DNA of 64,000 nt, from the NCBI GenBank assembly GCA_025617745.1, contig CM046863.1, forward strand, positions 12,838,875 to 12,902,874, written 5' to 3'. The notes below the pieces were generated by a model that had not been told where the DNA came from, did not search any database, and was given only the letters and a program-made list of their open reading frames with translations. Numbering within the stretch: the first letter of the stretch is position 1; the number at the start of each line of letters is the position of its first letter. This stretch comes from Heliocidaris erythrogramma. Taxonomy: Eukaryota; Echinodermata; Echinoidea; Camarodonta; Echinometridae. Below are positions 1 to 64,000 of the stretch, one piece after another. A program made the translations under genes and the position numbers.

Positions 1-753
1 GATTGCAAGGATTTCAGTATTTTTCACGTTAGGTCTTCGATTTTTGATGGCAGTTTTACACAAAACTACTAACTGCGCAAACTTGAAACTGCCCAGGGAT
101 TGAGACTGGAGTTTAAAGTTTAGCAATATGTTATTTGTTTGCATATTCATTTTGTCCCAGACTTGTGTCGGGGGAAAAAAACAAAACCTCATTTCTCGGC
201 CCTCTGAAACAGAAAAATACTCGTATCTCAAAAAATACTCGTCCGTTTTCAGTGAAAATTAATATGAAGCATAATATCCTCATTTCCTATCTACTCTTCG
301 ATAGCCGTTAGGAATTCAAAAGCTTTGACGACTTTACAAAGACGTTAATTGGGGTGTAGAGCCGCGCCTGCTTTCACATTTCTGTTTTTTGAAAGTCAGG
401 AGATTATTAAAAAATGAAATGCGGATTAAAAGCTAATTTAAAACAATGAACACCCTATACATTGCAAATGTCATACTCTACCTGAAATGTTCATAGACTG
501 TTAGGCCAAGTAAAAAAGTTAATATATTTAGTTTCCAGAAAAAAAGGAAGGAGGAGGCCCCTTTTTTTTTAAATAAATATTTAAAGGGGAAAAATGATTT
601 TTTGTAACGATATATTTGTAAAGATCGTTACAAAAATCATTTTTCACATTTAAATATAACCCCCACCCCCCAAAAAACCCCGGCAGGTTAAAAAAAAGAA
701 AGAGGGCGAGGACCCTAAACATAAAATTATTTTTACTTCGCCTTTATAGATAC

Positions 754-897
754 CTTTCTAAGGTCTTTATAAGCAGCATCAACAAATGCTTGCTTGTTCT
801 CTGCAATCATGCGCTTGAGGTTATGAAGATGACCAATCCTGTCTTCGTACGATCTTGTCTTTCCCTCATTGAAGGCACTCCTACAACTGTCCACCAT
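754..897 (-). CDS. ALDH3-type aldehyde dehydrogenase, N-terminal exon
   Basis: The minus strand is open for 48 codons and reads MVDSCRSAFNEGKTRSYEDR and onward to AAYKDLRK. The run from CRSAFNEGKTRS through LKRMIAEN to KDLRK is the amphipathic N-terminal segment of the ALDH3 family, NAD(P)-dependent enzymes that oxidise fatty and aromatic aldehydes, often at membranes. The exon is bounded by an acceptor (pyrimidine-rich, ending CCATAG) and a donor (AAAG/GTATCT). It starts and ends in phase 0, which fits the phase-0 end of the exon at 2010-2060. The catalytic Cys and Glu and the NAD-binding fold would be encoded by later exons to the left of the window, so activity cannot be judged. The family call rests on recognition of the segment, not on an alignment. 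Confidence 0.68.
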
Positions 898-2009
898 CTA
901 TGGAAAGGAACATTGATAAAAAGCAGCCGAGAACTATATGGACTGTGCATTTGCAGGGTTGCTCCAGATGGTGATACACATGTTCTTTCCTTTGTCAGCT
1001 AATGTGGGCACTCTTAACTCATTCAAATATAACTGTGAACAAGTCAGAAGCACTAACAGTCATTTCAAATTTTAGACGGCTTGTTCTCATATTCTTCAAG
1101 TGACAAAGATGGGGTATTCTGTGCAACAGCATGACTAGATGGCCTGGATTATCACCTCCCCTACCCCTCCCTAACTTCCTCCCAGACAGCTACTACCTAT
1201 TAACAATCAATAAAATCCATGGGGAATGGTGATCTAGTCAAAGAGGAGTTGTTCTTCTAGAGCTAGATACATGTAGATAATTTTTAAAGCATTTGTTATG
1301 ATCAGCATTTAGTTTTTAAAAATATTAAGAAAAACACCCATCAAACAGAGGAAGAAGGGTGGGGGGGGGGGGGGGAGGGGTGGGGTGGGGGTGGGGTAGT
1401 GGTGGAAGTCAAGGAGGAGTTGTTCTTCTAGGGATAGATGGGACATTTCTGAAAATATTTGTATGGTCTGCATTCAGTTTTCCACAAATGTTAAGGAAAA
1501 AAAACGGAAGATGTTTTCAACTGTCGAATAGTATTTTAATAATACAACACGCTAAATATAGAAATGAAAGGAAACCATTCTCACCACCACAGTTTTCTCA
1601 GTTCCTATCACATTTTGAATTAATATTTCAACCACTCACAGGTTATTGTAGATAATCTCGCACTCAATACCTTCGTAATGTGAAGAATTGCCTCCCATAG
1701 CAAGTATGTGATCTCTAGCACATATTGTGTGCTAGAAAATTTGAAAATTTCACTTGATCAAGATAATAAAGATCCTATTTCAGAATTTGGCATGAAATCG
1801 GATATTCTATCATCCTGAAACAATGCAGAAGGAAGTATTTTATTATTTACCTCTTAAACTTAGAGGTCTTGACCGAAAGTGACACAGCCCCACATATAGT
1901 GAATTAGTGATGGTTCCATGAGTGTATTTCAACATTTGCACAGGTTAAATGGTATAATCAAACCACCATGAACATCCCTTTGGAGAGATGTGGGTTTTAT
2001 TCAACTTAC

Positions 2010-2060
2010 CAACTTGGCATCAAATCCCCCTGCCATATTGCTCAGCATGTCAATGGTCAG
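2010..2060 (-). CDS. Probable first coding exon of the ALDH3-type gene
   Basis: A 51-bp exon-like segment lies between an acceptor (ATACACAG) and a strong donor (GTTG/GTAAGT). Only one frame is open. Inside it an ATG at 2048 opens MLSNMAGGFDAKL, ending exactly in phase 0 at the donor. Splicing to 897 would continue straight into MVDSCRSAFNEG without a frame change. I infer that this exon supplies the start codon and that the nucleotides before the ATG are leader. An alternative is that it is an internal exon with coding upstream (LTID before the M). RNA reads joining 2010 to 897 would settle this. Confidence 0.5.
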
Positions 2061-2811
2061 CTGTGTATTTAAAGATAAAGAACAGTAACACATGAAAAAT
2101 GGGTTAATAATAGGTGCTATCTTTGAAATCCAACATGGCCACTATAGAGGCTTTAAAATTTGAAAATGTTAAAATTAGGCTATTAGGCCAGGAGCCTGTC
2201 CAAAAAAGAGTCACCCCATTTTACATATGAGATTTGACCCTTAAAGTTTAAACTCAGACCATCTATGTCATTCACAAACGCTTGTCAGCTCGAACGAAGC
2301 TGCTGGGTTTGGCCCCAAAAAAAGGGCCCCAAAGTCAGGTCGACTTCAACCCATCTAACATACATGAATGCAAACAAATACCAAACTTTGTCAGAAGGAA
2401 TGTGCGTGACTATACATTACCAAAACACAAAAACTGACAAATCTTTTTTTGTCGGAATGGGTTGTCAGACAGCCCCTAAAAATTGGTGCAATTATTTCCT
2501 CTTAAGGCCCTTGGACCAAGTTTTGTCAGAAGGAAGAGGTATGGGTGTACATGTATATTACAAAAAATAAAAACTGACAATTTCCATCTGGAAGGGGGTG
2601 TAACATGCCCCATTAAAAAAACAAACACTAAAGTGCCCCTAAACCACTCATAGGTACACACCATTGCCGACTGTGTAGTAACGCAGCCAACACACATCCC
2701 ATACCTAAACTGCATCACTGTGCATTTTTGGCTATATTTAATTGAAACTCATATATTGCAGTTTACTTAAATCCAAATACTTATGTTGAATAATAGATGA
2801 TTAAAACTTAC

Positions 2812-3005
2812 CAGGTTGTTTTGTGACCTTTGAAGAGGGTTTCCTGAAATTTTGGGTCCTTTTTGTCGATAACTGCTATCGAGACTGTCCCGTCAGCATC
2901 CAGTTTGTATTTTTCACGATTATGATGAAGGGAGCCCTCAGCGCTCGTAGTAGTACCGGCGCGATCGGTTCGTCGATCTCCTACGAAGACCTGGAAGGGC
3001 CAAAC
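2812..3005 (-). other. Exon with strong donor, probable leader exon of the ALDH3-type gene
   Basis: The minus strand has a consensus donor (CCTG/GTAAGT) at 2812. Upstream of it the sequence is CpG-rich and open in one frame for about 60 codons (KYKLDADGTVSIAVIDKKDP, then KFQETLFKGHKTTW). That frame would run into a stop if joined to the exon at 2060, so it is either a 5' leader exon whose open frame is accidental, or a coding exon of something else with a missing partner. The 5' limit is unclear because the sequence runs into a perfect palindrome; a pyrimidine tract ending CAG at about 3006 could be an acceptor. I do not recognise the open frame. Confidence 0.35.
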
Positions 3006-3096
3006 TGACGACGTAAAAAAATAAAAAATATTACGTACGTACGTAATATTTTTTATTTTTTTACGTCGTCAGTTTGGCCCTTCCAGGTCTTCGTAG
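2981..3096. repeat. 116-bp perfect palindrome without spacer
   Basis: Positions 2981-3038 are the exact reverse complement of 3039-3096, with the symmetry axis inside TTACGTAC/GTACGTAA. Outside these limits the flanks differ at once. The left arm continues into the CpG-rich leader exon of the ALDH3-type gene, so this cruciform-capable sequence sits at what may be its promoter or first exon. It could be a small foldback transposon or a foldback made during sequencing or assembly. Confidence 0.9.
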
Positions 3097-3099
3097 AAT

Positions 3100-4060
3100 A
3101 GCTTGCGTGCGTAACATTCTGCGTACGTATCTACGGTGCGTAACCATGTAGAGCGGCCTCACTAGTGCGCAACATATTGAGAGCAGTCGTCATCCGTATG
3201 GAGGTGTGGGTAACAAGTACCAAAAAGAGGGCTGTAAATGTAAGTTTTTATAACTTTCTACATTTTGTATCTTAACGAACTGATAACTTAAAATCTAAAG
3301 AATGATACTTAAGTATCAGTTTGCCCACAAAAACCTCCATTTCAAACAAAATTACATCTGTATCCCCAATACCCAGTATACACACATGTATATGATCCTA
3401 ATGGTCAATATGACCATTGCTTGCTGATGTGCCCTAAACCAAGCTTTGCTGCCCAAAATGCTTTGGATGTAGAGAAGAACCATATTTTGGCATTACAACC
3501 TTAATCATGTTAATAACACAAAAGTGTGTGATTCAATTCATGTCAAATTTACTTAGTACAATCTTGAGTACTGGGCCGATAGGATTCTTGCCAATTTGAG
3601 GATTACTGGGCATATTAGCTATAATAGTCCGTTGAGCTTCAGGACTGTTTTTTAGCTGCACATAGTTTGATTGTAGAGCAATTTTTACTTGCACTGTACA
3701 CTCGGCACTCGACAAGCACAAGGTACGATAATACGCCAGCGGCGGTCTGTACCAGACTGGAAGAAGAAGAAGATAGTCGAGTACTGTAACTATCTTGAGT
3801 ATTGTAACTCTCTTGGGGTGCAATTTGGTGTCAAAAGATCATTTCAATAGTTATGTTTATACGTACTACATAGCATCGATGCTTTGTAATTCTCGAAACT
3901 ATTTCCAGTATGTTCAGACAGGCCATGATCGACTGGCTTCTATCACCCACTCGTGACTATCCATCGCTCACTCGCTGCCGAAACAATAATTAGCACTATG
4001 AACACAATGACAAAGAGAGCGGACAAAATATACAGCTCCTCATTGTCACAATTGCTCTGG
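3100..4060. other. Mostly non-coding; one weak minus-strand exon candidate
   Basis: I see no confident gene here. The minus strand from about 3720 to 3535 is open and ends in a stop. It includes SPEAQRTIIANMPSNPQIGK and then PIGPVLKIVLSKFDMN, which reads like protein, but I recognise no family and see no clear acceptor. The remainder is AT-rich with ACGTACG-type short repeats near 3100-3180. Confidence 0.3.
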
Positions 4061-4064
4061 TAGA

Positions 4065-4180
4065 CAAAAGAACATCCATTCATTACTATTAATTATGTGA
4101 TATAAGTAGAACAGGTGAATATGCATGTGACACCTGTTCTACATATTTTTACATAATAGCAATGAAGGGATGTTCTTTTG
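4065..4180. mobile_element. Short hairpin MITE
   Basis: CAAAAGAACATCC at the left and GGATGTTCTTTTG at the right form terminal inverted repeats. Inside, GTAGAACAGGTG and CACCTGTTCTAC form a second inverted pair, so nearly the whole 116 bp folds into one hairpin. It has no coding capacity. The superfamily cannot be assigned from the ends. Confidence 0.7.
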
Positions 4181-4199
4181 TTTTTTAAAATATTTTTAA

Positions 4200-5500
4200 C
4201 CCTAACCCTTTTTCCAGAGGTAGGCCTACATGTAAACAAAACAAATCACACCCCCCCCCCCCCCCACACACACACACACATTTGTATTGTTAATTGCCTT
4301 TCTAACTCAAGTTTAAAGAGTCTTTTTCAAGTAAAATGAAAACAAAACCAAACAAAAAACAGGAAACAAATTTTAAAAACAACCCCAGAAGTCAGAACAA
4401 AAAAAAAAGGGCAAAAATATCATCTATCTACTAGGCCTACTACTAACTTAGATCTAGGGATAATAAAAACAAAAAATATATAAGTTTACCTAGGATCTAG
4501 AATAGATGTATACTTACTAATTAGATCTATGTAGAATGTAGCCTAGCACTAGTGGCAGTAGCAAGTACTAGCATTAGCAAATTCATGAAATTAGGCCAAC
4601 AAAAATAATTTACAATATTAAAGTCAATAAATACAAAACTCTTTGATCATGTTGATGCCAAGACAATGAATTAGCAGTATCATATTTTTATCTTTCATTA
4701 TGTACACGTGGCTTTTATACAATTTGGCACTTATACATGTACCGTACAAACTTATAAGTTATAAGAATATAAGCTGTACTCCACAAACAATATTGATAGC
4801 TTTAAGTTTAAGTAACCGGTGAATATGCTTCTATGACACTGACAGTTTGGTAAAAATGTTCAGCTTCAATACAAATTTTTGATAGTATGGGACTGTAAAT
4901 TTAAAAAAAAAATTATAAAGCGCAAAAAATCAACAACTGAAACTTGTTCTGCTAGATTATGCACTTCTATTTTCATGCACATAAGATAAAGAAGAAGACT
5001 CACCTAAAATTAAGACGACAAGTACCGGTACCCGTAGTTGCTGTCTCTAATAAAATGCAGCACAGAAGCCGCTTGCGATGATATGCCCAGGATTTTGTTT
5101 TTATTTATTCTTCTGTTATTTACTTTTTTTGTAATCGATTCAATGTGTACGGTATATGTAATAATAAAAACAAGCAGTACCGTACCGTAATAAGCCAGTT
5201 CGGGGTTAGCGCATGGTACAAATGACCCCAAATATCCACAGATATTTTAGACATGGAGGGTCCCTTTATGTGCACTTCAGAAAAATAACTCTGGGAGTGA
5301 TAGAGGTGCCTCATGAATAGCTTTTGTTTCAACCTTTAAAAAGAATACTTCCACCTGGATATCATGGAATGCACCATTAGTGCATAATTGAATAATGATT
5401 ACATGACATTCATGAGCACATATCGAATATTAGTGTCAGTGGGTTTTATAATTTTGTACAGATGACCTTTATCTGCTCATGCTCAGATTGCATCTCCGAA
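4200..5500. other. AT-rich non-coding stretch
   Basis: It contains a poly-C run followed by a (CA)n tract near 4250-4280. There are scattered TAGATCTA-type short motifs at 4440-4560 and a possible donor-bearing minus-strand segment near 5005-5080. I see no supportable gene. Confidence 0.5.
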
Positions 5501-5509
5501 ATGGCTTAT

Positions 5510-6850
5510 TACTTAAATCGCTAGCGCTAAAGATGGGAAAGATCCATTTTTATTTAAAATATATAGACCTATATCCCTTCTTAATGTGGATTACAAGATT
5601 TAAAAAAAAATGGCAAAAAGGATCAAGGAAATAGTGAAAGAAATTATAATGGGTGATCTATTACTGTAGGTTATAGGAAGGGGGGGGGGGGATATTTGGG
5701 GAGGCCATACGTACATATATTATATATACTATAGTATACTAAAGTAGATGATATCATTTTTCGTACATCCTATTATAATTTCCCTAGTTTTCTGCTAGCC
5801 ATAGATTTCGAAAAAACTTTCGACACGGTTTCACATCAATTTCTTAAAGAGTTTTGTTATCTTTTGGATTCGGTCCATGTTTTCAAAAGTGCATCAAATT
5901 TTTTGTACACAAATAGGCCTTCTACACTGGCATTTTCAAAGTGGAGAAGGCAGGGTGATCCGCTGGCGTCTTATTTATTTATTTTATGCATTGAAATAAT
6001 GGAATATTAGCTACGAACAGACAATTCGGTGTCAAGGAATCAATTTTGGAGATAAGGAAATGAAATTAGTTCTTTATGTGGATGATATAACTATTTTTGC
6101 ACGCAATGTAAAATCAATGAGTAGGCTAAAGGTGCTATTTCCAGACTTTGAACAAAATTCATAAGACTAAAATATTAAGATTAGGTATATGTCAATGTTT
6201 GGAATTTGATCTTTCTTTTGGTGAAATAGTTGACTTTGTTAATATTCTAGGTGTGTTCTTCTCCCTAGACGAACATATGAAAGAAAATATGAATTATATA
6301 ACATATAGTTAAGGTTAAGACAGTGTATACTAAAAAGTCGGCTAAGAGAGTTCCAATTTAAACATATACATGACATTATAATATACATCATCTCCTCCGG
6401 TTGGGTTTTGTTTCAAGTGACTTATGTTCTTTTTGTGAAAAAGAAGAAGTAACATAATTATAAACATTGATTTTATTCTTGCGAATATGCACAATTAATC
6501 TGGGAATCACGTACAAGATTTTTAAATTATATCGTTTTACGGAATTGTAGCTGGAAAGAAAGTCTGTTTGGGAGGGAGGAAAGAAATAAACGAAAACACC
6601 AATTGTTAAATCATATTCTAATTCATGTAAAGTATTTGATTTTTAAAAACAGAGAGCGTAAGAAAGACCTTTCATTTAATGACATCAAAAATAATATTGT
6701 AGGAGATAGGTTAGAAGGAAGGAAATTGGAATCAATGAGGGGCACTTTTGCTATCCATTTTTCCAAATGGGAAAACGTAAAAGATATTCAACAAGGAAGA
6801 GCCCGGAGCACATCTTCCACCGGGGGGGGGGGGGGGGGGGGGGGGCTTTA
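5510..6850 (+). mobile_element. Degraded L1/Tx1-type LINE fragment (ORF2 remnant)
   Basis: Broken reading on the plus strand matches the ORF2 of the antisense LINE at 38.8-48.2 kb. At 5530-5600 the RT segment AKDGKDP and YRPISLLNVDYKI is present. At 5780-5840 the FLLAIDFEKTFDTVSHQFL segment holds the first catalytic Asp of the RT. At 6070-6100 the catalytic box reads YVDD where the other copy has YADD. At 6603-6820 the C-terminal region reads SMRGTFAIHFSKWENV. Between about 6290 and 6340 the sequence jumps from the RT to the C-terminal zinc-finger region, so a large internal part is deleted. Many stops and frame breaks show an old, dead copy. A poly-G run (6823-6845) directly follows the last codons, as in the other copy. 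Confidence 0.85.
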
Positions 6851-7520
6851 GATAGAGGACAAAACCACTGAGTGGTTCGGACTCAACTGCATATAAATTC
6901 CAATTTGTTTTCTTTTTTTGTAGAAGTGATAGTAGTTTTGAAGTATAACATAATTATAAGCAATACATTATTTCAAAGGAAATCAAACTTTTTGAAAGCT
7001 TTGGTAAATAGGTCTGGAAATGTCGAAGAATCCAGATTAAGTGAAGCAATTTTATGCTCATTTACTGGTAAATTGTTACTGTTGCCCTAACTAATGTACA
7101 TCGCAAAAACTATGTCTCTCTTAATATATTTTGCCTCTAAATTGATTTATTTAAGAAACTTGGGCCCATTCATTGCTAAATTTCTTTTACATCTCATTCC
7201 AAGTCCTAACTCTCTCTCTCTCTCTCTCTCTTTGTACTGTATATCATAATTGCAATACTCATTCTTACTTCTCAATTGATTCACCACAATCAAATACAAG
7301 AAATAAGATGAAATGATATATATACTGAGAAAAATTGAATATTTTTATTGCTCACAAAAATAAACTGTACAAGAACAATTTGATGATTAACTACAAATCC
7401 AGTTATACCCATTATTTACAAAATTATGAATTATATACAAATAATAAAACTAAAATGTACAATAAATGTTTCCATTTGCATTATGCAATAGTAAAACGAT
7501 GTTGCGAAACCGGAATTTTT
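6850..7520. other. AT-rich stretch, possibly LINE 3' UTR
   Basis: This directly follows the LINE fragment and includes a (TC)n run at about 7209-7232. I could not match it by eye to the 3' UTR of the other LINE copy. No gene is seen. Confidence 0.4.
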
Positions 7521-8342
7521 TATCCCCTTTGACCCAATGCCCAAAACTGGAAATTTCTATCCGCTTTGACCGAATGCCCCAAACTGGAATTTTTTATCCG
7601 CTTTGACCCAATGCCCAAAACTGGAAATTTTTATCCACTTTGACCAAATGCCCAAAACCGGAAATTTTTATCCACTTTGACCAAATGCCCAAAACCGGAA
7701 ATTTTTATCCACTTTGACCAAATGCCCAAAACAGGAAATTTTTATCCACTTTGACAAAATGCCACATCAAGCTTCATTTATATTTACAAAATTAAATTCA
7801 TAAATACATTTATATACAAATGATTCCACTTGTGTAAGCCTATATAGCAATACCTTGTCACCCAAAACTGGAAATTTTTATACGCTTTGACCCATTGCCC
7901 AAAACTGGAAATTTTTATCCGCTTTCACCAAATGCCCAAAACCGGAAATTTTTATTCGCTTTGACCCAATGCCCAAAACTGGAAATTTTTATCCGCTTTG
8001 ACAAAATGCCAAATCAAGCTTCATTTATTATTTACTAAATTAAATTCATAAATACATTTATATACAAATGATTCCAATTGTGTAAGCCTATAATTATAGG
8101 AATACCTTGTCACCCAAAACTGGAAATTTTCATCCGCTTTGACCCAACGCCCAAACTGGAAAATTTTATCCGCTTTGACCAAATGCCCAAAATCGGAAAT
8201 TTTTATCCGCTTTGACCTAATGCCCCAAACTGGAAATTTTTATCCGCTTTGACCAAATGCCCAAAACCGGAAATTTTTATCCGCTTTGACCCAATGCCCA
8301 AAACCGGAAATTTTTATCCGCTTTGACCAAATGCCCCAAACC
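7520..8342. repeat. Tandem array, ~37-bp unit, with higher-order period
   Basis: The unit contains CCAAAACTGGAAATTTTTAT followed by CCGCTTTGACCCAATG, repeated about 15 times with small changes. Two near-identical ~100-bp AT-rich segments, each beginning near CAAGCTTCATTTAT, interrupt the array at about 7765-7860 and 8012-8115. Array plus interruption therefore repeats with a larger period of about 245 bp. The short open frames across it are by-products of the repeat. Confidence 0.92.
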
Positions 8343-8500
8343 GGCATTTTTTGCTCTGGCATTTTTTGCTCTGGCATTTTTTGCTCTGGCATCTTTACCT
8401 CTCGCATTTTTTTCCTCTGGCATTTTCACCTGTGGCATTTTTACCTCTGGCACTTTTTTCCTCTGGCATTTTTACCTCTGGCATTTTTACCTCTGATATT
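8343..8500. repeat. 15-bp tandem repeat, GGCATTTTT family
   Basis: GGCATTTTTTGCTCT and variants (GGCATTTTTACCTCT) repeat about ten times immediately after the 37-bp array. They are probably unrelated to it by origin, since the unit length and sequence differ. Confidence 0.85.
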
Positions 8501-8779
8501 GAAATACATGTATTTTACATCCTGATCAAATGCCACATTTCCACTAGCGTACCCAAGGGGGGGGGGGGGGGGCTGCCCCCTGACAATATTGACAGAAAAA
8601 ATTGCCCCCCCCCCCCCTTCGGACTGATACCCTTTTTATTTTTTTTATTTTTTATTTTTTTTTATTGTGCTTGTCAGAGATTTCTGGACCCCCCAAAATG
8701 TGATAATATTTCAGCGCATCAAAATATGAACCCTCTGTATCGACGTATGTTCCCCGTTATACATGGTAATTGATATTAG

Positions 8780-9420
8780 ACTGTGCTTGTATGCAAAGGT
8801 GCTTTTGATGGCAGCCATTTCCGAAAAAAAAATGACCACCATGGCCCTCAAGGCCGCAATCTGACATGTCTCCATATCTGAATTTTTTTACAAACCTGCC
8901 AAATTTGGTGTTTCTATAAAGAAAATGCATCTTGTTCTGGGGGCTGTTTTGAAAATTAATGAAAATGACACTTTTCCTTGAAATGGGCACCTAAACCCTT
9001 TTCCTGAAATATTTTTGCCGTGAAAAATTTGAATTCTTCGTAGCACTTTACCAAAGATTCATTTTTTTCATTTTGAAAGATGTCCCCACATGTAAATTTT
9101 TGCATCATAAATATTTCCACAAACATGCCAAATTTGGTGCTTCTGTAACAAAATGCATCAAGTTTGGGGGTTATTCAGAAATGATCGAAAAGGACCCATT
9201 TTTCTAAAATTGGGCACCTAAACAATTTTTTCCTAAATTATTTTGGCCCCGAAACAATAAAATTTGAATTTACATATCAGTTTACCCCAAATTGACGATT
9301 GGCGATTTTGGAGAGTGTAAAAATGAAAAGGGCCCTGAAGGCGGCCATTTCTAAAGATGGCCGCCACGGCCCTCAGGGGCGGAAATCGAGATGTCTCCAC
9401 ATCTAAATTTGCTTATAATA
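8780..9420. repeat. Diverged duplication, ~240-bp unit
   Basis: Motifs recur in the same order two to three times: CCAAATTTGGTG, AAAATGCATC, TGGGCACCTAAAC and ATGTCTCC with ACAT nearby. Copies begin near 8805, 9075 and 9340. This is an old tandem duplication or parts of a dispersed repeat. No coding is seen. Confidence 0.6.
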
Positions 9421-9441
9421 CATATATCTAAGTGTGTGCTC

Positions 9442-9874
9442 ACTCCAGGGAGCTCCAGGTACAAATAACCAAAGTCGACCTCGCACATTAGTATGGCTAA
9501 TCGCATCGCTTAATTTCGGCAGGTAAGATAGAAATTTGTACTTACATTTCAAGAGAATTACTGTAACTATCTAGGAGGCTCTTTGATTTTACGATTTAAC
9601 GATCATTTCGATGAAAAAATTGGAATTTCCTCGCCGAGCCGATCTTTCCCCGTACTGTACCGTCGATTCAAATGACTCGATCGCACTGTGTGATCGAGTC
9701 AGCGACGGTATACGGTACACATTACGCACCGTGCGATCGAGTCATTTGAATCGACGGTACAGTACGGGGAATGATCGGATCGGCGAGGAAATTCCATTTT
9801 TTTTTCATCGAAATAATCGTTAAATCGTAAAATCAAAGAGCCTCCTAGATAGCGCGTTGGAGCTCCCTGGAGTT
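9442..9874. mobile_element. Foldback DNA element with 120-bp internal arms
   Basis: The ends are ACTCCAGGGAGCTCCA (left) and the inverse TTGGAGCTCCCTGGAGT (right). Inside, 9567-9686 pairs with 9731-9852 almost base for base, leaving a loop of about 44 bp. AAGTGTGTGC occurs at 9430-9439 and again at 9875-9884, a likely target duplication. There is no transposase. The same terminal sequence occurs as a minimal element at 32799-32838, so this is a family. The superfamily is open: the duplication length would suit Mutator, P or hAT types. Confidence 0.85.
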
Positions 9875-10048
9875 AAGTGTGTGCCAAGTTAAAATGCACA
9901 ATATGATCGGCAATGCTGCTCCACTATATACACATGCCGATCTTTCTTGTCGGTTCAAAACAGGTCATATTCAAAATGCATTCCAAAATACATTTATTTC
10001 CTTCTTGTATCAAACGAATGTAAAATCCATTTCTATATTTAAATAACT

Positions 10049-10249
10049 ATCAGGGGCGGCGGAGTGTTTTTGAAAGTGGGGGAGGGGGTTGATTTGATTT
10101 CACTTGAATAATGACAGCATATAGGAACCTCTTTCCCGAGATTTTATGAAACGTGTCTACTAAAAAAAAAGTGTGTGTATGTGTGTGGTGGTGGTGGTGG
10201 GGGGGGGGGGGGGCATGTAGCCCACTTAGCCCCCCGGTCGCGGCCCATG
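10049..10249. mobile_element. Possible short hAT-like MITE with poly-G tract
   Basis: It begins CAGGGGCGGCGG and ends GGTCGCGGCCCATG. ACTAT occurs just outside both ends, which could be part of an 8-bp target duplication. The interior has (GTG)n and a G run. The assignment is by the look of the ends only. Confidence 0.35.
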
Positions 10250-10385
10250 ACTATATAAAGAGAGCAAGGATGTGAGATTCCTTAAAAGCACGAGGCCTGG
10301 GGTAGGGTCGCCATTACCAGGCAAGTAATATGCATTATCTACATAATAGTACAATGCATAAATACAAAACAAAATATGGAAATAT

Positions 10386-10426
10386 GAAATAAGCTATCGG
10401 ACTATATATATAGTCCGATAGCTTAT
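10386..10426. repeat. Short perfect hairpin AAGCTATCGGACTA / TAGTCCGATAGCTT
   Basis: The arms flank a TATATA centre. This is a perfect small inverted repeat with no assigned role. Confidence 0.8.
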
Positions 10427-10749
10427 TTCTTTTACACAAAGTTTTTTGAAAAATAAATAAGTACGAGTAATGCAGGGAGTAAAAGGGCAGAGAAATGGGG
10501 GCGCACTAGAGCTTAAGTTCAAGTTCCAGTTACATTTCTTCCTTTTCTCAATTTGTCATAACAAAGATAAAAATGCCAATTATATATATATATATATATA
10601 TATTATGTGGATGACACACGATCCCCTTTACACCCGGCCGGGATTCTAGCACATAAAGCATGGATATATCCATGGATATATCCATGCATAGAAGGAGCGA
10701 TTTGACCTTCCCTTGTTTACTCAGAGAAATTAAGGCTATGAACACGGGG

Positions 10750-11228
10750 TCCGCTCGCTAGTCATAAGGACCGCTATTCATAAAAAAATCATAAGGACCA
10801 TTATTCATATTAAGACATAAGGGTCGTTATTCATAAGGGTAATTATTCATAAGGATCGCTATTCATAATACGGAAAGAGGGTCGCTATTCATAATACCAA
10901 ATCAGGGTCGTTAATCATAAGGGTCCCTATTCATAATACGAAAAGAGGGTCGCTATTCATAAAGGTCGATATCCCTAAGGGTCGCTATTCATAAAGGTCA
11001 ATATTCATATGGGTCGCTATTCATAATCGAAGTAGAGGGTCGCTATTCATGATCGGAGAAGAGGGTCGCTATTCATAATCGAAGAAGAGGGTCGCTATTC
11101 ATAATCGGAGAAGAGGGTCGCTATTCATAATCAGAGAAGAGGGTCGCTATTCATAATCGGAGAAGAGGGTCGCTATTCATAATCGGAGAAGAGGGTCGCT
11201 ATTCATAATCGAAGAAGAGGGTCGTCAT
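10750..11228 (+). repeat. 26-bp tandem array, plus orientation
   Basis: The unit is GGGTCGCTATTCATAATCGG followed by AGAAGA. Copies are degenerate at the left (AAGGACCGCTATTCAT, AAGGGTCGTTATTCAT) and become nearly identical towards 11040-11225. The gradient suggests growth from the right. The same unit occurs in reverse orientation at 15480-15925. Confidence 0.93.
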
Positions 11229-11559
11229 TTAAATCAAATAAGAAAGGGAAATGGATGAAGGACAACCCAACGGTACTGTATTTAAGAAAGCCTTAGAATG
11301 AATTTCGGCTTTTGTCAAATATATCCCTATATTTTAAAAAAGTGAACTATATTTATCAATGCTCCCCACACCTTGAAAGCCGCTTTGCCAAGGCCTTAAT
11401 AATTAAAAAATGTCTAATCCATACATGGGAGGAGAGGACCCCCTCCCCCTCCACACCCCCCACGCAAACAGATCCAGATTCTCCCGCTTCTCAACTCTTG
11501 TGGAGACCCTAATCCTTAGCCTTTATCTCAAGTTCCAATTCTCAAGTGGGATTGTTGTA

Positions 11560-12284
11560 GGGGGTAGTTGTCCTGGATATTAATTGTAGGGAGTAGTTGT
11601 GCGGATACGAGCTTAGAAATTGCCGCGAGAAATTTGTTTTTGTTTTTATTTTGGGTTGGGATATCAATTGCTCGGAGCAATATTTTCATAATACGTGATT
11701 TTATTAACGTACAATTTATTGGCATCTACTGTTCTTACAGTGTGCCCCTGTTTATGGCCATGGACGTGGGAATGAAGTATGCCCTTCCAGTGCTTCCGCG
11801 GTTGGGCTTTCAAATTTCCCTGAGTTAAAATCACCTTTCAGAGCATTTGAGGGCAGGTGGTTTCATGGTAATTACTAATTTGCTTAATTTCGTTATTTTC
11901 TTTGAAATCTTTATTTCGGTATTCCTAATGCTAATCTTAACAAAAATCATGACAAAAATTATGACCATGTTGATCGATCGTGATCCTATAAATAATGATA
12001 ATCATGGTCATCCTCCTCCTCCTCCTCCTGATCATATTATCTGATCATGTTATTTATTGAAGGTGAATTATTGCAGGGGGGGGGGGGGGTGATGATACAG
12101 GCCAATCCTACAGGCCACCCCCCCCTCCTGCATAATTTGGGGAATATGTCACACATTTTGATATCCATGCTTCCACAGCATTTAAAATATAAATTCTACT
12201 ACTAGAACCGTCGTTTATGAACTCCCCCCTTGAAAAAAAAGTGTAGGGTATACATGTAGATATCGTATCCGGACAACTACCCCC
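11560..12284. mobile_element. Element bounded by GGGGGTAGTTGTCC terminal repeats
   Basis: GGGGGTAGTTGTCC and GGATA at the left face TATCC and GGACAACTACCCCC at the right in inverted orientation, 725 bp apart. A second copy of the motif lies just inside the left end (near 11586). No transposase or target duplication is visible. The same end motif makes up a tandem array at 50650-51075. Confidence 0.55.
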
Positions 12285-13010
12285 ATGACATATCTTCCTT
12301 ATGTTCGTTCATATTTTCATCCTTTTATCTTTTATTCTGTCCTAAACTTAATATTGCTTTATCTTTCTGCATTTGTTTTCCCTAACTTGTCTCATGTTAT
12401 TCTTTGTTTTAATATCATTTTATCTTTATCTTTCGTTTATTCCCCCCCCCCTTTCTTGTTTAATTCTATCCTTCCCTTCGTCTTTCTTTATTTTCTTCTT
12501 CCTTTCCTTCTTTGCTTATGTTATTCTTTCTTTTGGGCTTTCTTTCATCTTCTCTTTCTGTCCTTTCTCATGTTATTCTTTGTTTTGATCTTTCTTTGTT
12601 CTTCTCTTTCTGCATTTTGATCTTTCTGCTTTTTTTCATATATTGTTCTTTGTTCCCTTTCTTCATCTTCTCCTGCTGTCTTTCCATTATAAATGTTATT
12701 CTTTGTTTTATCCTTCCATCATTTTTGTCTTTTTTCTCTCCTTATGTTTTCCTTTAATTTTTCCTTCTTTCATCTCTTTCATCTTTTATACCCTACCCGT
12801 GTATTTCTTCATTATTTTCCTTTTATCTTCGCTTTTGTCTTTCCTCTATCATTCTTCGTTTCTTCCTTTCTTCTTTATTCTATTTTTCTTATTCTAGCAT
12901 CTTCTTCTCTTTCCTTCTTTTATGTTTTCAATATTTTTCTTTTATTTCTATTTCTTCCTTTATCATTTTGTATGATTTTGTTTTATATTTCTCTTTTAGT
13001 TTTCTCCAGA
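12285..13010. repeat. Pyrimidine-rich block, T+C on one strand
   Basis: The plus strand is overwhelmingly T and C for about 700 bp. It has a loose repeat built on ATGTTATTCTTTGTTTT recurring near 12394, 12510, 12571 and 12690. All three frames are open for long stretches, a consequence of composition. It is a diverged microsatellite or tandem repeat, not coding. Confidence 0.85.
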
Positions 13011-13213
13011 AGGGTGCGGTTCTTGCGAAGAAACCTACCATAAACTGTGACGTCATTTAAACCGAGATCTAGCATGCGTTCATAGGCGCCGGAAGTGGGG
13101 GGGGGGGGGGTCGCCCCAACAAAAACAGTGGGGGCAAAACGCGTTTTCGACCTTCCCATAGGTGTAAATGCATAATATTTGTAGTGAAAATGTACAAAAA
13201 TTACATGTATTCC

Positions 13214-13718
13214 AGTATAAAACTAAATTATGAGGATATTGGAGCACCTATAGCTGCCCGTGATGAGGTGGTAGTCTAGCCAATATTGATCTTCGTACGC
13301 CTATATCCCCCTCCAGTTTATCCACGGAACTGTAAAAGCTATAGAGAGCAAAGCAAAAACGTCATTTCTTATTCGATGAACTAAGGAAATTTCGCAAATA
13401 ACCACTGCGATTTAGGCCAAGATCCAAATATTGAACATTGATAAAAGTCCCTTTTCTCACTTCTTTCTGAAATGGGGGCACAACACTGACGGAACAAGTG
13501 AGAAATAAACAAGGAATTTAGGAAGGCCACCGAAAGTTGATATTTCTTTCAAATGTATATAGAACATTTGAAAATGCGATTTTATATGCTTTAACATAAT
13601 TATACTGGGCAAAATATTGAGAAACAAAAAAAAAAAACAGGGGCGTAACTAGTAGTAACTACGAGGGGGTATGGGGTACGTGCCCCGCAAATCAGATGGG
13701 GAAAAAAGAAAAAAAAAA
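13214..13718. repeat. Direct duplication, copy 1 (about 500 bp)
   Basis: This matches 16168-16695 closely from AAACTAAATTATGAGG to CAGATGGGGAAAAAAG. The last part (AGGGGCGTAACTAGTAGT onward) resembles the end of a mobile element. The two copies flank the region holding the SINE, the decayed repeats and the reverse 26-bp array. Confidence 0.9.
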
Positions 13719-14107
13719 AAAGAAAGAGGAGAAAAGAGAAAAAGACGGGGAGAGGAAAAGGAAGAGAAATAAGACAATAATTGGACCCCTTTTTGTTTTG
13801 CTTTCTTTTTGTTTTGTTCAAGCGGACCCTGCTCGCCAGCGCCCCCTATAATAAGGGCCTGTGTATCATGGATTTTCTATGTTTGCTTTGAACTAAATTC
13901 AATTCAATCCAATTTATTCTCATTTCCAGCAAAAACAATTCCTCGAAAATTAATCAAAATTAGACATTGAAACATATAAATTATAAAACAATATGATACA
14001 TTCTGCACGATTTGAGTTATAGAACTAGTTTTGAATTTATCATGTACATGATGTAAACAATTATAACTTTTCTTTAAACTTCAGCATCAACCTGACATTA
14101 TTCCATC

Positions 14108-14284
14108 AGTGCCAATGGTATACTATAAAGCATACTGCTTGTATGTAAACAACCATAGGACCAACGGCTTTAAGTCCTCTCCGAGGGACTTGGGGTTAAT
14201 GCCTTACCAAAGGACATCCTGGTTTCGAACCCGGGTCCTTCAATTACAAAGCCACTGCTCGACCACTGAGCTATCTCGCCCTTT
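14108..14284 (-). mobile_element. tRNA-derived SINE
   Basis: Read on the minus strand, AGGGCGAGATAGCTCAGTGG carries a tRNA A box and GGACCCGGGTTCGAAACC carries a B box, about 35 bp apart, the spacing of an internal Pol III promoter. A non-tRNA body follows (CCTTTGGTAAGGCATTAACC, then ACTTAAAGCCGTTGG). It is not a functional tRNA, because no acceptor stem closes. Confidence 0.75.
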
Positions 14285-14469
14285 CTCAGGATTATGGACA
14301 TGATAGAACAGCACCTGATGGCAACACCTACTACAGCACCCCCACCCGCACATAGGCTATGCCATTTATGAATTACTTTGACGAAAATAATCAGTAATGT
14401 GTGCTTGTACCGAGGCAAGGTGGGTCGAATGGCGCAACGTGGTCGGACTGATTGGGTGGGGTGGGGCAC

Positions 14470-15310
14470 AGGGGCGTAGCCAGGATTTTTCAATAGGGGG
14501 AGGGAGCAGACGTGAAGAATCCAACCGCGTAGCCAGGATTTAATTTTAGGGGCCGTTTGTGAGCACGCAAAGCGTGCGAATTTCGTGATGAGCACGCTCT
14601 GCGTGCTCCCCAGGGGGTGGGCGCAGGGAGACTCCCGCGCGAAGCGCGAAAGCTCTGACGTTTTATAGCAAATTTGAGATAAAGATAATGCCTCGTAGCA
14701 CCTACTGTAGACGGAAAGTTAGTTCGACGTCGAGACTGCTTGTCAATTATTTGGACGCAATACTGCACTGTCTGTAATAGGGGTGGGTGCAGGAAGGGGG
14801 GGGGGGGGGTATCCCCCTTACCGCGCAAAGCGCGTAAGCTCGTAGCAACCAATTCTTTTTAGGTGGAAAGTTATATGCATAGTTCGACGCCCAGACTGGT
14901 TTACAAGTTTTCCCCTTCCCTCGCGAAGCGCGAAACCTCTGACGATTTATAGCAAATTTGAGAATAGTGGCTCGTACATGTAGCACATTCTTTTAGGCGG
15001 AAAATTAGTTCGACACCAGGACTGCTTTTCAATTATTGGACGCAATACTGCACTGTATGTATCAGGGTGGGTGCAGGAACTGGGAGTTACTGGGAGTTAC
15101 TGCTCCCTTCCCGCTATAAAGCGCTAAAACATTGACGTTTTAGCAAATTTCGTAGCGCCTTTTCAGGCTTTTTTCTCTCACTTCTTCCGCTTTTTCGACG
15201 TCGTCTTTTTAAGGGGCTGAATTGGGGGGGGGGGGGGGGGGGGGGTGAGGAGTTGGGGAAGGGTCATGCCCCCCCCCCCTTTTTGCCAGCCTGGCTAAGC
15301 CGGGGGTGTA
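14470..15310. repeat. Decayed mobile-element mosaic (GGGGCGTAGCCAGG type)
   Basis: AGGGGCGTAGCCAGGATTT occurs at about 14470 and a related form near 14524. The module GCGAAGCGCGAAA, CTCTGACG, TTTATAGCAAATTTGAG and GCGGAAA recurs at about 14635, 14925 and 15115, with TTGGACGCAATACTGCACTG at 14750 and 15040. This is a repeated unit of roughly 280 bp with G/C homopolymers. No coding is seen. Confidence 0.65.
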
Positions 15311-15479
15311 TTTGTTCATCGCCCCTCCCATTATAATTGCTTCGACACAGCAGTGGGGGTGTCTCCCATCCAATATTATTATTTTGTTTGCTAATTTAAT
15401 TCTTTCATATTTGAGTGTTTCATTGAACAATGAAAATAATATTCAAATATTTTACAAATAATCCTACCCCTAACCTCTT

Positions 15480-15925
15480 CTTCGATTATGAATAGCGACC
15501 CTCTTTTTCGATTATGACAAGCGACCCTCTTCTCCGATTATGAATAGCGACCCTCTTCTCTGATTATGAATAGCGAGCCTCTTCTCTGATTATGAATAGC
15601 GACCCTCCTACCCGATTATGAATAGCGACCCTCTTCTTTGATTATGAATAGCGACCCTCTTCTCCGATTATGAATAGCGACCCTCTTCTCTGATTATGAA
15701 TAGCGACCCTCTTCTCCGATTATGAATAGCGACCCTCTTCTCCGATTATGAATAGCGACCCTCTTCTCCGATTATGAATAGCGACCCTCTTCTCCGATTA
15801 TGAATAGCGACCCTCTTCTCCGATTATGAATAGCGACCCTCTTTTGCGATTATGAATAGCGACCCTCTTCTCCGATTATGAATAGCGACCCTCTTCTCCG
15901 ATTATGAATAGCGACCCTCTTCTCC
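15480..15925 (-). repeat. 26-bp tandem array, minus orientation
   Basis: The unit CGATTATGAATAGCGACCCT followed by CTTCTC is the reverse complement of the array at 10750-11228. About 17 copies are present, most differing by one or two bases. The two arrays therefore form a large inverted pair about 4.2 kb apart. Confidence 0.94.
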
Positions 15926-16167
15926 TGTATTTTCTCTCTTTCATTTACTCTCTCTTTCTCCCCATCCTTGAGTCTTGTCTTTCACTTCATTTTACGCTTG
16001 TTGTCTCGATAACAACGAGTCTTGTGTTGCATTTTTAATGCATCACTGATAGTACTTTCAGAAGAAGCTTGTAGGCAAAATATCGATATCGATACAAAAT
16101 ATACATTTATCGGATTTTTTAAAAATTCAATCCAATGTGTTGAATATAAAATGTGAAAGGAAATTTA

Positions 16168-16695
16168 GTATTAAACTAAATTATGAGGATATTGGAGCAC
16201 CAAGCTGCCCGTGATGAGGTGGTAGTCTAGCCAATATTGATCTCCGTACGCCTATATCCCCCTCCAGTTTATCCACGGAACTGTAAAAGCTATAGAGAGC
16301 AAAGCGATTTTTTTTTTCATTTTTAAGCTGCAAAAACGTCATTTCTTATTCGATGAACTAAGGAAATATCGCAAATAACCACTGCGATCTAGGCCAAGAT
16401 CCAAATATTGAGCATTGACAAAAGTCCCTTTTCTCACTTCTTTCTGAAATGGGGGCACAACACTGACCGAACAAGTGAGAAATAATCAAGGAATTTAGGA
16501 AGGCCACCGAAAGTTGATATTTCTTTCAAATGTATATAGAACATTTGAAAATGCGATTTTATATGCTTTAACATAATTATACTGGGGCAAAATATTGAAA
16601 AACAAAACAAAAACAGGGGCGTAACTAGTAGTAACTACGAGGGGGTATGGGGCACGTGCCCCGCAAATCAGATGGGGAAAAAAGAAAAAAAAAAG
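16168..16695. repeat. Direct duplication, copy 2
   Basis: This is the partner of 13214-13718 in the same orientation. It carries a small T-rich insertion after AGAGAGCAAAGC that copy 1 lacks. Confidence 0.9.
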
Positions 16696-16770
16696 ATCCA
16701 GCTGAGGCATGCGGCTTGTCTTTGTTCAAAAACTCACCTGCCCCCGACAAAGGTTGAATATTTGTCGGTC

Positions 16771-17009
16771 AATAGACCGCTTGGGTAATGTATGTAAATT
16801 TTATACATACCTTTCAAACGAAGGTTGTTCTTGACAACCTGAAATCTTGCCGGACATTGCAATAAATAAAGTATGCAAACTGGATTCCAAGCATCGAGGC
16901 GATTTATAATTTATAAAAAGCAGGTTAATAGTTAATAATAATAGTTCGTCACTAGGTGCTCTGCGAATATATGTGCATAAATTTGTATACATTACAGAAG
17001 CGGTCTATT
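16771..17009. mobile_element. MITE with AATAGACCGCTT termini
   Basis: AATAGACCGCTT and GTAATGTAT at the left are matched by ATACATTAC and AAGCGGTCTATT in reverse at the right, 239 bp in all. The interior is AT-rich and non-coding. The right end abuts the TTAA element at 17008. Confidence 0.75.
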
Positions 17010-17073
17010 AAAGGCCAAGTCCACCTTAATATCAAGTTGATTTGAATAAATTTAGGGTGGACTTGGTCTTTAA
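17008..17073. mobile_element. 66-bp TTAA MITE
   Basis: It begins TTAAAGGCCAAGTCCACC and ends GGTGGACTTGGTCTTTAA. TTAA at both outer edges is the duplication typical of piggyBac and Kolobok elements. A highly reduced hairpin copy. Confidence 0.8.
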
Positions 17074-17099
17074 GTCTGGAGTCGCCGAAACTACTGGCC

Positions 17100-19210
17100 C
17101 GTCTGCATGGTCTAGTGGCTAAGGCATTGGCATTCTAAGCGTTCTAACACATTTTTTCAACCTTTGCAAAAATTTCAAAAAGGGAGGTCAGCTCTGCATT
17201 ATGGAAAACTTTGATTTAAGTTACGCAACCATTATTCTCTCATTTCCTTTCACATTGTATTTATTTCCACGAGAGTTGCCAAAGCTGTTGTATAATTATG
17301 TTATTTCCTTAAAATTATGTATATATATACATATCTATAGAATCATATGAAATGATAGCGTATAGGTTACATCAAAGTTCGCTTCCTCCAATTTTTTGTT
17401 GTTGTTGCAATTAAGCTGAAACATGTAACAAAGTTCTAATTTATCTTTCCTCTTTTCTTTCTATTAGCTTTTAGACTAAAATCTTCAGGTGTATTGAAAA
17501 CTCGTTTGCATCTCCAATGTGTAAATAATGGGCTTATGTCAGTTATGTAGGTTAAGAGATAACCATAATAGAATTATAATTACAGCGTCTAGAAAACACA
17601 TTTTATTAGTCAAATATTGTTCGCATGACCGTGATACCGACAATTTCAAGAATACAGCACCCATATTGGTATGCTGGAGTCTCTAAAATGGATATTTCTA
17701 AGCCGTTCAAGAATGAAATTATCACAAACTTTTAATTCCCAAATAGACAGCCTATAGCGAATACGATCGTCAAAAGCTCAGACACCTCTTATATTTCAGT
17801 GAAGAGGCCTGCTTAAAAAAACCCCTAATTTTGGTTAAAATCGTTTATTAAACTACAGCATTTGATTTAATTTCATCGGTAAATCACTAAGAAAATAAAT
17901 GGTACATTTTTACTTTGCAGATAAAGAAAAAACGGCCATCGATCATTCTGGTTTGACCAGATATATTATCAGTTTCTTGGTGTAAAACAGGCCCTATACG
18001 GAACAAGCAAATAGAATAATATCACAGTATCAGTGAGTGTAATCAAGATAATTGCGGTCCCAAGTCTCACGATTGCTTATATTTTCGCTATTATCTTTTT
18101 AAAAAATAATAATAACATAATATATCAATAATATGAAAAACAAGCTCTTATTACAGGAAGATTTGATATTGATTGCGTGACTGATTTTTAAGAGTGCACC
18201 AAAAAAAGTTTATTGATATGAATGTTGACTAACATTAATTGTCTTATCAAACAGCGTGTGTATGTGTGTGTATAAGCTTTAGACAAGGGTCTGTAAAATA
18301 TGTTTTTGAGAGTCAACCACAGTGACTTCTTTTTCTGTCACTAACCCCAACTGAATTACATGACCATTTTTAAACCTCCAACCTGACACTTTATATAATG
18401 CAGACAGGCTTTTCGGTTAGTTAGGAGCGAACATGCATTTATTTATTCATTTTATATTTATTGAGACATATTTATTGAGTATTAAATTATTAGTTGAAAG
18501 ATGTTATTAGATTAATAATAATAAAAAATAATACTAACAAACAGGAGGAACTGGTTAACACAAAATAATATGATATATACAAGGAATAAGTAACGTACTT
18601 AAATCAATTATTATTTCATTGTAACGATGACAAGTATAATTGATCTTGTATTGATATCATATACAGTAGATAAAGGAAAATCAAGGTATAAATACAAATT
18701 TCAATAGTGCTTAGATGTAAACAGGCATCCTATATCTTAGTTTAGGAAAGGTCAAATTTCCACATGCTTAATCATAACGGTAGTAGGTCCATGATCATAA
18801 CATGGCTGTATCATAGATTTATACACCATTTGATAAGGCCGATCTTATAGATTTATTAAGTTTGGCAGGGAAATGGACTTTATGGATCTACATATCTTAT
18901 TAATATGAACTTTCCATTTTAACTAAGTCCATGATATTTCATAACTTTAACCTGCTCTAACCTCTAAGGTAATGTGGAGTTCACTTATATTTAGATTGTG
19001 ACTTTCAGAACATAACTTTAGTTCTGTCTATGTTAATACGAAGTCTATTATTTACATACCACTTATTGATTTCATTCGTATTCCCAAGTAATAGTGAATT
19101 GATATTAGTAATATATATATACATGTTTATATATTTATATCTATGGCACAACATAATCGGCAAAAATATTGCATGCACCAACCTTTACATACGTATTAAT
19201 AAAAATAAGA
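17100..19210. other. AT-rich non-coding stretch
   Basis: At 17100-17140 a partial SINE head (CATGGTCTAGTGGCTAAGGC) is visible without a B box. The rest is AT-rich, with (TA)n patches near 17318 and 19108. I see no gene or exon. Confidence 0.5.
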
Positions 19211-22200
19211 AAACCTCCGGCATTGGAGGTTGGAGCCCATTAGCTTAATATCAGTTCATGGGAAGCTGTTTTCAAGAAATATGGCAAAGATAGCTCTTAA
19301 TGGTTACTTGTTGTGACCTGAATGCTATGCCAAGCTACACTGACCTGATGTCGGTAATATCACACCCGTATCATTGTACAGTGATTGAGCTAAAAGAGAC
19401 AACAACAATCTGGCAACAAAAAACGCTGGAGGATGCCGTAACTTTCCTGACACATTCAAGATCAGTCTTTAGATCTGTTGCTGAGAAAAATGCCCTGAAC
19501 TTGCAATATGCCGTGAGGCGACAAGGAACTGAACCTCACTATTGGCTCAAGCTCAATAAATTATTTGACACTAGTTAAGAGGACCTTGGAAGGACCACAA
19601 CCTGTATAACGCATCTTCAGCCAAATCACCCTCTGTTAACTCTCAGTCAACCACAGCAACCCAGTGTACATGTATATGGAAAGAGAGCAAACGGATGGGG
19701 GAATTTTAGAAAGCCTGGCCAGGTCAATATCCAAAATGTCCACATCAACATTCTATTGCATGTCCAAAAAAGGAAGGCGACGCTGTGAAGACTCGATGTT
19801 GTTGTCGCTGTCGTCTTTGTTACCGTTTTTAAAGAACACTTATCAGTCCCAATTTGAACTAGGAAGTTTTCTGAAAATTTTTGATCAGCCCCAAAGAAAA
19901 GAGGAACTTTAGCTAAGATGTAGAGGACTGATCTAGGAGAAGTGGAATAATAATGTTGCTCTCACAGATGAAGATCGTTCTGGCAATCCTAGGTTTGAAA
20001 ACATCATTTATATTAATGTCTGACAGTAAAGAACTATTGTCCTGTTGTTTGGAAGAGATATCAAGATATTCAAAAGATGTACAACGGCTAATTTGGCTCA
20101 AGACCGTTCTGGCAAACCTCCGGCATTGGAGGTTGGAGCAAATTGTCGTAACGTCAGTTCATGGAAAGCTGTTTTCAAGAAATATGGCAAAGATAGCTCT
20201 TAATGGTTACTTGTTGTGACCTGAGTGCTGTGCCAATCTACACTGACATGATGTCGGTAATATCACACCCGTATCATTGTACAGTGATTGAGCTAAAAGA
20301 GACAACAACAATCTGGCAACAAAAAACGCTGGAGGATGCCGTAACTTTCCTGACACATTCAAGATCAGTCTTTAGATCTGTTGCTGAGAAAAATGCCCTG
20401 AACTTGCAATATGCCGTGAAGCGACAAGGAACTGAACCTCACTATTGGCTCAAGCTCAATAAATTATTTGACACTAGTTAAGAGGACCTTGGAAGGACCA
20501 CAACCTGTATAACGCATCTTCAGCCAAATCACCCTCTGTTAACTCTCAGTCAACCACAGCAACCCAGTGTACATGTATATGGAAAGACATCAAACGGATG
20601 GGGGAATTTTAGAAAGGCTGGCCAGGTCAATATCCAAAATGTCCACATCAACATTCTATTGCATGTCCAAAAAAGGAAGGCGACGCTGTGAAGACTCGAT
20701 GTTGTTGTCGCTGTCGTCTTTGTTACCGTTTTTAAAGAACACTTATCAGTCCCAATTTGAACTAGGAAGTTTTCTGAAAATTTTTGATCAGCCCCAAAGA
20801 AAAGAGGAACTTTAGCTAAGATGTAGAGGACTGATCTAGGAGAAGTGGAATAATAATGTTGCTCTCACAGATGAAGATCGTTCTGGCAATCCTAGGTTTG
20901 AAAACATCATTTATATTAATGTCTGACAGTAAAGAACTATTGTCCTGTTGTTTGGAAGAGATATCAAGATATTCAAAAGATGTACAACGGCTAATTTGGC
21001 TCAAGACCGTTCTGGCAAACCTCCGGCATTGGAGGTTGGAGCAAATTGTCGTAACGTCAGTTCATGGAAAGCTGTTTTCAAGAAATATGGCAAAGATAGC
21101 TCTTAATGGTTACTTGTTGTGACCTGAGTGCTGTGCCAATCTACACTGACATGATGTCGGTAATATCACACCCGTATCATTGTACAGTGATTGAGCTAAA
21201 AGAGACAACAACAATCTGGCAACAAAAAACGCTGGAGGATGCCGTAACTTTCCTGACACATTCAAGATCAGTCTTTAGATTTGTTGCTGAGAAAAATGCC
21301 CTGATCTTGCACTATGCCGTGAAGCGACAAGGAACTGAACCTCACTATTGGCTCAAGTACAATATATTATTTGACACTAGTTAAGAGGACCTTGGAAGGA
21401 CCACAACTTGTATAACGCATCTACAGCCAAATCACCCTGTGCTAACTCTCAGTCAACCACAGCAAGCCAGTGTACATGTATATGGAAAGAGAGCAAACGG
21501 ATGGGGGAATTTTAGAAAGCCTGGCCAGGTCAATGTCCAAAATGTCCACATCAACATTATATTGCATGTCCAATAGAGGAAGGCGACGCTGTAAAGGCTC
21601 CATGTCGTTGTCGCTTTCGTCGTTGTTGTCGGTTTGAAAGGAACACTTATCAGTCCCAATTTGAACTAGGACTTTTTCTAAAAATATTTGATCAGCCCCG
21701 AAGAAACGAGAACACTCTAGCTGTGTTGTTGAGGACTCATCTAGGAGAAGTGGCATATTAATGTTGCTCTCACAGATGAAGATCGTTCTGGCAATCCTAG
21801 GTTTGAAAACATCATTTATATTAATGTTTGACAGTAAAGAACTATTGTCCTGTTGTTTGGAAGAGATATCAAGATATTCAAAAGATGTACAACGGCTAAT
21901 TTGGCTCAAGACCGTTCTGGCAAACCTCCGGCATTGGAGGTTGGAGCAAATTGTCGTAACGTCAGTTCATGGAAAGCTGTTTTCAAGAAATATGGCAAAG
22001 ATAGCTCTTAATGGTTACTTGTTGTGACCTGAATGCTATGCCAAGCTACACTGACCTGATGTCGGTAATATCACACCCGTATCATTGTACAGTGATTGAG
22101 CTAAAAGAGACAACAACAATCTGGCAACAAAAAACGCTGGAGGATGCCGTAACTTTCCTGACACATTCAAGATCAGTCTTTAGATCTGTTGCTGAGAAAA

Positions 22201-24798
22201 ATGCCCTGAACTTGCAATATGCCGTGAAGCGACAAGGAACTGAACCTCACTATTGGCTCAAGCTCAATAAATTATTTGACACTAGTTAAGAGGACCTTGG
22301 AAGGACCACAACCTGTATAACGCATCTTCAGCCAAATCACCCTGTGCTAACTCTCAGTCAACCACAGCAAGCCAGTGTACATGTATATGGAAAGAGAGCA
22401 AACGGATGGGGGAATTTTAGAAAGCCTGGCCAGGTCAATATCCAAAATGTCCACATCAACATTCTATTGCATGTCCAATAAAGGAAGGCGACGCTGTAAA
22501 GACTCGATGTTGTTGTCGCTTTCGTCGTTGTTACCGTTTTTAAAGAACACTTATCAGTCCCAATTTGAACTAGGATTTTTTCTTAAAACATTTGATCAGC
22601 CCCGAAGAAACGAGAACACTCTAGCTGTGTTGTTGAGGACTGATCTAGGAGAAGTGGGATGATAATGTTGCTCTCACAGATGAAGATCATTCTGGCAATC
22701 CTAGGCTTAAAAACATCATTTATATTAATGTTTGACAGTAAATTTTTTTTGTCCTTTTGTTTGGAAGAGATATCAAGATATTCAAAAGATGTACAACGGC
22801 TAATTTGGCTCAAGACCGTTCTGGCAAACCTCCGGCATTGGAGGTTGGAGCCCATTGTCGTAACGTCAGTTCATGGAAAGCTGTTTTCAAGAAATATGGC
22901 AAAGATAGCTCTTAATGGTTACTTGTTGTGACCCGAAGGCTATGCCAAGCTACACTGACATGATGTCGGTAATATCACACCCGTATCATTGTACAGTGAT
23001 TGAGTTAAAAGAGACAACAACAATCTGGCAACAAAAAACGCTGGAGGATGCCGTAACTTTCCTGACACATTCAAGATCAGTCTTTAGATCTGTTGCTGAG
23101 AAAAATGCCCTGATTTTGCACTTATGCCGTGGAGCGATAAAAAACTGTACCTCACTATTGGCTCAAGTACAATATATTATTTGACACTAGTTAAGAGGAC
23201 CTTGGAAGGACCACAACCTGTATAACGCATCTTCAGCCAAATCACCCTGTGTTAACTCTCAGTCAACCACAGCAACCCAGTGTACATGGAAAGAGAGCAA
23301 ACGGATGGGGGAATTTTAGAAAGCCTGGCCAGGTCAATGTCCAAAATGTCCACATCAACATTATATTGCATGTCCAATAGAGGAAGGCGACGCTGTAAAG
23401 GCTCCATGTCGTTGTCGCTTTCGTCGTTGTTGTCGGTTTGAAAGGAACACTTATCAGTCCCAATTTGAACTTGGAAGTGTTCTGAAAATATTTGATCAGC
23501 CCCGAAGAAACGAGAACACTCTAGCTGTGTTGTTGAGGACTCATCTAGGAGAAGCGGGATAATAATGTTGCTCTCACAGATGAAGATCGTTCTGGCAATC
23601 CTAGGTTTGAAAACATCATTTATATTAATGTTTGACAGTAAAGAACTATTGTCCTGTTGTTTGGAAGAGATATCAAGATATTCAAAAGATGTACAACGGC
23701 TAATTTGGCTCAAGACCGTTCTGGCAAACCTCCGGCATTGGAGGTTGGAGCAAATTGTCGTAACGTCAGTTCATGGAAAGCTGTTTTCAAGAAATATGGC
23801 AAAGATAGCGCTTAATGGTTACTTGTTGTGACCTGAGTGCTGTGCCAATCTACACTGACATGATGTCGGTAATATCACACCCGTATCATTGTACAGTGAT
23901 TGAGCTAAAAGAGACAACAACAATCTGGCAACAAAAAACGCTGGAGGATGCCGTAACTTTCCTGACACATTCAAGATCAGTCTTTAGATCTGTTGCTGAG
24001 AAAAATGCCCTGAACTTGCAATATGCCGTGAAGCGACAAAGAACTGAACCTCACTATTGGCTCAAGTTCAATAAATTATTTGACACTAGTTAAGAGGACC
24101 TTGGAAGGACCACAACCTGTATAACGCATCTTCAGCCAAATCACCCTCTGTTAACTCTCAGTCAACCACAGCAACCCAGTGTACATGGAAAGAGAGCAAA
24201 CGGATGGGGGAATTTTAGAAAGCCTGGCCAGGTCAATGTCCAAAATGTCCACATCAACATTCTATTGCATGTCCAAAAAAGGAAGGCGACGCTGTGAAGA
24301 CTCGATGTTGTTGTCGCTATTATCGTTGTAATCGTTCTTAAAGAACACTTATCAGTCCCAATTTGAACTAAGAAGTTTTCTGAAAATTTTTGATCAGCCC
24401 CAAAGAAAAGAGGAACTTTAGCTAAGATGTAGAGGACTGATCTAGGAGAAGTGGAATAATAATGTTGCTCTCACAGATGAAGATCGTTCTGGCAATCCTA
24501 GGTTTGAAAACATCATTTATATTAATGTTTGACAGTAAAGAACTATTGTCCTGTTGTTTGGAAGAGATATCAAGATATTCAAAAGATGTACAACGGCTAA
24601 TTTGGCTCAAGACCGTTCTGGCAAACCTCCGGCATTGGAGGTTGGAGCAAATTGTCGTAACGTCAGTTCATGGAAAGCTGTTTTCAAGAAATATGGCAAA
24701 GATAGCTCTTAATGGTTACTTGTTGTGACCTGAGTGCTGTGCCAATCTACACTGACATGATGTCGGTAATATCACGCCCGTATCATTGTACAGTGATT
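19211..24798. repeat. Tandem array of a ~903-bp unit, 6.2 copies
   Basis: Copies begin at 19211, 20114, 21017, 21922, 22826, 23726 and 24623 (truncated), giving periods of 903, 903, 905, 904, 900 and 897 bp. Each begins with AACCTCC, GGCATT, GGAGGTT, a perfect 7-bp hairpin. Each holds the same short plus-strand frames (92, 82 and 88 codons). Copies 3 and 5 share variants that the others lack (CAAGTACAATATATTATT, GGCTCCATGTCGTTGTC). In the spans 21442-21909 and 23252-23713 they keep an acidic minus-strand frame of 153-155 codons that a stop cuts to 62 codons in the other units. I recognise no protein in any frame. It is best called a satellite-like repeat, possibly grown from a gene or mobile-element fragment. 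Confidence 0.95.
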
Positions 24799-25333
24799 TT
24801 TCAAGGCACACTTATCAGTCCCAATTTGAACTGGGAAGTGCTCTGAAAATTTTTGATCAGCCCCAAAGGAAAGTGGACCTTTTAGCTGTGCTGTAGAGGA
24901 CTGATCTAGGAGAAGTGGGATGACAATGTTGCTATCACAGATGAAGATCGTTCTGGCAATCCTAGGTTTGAAAACATCATTTATATGAATGTCTGACAGG
25001 AAGGCGACGCTGACAGGAGGCGACGCTGTAAAGGCTCGATGCTGTTGTCGCTGTCGTCGTTGTTGTTGTTTTGAAAGGAACACTTATCAGTCCCAATTTG
25101 AATTGGGAAGTTTTACTGAAAATTCTTGATAAGCCCCATAGAAAAGAGGACCCTTTAGCAGTGCTGGAGAATGTAGATGACTGATCTAGGAGAAGTGGGA
25201 TGATAATATTGCTCTAACATATGGACGTCGTTCTGGCATTCCTGAGTTTGAAGATACTAGATACATTTATTTCTGACATTAAAGAATAAATGTCCTGTTG
25301 TGTGGAAAAAAAATCATGATATTTAAAATTGTA
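24799..25333. repeat. Diverged, rearranged edge of the 903-bp array
   Basis: Two shorter and more diverged pieces of the unit follow the array. Each starts near ACACTTATCAGTCCCAATTT and runs through ATCTAGGAGAAGTGGGATGA. AAGGCGACGCTG occurs in a small local duplication. Similar but older sequence lies at 34578-34672, so the unit also exists as dispersed pieces. Confidence 0.8.
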
Positions 25334-25500
25334 GATGTGACGTAGTCGAGTGGTTCAATTACTTGACTTGGAATGCAAAGGTCGTGAGTTCGAACCCTGG
25401 CACGGCACTTATGCCCTTGAGCAAGTCACTTCAACAATACTTTTCTACTAAGTAGACAAGTAGTAGACTAAAGCCGGAAACTGCGCAGTTTTGTTATAAG
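25334..25500 (+). mobile_element. tRNA-derived SINE
   Basis: The A box lies in GTAGTCGAGTGGTTC and the B box in GAGTTCGAACCCTGG, followed by the SINE-like body TGCCCTTGAGCAAGTCACTT. It lies at the right edge of the diverged 903-bp repeats. Confidence 0.75.
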
Positions 25501-25980
25501 CGTTCCACATTTAGTTAACACAAAAAAGAGATGTTCCATTCTGGAGCGTATCTTGCAAGTGCGTGCTGTCTACTTGCAAAAAACGTGGGAAAAATGTGTG
25601 GATCCGTACATGGTGAGTACCGCCTCAGTACGGATTTGGGAGCACGCAGACACGCCGTAACACTTTTAGTGCACGATGAACTTTCGCTGCGTTCCGGCTG
25701 CGGGCGGTCTACAGATTCACCCCCAGTACGGGTGACGTGCGTTGACGTGCGTGCCCTCTGCTGCTAACAAGCGCACAACGCACGGACTCCGTGAGTTTTG
25801 AAAAATTTTCCCACAGTTACTTGCTCTACGGACAACACACCTAGCACGTGCGTGCTCCGCACGTGATAAGTGCGGGGTCCGTGCTTATTCGGCGCTTCTC
25901 CAGTTCAATTGTCCAGTGAGCACGCAGAACTCACCTAAACCGCACCGGGGATGTACGTGCTATGCACTGATTTCTGCAGG

Positions 25981-25990
25981 ATATATAAAG
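25981..25990 (+). promoter_or_regulatory. TATA box candidate
   Basis: TATATAAAGG lies 32-40 bp before the ATG at 26022, inside a CpG-rich block. Spacing to a start site near 26012 would be normal for a Pol II core promoter. Position and match to consensus are the only evidence. Confidence 0.45.
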
Positions 25991-26021
25991 GCCGAGCAGA
26001 CTGACGAGTATCTTCTCCAAT

Positions 26022-26256
26022 ATGCCCAAGAAGCTTAATAAAAAGGGGTCAGCTCAAAAGACAGCTAATAGGGCCAGAGAGGCCCCAACAGAAACGGGCC
26101 GTAGATGATGTAAAGGCAGGCGACGAACAGATGAGGAGCGATGAAGACTCGGCAGATGGTGACGGGGAAAAACTCACGTTTATCGCACTTGCACGCACTT
26201 ACTTCCTGCAAGTCAGTAAGGACACCGTACGTGAAAGTACGGCCTCCGTACGATAA
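26022..26256 (+). pseudogene. Short basic/acidic open frame behind a TATA box, frame-shifted
   Basis: The first frame opens with MPKKLNKKGSAQKTANRARE and stops after 28 codons (26022-26108). From 26101 the +1 frame is open for 51 codons. It begins VDDVKAGDEQMRSDEDSADG and holds GEKLTFIALARTYFLQVSKD, ending at 26256. A lysine-rich start and an acidic linker are common at the N-termini of transposon-encoded and nuclear proteins, but I recognise no family. The frame change could be a real lesion or a sequence error. Confidence 0.35.
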
Positions 26257-27542
26257 CGAGGCAACCGCACGGCGATCGTACGTTGTAAGCACGTTGTAAG
26301 CACGTACAACTCACTTACCAGGTGCGCAACGTACGATGAAGTGCGTTAACGTACTCCTCTGCTCTCGCTACTCCCTCCCCACGTTTTCAGAAACACGTGG
26401 CGGACGTGGCTTCCGCAGAACACGTACGGACTATACACGCACGGCGGGTTGTGACCATGCCTTTACATATACAGGAAATACCATAAATGGGAGGGTAATG
26501 CAGCTTATGTTGTTTTGCCAGCAAAACTGGAACGTTTATTCTGGGGAGGGTTGCCATATTTCAGTGATGGGGGGCGTTTGGGTTTCAAGATCTCATTAGT
26601 AGTTACATTGTACTTGTACCAAGCCAAATTCGACAAAAGTCAAGTTTTATAATAATTCGATATACGTTGTTTTGCCGTCTCACGGCAGAGCCGCTACATT
26701 GCCCTGAATAAACCACAATAGTTGACAAATCATCAATACAAGGAGTGGATGCAGGAAGATATTTCATAAGAGATATACTATCATGTTTCCTTCTGCCAAT
26801 ATTTGCTTTTGAGTTAACAAACTGACTTTCCCCCCATATTGTTGCCAATATAATATTATGTTCTAAGGAGCTCAACCTTAGAGCGAATTTACAGCCACAT
26901 GTTATCAACATTTGGTAAGTCTAATAATGTATTTAAATTATTTCGTCTTTTGACAAAACACTAGACTGTGTGTATGATAGATTTCCGTGTATGTTACACT
27001 GTTAAAACGTTGATTACAGTTTTAAATCTTGTTCGTTAAAATTTTAATCAACCAAGGATTACCTGGTGAACCTTTTTTGTTGGTTAAAAACTAAATGAAC
27101 GGCCTGTTGATTAAAGTTTAGCCTGTGGTTGATCAAAAATTGTAATATTTGTTGGTTAATCGTATTCTGCTCAAGGTTGGTCATATTAGTGTTGATTAAA
27201 CTTAAACAACTTGTTTGTTAATTTTATTTTGTTGATTGTTGATTGGCATGATGTTGCTTAAAATCACACTGGTTACTGGTTGTTGGTTAAAGATTTAACC
27301 ATTTGTTGGATAATTCTATTTTGATTCACATGATGTTGGTTAAACTCACACATGTCGTTAGTTAAATTGTTTAACTATTTGTGGGCTAATTCTATTTTGA
27401 TTCACATGGTTTTGTTTAAACTTTATACATGTATTCATGCTTTAACCATTTATTGGCTAATTCCTTTTTATTCACATGCTGTTGGTTAAACCTATACGGG
27501 TTGTTGGTTAAAAATTTGTTGATCAATTTATTTTATACAATA

Positions 27543-27718
27543 CAGTGGAAACTCACTATAAAGAGCTCTGATATAACGAGATTCCTGATATAACAAGATT
27601 TTTGTAGTAGACACTGTTCTTTATGTTTTTTTACCCTGATATAAGGAGATTCCTGATATAAATGTAACGAGGTAATTTTCACGGTCCCAAAGGTCATCAT
27701 TATAATGAGTTTCCACTG
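27543..27718. mobile_element. pogo/Tigger-type MITE
   Basis: It begins CAGTGGAAACTCACTATA and ends TATAATGAGTTTCCACTG, with TA on both sides, the target duplication of the Tc1-mariner-pogo group. The interior repeats GATATAACGAGATTCCTGAT variants. There is no transposase, so it is a deletion derivative. Confidence 0.85.
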
Positions 27719-28050
27719 TATATGGCATTGGTTAATAAATAACATTTTGTCAATGAAGAAGAACAACAACAACAAAAGTGAGATGACGTTTACACAATCT
27801 AGTTAATTTAAAGAATTCAATTTGTAACGTAAGTTTAATTTGAGATTGTTTTCCAATAAAGACCAGTTGAATCACATAAAAATCTATTAAATGATTTACA
27901 AACATAATTATGATCATTCATATCATTACAGCATACTGTAATTATTTTTGTAATCATATTGTATTTACAGCATAAATAACCATATTCAAAATACCTTCAT
28001 ATATGTGATACCAAAAGAGAACTCAACCCTGGAATTTAGTTTATTTTAAA

Positions 28051-28232
28051 CACGATAAAAACTACTTTCGAAAAATAAACTCAAGAGTAATTACAAAGGC
28101 CTATTGTAGTGCCCATAGAAATCAGGTTCGGATTATGTAATACGCCATTGTAATATTCGCACATTTCTAAAGGTGACAGACAGGGCTATTGAAATTGCCT
28201 TGAGTTTATTTTTCGAAAGTATTTTTATTGTG
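28051..28232. repeat. Inverted repeat, 35-bp arms
   Basis: CACGATAAAAACTACTTTCG followed by AAAAATAAACTCAAG at the left is matched in reverse by CTTGAGTTTATTTTTCGAAA and its continuation at the right. It is flanked by a longer direct repeat: 27890-28010 resembles 28330-28400 plus 28657-28700. It is probably another MITE. Confidence 0.65.
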
Positions 28233-28992
28233 TTTTTAATAAAAGCAGACAAATTAGAGAAACAAATCAGTGAAAGTTTGAGCAAAATCCAATAAGAAAT
28301 CATGTTTCTCTCATTTTTCTTGATTTCCCTTTAACTGATTTACAAAAATCAGCATTCATATAATTACAACATATTGTAATTATTGTTTTAATCATAATGT
28401 ATTGACAGCATATTTATTTTATTTATTTGCAATTTTATTTATACCGGGTAACATTTTCAGTTCCAGAACTGCTTTCCACAACCGCCCTGTCAGCCTTTAC
28501 TATGTACATGATAATATTTTTAAAAGTTGACCTACATAAATACGAATACAATCCCTTGTAGAAATTTGAAACAAAGAAATAAATTAATATACGTATATAC
28601 AAATACAGATTTAAGAAAAATGTTAAGGTTTTGGAAAACGCACAACAAAACATAATGCATAAATAACCATTGTCAATATACCCTCATATTTGTAATAATA
28701 ATGCATTAGACTTGATGTTACGACCCAAAGTAAATCTTTGTTTCACTCTCTAAACATTTAAAATGTCCTAACTTTCTTATATATTTTTGGTTTATCTCCT
28801 TTACTTCCATAATTTCTCTTCCATAAAAAGTACTTACCCTTTGACCCTAAAACGACTGAGCATGTTCGTAAAAAAGCTGTTGTTGAACAACTAGTATAGC
28901 CTGCCCCCCCCCAAAAAAAAAAAAAAATAAAAAAAAAAATAAATAAATAAACAAATAAATAAATAAATAAAACTAAATAAATAAATAAAAAA

Positions 28993-29370
28993 AATTGGAA
29001 GAAAGACATGCTCTGCGGTATATTATGTTGTCATGGAAAAGCCATGGAAATCTGTGATAGAGCTCGATGGTAGTGCCTCTTCCAGTCACTGTGTCCGGCA
29101 ATTCATTTATACACAGTTGCATTGGATAATGTATGTCAAGGACATAATGCGTGTTAACTAATCCATAAATAAAAATAAATAAAAAAAAATAAAAAAAAAA
29201 AAAAAGAAAATGAATAAATAAATACATAAATAAATAAAACTAAATAAATAAATTAAAAAAATTGGAAGAAAGACATGCTCTGCGGTATATTATGTTGTCT
29301 AAATTATTTTAAAAGCCATGGAAATCTGTGATAGAGCTCGATGGTAGTGTCTCTTCCAGTCACTGTTGCA
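28993..29370. repeat. Tandem duplication of an exon-like segment
   Basis: AGAAAGACATGCTCTGCGGT through CCATGGAAATCTGTGATAG and TCTTCCAGTCACTG occurs at about 28993-29095 and again at 29258-29367. AAATA-rich simple sequence lies between and around them. Read on the minus strand both copies keep TTIELYHRFPWL in an open frame, which may mean a duplicated exon or mobile-element coding piece. Confidence 0.7.
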
Positions 29371-29500
29371 TTGGATTTAACCTGAGGTATGTGGGTTCGA
29401 CTCTTAGTTTGGACATTACAAAAATAACTTTTTGTATTTTTATTATTACTAAAAGTTGGATAAAACTTTGAAACCCCATCCAACTCCAAGCATTGTAGGG

Positions 29501-29815
29501 CTATTTCAAAGTTGCGCATGCGTCAGGGAGGACAGGGACAAAAAGTTCGTGGGAAAAAAGTTCGCGTCCGGGAGATAGCTGGAGATGGGCAGTGGAAACA
29601 GAACGGGGACGTCTAGTTGCTGAAGATGATGATCGTAGAGAACGTAGTTTCTCCTGCACGCTTCTTGGAGAGGTGTTGAGTAAGTCAGACAGTCGATGAA
29701 AGCGACAATACCGCTCAATGTTGTAATCAACTGCCTTGGTGAGAGATGGCATCTCCAGTGCTCTGTTCTCTAAGATAATGAAGACTTGGCCTGATCTAGT
29801 TCTGTCTCGCCCCAA
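29501..29815 (-). CDS. Unidentified open frame, 104 codons
   Basis: The frame opens MGRDRTRSGQVFIILENRAL, then EMPSLTKAVDYNIERYCRFH, and closes SRELF-like to DACATLK. The first 50 residues look like folded protein rather than low complexity. The middle is Ser/Arg-rich (SLRSSSSATRRPRS). I recognise no family. It lies directly upstream, on the same strand, of the duplicated TTIELYHRFPWL segments, so the pieces could belong to one gene or one mobile element. Confidence 0.3.
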   Translation of the reverse strand: MGRDRTRSGQVFIILENRALEMPSLTKAVDYNIERYCRFHRLSDLLNTSPRSVQEKLRSLRSSSSATRRPRSVSTAHLQLSPGRELFSHELFVPVLPDACATLK

Positions 29816-29829
29816 CAGAAGTATTTTTA

Positions 29830-31040
29830 TTCATGTTTTTCCGTATTTAAGTGCTGTAGACTAGTTCATTCCTGAAATTACATTTAAAATAAAACATTAC
29901 ATTAGGACTAAATAGAAAGGTGACGAGGTTGTGAAACCCCGTCTGAATGATTTATTCTTGCACTTACATAATCAATAGCCACCTGTACTCTTTATTTTCC
30001 CTGCTTTTCCTGTGTTCAACCTCTCGAATATGATTTCCCTTAAAGATCTCTCTCGTCAATTACACAGACTTTGGAGCACTTAACGTAGTTATTAAAGATT
30101 GGCTTTTTCAAAGTGTGTTTGAGCTTGGGGAGGGGGTCAATTTTAACTCACCCTCAGACTCAGCTATGACAGGTTTGTTCAATACCAATTCAGCTCATCT
30201 TTACATCATTGTGCACAGATCACTAGGATTGTAAGTTTAATGTGATAGATCGTAATTTGTTATTTAGGCAAATCCTATCCACAAATTTACATTCATAAAA
30301 ATGTATTTAGAGAGCAAAGTCTTGTGATTAATTGTGCAACATAATTCACAAACTTAAATATTTTTTTCCATTGTTTGTCTCACAAATTTTGTGTAAAAAT
30401 CATTGTTTTATTGGTTTCATGATTTTATTACTTTCGAATTTTGTTCTTAACATTTCCGAAGATACAGTGTTTAATGCTAGGAACTCCCACAACGTTTTAA
30501 ATGCAATGATTAAAAACAATGTATTCTATTTGTTTGGGAAATGTGCCTTTTTTAGGAGGGGGGGGGGGGGAGGGGGTTGTTGGGGTAAAGACTGACCACA
30601 GTAGTCCATGGCTTTGCAATGACTAAGTCTGTATTATTAATGCGCAAGACATTACTTCCTCTGAAAATAATGTGAAGTAAAAGTAAAGTAAGGACGATAT
30701 AAATATGTTGTAGTACTTGCAGCAAAAATACTTAATAATGTTATGAACAATTTGGTGTTTTCATTCTGCAATACTTTCAAATATAATAATTGAATGCAAT
30801 TGTATTGAGCACCACGTTTGATACACAAGCTCTTATCATGAAAGCCATGTCATTTTTTAATACCCCATGCAAGGACTAACGAAAATGCACTAGATTGGTT
30901 AGGGTCAAAAGAACAAGACAAATGCGACTGCGTTTCCAATATGCCTCCGCCCGAATTCAGTTAAGATCATAGCTTTAATTATTTTTTAAATATCACGATG
31001 AGAACAAAAAACCTACTTACATGTGGAGGCATAAAAATGT
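29830..31040. other. AT-rich non-coding stretch
   Basis: It contains a poly-G run near 30557. No gene or structured repeat is visible. Confidence 0.5.
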
Positions 31041-31043
31041 ATA

Positions 31044-31185
31044 TTAAGGAGTCAAATTCTCAGTGTCATTGTCCTCTCTCCTAGATGGTTGGCTTTGCTC
31101 TGCATATTTGATAACTGCCCGAGATACTTCTGTCCACTTTGCAAACAGCTTGACTCCTCCCGCCTTATCTGTGGCAATAGTTGTG
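31044..31185 (-). CDS. Probable terminal coding exon of an unidentified gene
   Basis: After an acceptor ending ATTTCAG the minus strand is open for 46 codons and ends in a stop: TTIATDKAGGVKLFAKWTEV, then SRAVIKYAEQSQPSRREDND and TENLTP. The charged C-terminus and codon use look like real protein. CACAACTATTTCAG is duplicated head to tail at the acceptor, giving two AG acceptors 14 bp apart, which would change the frame. I do not recognise the protein, and upstream exons were not found with confidence. Confidence 0.42.
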
Positions 31186-32376
31186 CTGAAATAGTTGTGC
31201 TGAAATCCTATTCAACGTGCATACGTAATATGAGATAACATGAACTAATTAGTATGTTACAGAACAAAGCAAATGGTTACTTATCTGTTCTCACTTACAG
31301 AAGCAGATAATATCCAATTAAAAAAACTCCACACCATTACTTTTTCTGTTTCCTGTTTTTAGTTTACGGTAACTCAAATTATTTGCCAATATTAAGAACA
31401 AAATCACATTACAATTAAATAAAAAAAAACATGTAAGCCTAATTAAAAGCCATACAATTTTTTGGGCAAAATCATCTCAAAATGCAAAGCATCACAAATA
31501 AGGTAGACTACATCTAGATATACAACACATGTACTGTACCGGTACATGGCCATACTAGGTTTACCACTTATACAAGGCTATTACACACATAAGTCATAGC
31601 TTTTCCTGTTATATTTTTTGCATTAGCCTGGATTAGTCCAGACTTAGCCTTAGAGTCAGACAGAGGAAGGGGGAAATAATTAATTTATATCCTTCATTTT
31701 CAAAATACAAACTCAAATTTGTATCATAGTAGACCGTATATTTGAAAAGTCCCTGAATCAAGTCATCAGAAATATATAAGTAAATTTAACAATGCTTATA
31801 TTGAATTTGGGGTTTCTCTTTTTTACTACTGCATCAGTGAATGTTTTACACAGATATGCATGGGCCTGGTACATTACCAAAGTAATACGAACAGTTTGAG
31901 TAGAAGCAATGAGAAAAAAAGTATCAATAAATGTCACATTTTAGCGATCTTACTAGCGGTCCCGCTCCTAAAATTTGAAAAAGCGAATATCTTAAAGGGT
32001 CACTAAAATAAAAAAATAATTGCCCATTTTTCGTAGGAAGGCGTCATCAGGAGCCAAAAAATATCCATCACACAATTTTTTATGCATTCAGTCATATTTT
32101 ATAATCATTTGAAAAGTACATTTTTGCTGATTTACACAGTCATAAGCCCCGCCCCTAATAAAACCCATCGAAGCGACATCGTGATCACGTGATCTGTGAC
32201 GCATGAAAAGTAAGGGAAAATATTCCACTAACCTATACCGTGCGCGCCCGGAGGCCCCCGGCAGGCCCAGCCCGGTGCCGAGCATGATATTCACCGCATC
32301 GACCATTTGCAATGCCTATTTTCGTGTGTTTTATTCCTCACAATAACTTTGATTTTGGGACACAGTTTCATCAATA

Positions 32377-32614
32377 ATGCCTAATCGGTGTATAGTTGCG
32401 GGCTGTAGTAAGACCCCTAAAGATGGTGTAAGCCTACATCATTTTCCTAAAGATGAAAATCTACGGAAATTGTGGCTGTGGGTCGCAAAGGTAAAGGTCA
32501 CGCGGGCAGAGTGGCAAAAGCCGGCCAAGTGAGTGGAGTACAATCTGCAGCGATCACTTTGCCGAAGATGATTTTGAGGATCCGATTGTGGCCTGTATTC
32601 CGAATTTGGCATGA
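32377..32614 (+). pseudogene. THAP-type zinc-finger protein, N-terminal region with one frame break
   Basis: The ATG at 32377 opens MPNRCIVAGCSKTPKDGVSL with the first Cys pair of a THAP finger (CIVAGC), then HHFPKDENLRKLWLWVAKVK, which holds the conserved FP and the aromatic core. The frame stops at 32507. The +1 frame then carries WSTICSDHFAEDDF, which provides the final Cys and His, and ends at 32614. A further frame near 32635 reads LKDSAIPTI, the proline/isoleucine motif that often follows a THAP domain. THAP domains bind DNA through the C2CH zinc site and occur in P and Kolobok transposases and in host proteins. The frame change may be a lesion or a sequence error. Confidence 0.75.
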
Positions 32615-32711
32615 AGAGAAGGATAAGCTAGCTAAAAGATTCAGCTATTCCAACGATCAGACTTGGAGTCAAGTCTTCCAATCTGTTTTTCAACGACAGC
32701 AGCTGCAGCAG

Positions 32712-32847
32712 CTTCGCCCGTAGACCGAAAATTCTGTCTCTCGTTCGTTAGCTAAGACGACCTAACGAACGACAGAATTTTCGGTCTACTTCACCCGTAA
32801 CTCCAGGGAGCTGCAACGCGTTGGAGCTCCCTGGAGTTCCTTCACCC
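32712..32847. mobile_element. Two palindromic insertions between three CTTCRCCC copies
   Basis: CTTCGCCC (32712), CTTCACCC (32789) and CTTCACCC (32840) separate two palindromes. The first, 32720-32789, has GTAGACCGAAAATTCTGTC arms. The second, 32799-32838, has ACTCCAGGGAGCT and AGCTCCCTGGAGT ends around AACGCGTT. The second is the bare ends of the foldback family seen at 9442-9874. The repeated 8-mer is a likely 8-bp target duplication used by both. Confidence 0.75.
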
Positions 32848-33747
32848 ACGGCCCTTCACCGTATTCTGCGAGGGGTTCAAACATATAATAATTATGGTCG
32901 AATTTCCCCTTGCCACTCGAGCTTCTTTGCCTTCGGGGTCTGATAAATCAGAGTTCGTATCTGCATGGCTCAGAAAAGCCCTCCAACTCGGAATCGCGGG
33001 CACTTTTCCTCTCTCTATATAAGTTACTCGAATTCAGCCAAAATCTAAGTCAGTATTAACGTACTATGCAAAGCGAAGTAAAAAAAAAAAGCCGTAAGTG
33101 AAATAAACAAAACAAAAGCGTTCACCAGTCGCTATGTACGAGGGGAACATAGTCACTGCCGTACTAAAGACGTGTAGGACATATATTGTACATACAGACG
33201 CATAAAACGGCTGTGCACGCGTTTATGACCAATGCAAAACTTTCGTTCGGCAAGCTCAGATGGATGAGAACATTGTTCAAAAGAAAAGCTAAAAAAACAA
33301 AACAAGAGCTGTATATTTGGGCAACAGCGTTTTCTGATCTTGTAGAAAATATATTGCTAATGATTATTCACTCCTAAGATTATATTTATTAATTTCCTTT
33401 TTTAACAAATTGTCCGTTTAAAAGAGGGGTCAAATACCGCATTCTGTGTACAATATTATATGCTGCAGCCTGCAGATCTTGTGCCTCTTACTTTTCATAC
33501 GTCACTTGGGGGTTAGCCAATCAGCTCACGAGTTTTAAGGAACGGTCCCAAACCTCTACTTTTCCCCCCTTTTCGCCAAAACGAGACATAATTTGCACAA
33601 TCGATTGGCAGATTCGTGATTAGAAGGCAAAACTACATGGAAAGAGCACCCATTTTCTCTCTAATTTAGTCAACCTTTAAGCGACTGTGTGTCCGTAAGG
33701 CAGCATGAATAAAAAATAAAACTGTATTTCAAGAAACGTTCAGTTTA

Positions 33748-33900
33748 TTAATGCGATGTCAATTTCTGAATCTGCGTGGGGGATTCAGCTGGATCGCATG
33801 TGGGTAGCGCCGGCGTCCGCCGCTGCTTTTTTTCGATAGCTAAACGCTGGTCGTCACCACCATAGTCTATATCGAACAGTTCGAACTTCCCAAACCATTG
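33748..33900 (-). CDS. Possible terminal coding exon, unidentified
   Basis: The minus strand reads QWFGKFELFDIDYGGDDQRL, then AIEKKQRRTPALPTCDPAES and PTQIQKLTSH before tandem stops. AATAAA overlaps the stop region, a suitable polyadenylation signal. The composition is that of a real hydrophilic C-terminus. No family is recognised, and the acceptor is not obvious. It lies just outside the Kolobok-like element and inside the proposed 7.4-kb element. Confidence 0.35.
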   Translation of the reverse strand, partial: QWFGKFELFDIDYGGDDQRLAIEKKQRRTPALPTCDPAESPTQIQKLTSH

Positions 33901-34409
33901 TAATTAGAAAGCAAGAACCCCACTGTATTTCTTCTTTACAAGCTAGATAAAAATCATATAGGTAACGAGTTTATCACCTGCAAACATGCTGATCAGTCTT
34001 AGTATAGCACCTTCCATCTTTTTCGCAGAAATTTTCTGCAGTAGGCGAAGCACTCAATTAGTAATTTTCGGTTCGATCACGTGACCATTAATTTATTCAA
34101 CTTTTAAATTAGATTAAATTTTAACCAACAAACTCATATGAGTGTTTCGACAATACGCAAAATGAAGGGGTCAATCATTTTGGCGGGAATTCTGTTTTTA
34201 ATCAATTGTTGGTTACAATGTTTGGCCACGACTCATAACATAACCAGCAACAATAATTAAAATAATAGTTTTCAATCAACAATATTTTTAACCGACGCAG
34301 GATTAAAAGTCATTTTAACCAACTCTCAATTTATAACCGATGTTGAGCGTTTTTTAATCAACAATTTTTTTAATCCGAAGTTTTTTAATACATGTTTTAA
34401 CAGTGTATA

Positions 34410-35925
34410 TACATAGAAAGGGAGCACGACAAACCAGAAGTCGAAGGATAGGTAAGGACTAATACCGTTTTCTTTTCGTAATTTTAAAAAGGGAATCATT
34501 AGTTGAATTAGAAAAATCTGGCTACTCCCGTAAATCTGGGAGTAGGTACTTGGAAAAAAAAAGAATAGCCGCAAGTTCATGAAGGTAGATGACTGGTCTA
34601 AGAGAAGTGGAGTGATATCCTTATTTCACAGATGATGATCGGTCTGGCAATCATCGGATTGAAAAGATAGGATACATACACCAGGTCATGATATCATTGA
34701 ACAAGGAATGACATATAAAAGGATATTTTAAAGAAATGGTCTGCTCCACTTCTTTGTGTGTAACACAGCTCTTCCATTTGGTTTGGTGATTTTTAACTGA
34801 TGGTGGGAAGCTGTGTAGTGAAATCTTGTTATAGGGTTTTAACCAGTCTCGTACATTGTACACCGTAAAGTATAGTATTCATGTAATACCGTAACAGAGC
34901 TAATACAAACACCTATGCCATAATAGCGAATTGAACAGCATGTACGCAGCAATGGACGAAAGACGGTTATCTGTTTAAAAAAACACACGAAGTTTCAGGA
35001 CACCTGGTAATTTTGCTGGTCTTCAGTCTTTTTTCTGTATATATCATGAATAAGTCAAGCAGGTCTAAAGGGGCCGATCAAAATGGCACTCTGCAAAGCA
35101 GTGAATTGTAGGGCAAACGTTTTCCCCGTTTTCAAAAATTATTTCAATTTGTTAAACGTTAAATAGAGACAAATTCATTTGAAAGAAGTTTACTGTCACT
35201 GATACAAAGGATTATAGGTGTTTATTCTGACACCCATTTTCTATGCGCTTTAACATGTCTAGACAAAGTTAAAGAAAGACCTTATGGATAACGGTTGATA
35301 AGCTCTTCAGATTTTCCTGAATGCAGCCCTGGAAATAAGAGGAACAAGAGGACGAGACGAAGAACCAAATATTTAGGAAATGTGAACAAAATGCAAACAC
35401 AATATATTTTGTCAGTTTTAACAATCATCCCCTTTGGTATGATCCATATCTCTTATCTAACATAATGTATATATATTTTAGGATTACATGATACAGATGC
35501 AAAAAAAAAAAAGAAAAAGAAAAGAAAGAGAGATAGATAAATGTAAAGAAAAAAATAAGTGAATGGGGACCTAAAAATACATTGGAACATAGTGGTCAAA
35601 GGAATAACAAATACCACGGAGATGAAACAGTAAAATTTATCGAAAGTGTCAGCTGGCTTGTTTCATCGGATGGTTAATCATAATTGAAATATGGATGTAA
35701 GTTATTAAAAATGAAGTATTTACTCAGGTATGATTATGTTCCTTATATTTATAAACGGGGCCCTTTATTAAGTTGCCCGACTTCATTATGCCTTCCATTA
35801 TTACCTTCATAAAACACACCTATTATACCCCATCTAAATCAATTATCAATAGGGGAAAGATAGTAAGCGAGAGAGTAACTGGAAAACTAAAGAGATATAA
35901 TAAACGCACACTCACACACACATAT
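34410..35925. other. AT-rich stretch with an old piece of the 903-bp unit
   Basis: At 34578-34672 the order GTAGATGACTGGTCTAAGAG, AGTGG and TCGGTCTGGCAATCATCGG matches the edge of the 903-bp array. The rest has no supportable gene. Confidence 0.5.
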
Positions 35926-35930
35926 ACCCA

Positions 35931-36324
35931 GCACAAAAAGTAAGGGAACTCCACTTTGATCGATTATACTTGATGATGTTCGTACAAATTGTTTTAGGAT
36001 TTGAATTCATAAACATTCGCCAAGTAAACCTCAATTTCTAAAAACATCTGAATATGAATTCTAATCCTCAAACAATTTGTACGAACATCATGAAGTATAT
36101 CCAAAGCCAAAATATCGCTCATTTTGCAACATTTCTTTTTTGACCCTTATCCTCATTTACGCCACCTGCACACGCCCCATTCAGCAAATCATAGCAAGTA
36201 TGTTATGGTATGATAGGAAATTATCCAAAATTTAAAATGATACTCAATGCAACCTATATTGTTCTCATTTTAAAGAAATATAATCCAACAAAGTGGAGTT
36301 TCCTTACTTTTTGTGCTGGTGTAT
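35931..36324. mobile_element. Tc1/mariner-type MITE
   Basis: CCAGCACAAAAAGTAAGG at the left and CCTTACTTTTTGTGCTGG at the right are perfect ends, extended by AACTCCACTTTG. TA dinucleotides lie close outside. An inner inverted pair (GATGTTCGTACAAATTGTTT and its reverse near 36070) makes a nested hairpin. No transposase is present. Confidence 0.82.
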
Positions 36325-36368
36325 ATATATATATATACATATATACATGTATGTATATAAAAGAGCAT

Positions 36369-36892
36369 TGTTCCCAAAGGCGCTAAATCCAGTTTTGACT
36401 GAAATTTATAACTAAAGATAAACATGAATGAAAAACACTATATCGCATGAAAAAATATCCACTATGGTGATTACGAATTTGTTTATTAAAGTTCAGAAAA
36501 AAATGTGCATGTGATTCAGCTAACAATAGATTATCAATGTAAAATGTTGATAAAATTAAGTTACTTAACTCATTTTTAATATTTTTATGAATATTTTTTG
36601 ATTTAGCGCCTTTTGGAATGAAACTTCCCCAAAATTTTGGAATTAGGGGAAAAGTGAAAAAAAGGGTAAAATAAAAATATATATATATACTACCAACAAA
36701 AAAACATTATAAAAAGATGAAACATAATCTGCTAACAATATTAATGTTTTTCGCATTGAATTAGAATTTCTAAAGTTGTTTTAGACTCGCTCAAAAAAAC
36801 CATAGACTAGAGTTTCATTCCCAAAGCAAATTAAAAATCCTTGGTGTACTCGTAAACGCTAATAGTGGATTTAGCACCCTTTGGAATCAAAC
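36369..36892. mobile_element. MITE with GGCGCTAAATCC ends
   Basis: TTCCCAAAGGCGCTAAATCC at 36371 faces GGATTTAGCACCCTTTGGAA at 36867. Two more inverted partial copies lie inside, near 36602 and 36815, suggesting a self-insertion or a duplicated end. Confidence 0.65.
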
Positions 36893-36959
36893 TTTTCATG
36901 TAATATATATATATATATATATATGAAGGACAAAATCCATATATATAAATATATCGTTA

Positions 36960-37264
36960 CTGTTTTCACGAAATGACGGATGAGCGCGTAATTAAAAGTA
37001 AGTTAGTTTTGAATAAATCGCTTTTAAAGTTTTGAAGCATAATCTCAACCTCTTTAATGTATGAAGGGTGAATAAATTTGTATATCCTGGGATAGATCAT
37101 ATTTCAATGTTTAATTCTATGTTTAATTATTTGCATAATTGTTTATGTTGGGGGGGGGGGGGGGGTTGAGCAGTAAACATATCCGTCCCTTCGTGAAAAC
37201 CCAGATTCAAGTCGCGCACGTAAAACATACGGGACGGCTGTAAGCCGTCATTTCGTGAAAACAG
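36960..37264. mobile_element. MITE with CTGTTTTCACGAAATGACGG ends
   Basis: The 20-bp left end is matched exactly in reverse at 37245-37264. A partial inner copy (CCTTCGTGAAAAC) lies near 37190 after a poly-G run. Non-coding. Confidence 0.85.
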
Positions 37265-37398
37265 AAAATCGTTTTACTACGTATTTTTTTGTTGACGTTA
37301 TCGCCATTGTGAAATAATTAGACATTATTATGATATGACACTTTATGAGATTCAAAATGTTAGTGAATGATATATATATACATATATATACAGGTACA

Positions 37399-37458
<60 letters not shown>

Positions 37459-37485
37459 GAAAAGGTGGATATACCCTACTTATCA

Positions 37486-37531
37486 GCTACTGCCAGTTTC
37501 ATGCCGAAGCAATCATCAGCTGATGAGTTTC
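37486..37531 (-). ncRNA. Inverted hammerhead copy in the left pLTR
   Basis: The minus strand has the same core (CTGATGA, TTCG-capped stem II, GAAACTGGCAGTA) within the inverted terminal repeat. One C next to the core is absent compared with the copy at 48.3 kb, which shifts stem I pairing and probably weakens cleavage. Confidence 0.75.
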
Positions 37532-37659
37532 GTTCGTTGAAGAAAATATCATGAATAATCCGAAAGACGCAAAATAAACAGTTACTAAAGAAAATCTACG
37601 TTACGTTTATAATCGATTGCAGAGTTTAAGAAATAGTAGCTAACTTCAGTTGACAAGGA

Positions 37660-38651
37660 AAAATTTCAGCTAAGTATCACAGCCCAAGCCAACCTCAAGG
37701 TCGTCCACTTCCTGGATGCTACCCTATCACTCATAGATGGATCTTTCAGACCGTACAGGAAGCCTAATGATTCCCCCATGTACATCAACTACAGTTCCAA
37801 CCACCCACCATCGATCATCAAACAGCTGCCTTCTGCCATCAACAGACGAATCAATGACCTGTCCAATTCCAAACCAACATTTGAAACTGCTATCCAGATT
37901 ATGAAGACGCACTCAGAGTCAGCGGCCACACACCCACCTTCTCTTACACCGAAACACCCCAAGAGCCCAAACGAGGACGCCAAAGGAACATAATTTGGTT
38001 CAACCCCCATTCAGCAAAAACACCACCACTAACATCGGCCGAACTTTCCTCCAGTTGCTCAACAAGCACTTCCACAAGCGATCACCACTTCACAAGATAT
38101 TTAACAGAAACACTATCAAGCTAAGTTACTCCTGTATGCCGAACATGCGCTCCATCATCTCTCAGCACAACAAGAAGATCCTGACACCCCCATCTGAAAC
38201 ACCCAATAAAGAATGCAACTGCCGCCGTAAACCTGAATGCCCCCTCAACGGTAAATGCCTGAGTACATCAATCATTTACAAAGCAACCGTTTCTACAACT
38301 GATAAGCAGATGGAATACATTGGCCTCACCGAAGGCACGTTCAAATCCAGATACGCAAACCACAAGCACTCACTAGCTCACAGGTCCAATGCCAACGCAA
38401 CCCAACTGTCTAAGTACGTATGGCAACTCAAGGACACCAAGACGAACTTTGACATCGATTGGAGCGTTGTCCAACACGCCCGGCCCTACAGCAACTCAAC
38501 TAAAAAGTGTCACCTATGCCTTGCTGAGAAACTGTGCATTGCGTGTGCGGACCCAGAAACATCACTCAACAAGAGAACAGAGCTTGTGTCTACATGTAGA
38601 CACAGAAATAAGTTCAAGTTAAAGCTCTTTCTCAACCGCCCGAAAAGATAA
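37660..38651 (+). pseudogene. Penelope-like polyprotein C-terminus: RT tail plus GIY-YIG endonuclease region
   Basis: The upstream part carries HFLDATLSL, RPYRKPNDSPMY and SNHPPSIIKQLP, the segment that follows the RT palm in these elements. The frame at 37995-38651 carries FNRNTIKLSYSCMPNM, then a Cys cluster CNCRRKPECPLNGKC, then a GIY-YIG-like block (IIYKATV, YIGLTEGTFKSR, NHKHS) and ends with a Cys-rich LNKRTELVSTCRH. The Cys cluster before a GIY-YIG domain is known from endonuclease-bearing Penelope-like elements. It is a fossil, truncated at its 5' end and broken. The catalytic RT motifs are not in the window. Confidence 0.8.
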
Positions 38652-39229
38652 ATATAAGTCTAGTGTTTTTCCACACACGCATTGCACTGTTTCCCTCACT
38701 TAATAACTTAATAATTTTTCGTAGTTAATCGATTCATCGTTCCTTTGCTTTTGTCAACTGAAGTTTGCTACTATTTCTTTTTTTTTTTTTAATCAGTTTT
38801 TATTCTTTTCTCTCTTGAAACAAATTACAATCATGGTACAAATTACAATCATCGTATATAACACATACTACAAATATGATATTCTGAAACAATATAAATT
38901 TTCATCTAACAAAAAGCTTCAAAAGAAATTAATATTACTTGAATATTGAAGAAAAAAATCCATAAACAAAAACCGGATAAATTGATATCCTTAATCATAT
39001 ACTCTTAATTCTCCTAATGACAAGCGTTTCCACCTTTTTTCCTTACATGTTCAATTTCCATACATCATACAAATAAGATTTAATATTTCCAGAGAAAAAA
39101 AAACAAAACAAACTTAATTCTTAATGAGATAAACATATCCAGTTGTATAATGCAACAATTTTGTTTTGCAATGTCGTAATTTATACTCCCTTTGTACTGT
39201 TGACCTGAGAGAAAGTTTTCTTTAAAAAA

Positions 39230-39310
39230 AAAAAAAAAAACAACAACAACAAACAAACAACCCTACCCTACCCTACCCTACCCACCTCCCCCTCCCCCCC
39301 CCCCCCCTTA
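39230..39310 (-). other. G-rich, quadruplex-capable tract after ORF2 stop
   Basis: On the minus strand the stop is followed by a run of about 14 G, then GAGGGGGAGGTGGGTAGGG and further TAGGG repeats, then (GTTT)n and a T run. Four or more G3 tracts spaced by TA form a canonical quadruplex motif. The LINE copy at 5.5-6.85 kb also has a long G run at the same place. Confidence 0.75.
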
Positions 39311-40168
39311 ACCGGTGGACGACTGGCTCTGGGTTCCAATTGTTTGTCTAATATTCAGGTTTTCCCATTTAGAAAAATGGATAGTAAGAGTCCCCCTCAT
39401 TGCTGCCAATTTCCTTTCTTCTACTTTATCCCCTACAATACTATTCTTTATTTCATTAAATGAAGGTGGTTTTTTAAGTTCTCTATTTCTATAAATCAGA
39501 TATTTAACAAGAATTAGAATGTGATTCATTAATTGATGTTTTCCTTTATTTCTCTCCTCCTTCCCAAACAGAATTTCCTCCCAACTATAGTTATGTATTT
39601 CAAAATCTAAAAATCTTGTGCACATTTCCCACACTGATTGTACAAATTCACAAGTATAGAATAAATGTTTATATGTTTCTTCTTCTGTTTCGCAAAATGA
39701 GCATAAGTTAGTCGAGACAAGACCAAAACGGAAGAGGTGGTGGTTTGTATATAATATATTATGTATAAGTTTGAACTGAAATTCTCTTAATCGACTATTA
39801 AGTGTACACTCTCTTAGTCTTAAAAATATGTTTTCTATTTCCTTGCAGGAAAAACCATAGTTCCTTCCAATTCTCTCAAAAACCAAAGGTTTAAATCCAT
39901 CTTTCTTTATTAGTTGTACATAGATTTGTTTTGATTTTACATCAGTTATATTAGTTGTTTTCTTTCCCAAAGTGAAATCAGTTCCAGAATTATTTTTTTC
40001 TTCCATTCTAATATTATTTTTCCAACAAAAGGGTAAACAGGCATAAAGGTGCTTGATCTTTACAATGTCATTCACTTCTACACCTAAATCGACAAAGTGT
40101 CTATCACATTTTAGTTTACCATCGTTTCCCAGAATATGTTTTAATTTGTAAATTCCTTTGTCGTACAA
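39308..40168 (-). CDS. LINE ORF2, C-terminal region with zinc-finger-like motif
   Basis: A 286-codon frame continues the ORF2 after the Penelope-like insert: YDKGIYKLKHILGNDGKLKC, then LRLRECTLNSRLREFQFKLI, HNILYTNHHLFRFG, and LCSFCETEEETYKHLFYTC, the CxxC...HxxxxC pattern of the zf-RVT region after LINE reverse transcriptases. It ends KWENLNIRQTIGTQSQSSTG, matching the other copy at 6.6-6.85 kb. The initial Met is an accident of the interruption. Confidence 0.88.
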   Translation of the reverse strand: MYDKGIYKLKHILGNDGKLKCDRHFVDLGVEVNDIVKIKHLYACLPFCWKNNIRMEEKNNSGTDFTLGKKTTNITDVKSKQIYVQLIKKDGFKPLVFERIGRNYGFSCKEIENIFLRLRECTLNSRLREFQFKLIHNILYTNHHLFRFGLVSTNLCSFCETEEETYKHLFYTCEFVQSVWEMCTRFLDFEIHNYSWEEILFGKEERNKGKHQLMNHILILVKYLIYRNRELKKPPSFNEIKNSIVGDKVEERKLAAMRGTLTIHFSKWENLNIRQTIGTQSQSSTG

Positions 40169-40269
40169 CCTCTTATCGTATATACAACTTCCTTTATATC
40201 GAATAAGCTTATTATTTCAGAAAAAAGGTTTGCGGTACAACCATGTGAGTTGGAATAACTCCACGTTCC

Positions 40270-40536
40270 ATCGGAGAGACTGGGAGGGACATCAAATCTC
40301 GCATCAAGGAACACCGTGCCCATGGGAGACTTGGTCACTACGACCGATCTGCCATTATCAATCATTCTGTCACTCGTGATCACCAGATTAACTGGGAAGA
40401 CACCAAACTTGTAGCCCCCGCTTCCAACTGGTATACCAGGAGGGTCCGTGAAGCCATCGAGATTCACAAACATGACACAGTTACACAGGACAAGGGTTTA
40501 CAGATCAGCGACATTTGGTTTTCACTCTTCCAATAA
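40270..40536 (+). CDS. GIY-YIG endonuclease C-terminus of Penelope-like element 2
   Basis: The open segment reads IGETGRDIKSRIKEHRAHGR, then SAIINHSVTRDHQINWEDTK, ASNWYTRRVREAIEIHKHDT and ISDIWFSLFQ, ending at a stop. This is the second half of the GIY-YIG nuclease (IGET, KSRIKEH with its Arg, NH, and REAIEI with its Glu) as found at the C-terminus of endonuclease-bearing Penelope-like elements. The RT and the first half are missing by truncation. Confidence 0.85.
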   Translation: MGETGRDIKSRIKEHRAHGRLGHYDRSAIINHSVTRDHQINWEDTKLVAPASNWYTRRVREAIEIHKHDTVTQDKGLQISDIWFSLFQ

Positions 40537-41263
40537 TAACTAGTGTTATAATTTTTATGTATTTTAACCACAATTGCTTCCCTCAACAGGATTTCATTTT
40601 TCTCTCCTCAACTTGTTCATTACCTTTGTTTTGTTGTTTCATTCATAACATTCATTATATTCATCATTAGGATACTCATTCTGATGTCATTATTTCACCC
40701 TTTTTTCCCACATGTATGTTTTTAAATTTAATATCTTTCCTCAACAGGATGACTTGTTTCTCTCCACAGATTATCTCCAACAGGATTTCATGTTTCTCTC
40801 CTCAATTTGTTCATTATCATTGTTTTTTTTTTTTCTCTCCACAGCCTTTCACAACATTTATTATTAGTATACTTAGTATACTTATTAGTATTCTGTTGTC
40901 AATATTTCACCTTTTCCATATGTATGTTTTAACCTTAATTCCTTTCCTCAACAGGATGCCATGTTTCTCTCCACAGATTACCTACGGTCCCAATCCCCCC
41001 TTTTGTTTCCAGCTTATCCAGACGGTTAATTGATTTCTTAGTCCTATTGTTCACTTGTTTTCATTGTTTCTTTTCAACGCAGGATTCGTTTGATGTCACT
41101 TATCCTTTCAATGCAGGTACCTTGATGTTATTTATCCTTTCAATGTAGGTACTTTGATATTACTGTTACTATTTCTTTCTATGTTATTTGTTTGCATCCA
41201 TTTTTATTAAGTGAATTGCTGCTTCATATATAAATTCTGCTGATTTATTCGCTCTTCTCATTC

Positions 41264-41320
41264 TCCTGACGACGGCCAGAGCATTCTGACCGGAACGTGG
41301 AGTTATTCCAACTCACATGG
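41264..41320 (+). ncRNA. Degenerate hammerhead-like motif of Penelope-like element 2
   Basis: CTGACGA (41266-41272) is followed by a stem II CGGCCAGA/TCTGACCG and GGAAC where GAAA is expected, then GTGGAGTTATTCC. The order is that of a hammerhead, but the second core block is altered and stem I is not evident. Probably inactive. Confidence 0.45.
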
Positions 41321-41368
41321 TTGTACCGCAAACCTTTTTTCTGAATTACAACTTCACCATGCAAACCT

Positions 41369-42847
41369 TCAAATCCTAAGCTTATTATTGAAAATTACCA
41401 CATCACCAATGTCTATACTCCTTATATGTCTTGTATTCACCCAATCTTCTAATAAATCCATATAAAATTGTGGAGCTGTCACTTTTAATAAACCTGGTAT
41501 ATAGTCACATGAAAATATTAAATCTCCACCCAGGTGTTTAGTGACAAAGTTAAAATATTGTTTCCATTTCATGTCTTCATCTTTATTTAGAAGTTTTTGA
41601 ATCCACATAATTCGCTGCGATTTCACTTGTGCAGAAAAGTTTAACATCTTCAATCCCCCTTGCTTATAGTCTAAAAACATTGTATTTCTATTGATTTTAT
41701 CTGTCTTTCCTTTCCATATGAAATCAAAAGTTAGTTCATCCAGTGAATCAAAAACCCGTTTTGGAACAGGAGTAAGTGACGCCCGATAAAGAACTTTAGA
41801 ATAAATATGCACCTTCAATAGTTGAATCTTTCCCATGAGTGTTAAATCCCTTTGCTTCCAAAAATTTAAAAGTGTTTTTATTTTACTTAAGATTTCTTTG
41901 TAATTTAAATCTCTTTCCTGTGTTCATCAAGGGAAAAGAAAACCCCTAAAAAAACCTTAAGAAAGTCAACTATTTCGCCAAAAGAAAAATCATAATCTAA
42001 ACGTTGGCATAAACCTAACCTTAATATTTTAGTTTTGTCGTTGTTTATTTTCAGTCCAGAAAGTTTTTCGAAGTCTGCAAATAGTACTTTTAACCTATCA
42101 ATTGATTTTTCATTGCGAGCAAAAATTGTCATATCATCGGCATAAAGTACTAGTTTAGTTTCCTTATCTCCAAAATTAATTCCATCCACCAATTTATCTG
42201 TTCGTAATTTGTGTGCCATTACTTCAATACATAAGATAAAAAGGTACGGAGAAAGAGGATCTCCCTGCCTTACTCCCCTTTCTACTTTGAAATAACCAGT
42301 GGACCTTCCTTCATTTAATACACAACTTAAAGTGTTCGTGTATAAAACTTTAACCCACTTTTGAAAAGATGGACCAAAACCAAATGATGACAGAACTTTT
42401 TGAAGAAATTGATGTGAAACCGAGTCAAAAGCTTTTTCGAAGTCTATAGCCAACAAAAAACCGGATAAATTATAACGGGATGTATGAAAAATAATATCAT
42501 CAATAATGCGAATGGCCTCACCAATATTCCTCCCCTTCATATAACCCACCTGATCTCCCATAAATGATTTCATTTAATACTTTCTTGATTCGCTTAGCCA
42601 AGATTTTTGTTAAGATTTTATAATCGACATTAAGAAGGGAAATGGGTCTATAATTTTTCAATAAAAAGGGATCTTTCCCATCTTTAGCGATTAACGTAAT
42701 TACTGCTTGTTTTTGTGAAGATGCTAATTCTCCTGATCTATAAGCTTCATTCAAGGCATCTTTAACTAAATCTCCAATATCCGGCCAAAAGGTACAATAA
42801 AATTCTGAAGAAAGACCATCATTTCCAGGTGATTTATTCTGTTTCAA
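41369..42847 (-). pseudogene. LINE ORF2, reverse transcriptase and thumb, frame-broken
   Basis: Three overlapping or adjacent frames carry the RT in order. 42847-42518 has NKSPGNDGLSSEFY and KNYRPISLLNVDYKI. 42573-41905 has DQVGYMKGRNIGEA, LLAIDFEKAFDSVSHQFL (catalytic Asp), GVRQGDPLSPYLFILCIEVM and LVLYADDMTIFA (catalytic YADD). 41836-41369 has the thumb region ending DIGDVVIFNNKLRI. Breaks lie near 42850-42890, 42518-42573 and 41836-41905, and the last part is cut by the Penelope-like insertion. All RT catalytic residues are visible, but the element cannot make the full protein. Confidence 0.9.
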
Positions 42848-42889
42848 TTCTTTTAAGATTTCTAGGCATTCTTTATTAGTTATAATCCT

Positions 42890-44281
42890 TCACAGTATTC
42901 TCGAGATTTTTCTGTCAATTTCGGTAAACCTTGAAAAAAAACTATCGTAACAGTTATCCGAGCACTCGTACTCTACTTTACCGTACAACCTACTGTAAAA
43001 CTTCCGGATTTCTTCTGTTATCCTTTTTTCATCGCAACAGATAGCACCATCTGAGGTTTTAATTTTCTTAATAGTACTTTTTCTTTTGTTATTTTGCATC
43101 AACTGATTAAAATAACGCGAATCCCTTTCTCCACTTTCGTACCACGAGGCTCGTGATCGAATCCTAATTCCTTCATTTACATAACCATAAACTTCCTTTA
43201 ATTTCTCTTTGGTGTTTTCCAATTTTTCTAAAATATTTACATTAGTGCTTTCTGTCAATTGTTGTTCTAAAAACTGTATTTCTTTTTCTAAATCTGTTCT
43301 TATTGTTCTTCTTTGATCAGCCAATTTTTTCGAAAATTTTTGTGTAAAGCTCCGAATTTTCATTTTCAAAAAATCCCATAACAACCTCTTGTCTTTTATT
43401 TCAATTTGTAGTTCATTTTTTAATTGACAAATTTTCTTCTTTAACTCTCTAACATAATCTTCATTTTCACACAGACTATTGTTGAATTTCCAATATGACC
43501 CCTTTCTTCCATTCGATTTATTAATTGTTTTATCAAATAAGCGTAAAAATATTGAATGATGATCAGGGGCAACAGATGGAATTATATCACACTTCATAAC
43601 CATTTCCTCTAGACATTCCGATATTATCCAGTAATCTAGTCTACTTTGCATAAAGGGATTCTTGTGCATATAAGTGAATTGCTTTTTTAAAGGATGCCTA
43701 CATCTCCAAATGTCCGAAAGCTGCAAATCTTCCATGAATTTTCCAAATTCTCGATTAAATCTTTTCGAAATCCTGTTTAAAGACTTCCCGTTATAATCAA
43801 ATTCAATGTCCCTAATCATATTGAAATCGCCACCTATTATAACCGGGTATTTATCTTTATTTAACTTAGCCAAATTATTGCGTAGTTTTCGAAGAAATTG
43901 CAATTGATCATTCTCAAAATTCCTTGTTGGAAAATACACATTGCCTAAAATCAACCTAACACCTTGAAACTTAAAAACAAAAACTATAAAAATATATCTA
44001 CCCTCACTGTCTTTTAAGACTTGCAATATCTCAATATCTACCCTCGGCGCAATTAAAACGAGAACTCCTTTGCTGTGATTAGAACCATGACTAAAATAAC
44101 TGGAACCCTCCCACACTGAAGCCCACTTGTCCTCGCAATCCCTAGTACTAAAGGTTTCTTGTAGGAAAACGATGTCCGCCCCTTTATCTTTACACCACAA
44201 AAAGATACGTTCCCTTTTATCCCTGTCCCTGATCCCTTTCACGTTAAGGGAGAACAATTTACAATTAATCAGAACATCCAT
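42890..44281 (-). CDS. LINE ORF2, apurinic-type endonuclease and start of RT region
   Basis: A 463-codon frame begins MDVLINCKLFSLNVKGIRDR (motif N), then FLQETFS (catalytic Glu), VIIGGDFNMI (the GDFN box), SRLDYWIIS and SVAPDHHSIFLRL (the terminal Asp-His). These are the APE-type endonuclease motifs of L1/Tx1-like LINEs, which nick target DNA for primed reverse transcription. The following 200 residues are charged and coiled-coil-like with SRASWYESGERDSRYFNQLM, the linker common before LINE RT domains. The endonuclease looks intact. The frame stops before the RT. Confidence 0.92.
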   Translation of the reverse strand: MDVLINCKLFSLNVKGIRDRDKRERIFLWCKDKGADIVFLQETFSTRDCEDKWASVWEGSSYFSHGSNHSKGVLVLIAPRVDIEILQVLKDSEGRYIFIVFVFKFQGVRLILGNVYFPTRNFENDQLQFLRKLRNNLAKLNKDKYPVIIGGDFNMIRDIEFDYNGKSLNRISKRFNREFGKFMEDLQLSDIWRCRHPLKKQFTYMHKNPFMQSRLDYWIISECLEEMVMKCDIIPSVAPDHHSIFLRLFDKTINKSNGRKGSYWKFNNSLCENEDYVRELKKKICQLKNELQIEIKDKRLLWDFLKMKIRSFTQKFSKKLADQRRTIRTDLEKEIQFLEQQLTESTNVNILEKLENTKEKLKEVYGYVNEGIRIRSRASWYESGERDSRYFNQLMQNNKRKSTIKKIKTSDGAICCDEKRITEEIRKFYSRLYGKVEYECSDNCYDSFFSRFTEIDRKISRIL

Positions 44282-44299
44282 AACCTATCACATAGAAAA

Positions 44300-46100
44300 A
44301 ATTTAACCCAGTCCCAGAGCCAATCCCCCACCTTAAAGGACCCACACCTCCACCCCAGCATCCCCAACACCCAACAAAACTCATAATTACCCAAAACATC
44401 ACGTATGACCTGTATCTCTCCCACCCTTTCCCGCTATTCCTCTTATAGAACAAATGACTTACTGCAGGTCGATTACACCCCTATAAAACCATGGTCTATC
44501 TTCCCACCTTTCTTTGTCAATCTTATCATCAACAAATCTACTTCAAGAAACTGCTTCTCTTTTATCTTTGTAATATGAAATACTCTCAAATTTTTCTGTT
44601 CTTTTTTTTCCTGTTCCAAACTAAGGATCTTTCATCATAATATTTTTTTTCAACTAAGAAAGAAAGAAAGAAGAAAAAAAAAAAAAAAAAAATATTGCCA
44701 AACTTAAAAACCAAAATGTCTTCCACCAGTAAATATTCCTTAAATTGCAGCATCTAAATATCTGTCTAAATTCAAAACTGTTCTATCCTGCCTTCATTGT
44801 ACATACGGTCTGCAATTCAAAATATGCACTATCATACCCTTCTATCTGCCTTCCCCAGTACACAATAAACAAATGACCTACTACATATCGACTACATCAA
44901 TAATCTTTGCATGAATAAGGGATAAAACAACCAGAAATAAAATGCCCTATTTCCTACCCGCCATCTTCATCCCTACAGTATATCTTCTCACCAACCAGAA
45001 CCATGGTACATGTTTCATATATTCCACTTTTTTTGTCAATATTTTATCAGAAACACCTGGATTAAAAAAAAAAAAACTCTGAAAACTACTAGTACTCTAC
45101 TCTAGACCAACTTGCATCAAGAAATTGCTTCTCGTTCATATTTGCAATGAGGTACATGTATAAAGAACATACTCTCTGCCTTTCTTTTCCTATACTTTTC
45201 CTTGTTTTCTTTCAACATAAAAATCGTTACACAACTTTAACAAGGAAACAAAAGAAAAATGTTCCTCGTCAATAAAGATTTCTTAAAGAGTAGTTTCTAA
45301 ATATTTTCTTTTGTTTTTCTTCAAATCAGGGGCAAGAACAGAAATCAAAGACAAGGAGAGACATCATACTATCCCCATCTCAATTCAAGCTGTTTAATCC
45401 TGTTCACATGTGCAGCCTACAATTCAAACTATGCACTGTCTCACCCCCCCCCCCCCATTCTACATTCCACATTTCACAAAACAAATGCCTTCATACATAT
45501 CAACTACATCAAATGTCTTTCTCATGTAACAATAATCAAAGAAAGGTCACCACGCCCAGCATCTTCACCCCTTCATTATATCTTCTTACCTACAATAACC
45601 ATAGTACCGACCATCCCCATTTCAATTCAAGGCCCATATACATTCTTTTTCTGTTCTACCCATTTTGTGTGGAATACATTCCACAGTTAACAAAAAAACA
45701 AAAAGAAAAAAACCACATAAAAAAACTTCCTACATCAACTAGTTCAATGGTCTTTTTCATATACTCTCCTAATCTTCTGGTTGCAATTCTGCCTACATAT
45801 AAATACAGCCTATAATTCAATACATTCCAGTTAATAAAACAGATGACTCCCTGCATAACAACTACCACAGTTCAATGGTCTTTTGTACTCTCCCTACTCT
45901 TCCCGTTGCAATTCAAAACTGACCCTTCTTGCCTCCATATACAGCTTGTAATTCAAATACATTCCACAGTTAACAAAACAAATACCTTCCTGCATACATG
46001 TATATATACAATGCATCAAATAGATCAATGATCTTTTTCCTTTACATGTTGTAAGAATAAATCAGAAGGGATAAAACATGCATGACCCCCCCCCCCCCCC

Positions 46101-46136
<36 letters not shown>

Positions 46137-47390
46137 ACATTCCACACTGCCTGCATTCCAAATTGCCTCCTTATACATTCCCTAGTTCCCAAAACAAATG
46201 ACTTTATGCCTATCAATTACATCAATGGAATTTTTTCTTGTAATACTGCATCAAAAGAAGTGATGAAGCATGCATGTCATGAAGCTTGTCTCACATCTCA
46301 GAAACTACAATTTCCTCCATCTTTCCTAAAAAATAATAAAAAATAAAAAAAGTTTCCTTGAATACAACTTTAAATGTATGTGTATTTTTTTCTTTCCATT
46401 CTCTTTCCCTCTCTACTCCTTTTGCAAAGTTCCACTTTTCCATGTTAACCCACAGTATAAATATAATTTAAACAAACTGCAGTATTCTTGTTTTACCTTC
46501 TAATTACATTGGTGGAAGATTTAAAGTTGCCATATTCCCATCATTTCCATTTAAAAATCCTCATTCTGGTGTGTACTGTAATAATCTATATTTTCCTTCT
46601 AATGCCACTTCTACATGTAATGCATATCAATGACATCAATGGTCTTTTCCCTGTAATCAAAAGGGATAAAGCATGCATAAACATGACACTTGCCTCACAT
46701 CTCAGGCACTACGATTTCCTCCATCTTTCCTTAAAAAAAAAAAAAAAAAACCCATAATAATAAAAACAATATCCTTTGATAAAAACATTTTCCTTGAAGA
46801 CATCTTTAGACATATATTTTCTTCCCTCTTTCCCCTCTGTCTCTCCTTTTTCCACTTTTCCATTTAACCTATACATATAATTGAAACAAACTGTAGAAAT
46901 ATTTGTTTTCCCTTGGAAGATTTTGAGTTGCCATATTTCCATAATATCCGTTTGAAGAACCTCCCTTCAGGTGTGTACTAGTAATCTATGTTTTTCCTTC
47001 TAATGCCACAGGAAGATTTAAAGTTGCCACATCTCTTTCGTTTCCATTTAAAGATCCTCCTTCCGGTGTGTACAAAGGTATCCTCCATCTCAAAAAAAAA
47101 TTAAAAAAATTATGGTTCCTTTTTATTCTGCTCCATATACTTAATTCCGTGCATCATCCTCATCTTTTAAATTGAGCTGGATATAACTTTAAAACTTTGA
47201 AACTTGACAAAAGCAAGATTCCTTCACATGCAGAAAAAAAAAGATTTCTTGGAAACAGCTACTCAATACATTTAACATCATTGAATTTACCTCATCTTTT
47301 GATCAAGATTTCCTTCACATGTAGAGAATGAAGATTCCTTGAAAACAGCTACTAAAATAACCAACATAGTAGCTCCTGGCATTATACTCC
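44300..47390 (-). other. Long inter-ORF region of the LINE with degenerate repeats
   Basis: About 3.1 kb separate the ORF1 duplication from ORF2, with no open frame of note. On the plus strand ACAAATGACTTACTGCA, ATCAACTACATCAA and TGGTCTTTT-like motifs recur near 44450, 44872, 45480, 45840, 45980, 46195 and 46615. Pairs such as CTCACATCTCAG with TTTCCTCCATCTTTCC recur at 46290 and 46700. There are poly-A/T and poly-C tracts. Confidence 0.6.
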
Positions 47391-47393
47391 TGG

Positions 47394-47925
47394 CACGGCT
47401 ACAACTCCTGTATTTTCAGACCCTGGTGTTGCTGTATCTCATGGCGATACAGCGAATCCTAGCTTTGCTGCAAATCTGGCACTGCTAATGCTATGGCTCC
47501 TGGAGGACAACTTGCTTCTGTTCTAATGTGGCTCCATGCATTACTTGGCCCCTGACGCACCTGCAGCTTCTGACGTTGCTACAGCTCCTGTTGCTGCTAC
47601 AATGCTGCGCCATCGTCTTTCATGAACTACCAATTTCCAAGGTTCAGGTTCAATTTCCAAGGCACGGCTACAACTCCTGTATTTACAGACCCTAGTGTTG
47701 CTGCATTTCATGGCGATACTGCGAATCCTAGCATTGCTGCAAATCTGGCACTGCTAATGCTATGTCTCCTGGAGGACAACTTGCTCCTGGTCTAATGTGG
47801 CTCCATGCATTACTTGGCCCCTGACGCACCTGCGGCTTCTGACGTTGCTACAGCTCCTGTTGCTGCTACAATGCTGCGCCCTCGTCTTTCATGAACTATC
47901 AATTTCCAAGGTTCAGCCCTTGAAA
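47394..47925. repeat. 269-bp tandem duplication at the end of ORF1
   Basis: CACGGCTACAACTCCTGTAT begins both copies (47394 and 47663), and both run through TGGCTCCATGCATTACTTGG to TTCCAAGGTTCAG with few differences. It covers the C-terminal ORF1 coding and the sequence just downstream on the minus strand. Confidence 0.9.
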
Positions 47926-48181
47926 AGAAGGCTATCTTTCCCTCCTCCCGTGCTTCCTTAAGCTTATTCATTTGCCTTTTCCTTTCGTCTCTGATCCTCT
48001 TGGGGAGATCATCACTTAGGAAAAATGATGTTCCCTTCAGGTTTTTGACTGCTCCGTGCACCTGAACCTTGTCTCGATACCTCAAAAATCTTATTTTGAT
48101 CGGTCTTGGTTTGATCACCGAGTTAACGCGATGTATTCTTTGATGTTCAGTTTTGTTGATAACATCTTCCTCTAACTTCAA
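47810..48181 (-). CDS. LINE ORF1 protein, C-terminal domain
   Basis: A 123-codon frame reads RPIKIRFLRYRDKVQVHGAV, KNLKGTSFFLSDDLPKRIRD and EAREEGKIAFFSRAEPWKLI. This is the RRM-follower/C-terminal domain pattern of L1-type ORF1p (LKGT, DLP, AREEGK), an RNA-binding nucleic-acid chaperone needed for L1 retrotransposition. The usual coiled coil and RRM would lie upstream but are lost at the 5' truncation (48199). The tail is Ala/Gly/Ser-rich (SIVAATGAVATSEAAGASGA). The first Met is probably internal to the ancestral protein. Confidence 0.8.
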   Translation of the reverse strand: MKLEEDVINKTEHQRIHRVNSVIKPRPIKIRFLRYRDKVQVHGAVKNLKGTSFFLSDDLPKRIRDERKRQMNKLKEAREEGKIAFFSRAEPWKLIVHERRGRSIVAATGAVATSEAAGASGAK

Positions 48182-48300
48182 ATTGTTTTTATAGAAATCT
48201 TAAACTCTGCGATCGATTATAAACGTAAACGTAGATTTTCTTTAGTAACTGTTTATTATGCGTCTTTCGGATTATTCATGATATTTTCTTCAACGAATGA

Positions 48301-48353
48301 AACTCATCAGCCTGATGATTGCTTCGGCATGAAACTGGCAGTAGCTGATAAAT
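48301..48353 (+). ncRNA. Hammerhead ribozyme motif with complete conserved core
   Basis: In order I see stem I 5' strand TCATCAGC (48304-48311), core CTGATGA (48312-48318), and stem II TTGC/GCAT closed by a TTCG tetraloop (48319-48330; the first pair is a T-T mismatch). Then come GAAA (48331-48334), a two-pair stem III with loop TGGCA, cleavage triplet GTA (48341-48343), and stem I 3' strand GCTGATAA (48344-48351). Seven of eight stem I pairs form. All invariant core bases are present. A very short stem III is the known form in Penelope-like elements and retrozymes, where such ribozymes process multimeric transcripts. It lies in the 3' pLTR-like end of element 1. Confidence 0.88.
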
Positions 48354-48421
48354 AAGGGTATATCCACCTTTTCCTGATATCTCAGCTCCGTAGAGCACTC
48401 TACGAGGTTTTAAGGACTTCT

Positions 48422-48424
<3 letters not shown>

Positions 48425-48461
<37 letters not shown>
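48425..48461. repeat. (TA)n microsatellite
   Basis: This is a pure TA run just beyond the right end of Penelope-like element 1. A matching run lies outside its left end (37403-37455). Confidence 0.95.
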
Positions 48462-48479
48462 ATGGCTCAAAACAAGTGA

Positions 48480-49260
48480 TATTTTAGTAGTATCTTCTAA
48501 AGTTCATGTGATTTCTTATATGATTCAACCAAAACTACAGTTATGAATATTTTTGTGAAATGTGGCATTTTCAAAATGTTACAAAAAAGAGATCGCGTTC
48601 AATAGCATTAGTGCACAAAAGAGTCCCTTCTGCATTTCACGACAAACCTTTTCATTGAAGCCATTGTAAGTCATAATATTTTGAATTTTGACCATAGACG
48701 ATCCGCCATTTTCTCGATTGTGCCCCCCCCCCCTTTTAGAGTGAATACCTTTTTTTTGTTGTTTTTGGTTGTTTTTTTTTTGCTTGTCAGGGAATTATGG
48801 AGGGAAACTGGGCCCCCATAACCCCTTACTGAGCGATTTTTGAAGGTTTGGCGAAAAAAAAAATTGTCCCTAGATCCTTGTTGAAGTAACACAAAAGGGG
48901 AAGTCCAGATCTGTTTCTTATACATTCAGTCACAAAGAGAAAAATCTACCCTTTATGAAAATCTCTCACTTTGAACAATAGGCAGCATGATTACTGAGTA
49001 ATCACAAATTTAATACTACAATCAGCAGGTCTAGTACGAGCCAGTTAACACCCACAGTGAGTTCGCATTCTTGTCAGTGATACATAGGTATCACAAAATA
49101 GGTGTGTGGTGGGTTGCAGCCCTTGCTCTCGCTCGCGGCCGGGTTAGGCTAAGTGGTACTCGAACTTGCGCTCGGATAAAAAATTGTTCATACTTTCGTT
49201 GTAATAGTGTATCAATAATGTCTTCAACACACTTACAACTTTGTAAACAGTTTTAAATAA
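48480..49260. other. Non-coding stretch
   Basis: It contains a poly-C run near 48723 and T-rich tracts. No gene is supported. Confidence 0.5.
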
Positions 49261-49376
49261 TAGACCACTTTACAAAAGTATTAGAATGAATTAATTCTTT
49301 ACAATGTGTGAGAATTTTTTTCTAATAATTTGCGTAGCTAAATTCATTGTTCCTTCTTATACTGACTTTCTTTTTG

Positions 49377-49661
49377 TGGAAATAACTGCAGGGGTTGCAA
49401 AAACTGTCGAATTATAACATCCGCCATGGATCGAGCTATGTATGCGGCTTGTCATTATTCAATACTCCCCTGTCCCTCAAAGAAAAATGAGTCAAATAAA
49501 TGCTAAGGGTTTGCAAGGGCTGCCTGTCGGTATTTGTACTATCCGAATACCACTCAACCAGCATCCGCGGTCTAGTGGTTAAGGCGTTTGGCGTACAGTG
49601 CCAAAGACCCGGGTTCGACTCCCGGCGAAGACAGTTTTTGCAACCCTTGCAATTATTTCCA
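49377..49661. mobile_element. MITE with TTGCAAAAACTG ends enclosing a tRNA-like sequence
   Basis: GGAAATAACTGCAGGGGTTG and CAAAAACTGTC at the left are mirrored at the right by GACAGTTTTTG and CAACCCTTGCAATTATTTCC. Next to the right end, GCGGTCTAGTGGTTAAGGC (A box) and CCCGGGTTCGACTCCCGG (B box) give a tRNA-like Pol III promoter. The acceptor stem does not close, so it is not a tRNA gene. Confidence 0.65.
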
Positions 49662-49901
49662 GAAAAAGGAATTCAGTAAAACCTGGAGTCCACTTGGGCG
49701 CGGATAAAACGGGGAATGCAACATTAGTAAATCCGCATTCATTCAACGACCTATCCGTATATTCTTGAAAAATTCCGTTCACTGTCTTTATCATTCCTAA
49801 ACACGTCCAGGCGTTTCCGCACTTTTGGGAGAGGGCAAAATTTCTGCGTCCAAATTTTGGTGGAGACCAAAATTTGGACGCGGGAATGAAGTTCCTGAAA
49901 C

Positions 49902-50522
49902 CAGTGGCGTATCTAGGGGAGGGGCAAGTACCCCGGGGGGGGGGGGGCACCTGGAGGGGCGCAAAAACGCAAAAGGCAGAAAGAAAAAAGGGGGAAAATG
50001 AAAAAAAGAAAATCGTAATCCTTATTATGTGCCCCCAATCCGCAGGGTAAATTAGAAACACTGTTTTTGAGGCTTGGAAATGCGAAAATTTTAAAGCTGA
50101 GTCGCTTTGCTCCCTCGCATAATTATTTTCTTTCATGATCTTGCAATTTTGCGGCTTCAGCATTCAGTTCTTAAATAGCTTAAAGGGTTCAAAACTTGAA
50201 AAAATAAAGATGTAATTGTCTTTGCTTTGCTCGCTATCATTTTAGTTTCATTCTGACTCTTGCTAAATGTTCCTCCCCAATATAGGATAAAGTCTATGAA
50301 ACAGCATTTGCAAAGGTTCAACATTTGAAAAAAATCTCAACATTGGTCGATGCACAAGATCCACAAGAAATGGTGTTGTTTAGAATTTAAAATGGAAAAT
50401 TTGCCCCTCGGTCGCTTTGCTCCCTCGCTTGTACAATAACATAGATAAGTTTGGGCAATCGGAGGGGGGGGGGGCAACCCCATTGTTTGCCCCGGGCGCC
50501 ATAATCCCTAGATACGCCACTG
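49902..50522. mobile_element. Non-autonomous hAT element
   Basis: It begins CAGTGGCGTATCTAGGG and ends CCCTAGATACGCCACTG. The flanks CCTGAAAC (49894-49901) and CCTGACAC (50523-50530) match at 7 of 8 positions, the 8-bp duplication of hAT. The interior is non-coding with poly-G runs. CTCCCTCGC-type motifs recur inside at 50110 and 50420. Confidence 0.88.
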
Positions 50523-50649
50523 CCTGACACCTTCTGCAACTTGTCTTCATTGTCGTCAGGACATCGTCAGGACATCCTGCCTTTCTTAAACACTTCCGCC
50601 TCCTCCACAAACGCTCCTGAAAGCCTCCGCGGCGCGGGCAGCAGTATCC

Positions 50650-51075
50650 GGGCAACTACCCCCTGGACAATTACCTCCCAGAAAAACTACCCCCGGACAA
50701 TTAACCCTGGACAACTACCATCTGGAAAAGCACCCCCTGACCCCCTCCCCCCGATTCTGGCGGTAGTTGTTCAAGGGGGCGGGGGTAGTTATCCTGGGGG
50801 ATCAAATGTCGGGGTATCATCCTTGGGATAATCGTCATTGCATGGGGGGGGGGGGGGGGTAATTTTCCTGATGGGTAATTGTCCGGGGGTAATTGTCCGG
50901 GGGGTAGTTATCCTGGGGTAATTGTCCTGGGGGTTTCTGGGGGTAGTTGTCCTGGGGATCAACTGTCGGAAGGTGTCATCCTTGGGGGGGGGGGGAATTT
51001 ACCTGGGGCTAATTTTCCTCGGGTAATTGTCGCGGGGGTAATTGTCCAGGGGGTAGTTGTCCAGGGGGTAGTTGT
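50650..51075. repeat. Array of ~20-bp GGGGGTAGTTGTCC repeats in both orientations
   Basis: From 50650 to 50735 the unit reads CCGGACAATTAACCC and similar. From 50760 to 51075 the reverse form GGGGGTAATTGTCC/GGGGGTAGTTGTCC repeats more than ten times with poly-G runs. The unit equals the terminal repeat of the element at 11560-12284. Confidence 0.85.
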
Positions 51076-51599
51076 CCTAGAATCGCGGGCAGCTTCGCGA
51101 ATGACGGCTAGCAGGCATATAAGAAACAAAACGAAGTCGGTGCCGAATTTATATCATTGCATTATACCCTGATATTGTCCGCATATCTAAATGGTTGTTG
51201 GAAAATCTTCCTGATTGTCCTAGTCCGTGATTTTTCCACTCACGCTGTGATCCTAAATGTGTCCGCGCTGTCCTACTACGATCAGCATTTTCCGCGGCAT
51301 TTAGCGACCTTCCCGATTGATTCCTAGGACACTCCCAGGTATGACTGCAGTCAATACGCAGAAAATTGTAGTAATTGGTCGATGTAGTAATGTCCCAATA
51401 AACGATGATTAACACACTTTTTACGCGTTTGGTGCGGAAAGAATGCCGAATGACATAAATTGTCTCCGCAACCCTTCCTAATCTAGTGGACGCCAGGCAT
51501 TAGGAGGAACAATGAATTTAGCTACGCAAATTATTTATCTCACTCAATTCAATTGGTTTCTCACATTATGTAAATTTACCCACGAGATTTTATTAGAAC

Positions 51600-53200
51600 A
51601 AATTTCTCACACATTATATATTTATGTATATAATTTTCTGATGAAGCCCTATATATGGGCGAAAATTAGAATTTTTCTACTTTCTCACGGAATTTGCTAT
51701 TTGAGCTAGTTTTGTATTATATATATGCTTATACTAAGCATTGCAAATCAGTGCGGAAGGCAATTCACCTATTTTTTCAGTGCCGATGCCACATATATGT
51801 GACAGATATACATTTGAAAAGTAAGCATTGGTAAAATTTTGAAGAGAGCTAAACCCCTTGGCACAGTAAGAGTTAAGCCATGATACAATGTCTAATACCC
51901 TATATAAATTTGCGAACACATCACTTTATATTTTTCACTATTCGAATACCACTAAAGCATTCATTTCAGTATTAGTAACGTGATGTTAAATAAACGTATG
52001 TATCCAGCAATACAGCCTCGTCTTATTATTCATTTATTTATATGTATTGTGAAAATCTTTCCCCTCTATATAGTTATTCCTCTTCTGCATACCTCATTAG
52101 AAAAAACATGGTCGATACTGTATACTTGTACGGCAAGCTGCATATAAACATTTATCATGATCATGATACCTATAAACTTCCATGCTACTTATCAATTATT
52201 CGTGAAAACGAGGACATGTTAACCACATGAACACATCTTAGACATACTTGTATTGTTTGAAAATCAAATGTTAATATACGAAAAGAACATGAGGTGACTG
52301 TACATCACATTTCTTGTTTCAGCCCTGAATAATTTCCATATTTCATGGAGATTATTTTGATAAATAATAAGATCATAGCGATTGTCAGATCTTAGATTTT
52401 GCTTCAATTTAGTATGCGCTTTAGATATCAAAAACTCTGGGGAAAACATGGAGGAAACTGCAAATGTTAAACATTGTCCCTTTTCGTTCCCTTTTGGCTA
52501 CCTTCAGTAAAGATATCGCTTTGAATTTTTTTAAATGAAGATAATTGTAAAAAATGTATTTTTTAAATATCTAAATATTAGTGCTTTGATAGAAATAACA
52601 TATAATCATGATAATCATTTATCTCACAAGTCACTTATTTTATTAACTTCTAGGTTTAAAAAGCCTACAGATCTACTAATTTTCAATGGGCAGTGTTTAC
52701 TAAAAAAATAGTTTATAAATATCGATATTTCTCATGTACCTCTATTTTTAAAGAATTGTGCCCCAACAAATATAAAGTTTTAAATGCGTGAAGTTCGTCG
52801 TAGTCATAAATGCCTTTGCCTTTTCTTTTGTTTTTATTTCCAAGGTCTTTACTCTGTAAAGGTAAGTTGTATGATATGACTGCTTCAGGATTTCGAAATG
52901 ACCTCATATTTGTAGAAAACCCTAGAAATATAAATTTTACATATCATTCTGTAAAGCATTATAGAAATGACAATCAAACAACCGTATTTTCATACTGATT
53001 TGGGGGGGGGGGGGGACTTACCTTCTCAAGTATTTCAGCAAGGAGAGATATCCACTTCAAAGTCATTGTTTTATTTCAGTTGAAATTAAAGTTGTGAACC
53101 GCAGACAGCTCTTAATTTTTATTTTTTTTTAATTTGAAAAGGTCATGCAACAGCGAAAAAATATTGAACCGTCGATTTCTAAACAACTTGAATAGCGTGC
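51600..53200. other. AT-rich non-coding stretch
   Basis: No gene, repeat array or exon pair is supported. A poly-G run lies near 52999. Confidence 0.5.
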
Positions 53201-53392
53201 TCCAAATACGTCAACAACAATGAAACGTCAAGACATGGTTTGCATGGAAAAGGCAAATGCCCCTCACTCGGTATCTTTCAAAAGCTATAAAATGTATCAT
53301 GTGATGGAAAAGATTAGTGACACTTTGCCTGCGAGGGAAAATAGAGAGTTGCGTAGCGTGAGTCCAGCCATTGACGGAGGCACTGGCATCAT

Positions 53393-53398
53393 GGGGTG

Positions 53399-53432
<34 letters not shown>

Positions 53433-53640
53433 GTTCTTACTCGGAAAATGAAATTAGTATTTACAAGGCCACATGTTTGGTGGAGGTTAGGGAAGGGGTC
53501 ATTTCGTCTTCCCTTCCGCCCCTCAACCATTTTCTTTTTTTAAAATTCTCCCTGTCTTTCTCTTTTGTTTCCTCTATTTTTCTTTTTAATTTTCGTCATC
53601 GGTGGTGGTGGTGGGGGGGGGGGGGGGGGTGGGGGTGGCA
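53393..53640. repeat. Two long poly-G tracts
   Basis: A G run of about 30 interrupted by one T (53394-53427) and another of about 18 preceded by (GGT)n (53598-53632). These are simple sequence; the glycine-rich frames across them are not genes. Confidence 0.9.
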
Positions 53641-53699
53641 GATACAAGAGATATATCAGATTAGGTAGGAATTATTCTTTCACAATCAAAATGGTTTTT

Positions 53700-54770
53700 A
53701 CTTTGTACATTATTATTTTTTTTTTTATTCATTAATTTTTTATAAAATAATTGATCGGTTGAAGTTACGCCATTTTCTTTATAAACCTAATCTTTCTAAC
53801 GTAATATTAATCAAAACACATGGTGAACAGAAAGGGCAAACTACAAACTCTCTCCACTGAAAACTGTCGTGTGCTGGGGTATCTTTAGCCTTTCATCAAG
53901 GCGAAATTACAGGACTGTTCCGCACGTTTCGAGGATCGATAGTCGTAGAACAGCAAAGAAAAGGCCAACCATGCCGCCATGATTAAAGGCTAGGGTATCT
54001 TTTACAATCCATATTTTATGTTGTCGTTCTTAAAAAAAAAAAATAATGAATTATGTATGGCTTTCGAGACGTTTTTTTTTTGTTGTTTCTTCTTCTGTTC
54101 ATAGAGATTACGACTTTATTCCTAAGTTTTATAGATCGTTGAAAAGAATGTGCTTCAAGCTTTAAAAAATCCTATCTAATGCTCGCACTTCATCTAAATT
54201 TGTCATCTACAGAAGCATCCAGATAATTTATTATTTTCCTCGATTTTGACACAAGCAGTGTTTTGTTTTGTTTAGTTTTTTCCTCAAAGGTATCGTATCC
54301 CTTTTGCATGCCAAAATATATAATTGCATAAAAAAATTTGTTTAAAGAAGAAACTACCGTCTATGAGTATACGAAATTTCGTTGAATTATTGACCATTAG
54401 ATTGTATTTGCCTTCCGGTTGGTCGTTATTCAAAACTGCAATAACGCTTATTATGCGCCATTGATCTAGTGAACTATTCTGAGCCATTACACTACACTAA
54501 TTACTACACTTGGCTGCCTGTAAGCGGCATCAACTTTTTTTGTTATGAACAAAAAGAAGAACATCTCAATGTAGAATTTCACACCCCTCATTGTTATGGA
54601 CTATTAATGAAAAAGAAAATAACACTGCCTTCGTTAATATTTTGGCTGCTTCTCATAACCTATTTAGTTTTTTACACCAGATCATTATCCATCGGTACTT
54701 TCTATTGGCCTGTCTTCTTAAGTTAAATATACCATGTGGGTCAGTAAAAATGCAACACTTTTTAAATTTT
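53700..54770. other. AT-rich non-coding stretch
   Basis: No supportable gene or repeat. Confidence 0.5.
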
Positions 54771-54774
54771 CTTT

Positions 54775-54896
54775 ATTGAATATATCATAAAGAAAGTAAA
54801 TGTGAGAAAATTACAATGCCCCGACCGGGATTCGAACCCGGGCCCCTGGATTACATGACGAATGCTCACATTTACTTTCTTTATGATATATTCAAT
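54775..54896. mobile_element. Perfect 32-bp inverted repeat around a tRNA 3'-half sequence
   Basis: ATTGAATATATCATAAAGAA and AGTAAATGTGAG (54775-54806) is matched exactly in reverse at 54865-54896. The 58-bp loop, read on the minus strand, ends ATCCAGGGGCCCGGGTTCGA and ATCCCGGTCGGGGCA, a tRNA anticodon-side to acceptor-side half with T loop. There is no 5' half, so it is not a tRNA gene. Confidence 0.8.
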
Positions 54897-54899
54897 TTA

Positions 54900-57036
54900 C
54901 CTCAATCCTATCAATTATGATATTATAATTTTCTTTATTGTTGAAAACTTAAGAGTGTAAATAAAGATGTATGTGACATGGATTTTAGAGTAACTCTTTC
55001 GATTTTTTTATTTCATTTTTAATAGATGTTATTTTACTGATGACATAATACGGGCAGTGATTATTATCGCGTTAGAACCGCCTCGAGCAACTGGTAAATG
55101 GTGTTTAAAAGAATTATAAACTCACAGAAACAAACAAAGGACACAAACTGATAATTTCAAGCTTCTTTATTAAAACAATTCTTCTTGCATGCCTTGTTTT
55201 TTTAATGTTAATAGAATAATGCGCTATCCTCAGGTGTCCATGAGGTGTAGTTGTCCACATGGCCACCATGCCTATTCAATCACTGCTTGGCAAGCTGAAA
55301 TATTCCTCTGGCAAGGCCTTGCTGGAGTTGACATGTTTAGTTTTGGCATGGATCTTTCTTTGTCCCCCTAATTTTCAACCGTCAAAATATGGTCCAAAAA
55401 AGGGTTTCAAAAACATCAGAAAGTCTTAATCTACATTTACACCCTAAAAGATGAACAATTGAAAAGTGATGCATTTTTTGTTTGTTTGTGGGTATGTGCA
55501 TGTGGATGTGGGTGGGTATGTGAGTGTGTGGCTGTGTGATGCCTGCTGTAAAGCATGCTGTAAAGCATGCTTGCAAACGTGATATAAAATGAAGATCTAT
55601 CAAAACATCTTTATTGTAGAACGATAATATACGGTCCCAGACGTGTACCCCGTGACTTACAGCCTATTTTTTGTTTTGTTTTTTTGTTTTTAATATGTTC
55701 TTTCATCTATTGTTATATATTGTTGTATCCGTTTTTATAGATAATAAAAAAAATTGAATTGAATCGAATTAAGAACAAATTTTGACAAGTCAATGACATA
55801 GTAACAATTTCATCCACAATCCTTCAAATAAAAGTTGTTGCATTTATTGGAATCTCATTTGTAAATTTATAAATGTAACCAAAAGGAAGCAATCTTTACA
55901 CACAGTCGACGATTTGTGTAACCTTCAGTTCGACAAAATAATCGGAGTTGCATGATTTGATATCTGTTTATATCATTTGAATTAATTTTGCAGATTAAAA
56001 ATTGACATGAAATATTTTATGCTAAATTAATTGGTCACTGGACAGCTTATCAAATCTAGGGAAAAATATTCAAAAACATTATGATATAAAATCTCTCATA
56101 TATGTTATCCACTACCTATTTACAAAAGTCAATATTTGTAGTGTGCAGAAACGAGATTGGACAATGCAATATACAGACCAAAATAAGTAATAACAGTTGG
56201 CTAGCATGAACATGTACGGGTTCAGCAGTCGTACAAAGATTATTTATAATAGTTTCGATGCCATTTAAAGATTAGTTGGTAACGGCACGAACAAAAAAAT
56301 CATACGACTAGCAAAATTAAAATAAACAAAAGCTAGGTATAGCAATCAGTAGTTATTTATTGTACGGTAAATACAATACTTATGACTTTTGACCGTATCA
56401 AGCATAGACTCTATCTCTCTCTCTCTCGCTCTAACCAAGACAATGTCGATCAGTATCATTAATGTGTTTACTTGATGATTAGAGTATAAACATATAAAAC
56501 AATTGAGTAATGATTTGTGTTTTTTGAAATGTTTGCTAGTTCCACCAGAAATCTGGATTTGGAGCTTGTGTGTTAAATAATTCAACAAAAGCAAGATAAT
56601 ACTGTTACTTGTCATCACCGATAGATAAGGAGCAACCTCTCAGACTCTCTTGATCCTCATACGCACAATGACCTTATAATTAATCAATGATGTTCTCATA
56701 TCCCTTGTAAAAAGACTACAATGCCCATTAGATAACAAATTGACTTGTAAGTGCAAGAAGGCACAAAGACAGGTAATCTGGAATTATAGAGACATGTTTT
56801 TAAACAAAGAGACAAAGTTTTAAGCAACTGTGTGTTTTTAAACAACTTAATTTAAACAACCTAGTTGTTTAAAAAATTGTTAACAATTTTAAAACAAGAG
56901 GCTGTTTAAAGTTTAAACAACCTTGGTTGTTTAACATTTTAAACAATAGTTGTTAGAGTGAGCGGCTTAAACAGCGTTGTTTAAAATTTTTGAAGAGTTG
57001 TTTACTGTGTACTACAACTACTGTTACTTCTACTAT

Positions 57037-57068
<32 letters not shown>

Positions 57069-58790
57069 TTACTACTACTATTGCTAATACTTCTACTACT
57101 ACTAATAATAATAATTATATGATAATGATAATGTGTATTTAAATTATAATTTATCAATTCATGTGTTTTCAATACTTCAATTGGCACGCAAGTTTACTAA
57201 AGACAATTTTACAACAAAGTTTTACATACCATTGAGGTGTACAAGTATACATCACATTATAAACTAAATATCTGAAGGTGATGCAAACGAGGCTTTATTA
57301 AAAGAAATTACAAATCAAATTATGTAATGGAAAATAAAACAAGAAAAGGAAATCCGTGAAATGATTTTGATGATTGCAGTAAACCGATACCTTACTGTTT
57401 CTTCTTTTCTTCTTCTTCTTCTTTAAATAAATCGCTCATTTATTGAAAATTGATTTTGTACATTTAAGTAGAATAGGTGTTTGTGTTGACTCAAAACTAA
57501 AAAAAAAGGCTTATTAGGAGCAAAAATTATGATAATTATCTTTGCCATGATCTTGGCTCCATCCGTATCCCAATAAGGTAAGCCTTATTATGATTCAAAA
57601 TGGACAATTACATGTGTAATTTCAAGTAATTTGTTATATACCTGCGTGATAACCTGATGAGTGCAGGTCGAAAAGCTTTGTTATCATGTCTCTTTTTCGT
57701 GCATATTGATGCTATATTTTTCAAGAAAGTAAACTTCGGAATAGTTAGCAACAGATGTATCCTTCGTTGCATTTCCTCAATCGTAGAGGTTAGCAAATCT
57801 TTCAGGACATGTGCTCTGTGGTATTATGGACAAATTAACAGAGAGGATTTAGATATCATGAAAAAAGAAGTTGGGTAGCTTTCCACAATAGAATAGTGTT
57901 AACCAACGAATTGAATCGAGGCCCTGTGAAAGATTAAATACATAGGATCACTTTAAACAATGAAGCAATGAAGCACGACGTATAATTAAACTTTTAATAT
58001 AAGTTTAGATTAACGTAACTCATGCATGTGACTTGACCCACATTCATTGCATCAGCCCAAACTTTGTACATGTACAAATGTTTTTTTGTTAGTTTGTAGT
58101 TTTCAGTTGATGGCTATATGGAGTGATGAGACAGACTGAACAAGCGATAGACTGAGAGAATATGAGTGAAAATGTGGTGTAATATTCTAACATATTATTA
58201 TATACGACGATATTATTTACCAAAATATGAAAATAATATCCATGTTTTATTTTTTCCATTTATTGGAATTAAATGAACAAAATTTTGTTCATTTGGAAAA
58301 GCTATACTGTTATTCCCTTCCGTCAGGAGATTGAAAGAAGAGATTATGGGGTTAAAACAGGCCCGCATGACAGCGAAACACAAACGCAGAAAGACACATG
58401 TATAGTAGAATTTACAAATGCAGAGATGGGGAAATACATGTACATGAGAACCAGAGCAAAAAAGAGTAAATAAAGGGAGATGGGGAAAGAAAGACGGTGA
58501 TATGTAAGTCAACAGTGAGAGACTGAGTAGAAAGTATAGAGGAAGAAAGATAAAGATAGGGAAATAGGGGGGGGGGGGGGAGGAGAGGAAAGAAGAATGG
58601 GGGGGGGGGGGGAGGGGGTCTGACAGACAGGTATAGAGCCAACATGTAATTTGCGGATATAAAGCGTGAAAATAAGCACGCCCACCATGAACGACAAAGC
58701 CATGCCGATGCTGCGGCGTGCCTAATGGTTCCAAATCGTTGAGCTTTCCAACAATGACACCATTATCGGTCTGGATAGTGTCCAGTTTGA
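54900..58790. other. AT-rich non-coding stretch with simple repeats
   Basis: A possible LINE or SINE 3' tail ends in ATTGAATTGAATCGAATT near 55755. A (TAC)n run lies at 57010-57110. GTTTAAACAACC motifs recur at 56820-56990. Two poly-G runs (58568 and 58600) lie on a purine-rich strand at 58500-58630. No gene is supported. Confidence 0.5.
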
Positions 58791-58799
58791 TACATATCT

Positions 58800-61060
58800 T
58801 ATGCTTAATTTACATGTCGTAAACAATAAATTGGTCTACGCAATCGCAAGCCAAATGTAATCTAGGCATTAGCTGAGAAGTAATGCCTAACATAAATTGG
58901 TCTACGGAGCCCTTTTCCGTGTGGCCTCAGTGTGGAGGCAGGATGCTGCCTGTGCAGAACCCATGATAATTGAGTAGTTATCCCGCGGCAATCTCACAGC
59001 TCCCGCTACATCGCCTTCAGACGAACCAAATAGTTTTCAGATGGGCTCCGTACGATTTCCGTGTGGAGGCTGCGGAGACTGCACGGAACTGCACTGAAAT
59101 TTCACGATTTCCGTAAAATCTCCAAGCAGCCTCTAGACAAATTTGCCACGGCCTGCCCCCGAGGGCCCATACAAGAAATGGCACGATGCTCGTAGATAAT
59201 GAGCGCATTTATGCTCACATTTTTCAGGCCAGAATTCTGCCTTCGCAAAGTAACCATCAACGCACACAATGTTAACACAAACACCGTAGCCCGTAGCCAC
59301 CTACCATGCCCTAAAAATCGCACGGAAAATCCAAGACCAATTTATTGTGTATGGCGCCTGGGGAAAAAGTAAATTAAGCATAAGATTTTCAGATGGGCTC
59401 CGTACGATTTCCGTGCGGAGCCTACGGAGACTGCTCGGCAACTGCACTTAAAATTGCACGATTTCCGTACAATCTGCGAGCAGCCTCTGTACAGATTTGC
59501 CCTGGCCTGCTCCGTCCATAACCTGTAGCCACCTACGATGCCTCCCCCCCCCCCCCCCCAAAAAAAAAAATGCACGTAAAATCGTATACCAATTTATCTT
59601 ACGACGCAAGGGGGTAAATGTAAATTAGGCATTAGTTATGCTTCATGCTTAGTTTACATTTGCCCTGCGATCGGTCTCGGGATCCCGTATCCTACCCGTA
59701 TCCCCTTTTCCGTGCGGCCTACGTACGGAGGCAGGAGGTGGCCTGAGATTTTCGGGTCCGCGGCGTCTACAATTTTGTTTATTGGGAAGTTATACAAATT
59801 GGTATAGCCCATGACATGTCGTACGTGGCAGTGCACAATCCCCGCACGGGCATCGCAAGGAGGCCTCGAGCTGATCGTGCAGTAAACGCACGAGTTTCGG
59901 TGAACATGGGGGGGGGGGGGGGGGGGGGGGGGAGGGGGGAGAGGTTACCGCTCGCTGCCCGTGCAGTGCCCGTGATATTGAGCAGTTATCCCGCGGCAAC
60001 CCCACAGCTCCCGCAAAAATCGCACGGAAAATCATATACCAATTTATCCTACGGCTCCCAGGGCAAATGTAATTTATGCTTAATTTACATTTTCCCTGGG
60101 AGCCGTACAATTAATTGGTCTATGATTTTTCCGTGCGGTTTTTCGGGCATCATAGGTGGCTACGGGCTACGATGTTTGTGTTCACATTATCTACGAGCAT
60201 GCGTGCCATTTCTTGTATAGGCTTTCTCAGAGGCACGCGGGGAAAATCCGTATTGAAGCTATTCGGAGATTGTACGGACATCGTGCAATTTCAGAGCATC
60301 TGAAAAATGTTTGGCCCGTCTCGAGGCGGCTGCACGGCCATGGTGCAGGAGCTGTGAGGTTGCCGCGGGATGGCTGCTCAATACAACGGGTACTACACGG
60401 GCAGCGAGTGGCAACCTTGCGATAGACCGTGCGAATGACCGTGCGAATGTCCCACGAGTCTGCAATCTCTATACAATTATCCCCATCATTTTCAGCAAAA
60501 AATCGTGCGTTTGCTGCACGATCAGCGCAAGGCCTACGCGCGATGCGGGTACGGGGATTGTGCAATACCACCTACGACATGACTACGGGCTACGGGCTTA
60601 CGATTTCTTCAAATATGTATTACTTCATAATTGACATTTGCCCCGGGCGCCGTACGATAAGTTGGTCTATGATTTTGTTCGTGCTATTATGGGGGCATCG
60701 TAGGTGGCTACGGGCTGCGGTGTTTGTGTTTATATTATCCACTAGCATCGTACCATTTCTTGTATTGGCCCTCATGGGCATGACGTGGCATATCCATACA
60801 GAGGCTGCTAAGAGATTGTGTGGAAATCGTGCAATTTCTGTGCAGTTACCGTGCAGTCTCCGCAGCCTACGCACAGAAATCGTAATTTTGATGGCTTGTC
60901 TGAAGGCGGCTGCACGGCAATGGTGCGGGAGCTGTGGGGTTGCTGCGGGATGACTGCGCGATGTTCATACGAGGATTGTACAATGCCCCGTACGAGCTAC
61001 GGGCTACGGGTTTTTTTTCTTCAAATTTGTGTAACTTCAGCATAATCTACATTTCCACCG
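58800..61060. repeat. Cluster of foldback elements, about five related modules
   Basis: Modules of about 250-550 bp are bounded by TTATGCTTAATTTACATTT (58801, 59365 reversed, 59640, 60075, 61040). Each runs through AATTGGTCTA, CCGTGCGG, GTGGCTACGGGCTACG, ACCATTTCTTGTAT and GTGCAATTT. Adjacent modules are in opposite orientation. Around 60075 the two arms are reverse complements for well over 60 bp. CpG is dense compared with the flanks. All long frames here are shadows of the repeat. Confidence 0.85.
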
Positions 61061-63210
61061 AGAGAAAAAAAAATACATATTATACATTCGTAATACAACG
61101 ATAACACATTTTCTTTGCCTAAAATTGAAAGTATTAAGCACTTCAAAATCGAAATTATCTCGTTCTGTCATTACACTCCATCGAATATCAATATAATGAT
61201 GGTTTCTTGTGGAAACACGATAGAACCCTGTAGAATATAGGCAATGGAATAATCGGCATAAAATCCCCCCACCACCCCTTTCACAAAACGAGAATTTTGC
61301 ACTTTAATGATTTAATGAGTTCCAGTAATGTAAATGTAAGCTTAATTTCCACGCGCAATTTAACCTAAATTGCCTCCCTCGCAAGACAAACAAAAATACA
61401 TTAAACGGATTTTCATGTGTTACTTTGCAAATGTTGCTCTCAGACGAATACTTCATTTCATTTCATGTTATTATTCTTCACATCGAAAAACTAAAAAATA
61501 CACAGAGTCATATATATACGTAGTTACACAATTGAAATTTGGAATACATGTACATGTATATAAACATATAAACCTGTTATTCGCACACAAGGTCAACGAC
61601 TCCACTTTCTCAGTACATATAACAAGGCCCTGTAGCTTGGCTGACAACTCATCTGGAATTTACCGACCCTCACATCTGATTTGCGATTACTGGCTTCGAT
61701 GTTTTCTATCCTTCGGATAAGATCTCCTTGACTGCTTGAAGTCTTCACTATTGAGTTGCTATTTTACAGCCTGGGTTATTTGCTTTTGAGGCGCCATGTT
61801 GAACGTTCTGAAGAATATCTGTAGTGTAGAGAGCAATGGTGTGCCACGTAGGGTGTGGCGACGACGCAACAAGCCCTCGCAATCACTCTAATGTAAATCT
61901 GAGATGAGAAAAGAAAGGTCTACTCATCAATGTGAATAGGTATTGTCCGGGTGCATCTATCCATGCATCGTGAATATCGGAGATATCCAGCGATGGTTGG
62001 CTCACAGAGTGCACAGATTTGGCTGTGTGGGACTGTACACGAGAAATGTCACAGAACGACGATGAATAATCACATTATGATAACATAGTTCTCCAGAAAT
62101 TGGGCCGTCGATCTAGAAAATTAAAGATGTCTACATTACCGATGATCAGTCACATAAATGAAAAACACGAATTCAATATATGAAATTATGCTAAAAAACA
62201 GGAAAATCTATCACAGATACACGCAGTAACCGTGTAACGTAAATATACTGTAATTCAAATTAAGAATCAAAACATTCAATATCAACAACCAGTCAAATAA
62301 ATTCACAAACGTGCATTCAATTTGCATATTCGTGCACATTTTTTTAAGACCTGCATTCGAGTTAATATTATCGGTAGGCTATTATTAGACCTATCGTTTC
62401 AGCATATATAGGCATTCATAAAATGGATGTATGGATCTTAATGAAATTATTGGCTGAGAGCTAGCCGGTCACGTGACATACATTAGTTTTACTGTCAAGT
62501 CTACCGTGCATTTTTGGACTAACAAACGTGCATTTTTGGACTAACAATCGTGCATTAGGAAAGTATGTTGTACGTGTGCGTCAATGTGATCGCTAATGTA
62601 AAATCAAGCTGCACGTAAAAATTGAAGCAACGCCCGTACTTGTTTGTATCTTGCCCCTGGATGGATAGCCCAGGGATTGACAAGGGATGGACGTGCTGCT
62701 AGCGATAGCGCGTACAGCTTTTGCGCGCTGCGCTGTTCATAAGTTAATAAAGGGCGCCCGGCATGCATGCAGTTCTTTGAATGCAATCACGTAATTTCTG
62801 CTGTACTCCAGCTCCACATTTCGTCGTGTTACTTTTTATTCGGTGGAACATTTGGGGACAATATAGCGACAACTCCAAATTTTAAGATCCTTCAAGCATG
62901 AGGAATTGCAACAATTGCGTTAATTGCTTTACTTTATTCCCTTTATTACTTTGATGTTGCATTAATACCGGTACTGGATTAGCGAGCAACTTCATTTGTG
63001 ATGGATGTAGACTCAGTCTTGATCTAAGTTAGATCTAGGCCCATTCAGTATAGTCTAGAACTCTACTGTTCAGTGGAATTCTCCAAAGCCACTCGGCTTA
63101 GCGTCGTGGCTTCATACAATTGAAAGATTATCGCGTGCGCTAATTGTAACCAATGTACTTAGGCGGCACAGAGTAATCTCTAGACCTATTAGGAACATAT
63201 TTTATATTTA
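61060..63210. other. Non-coding stretch
   Basis: A short repeat CGTGCATTTTTGGACTAACAA occurs twice near 62509-62550, with a poly-G run near 63219. A 12-codon minus-strand frame (MAPQKQITQAVK) at about 61796 is too short to call. No gene is supported. Confidence 0.45.
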
Positions 63211-63239
63211 TTTATTTAGGGGGGGGGGGGGCATATTAG

Positions 63240-63590
63240 AGCAAAAGGCTATTGGACCAAATGAGTAATAGACCAAGCAACCATTAGACGAAATGATCAT
63301 TAGACCAATAGGTTGATGGATGAATTGATGATTAAACGAAATGGTAATTGGACGAATTGATGATTAGACCATGTGGATATTAGGACAACTGGAATTACCC
63401 AAAATGGGTATTAGACGAAATGAATATGGGATGAACTGATATTTAGACCAAGTGGTATTTGGACTAAATAGGGTTAGACCAAACCGGTTAGTGGACCAAA
63501 TGGTTTTTAGACTAAATGATTGTAAACTAACTGGTCGAAATGATTATTGGACTGTTATGATCATTGGACAAAATGTTAATGGACGAAATG
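63240..63590. repeat. Degenerate 20-28 bp repeat, ATTAGACCAAATGG family
   Basis: AGACCAAATG, GGACGAAATGAT and GATGATTAGACC words recur about fifteen times with irregular spacing. Non-coding. Confidence 0.75.
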
Positions 63591-63591
63591 A

Positions 63592-63848
63592 TATTTCTTG
63601 ATATCACGAATTCATTTCTTGATATCAAGAATTGAATTCTTGATATCAAGAATAACCATTGGTTAAGAACACAAAATGATTTCTTGATATCAAGAAATGA
63701 ATTCTTGATATCAAGAAATGAATATTTGATATCAATAAATCATTTTGTGTTCCTAACCAATGCTAATTCTTGATATCAAGAATTCATTTTTTGATATCAC
63801 GAATTCAATTCTTGATATCAAGAATTGATTTCTTGATATCATGAAATA
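63592..63848. repeat. Array of ten TTCTTGATATCAAGAA palindromes in a foldback
   Basis: TTGATATCAA, mostly within TTCTTGATATCAAGAA, occurs ten times at roughly 20-30 bp spacing. Midway, ACCATTGGTTAAGAACACAA and its reverse (TTTTGTGTTCCTAACCAATG) flank the central units. The whole block is itself a large inverted repeat of palindromes. Confidence 0.92.
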
Positions 63849-64000
63849 GGATTAAATTTTAAAAGGGCTTGCCATACGCGCGCTGATCGTTCACGTTGTC
63901 CTTTAGTTTCTTCAAACTCCTTAACCGCTAACCTGTAGAATGCCGGGTAAAGTTATTTGGGGTCAATGTGTCATTGGTTGGCTATTATATAGCGTACGCA

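Follow-up and report, generated by a model that had tools for sequence, protein, structure and literature searches.

A Split, Two-Armed Insertion with a Hammerhead Motif in Its Right Arm

The window, a 64,000-nt stretch of the Heliocidaris erythrogramma genome, contains a hammerhead motif at 48304–48351 on the plus strand, whose core, pairing, and predicted cut site were read from the sequence. The motif lies within a 183-nt pLTR (48198–48380, plus strand) that continues into a tail (48381–48427, plus strand) and then (AT)n to 48459. A second copy of the pLTR, 96% identical and on the minus strand (37452–37631), forms together with 25 nt of 3′ UTR the left arm (37452–37656, minus strand), which adjoins (AT)n and lacks the tail. 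The left arm has its own hammerhead copy (37477–37527, minus strand), with the core intact at 37488–37519 and one C missing at the junction of stem I and core, a loss that probably impairs it. The body of the right arm (37654–38779, plus strand) comprises a coding remnant, with its stop codon at 38649–38651, and the 3′ UTR, and is truncated on its 5′ side. The whole looks like a 5′-truncated, two-armed insertion of Penelope-like appearance, and its layout is that of a Penelope-like element (PLE), with pLTRs in direct or inverted orientation, an optional tail on one of them, and an AT-rich target.

The coding remnant contains an open frame of 248 amino acids (37905–38651, plus strand), which we take by its familiar motif to be the C-terminal GIY-YIG-type endonuclease region of a PLE. 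Judging the DNA by eye, we also take 37654–38651 to include the end of the RT region; the single ORF joining RT and GIY-YIG is represented by this C-terminal remnant alone, recognized by that motif. The 248-aa frame had no Pfam match over the cut-off (the best one, under it, was a DUF), no PHROG match, and no meaningful PDB match. An AlphaFold model of the endonuclease ORF computed without an alignment had a mean pLDDT of 33.7 and was left unused, and structure gives no support to the assignment. The body 37654–38779 is shared in part by most of 30 fetched loci, where it stands beside their own pLTRs, with identities of 91.0–99.6% for the longest piece per locus sharing at least 460 nt and down to 81% for shorter pieces.

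The PLE is split between 3′ UTR and pLTR by about 9.4 kb of foreign sequence (38780–48197, minus strand). As the 3′ UTR ends at 38780 in poly-T and the PLE resumes at 48198, we take the intervening stretch as a single nested insertion. LINE domains (Exo_endo_phos, RVT_1, and zf-RVT) occupy 39311–44281 on the minus strand, and from the two PLE edges we infer that 44285–48197 belongs to the same insertion. An open frame at 47810–48199 had no Pfam match, and no clear target duplication of the nested insertion was found by eye; a 269-bp unit is present within it in two tandem copies with 95% matches (47392–47916). Since the coding remnant lies upstream of the 9.4-kb insertion, the coding part is truncated and split but still present. 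The sequence-only reading had the ribozyme outliving the coding part, a view contradicted by this remnant of the same insertion (37654–38651) and by a conservation of the ribozyme no better than that of the remaining pLTR (see below).

Elsewhere in the window, a 26-bp unit is repeated about 8 times at 11011–11224, and what is nearly its reverse complement recurs about 17 times at 15474–15925, 4.2 kb farther on; this inverted pair of arrays perhaps marks the ends of a foldback-type element. Two near-identical open frames of 174 and 172 amino acids, about 1.8 kb apart (21442–21966 and 23252–23770, minus strand), are a local duplication, and the first of them had no Pfam match. A tRNA-like sequence at 49561–49633 (plus strand), barely over the Rfam threshold (30.8 vs. 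29 bits) and called by ARAGORN as Cys with anticodon aca, an odd call, is perhaps a tRNA-derived SINE.

Core, Stems, and Predicted Folding

Stem and position assignments follow hammerhead numbering. Read directly, the plus strand across 48312–48343 gives in order CTGATGA (48312–48318), 12 nt of stem and loop II, GAAA (48331–48334), CTGGCA, and the GTA triplet (48341–48343), with cleavage predicted after 48343. CUGANGA, GAAA, and NUH in this order, together with an open-ended stem I, give 48304–48351 the layout of a type I hammerhead. Stem I (48304–48311 with 48344–48351, plus strand) consists of six contiguous pairs, a C/A mismatch, and one further pair, that is, the seven of eight pairs counted in the sequence-only reading, and the invariant positions listed there (CTGATGA, GAAA, and the GTA triplet) are all in place. 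Stem II has the TTCG cap described earlier and three pairs, along with a T/T mismatch at its base that the description had left out. Stem III, whose 7-mer spans 48335–48341 (plus strand), has 2 bp beyond the A–U core pair. This very short stem III and the location in a pLTR are those of the minimal PLE type, a classification that depends on the assignment of the element as a PLE. The claimed hammerhead in a Penelope-like pLTR accordingly keeps its intact minimal type I core, with the element described as one that looks Penelope-like. Two pairs in stem III, also claimed as usual for retrozymes, apply to the motif here and not to retrozymes in general, as the accessible part of a review describes non-amphibian animal retrozymes with a stable helix III (PMC7761336).

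The minimum free energy of the 56-nt hammerhead stretch was ordinary (z = −0.03), and folding as such gives no support. The active monomer fold had −5.1 kcal/mol, compared with a minimum of −11.1 kcal/mol, stem III pairs formed at no more than 0.5%, and the active fold is predicted to be a minor state. It had been proposed that RNA from any upstream promoter could still be cut here. This predicted minor state speaks against it, as does the opposite-strand pLTR copy 10.7 kb upstream, which could pair with the motif in a long read-through RNA. So does the hammerhead of PAc, the Poseidon PLE of Anolis: in the accessible text of its study, no cleavage was seen unless protein was present (PMC11167929).

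A spaced core pattern had 135 matches in the 1.06-Gb genome, against 8 for the same pattern read backwards; by this control, about 0.0005 matches are expected in 64 kb, and the window has two. A looser hammerhead pattern gave 5 matches in the window against 2.5 expected, so the loose form by itself proves nothing. The Rfam hammerhead models had no match at the gathering score, and two stretches of 501 and 68 bases gave none with the threshold relaxed to E = 10; RF00163 had zero matches in the whole genome and likewise zero in 14 control genomes. A covariance-model search had been set beforehand as one of two tests that could refute the hammerhead, and its outcome counts against one. We judged the search unsuited to minimal PLE hammerheads, a judgment made without a positive control for such forms, and took the type I assignment to follow from core and pairing, with a model match as an aid to detection and not a defining feature.

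Copies, Families, and Orientation

The hammerhead region matches at least 41 places in the genome, a lower bound as 40 of 46 candidates were scored. In the loci read, the hammerhead lies in the 183-nt pLTR, which mostly adjoins (AT)n and fragments of the same body. Among the first 100 of the 135 core matches, to which family labels were assigned by eye, 26 belonged to the window's family (family A), 59 to a second one (family B), and 1 to a single further form; the other 14 were taken as chance or unrelated. Same-family neighbors within 12 kb, again among these 100 matches, were in minus–plus order 23 times, plus–minus never, plus–plus 3 times, and minus–minus once. Neighboring ribozyme repeats of both families are thus mostly outward-facing and head-to-head, with no tail-to-tail and 4 same-direction cases. 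Some pLTR matches are shortened (L019 near 2202; C7:40.16, C8:14.84, and C19:0.35 Mb) and lack the first ∼106–108 nt, the matching repeat starting at stem I of the hammerhead. Two family B hammerheads (C16:29004973 and 29005107) lie 134 bp apart in direct orientation, where pairs are usually inverted, and are a natural candidate for dimeric cleavage within one RNA.

That direct pair on C16 would also suit a retrozyme, a non-autonomous circular-RNA retroelement, in place of a PLE, and animal type I hammerheads are often found in retrozymes according to the accessible part of PMC7229834. In many of the loci read, however, a long body containing an open frame adjoins the repeat; neighboring copies are mostly inverted and not direct, and no tandem array of pLTR units was present in these loci. 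The short, tandem, direct, non-coding hammerhead units of a retrozyme were not found there, and we rejected this explanation for the loci read, giving it a negligible probability.

Conservation, Covariation, and Dimers

In 33 copies of family A, the hammerhead columns departed from the commonest base in 18 of 1,579 cells and the remaining pLTR in 60 of 4,178 (Fisher P = 0.44), while the hammerhead core differed in 6 of 396 cells (P = 0.83). The ribozyme shows no excess conservation among these copies, and constraint after insertion is not visible. As its columns are no better conserved than the remaining pLTR, the youth of the copies probably explains the intact core. The intact core in the window's right-arm copy could be read as a sign that a host role at this locus (48304–48351) preserved the ribozyme; the lack of extra conservation argues against that, as does the stretch just upstream, a nested insertion whose LINE domains lie on the opposite strand. 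With no constraint seen on the ribozyme, we rejected a host role as extremely improbable.

Between families A and B, one pair of stem II and two of stem III show double changes with pairing retained, and family B has an A–T pair where family A has the stem II T/T mismatch; in the single further form, stem II pairs uncleanly next to GAAA. These differences bear on whether the motif is a hammerhead look-alike, a passenger of the repeat that was never catalytic. Such a look-alike would fit the missing Rfam match, the weak monomer fold, and the lack of excess conservation of the ribozyme columns in the 33 copies, but dead copies would be expected to lack constraint after insertion even with a working source ribozyme. 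The second family, moreover, keeps the core at the same spacing along with double changes in stems II and III, and PLE pLTRs are the reported place of such hammerheads in the literature as far as accessible. We consider a look-alike unlikely.

The stem III 7-mers CTGGCAG (family A), CCAGTGG (family B), and CAGGCTG (the single form) are each self-complementary around a central G. A monomer hairpin whose loop is 1 nt cannot form a third stem III pair, a hint of dimers that is weak, coming from two families and one single form. Dimeric cleavage has been published for the minimal hammerhead class, as cited in the accessible parts of PMC6466107 and PMC7761336. The active dimer fold was predicted at −24.4 kcal/mol; two monomer minima together had −22.2 and the best dimer −30.4. 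The general gain from dimerization did not exceed that of shuffled sequences, 240 of 500 being as good.

All 33 distinct copies cross the predicted cut site, and none of the 41 matches starts at it; in the copies read, there is no sign that cleavage sets the cDNA end. Copies that span the site suggest copying from RNA that was either uncut at this point or religated. For PAc, the accessible text reports that unprocessed RNA was the main substrate and that no RNA reads started or ended at the hammerhead site (PMC11167929).

Arms, Tails, and a Common Source

In family A, one arm usually ends in CTGAT followed by (AT)n, and the other carries a tail, at most 57 nt long, ahead of (AT)n. We counted 18 arm pairs by hand, leaving aside arms for which no partner was listed. 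A full tail on one arm and none on the other was found in 14 pairs, a partial tail and a tail-less arm in 1 (C14:14.55 Mb), and tail sequence on both sides in 2 that are alike and perhaps duplicates (C14:11.33 and 11.43 Mb); 1 pair was not classifiable for tails (C19:36.32 Mb). The pattern would fit one reverse-transcription start site per side, and an optional tail on one of two inverted pLTRs is known for Penelope from the accessible text of PMC3846280.

Arms of the same insertion differed by 1.10% on average, vs. 1.67% for randomly paired arms (P = 0.0004; 20,000 shuffles; 9 loci). The comparison covered 10 of the 18 pairs, including the window's, and one near-duplicate was then dropped, leaving the 9 loci; the loci at C12:37.13 and 37.25 Mb are near-duplicates. 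The smaller difference within insertions suggests one common source for the two arms of an insertion.

Discussion

We interpret the motif as a minimal type I hammerhead of the PLE type, located in the pLTR of the tail-bearing arm of a 5′-truncated, two-armed insertion in an AT repeat that was later split by a LINE-bearing insertion, and put the probability of this reading at roughly 0.85. In principle, plus-strand RNA could fold into the hammerhead core and undergo cleavage after 48343. As stem III is too short for stability alone, efficient cleavage would be expected only from a dimer or with the assistance of protein: two copies may pair via the self-complementary stem III 7-mer, or the element's protein may help. 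This requirement is deduced from the sequence and from published relatives. In the life cycle of the element, the motif would lie just upstream of both cDNA start points, and the RNA that was copied would have been uncut at the ribozyme, or religated. The hammerhead at 48304–48351 is a young remnant with no sign of host function.

A further model would have the stem III 7-mer mainly link two template RNAs of the same source, the protein of the element then priming both strands of the target break and producing head-to-head twin cDNAs with one tail, with cleavage delayed until copying is over. We regard it as a speculative and quite improbable extension. A literature search on hammerhead, retrotransposon, and RNA dimerization found, judged by title, no work on a hammerhead as an RNA linker.

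The minimal hammerheads of PLEs (Cervera and de la Pena 2014; Lunse, Weinberg and Breaker 2017) share with the motif, as far as their accessible descriptions go, the type I layout, the full core, the very short stem III, and the location in PLE pLTRs, and dimeric cleavage has been reported for the class. Family A differs from them in the T/T mismatch at the base of stem II and in the mostly inverted copies within insertions, which are tandem in the review passage available. PAc similarly has a hammerhead near the pLTR–ORF junction, AT-rich targets, and a tail between two reverse-transcription start sites, and both target strands were cut and extended in vitro; its start sites were alike on both strands in vitro, whereas here one arm is usually tailed and the other tail-less (PMC11167929, accessible text). 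The Penelope of Adineta vaga has head-to-head inverted pLTRs, an optional tail on one, and a shorter inverted pLTR; self-priming on an antisense template was proposed for its inverted junctions, and the word "hammerhead" is absent from the accessible text (PMC3846280). Published work, accessible in part, already covers PLE hammerheads, cleavage as dimers, and inverted pLTRs with a single tail. Literature on hammerhead ribozymes and echinoderms contained, judged by title, nothing on such a case.

The role of minimal hammerheads in Penelope-like elements is still mysterious according to the accessible part of a 2020 review (PMC7761336). Dozens of young insertions in the H. erythrogramma genome allow comparison of the ribozyme, the two arms, and the two start points. 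With a copied RNA that appears uncut and the suggested common source of the arms, models of when the ribozyme cuts become testable.
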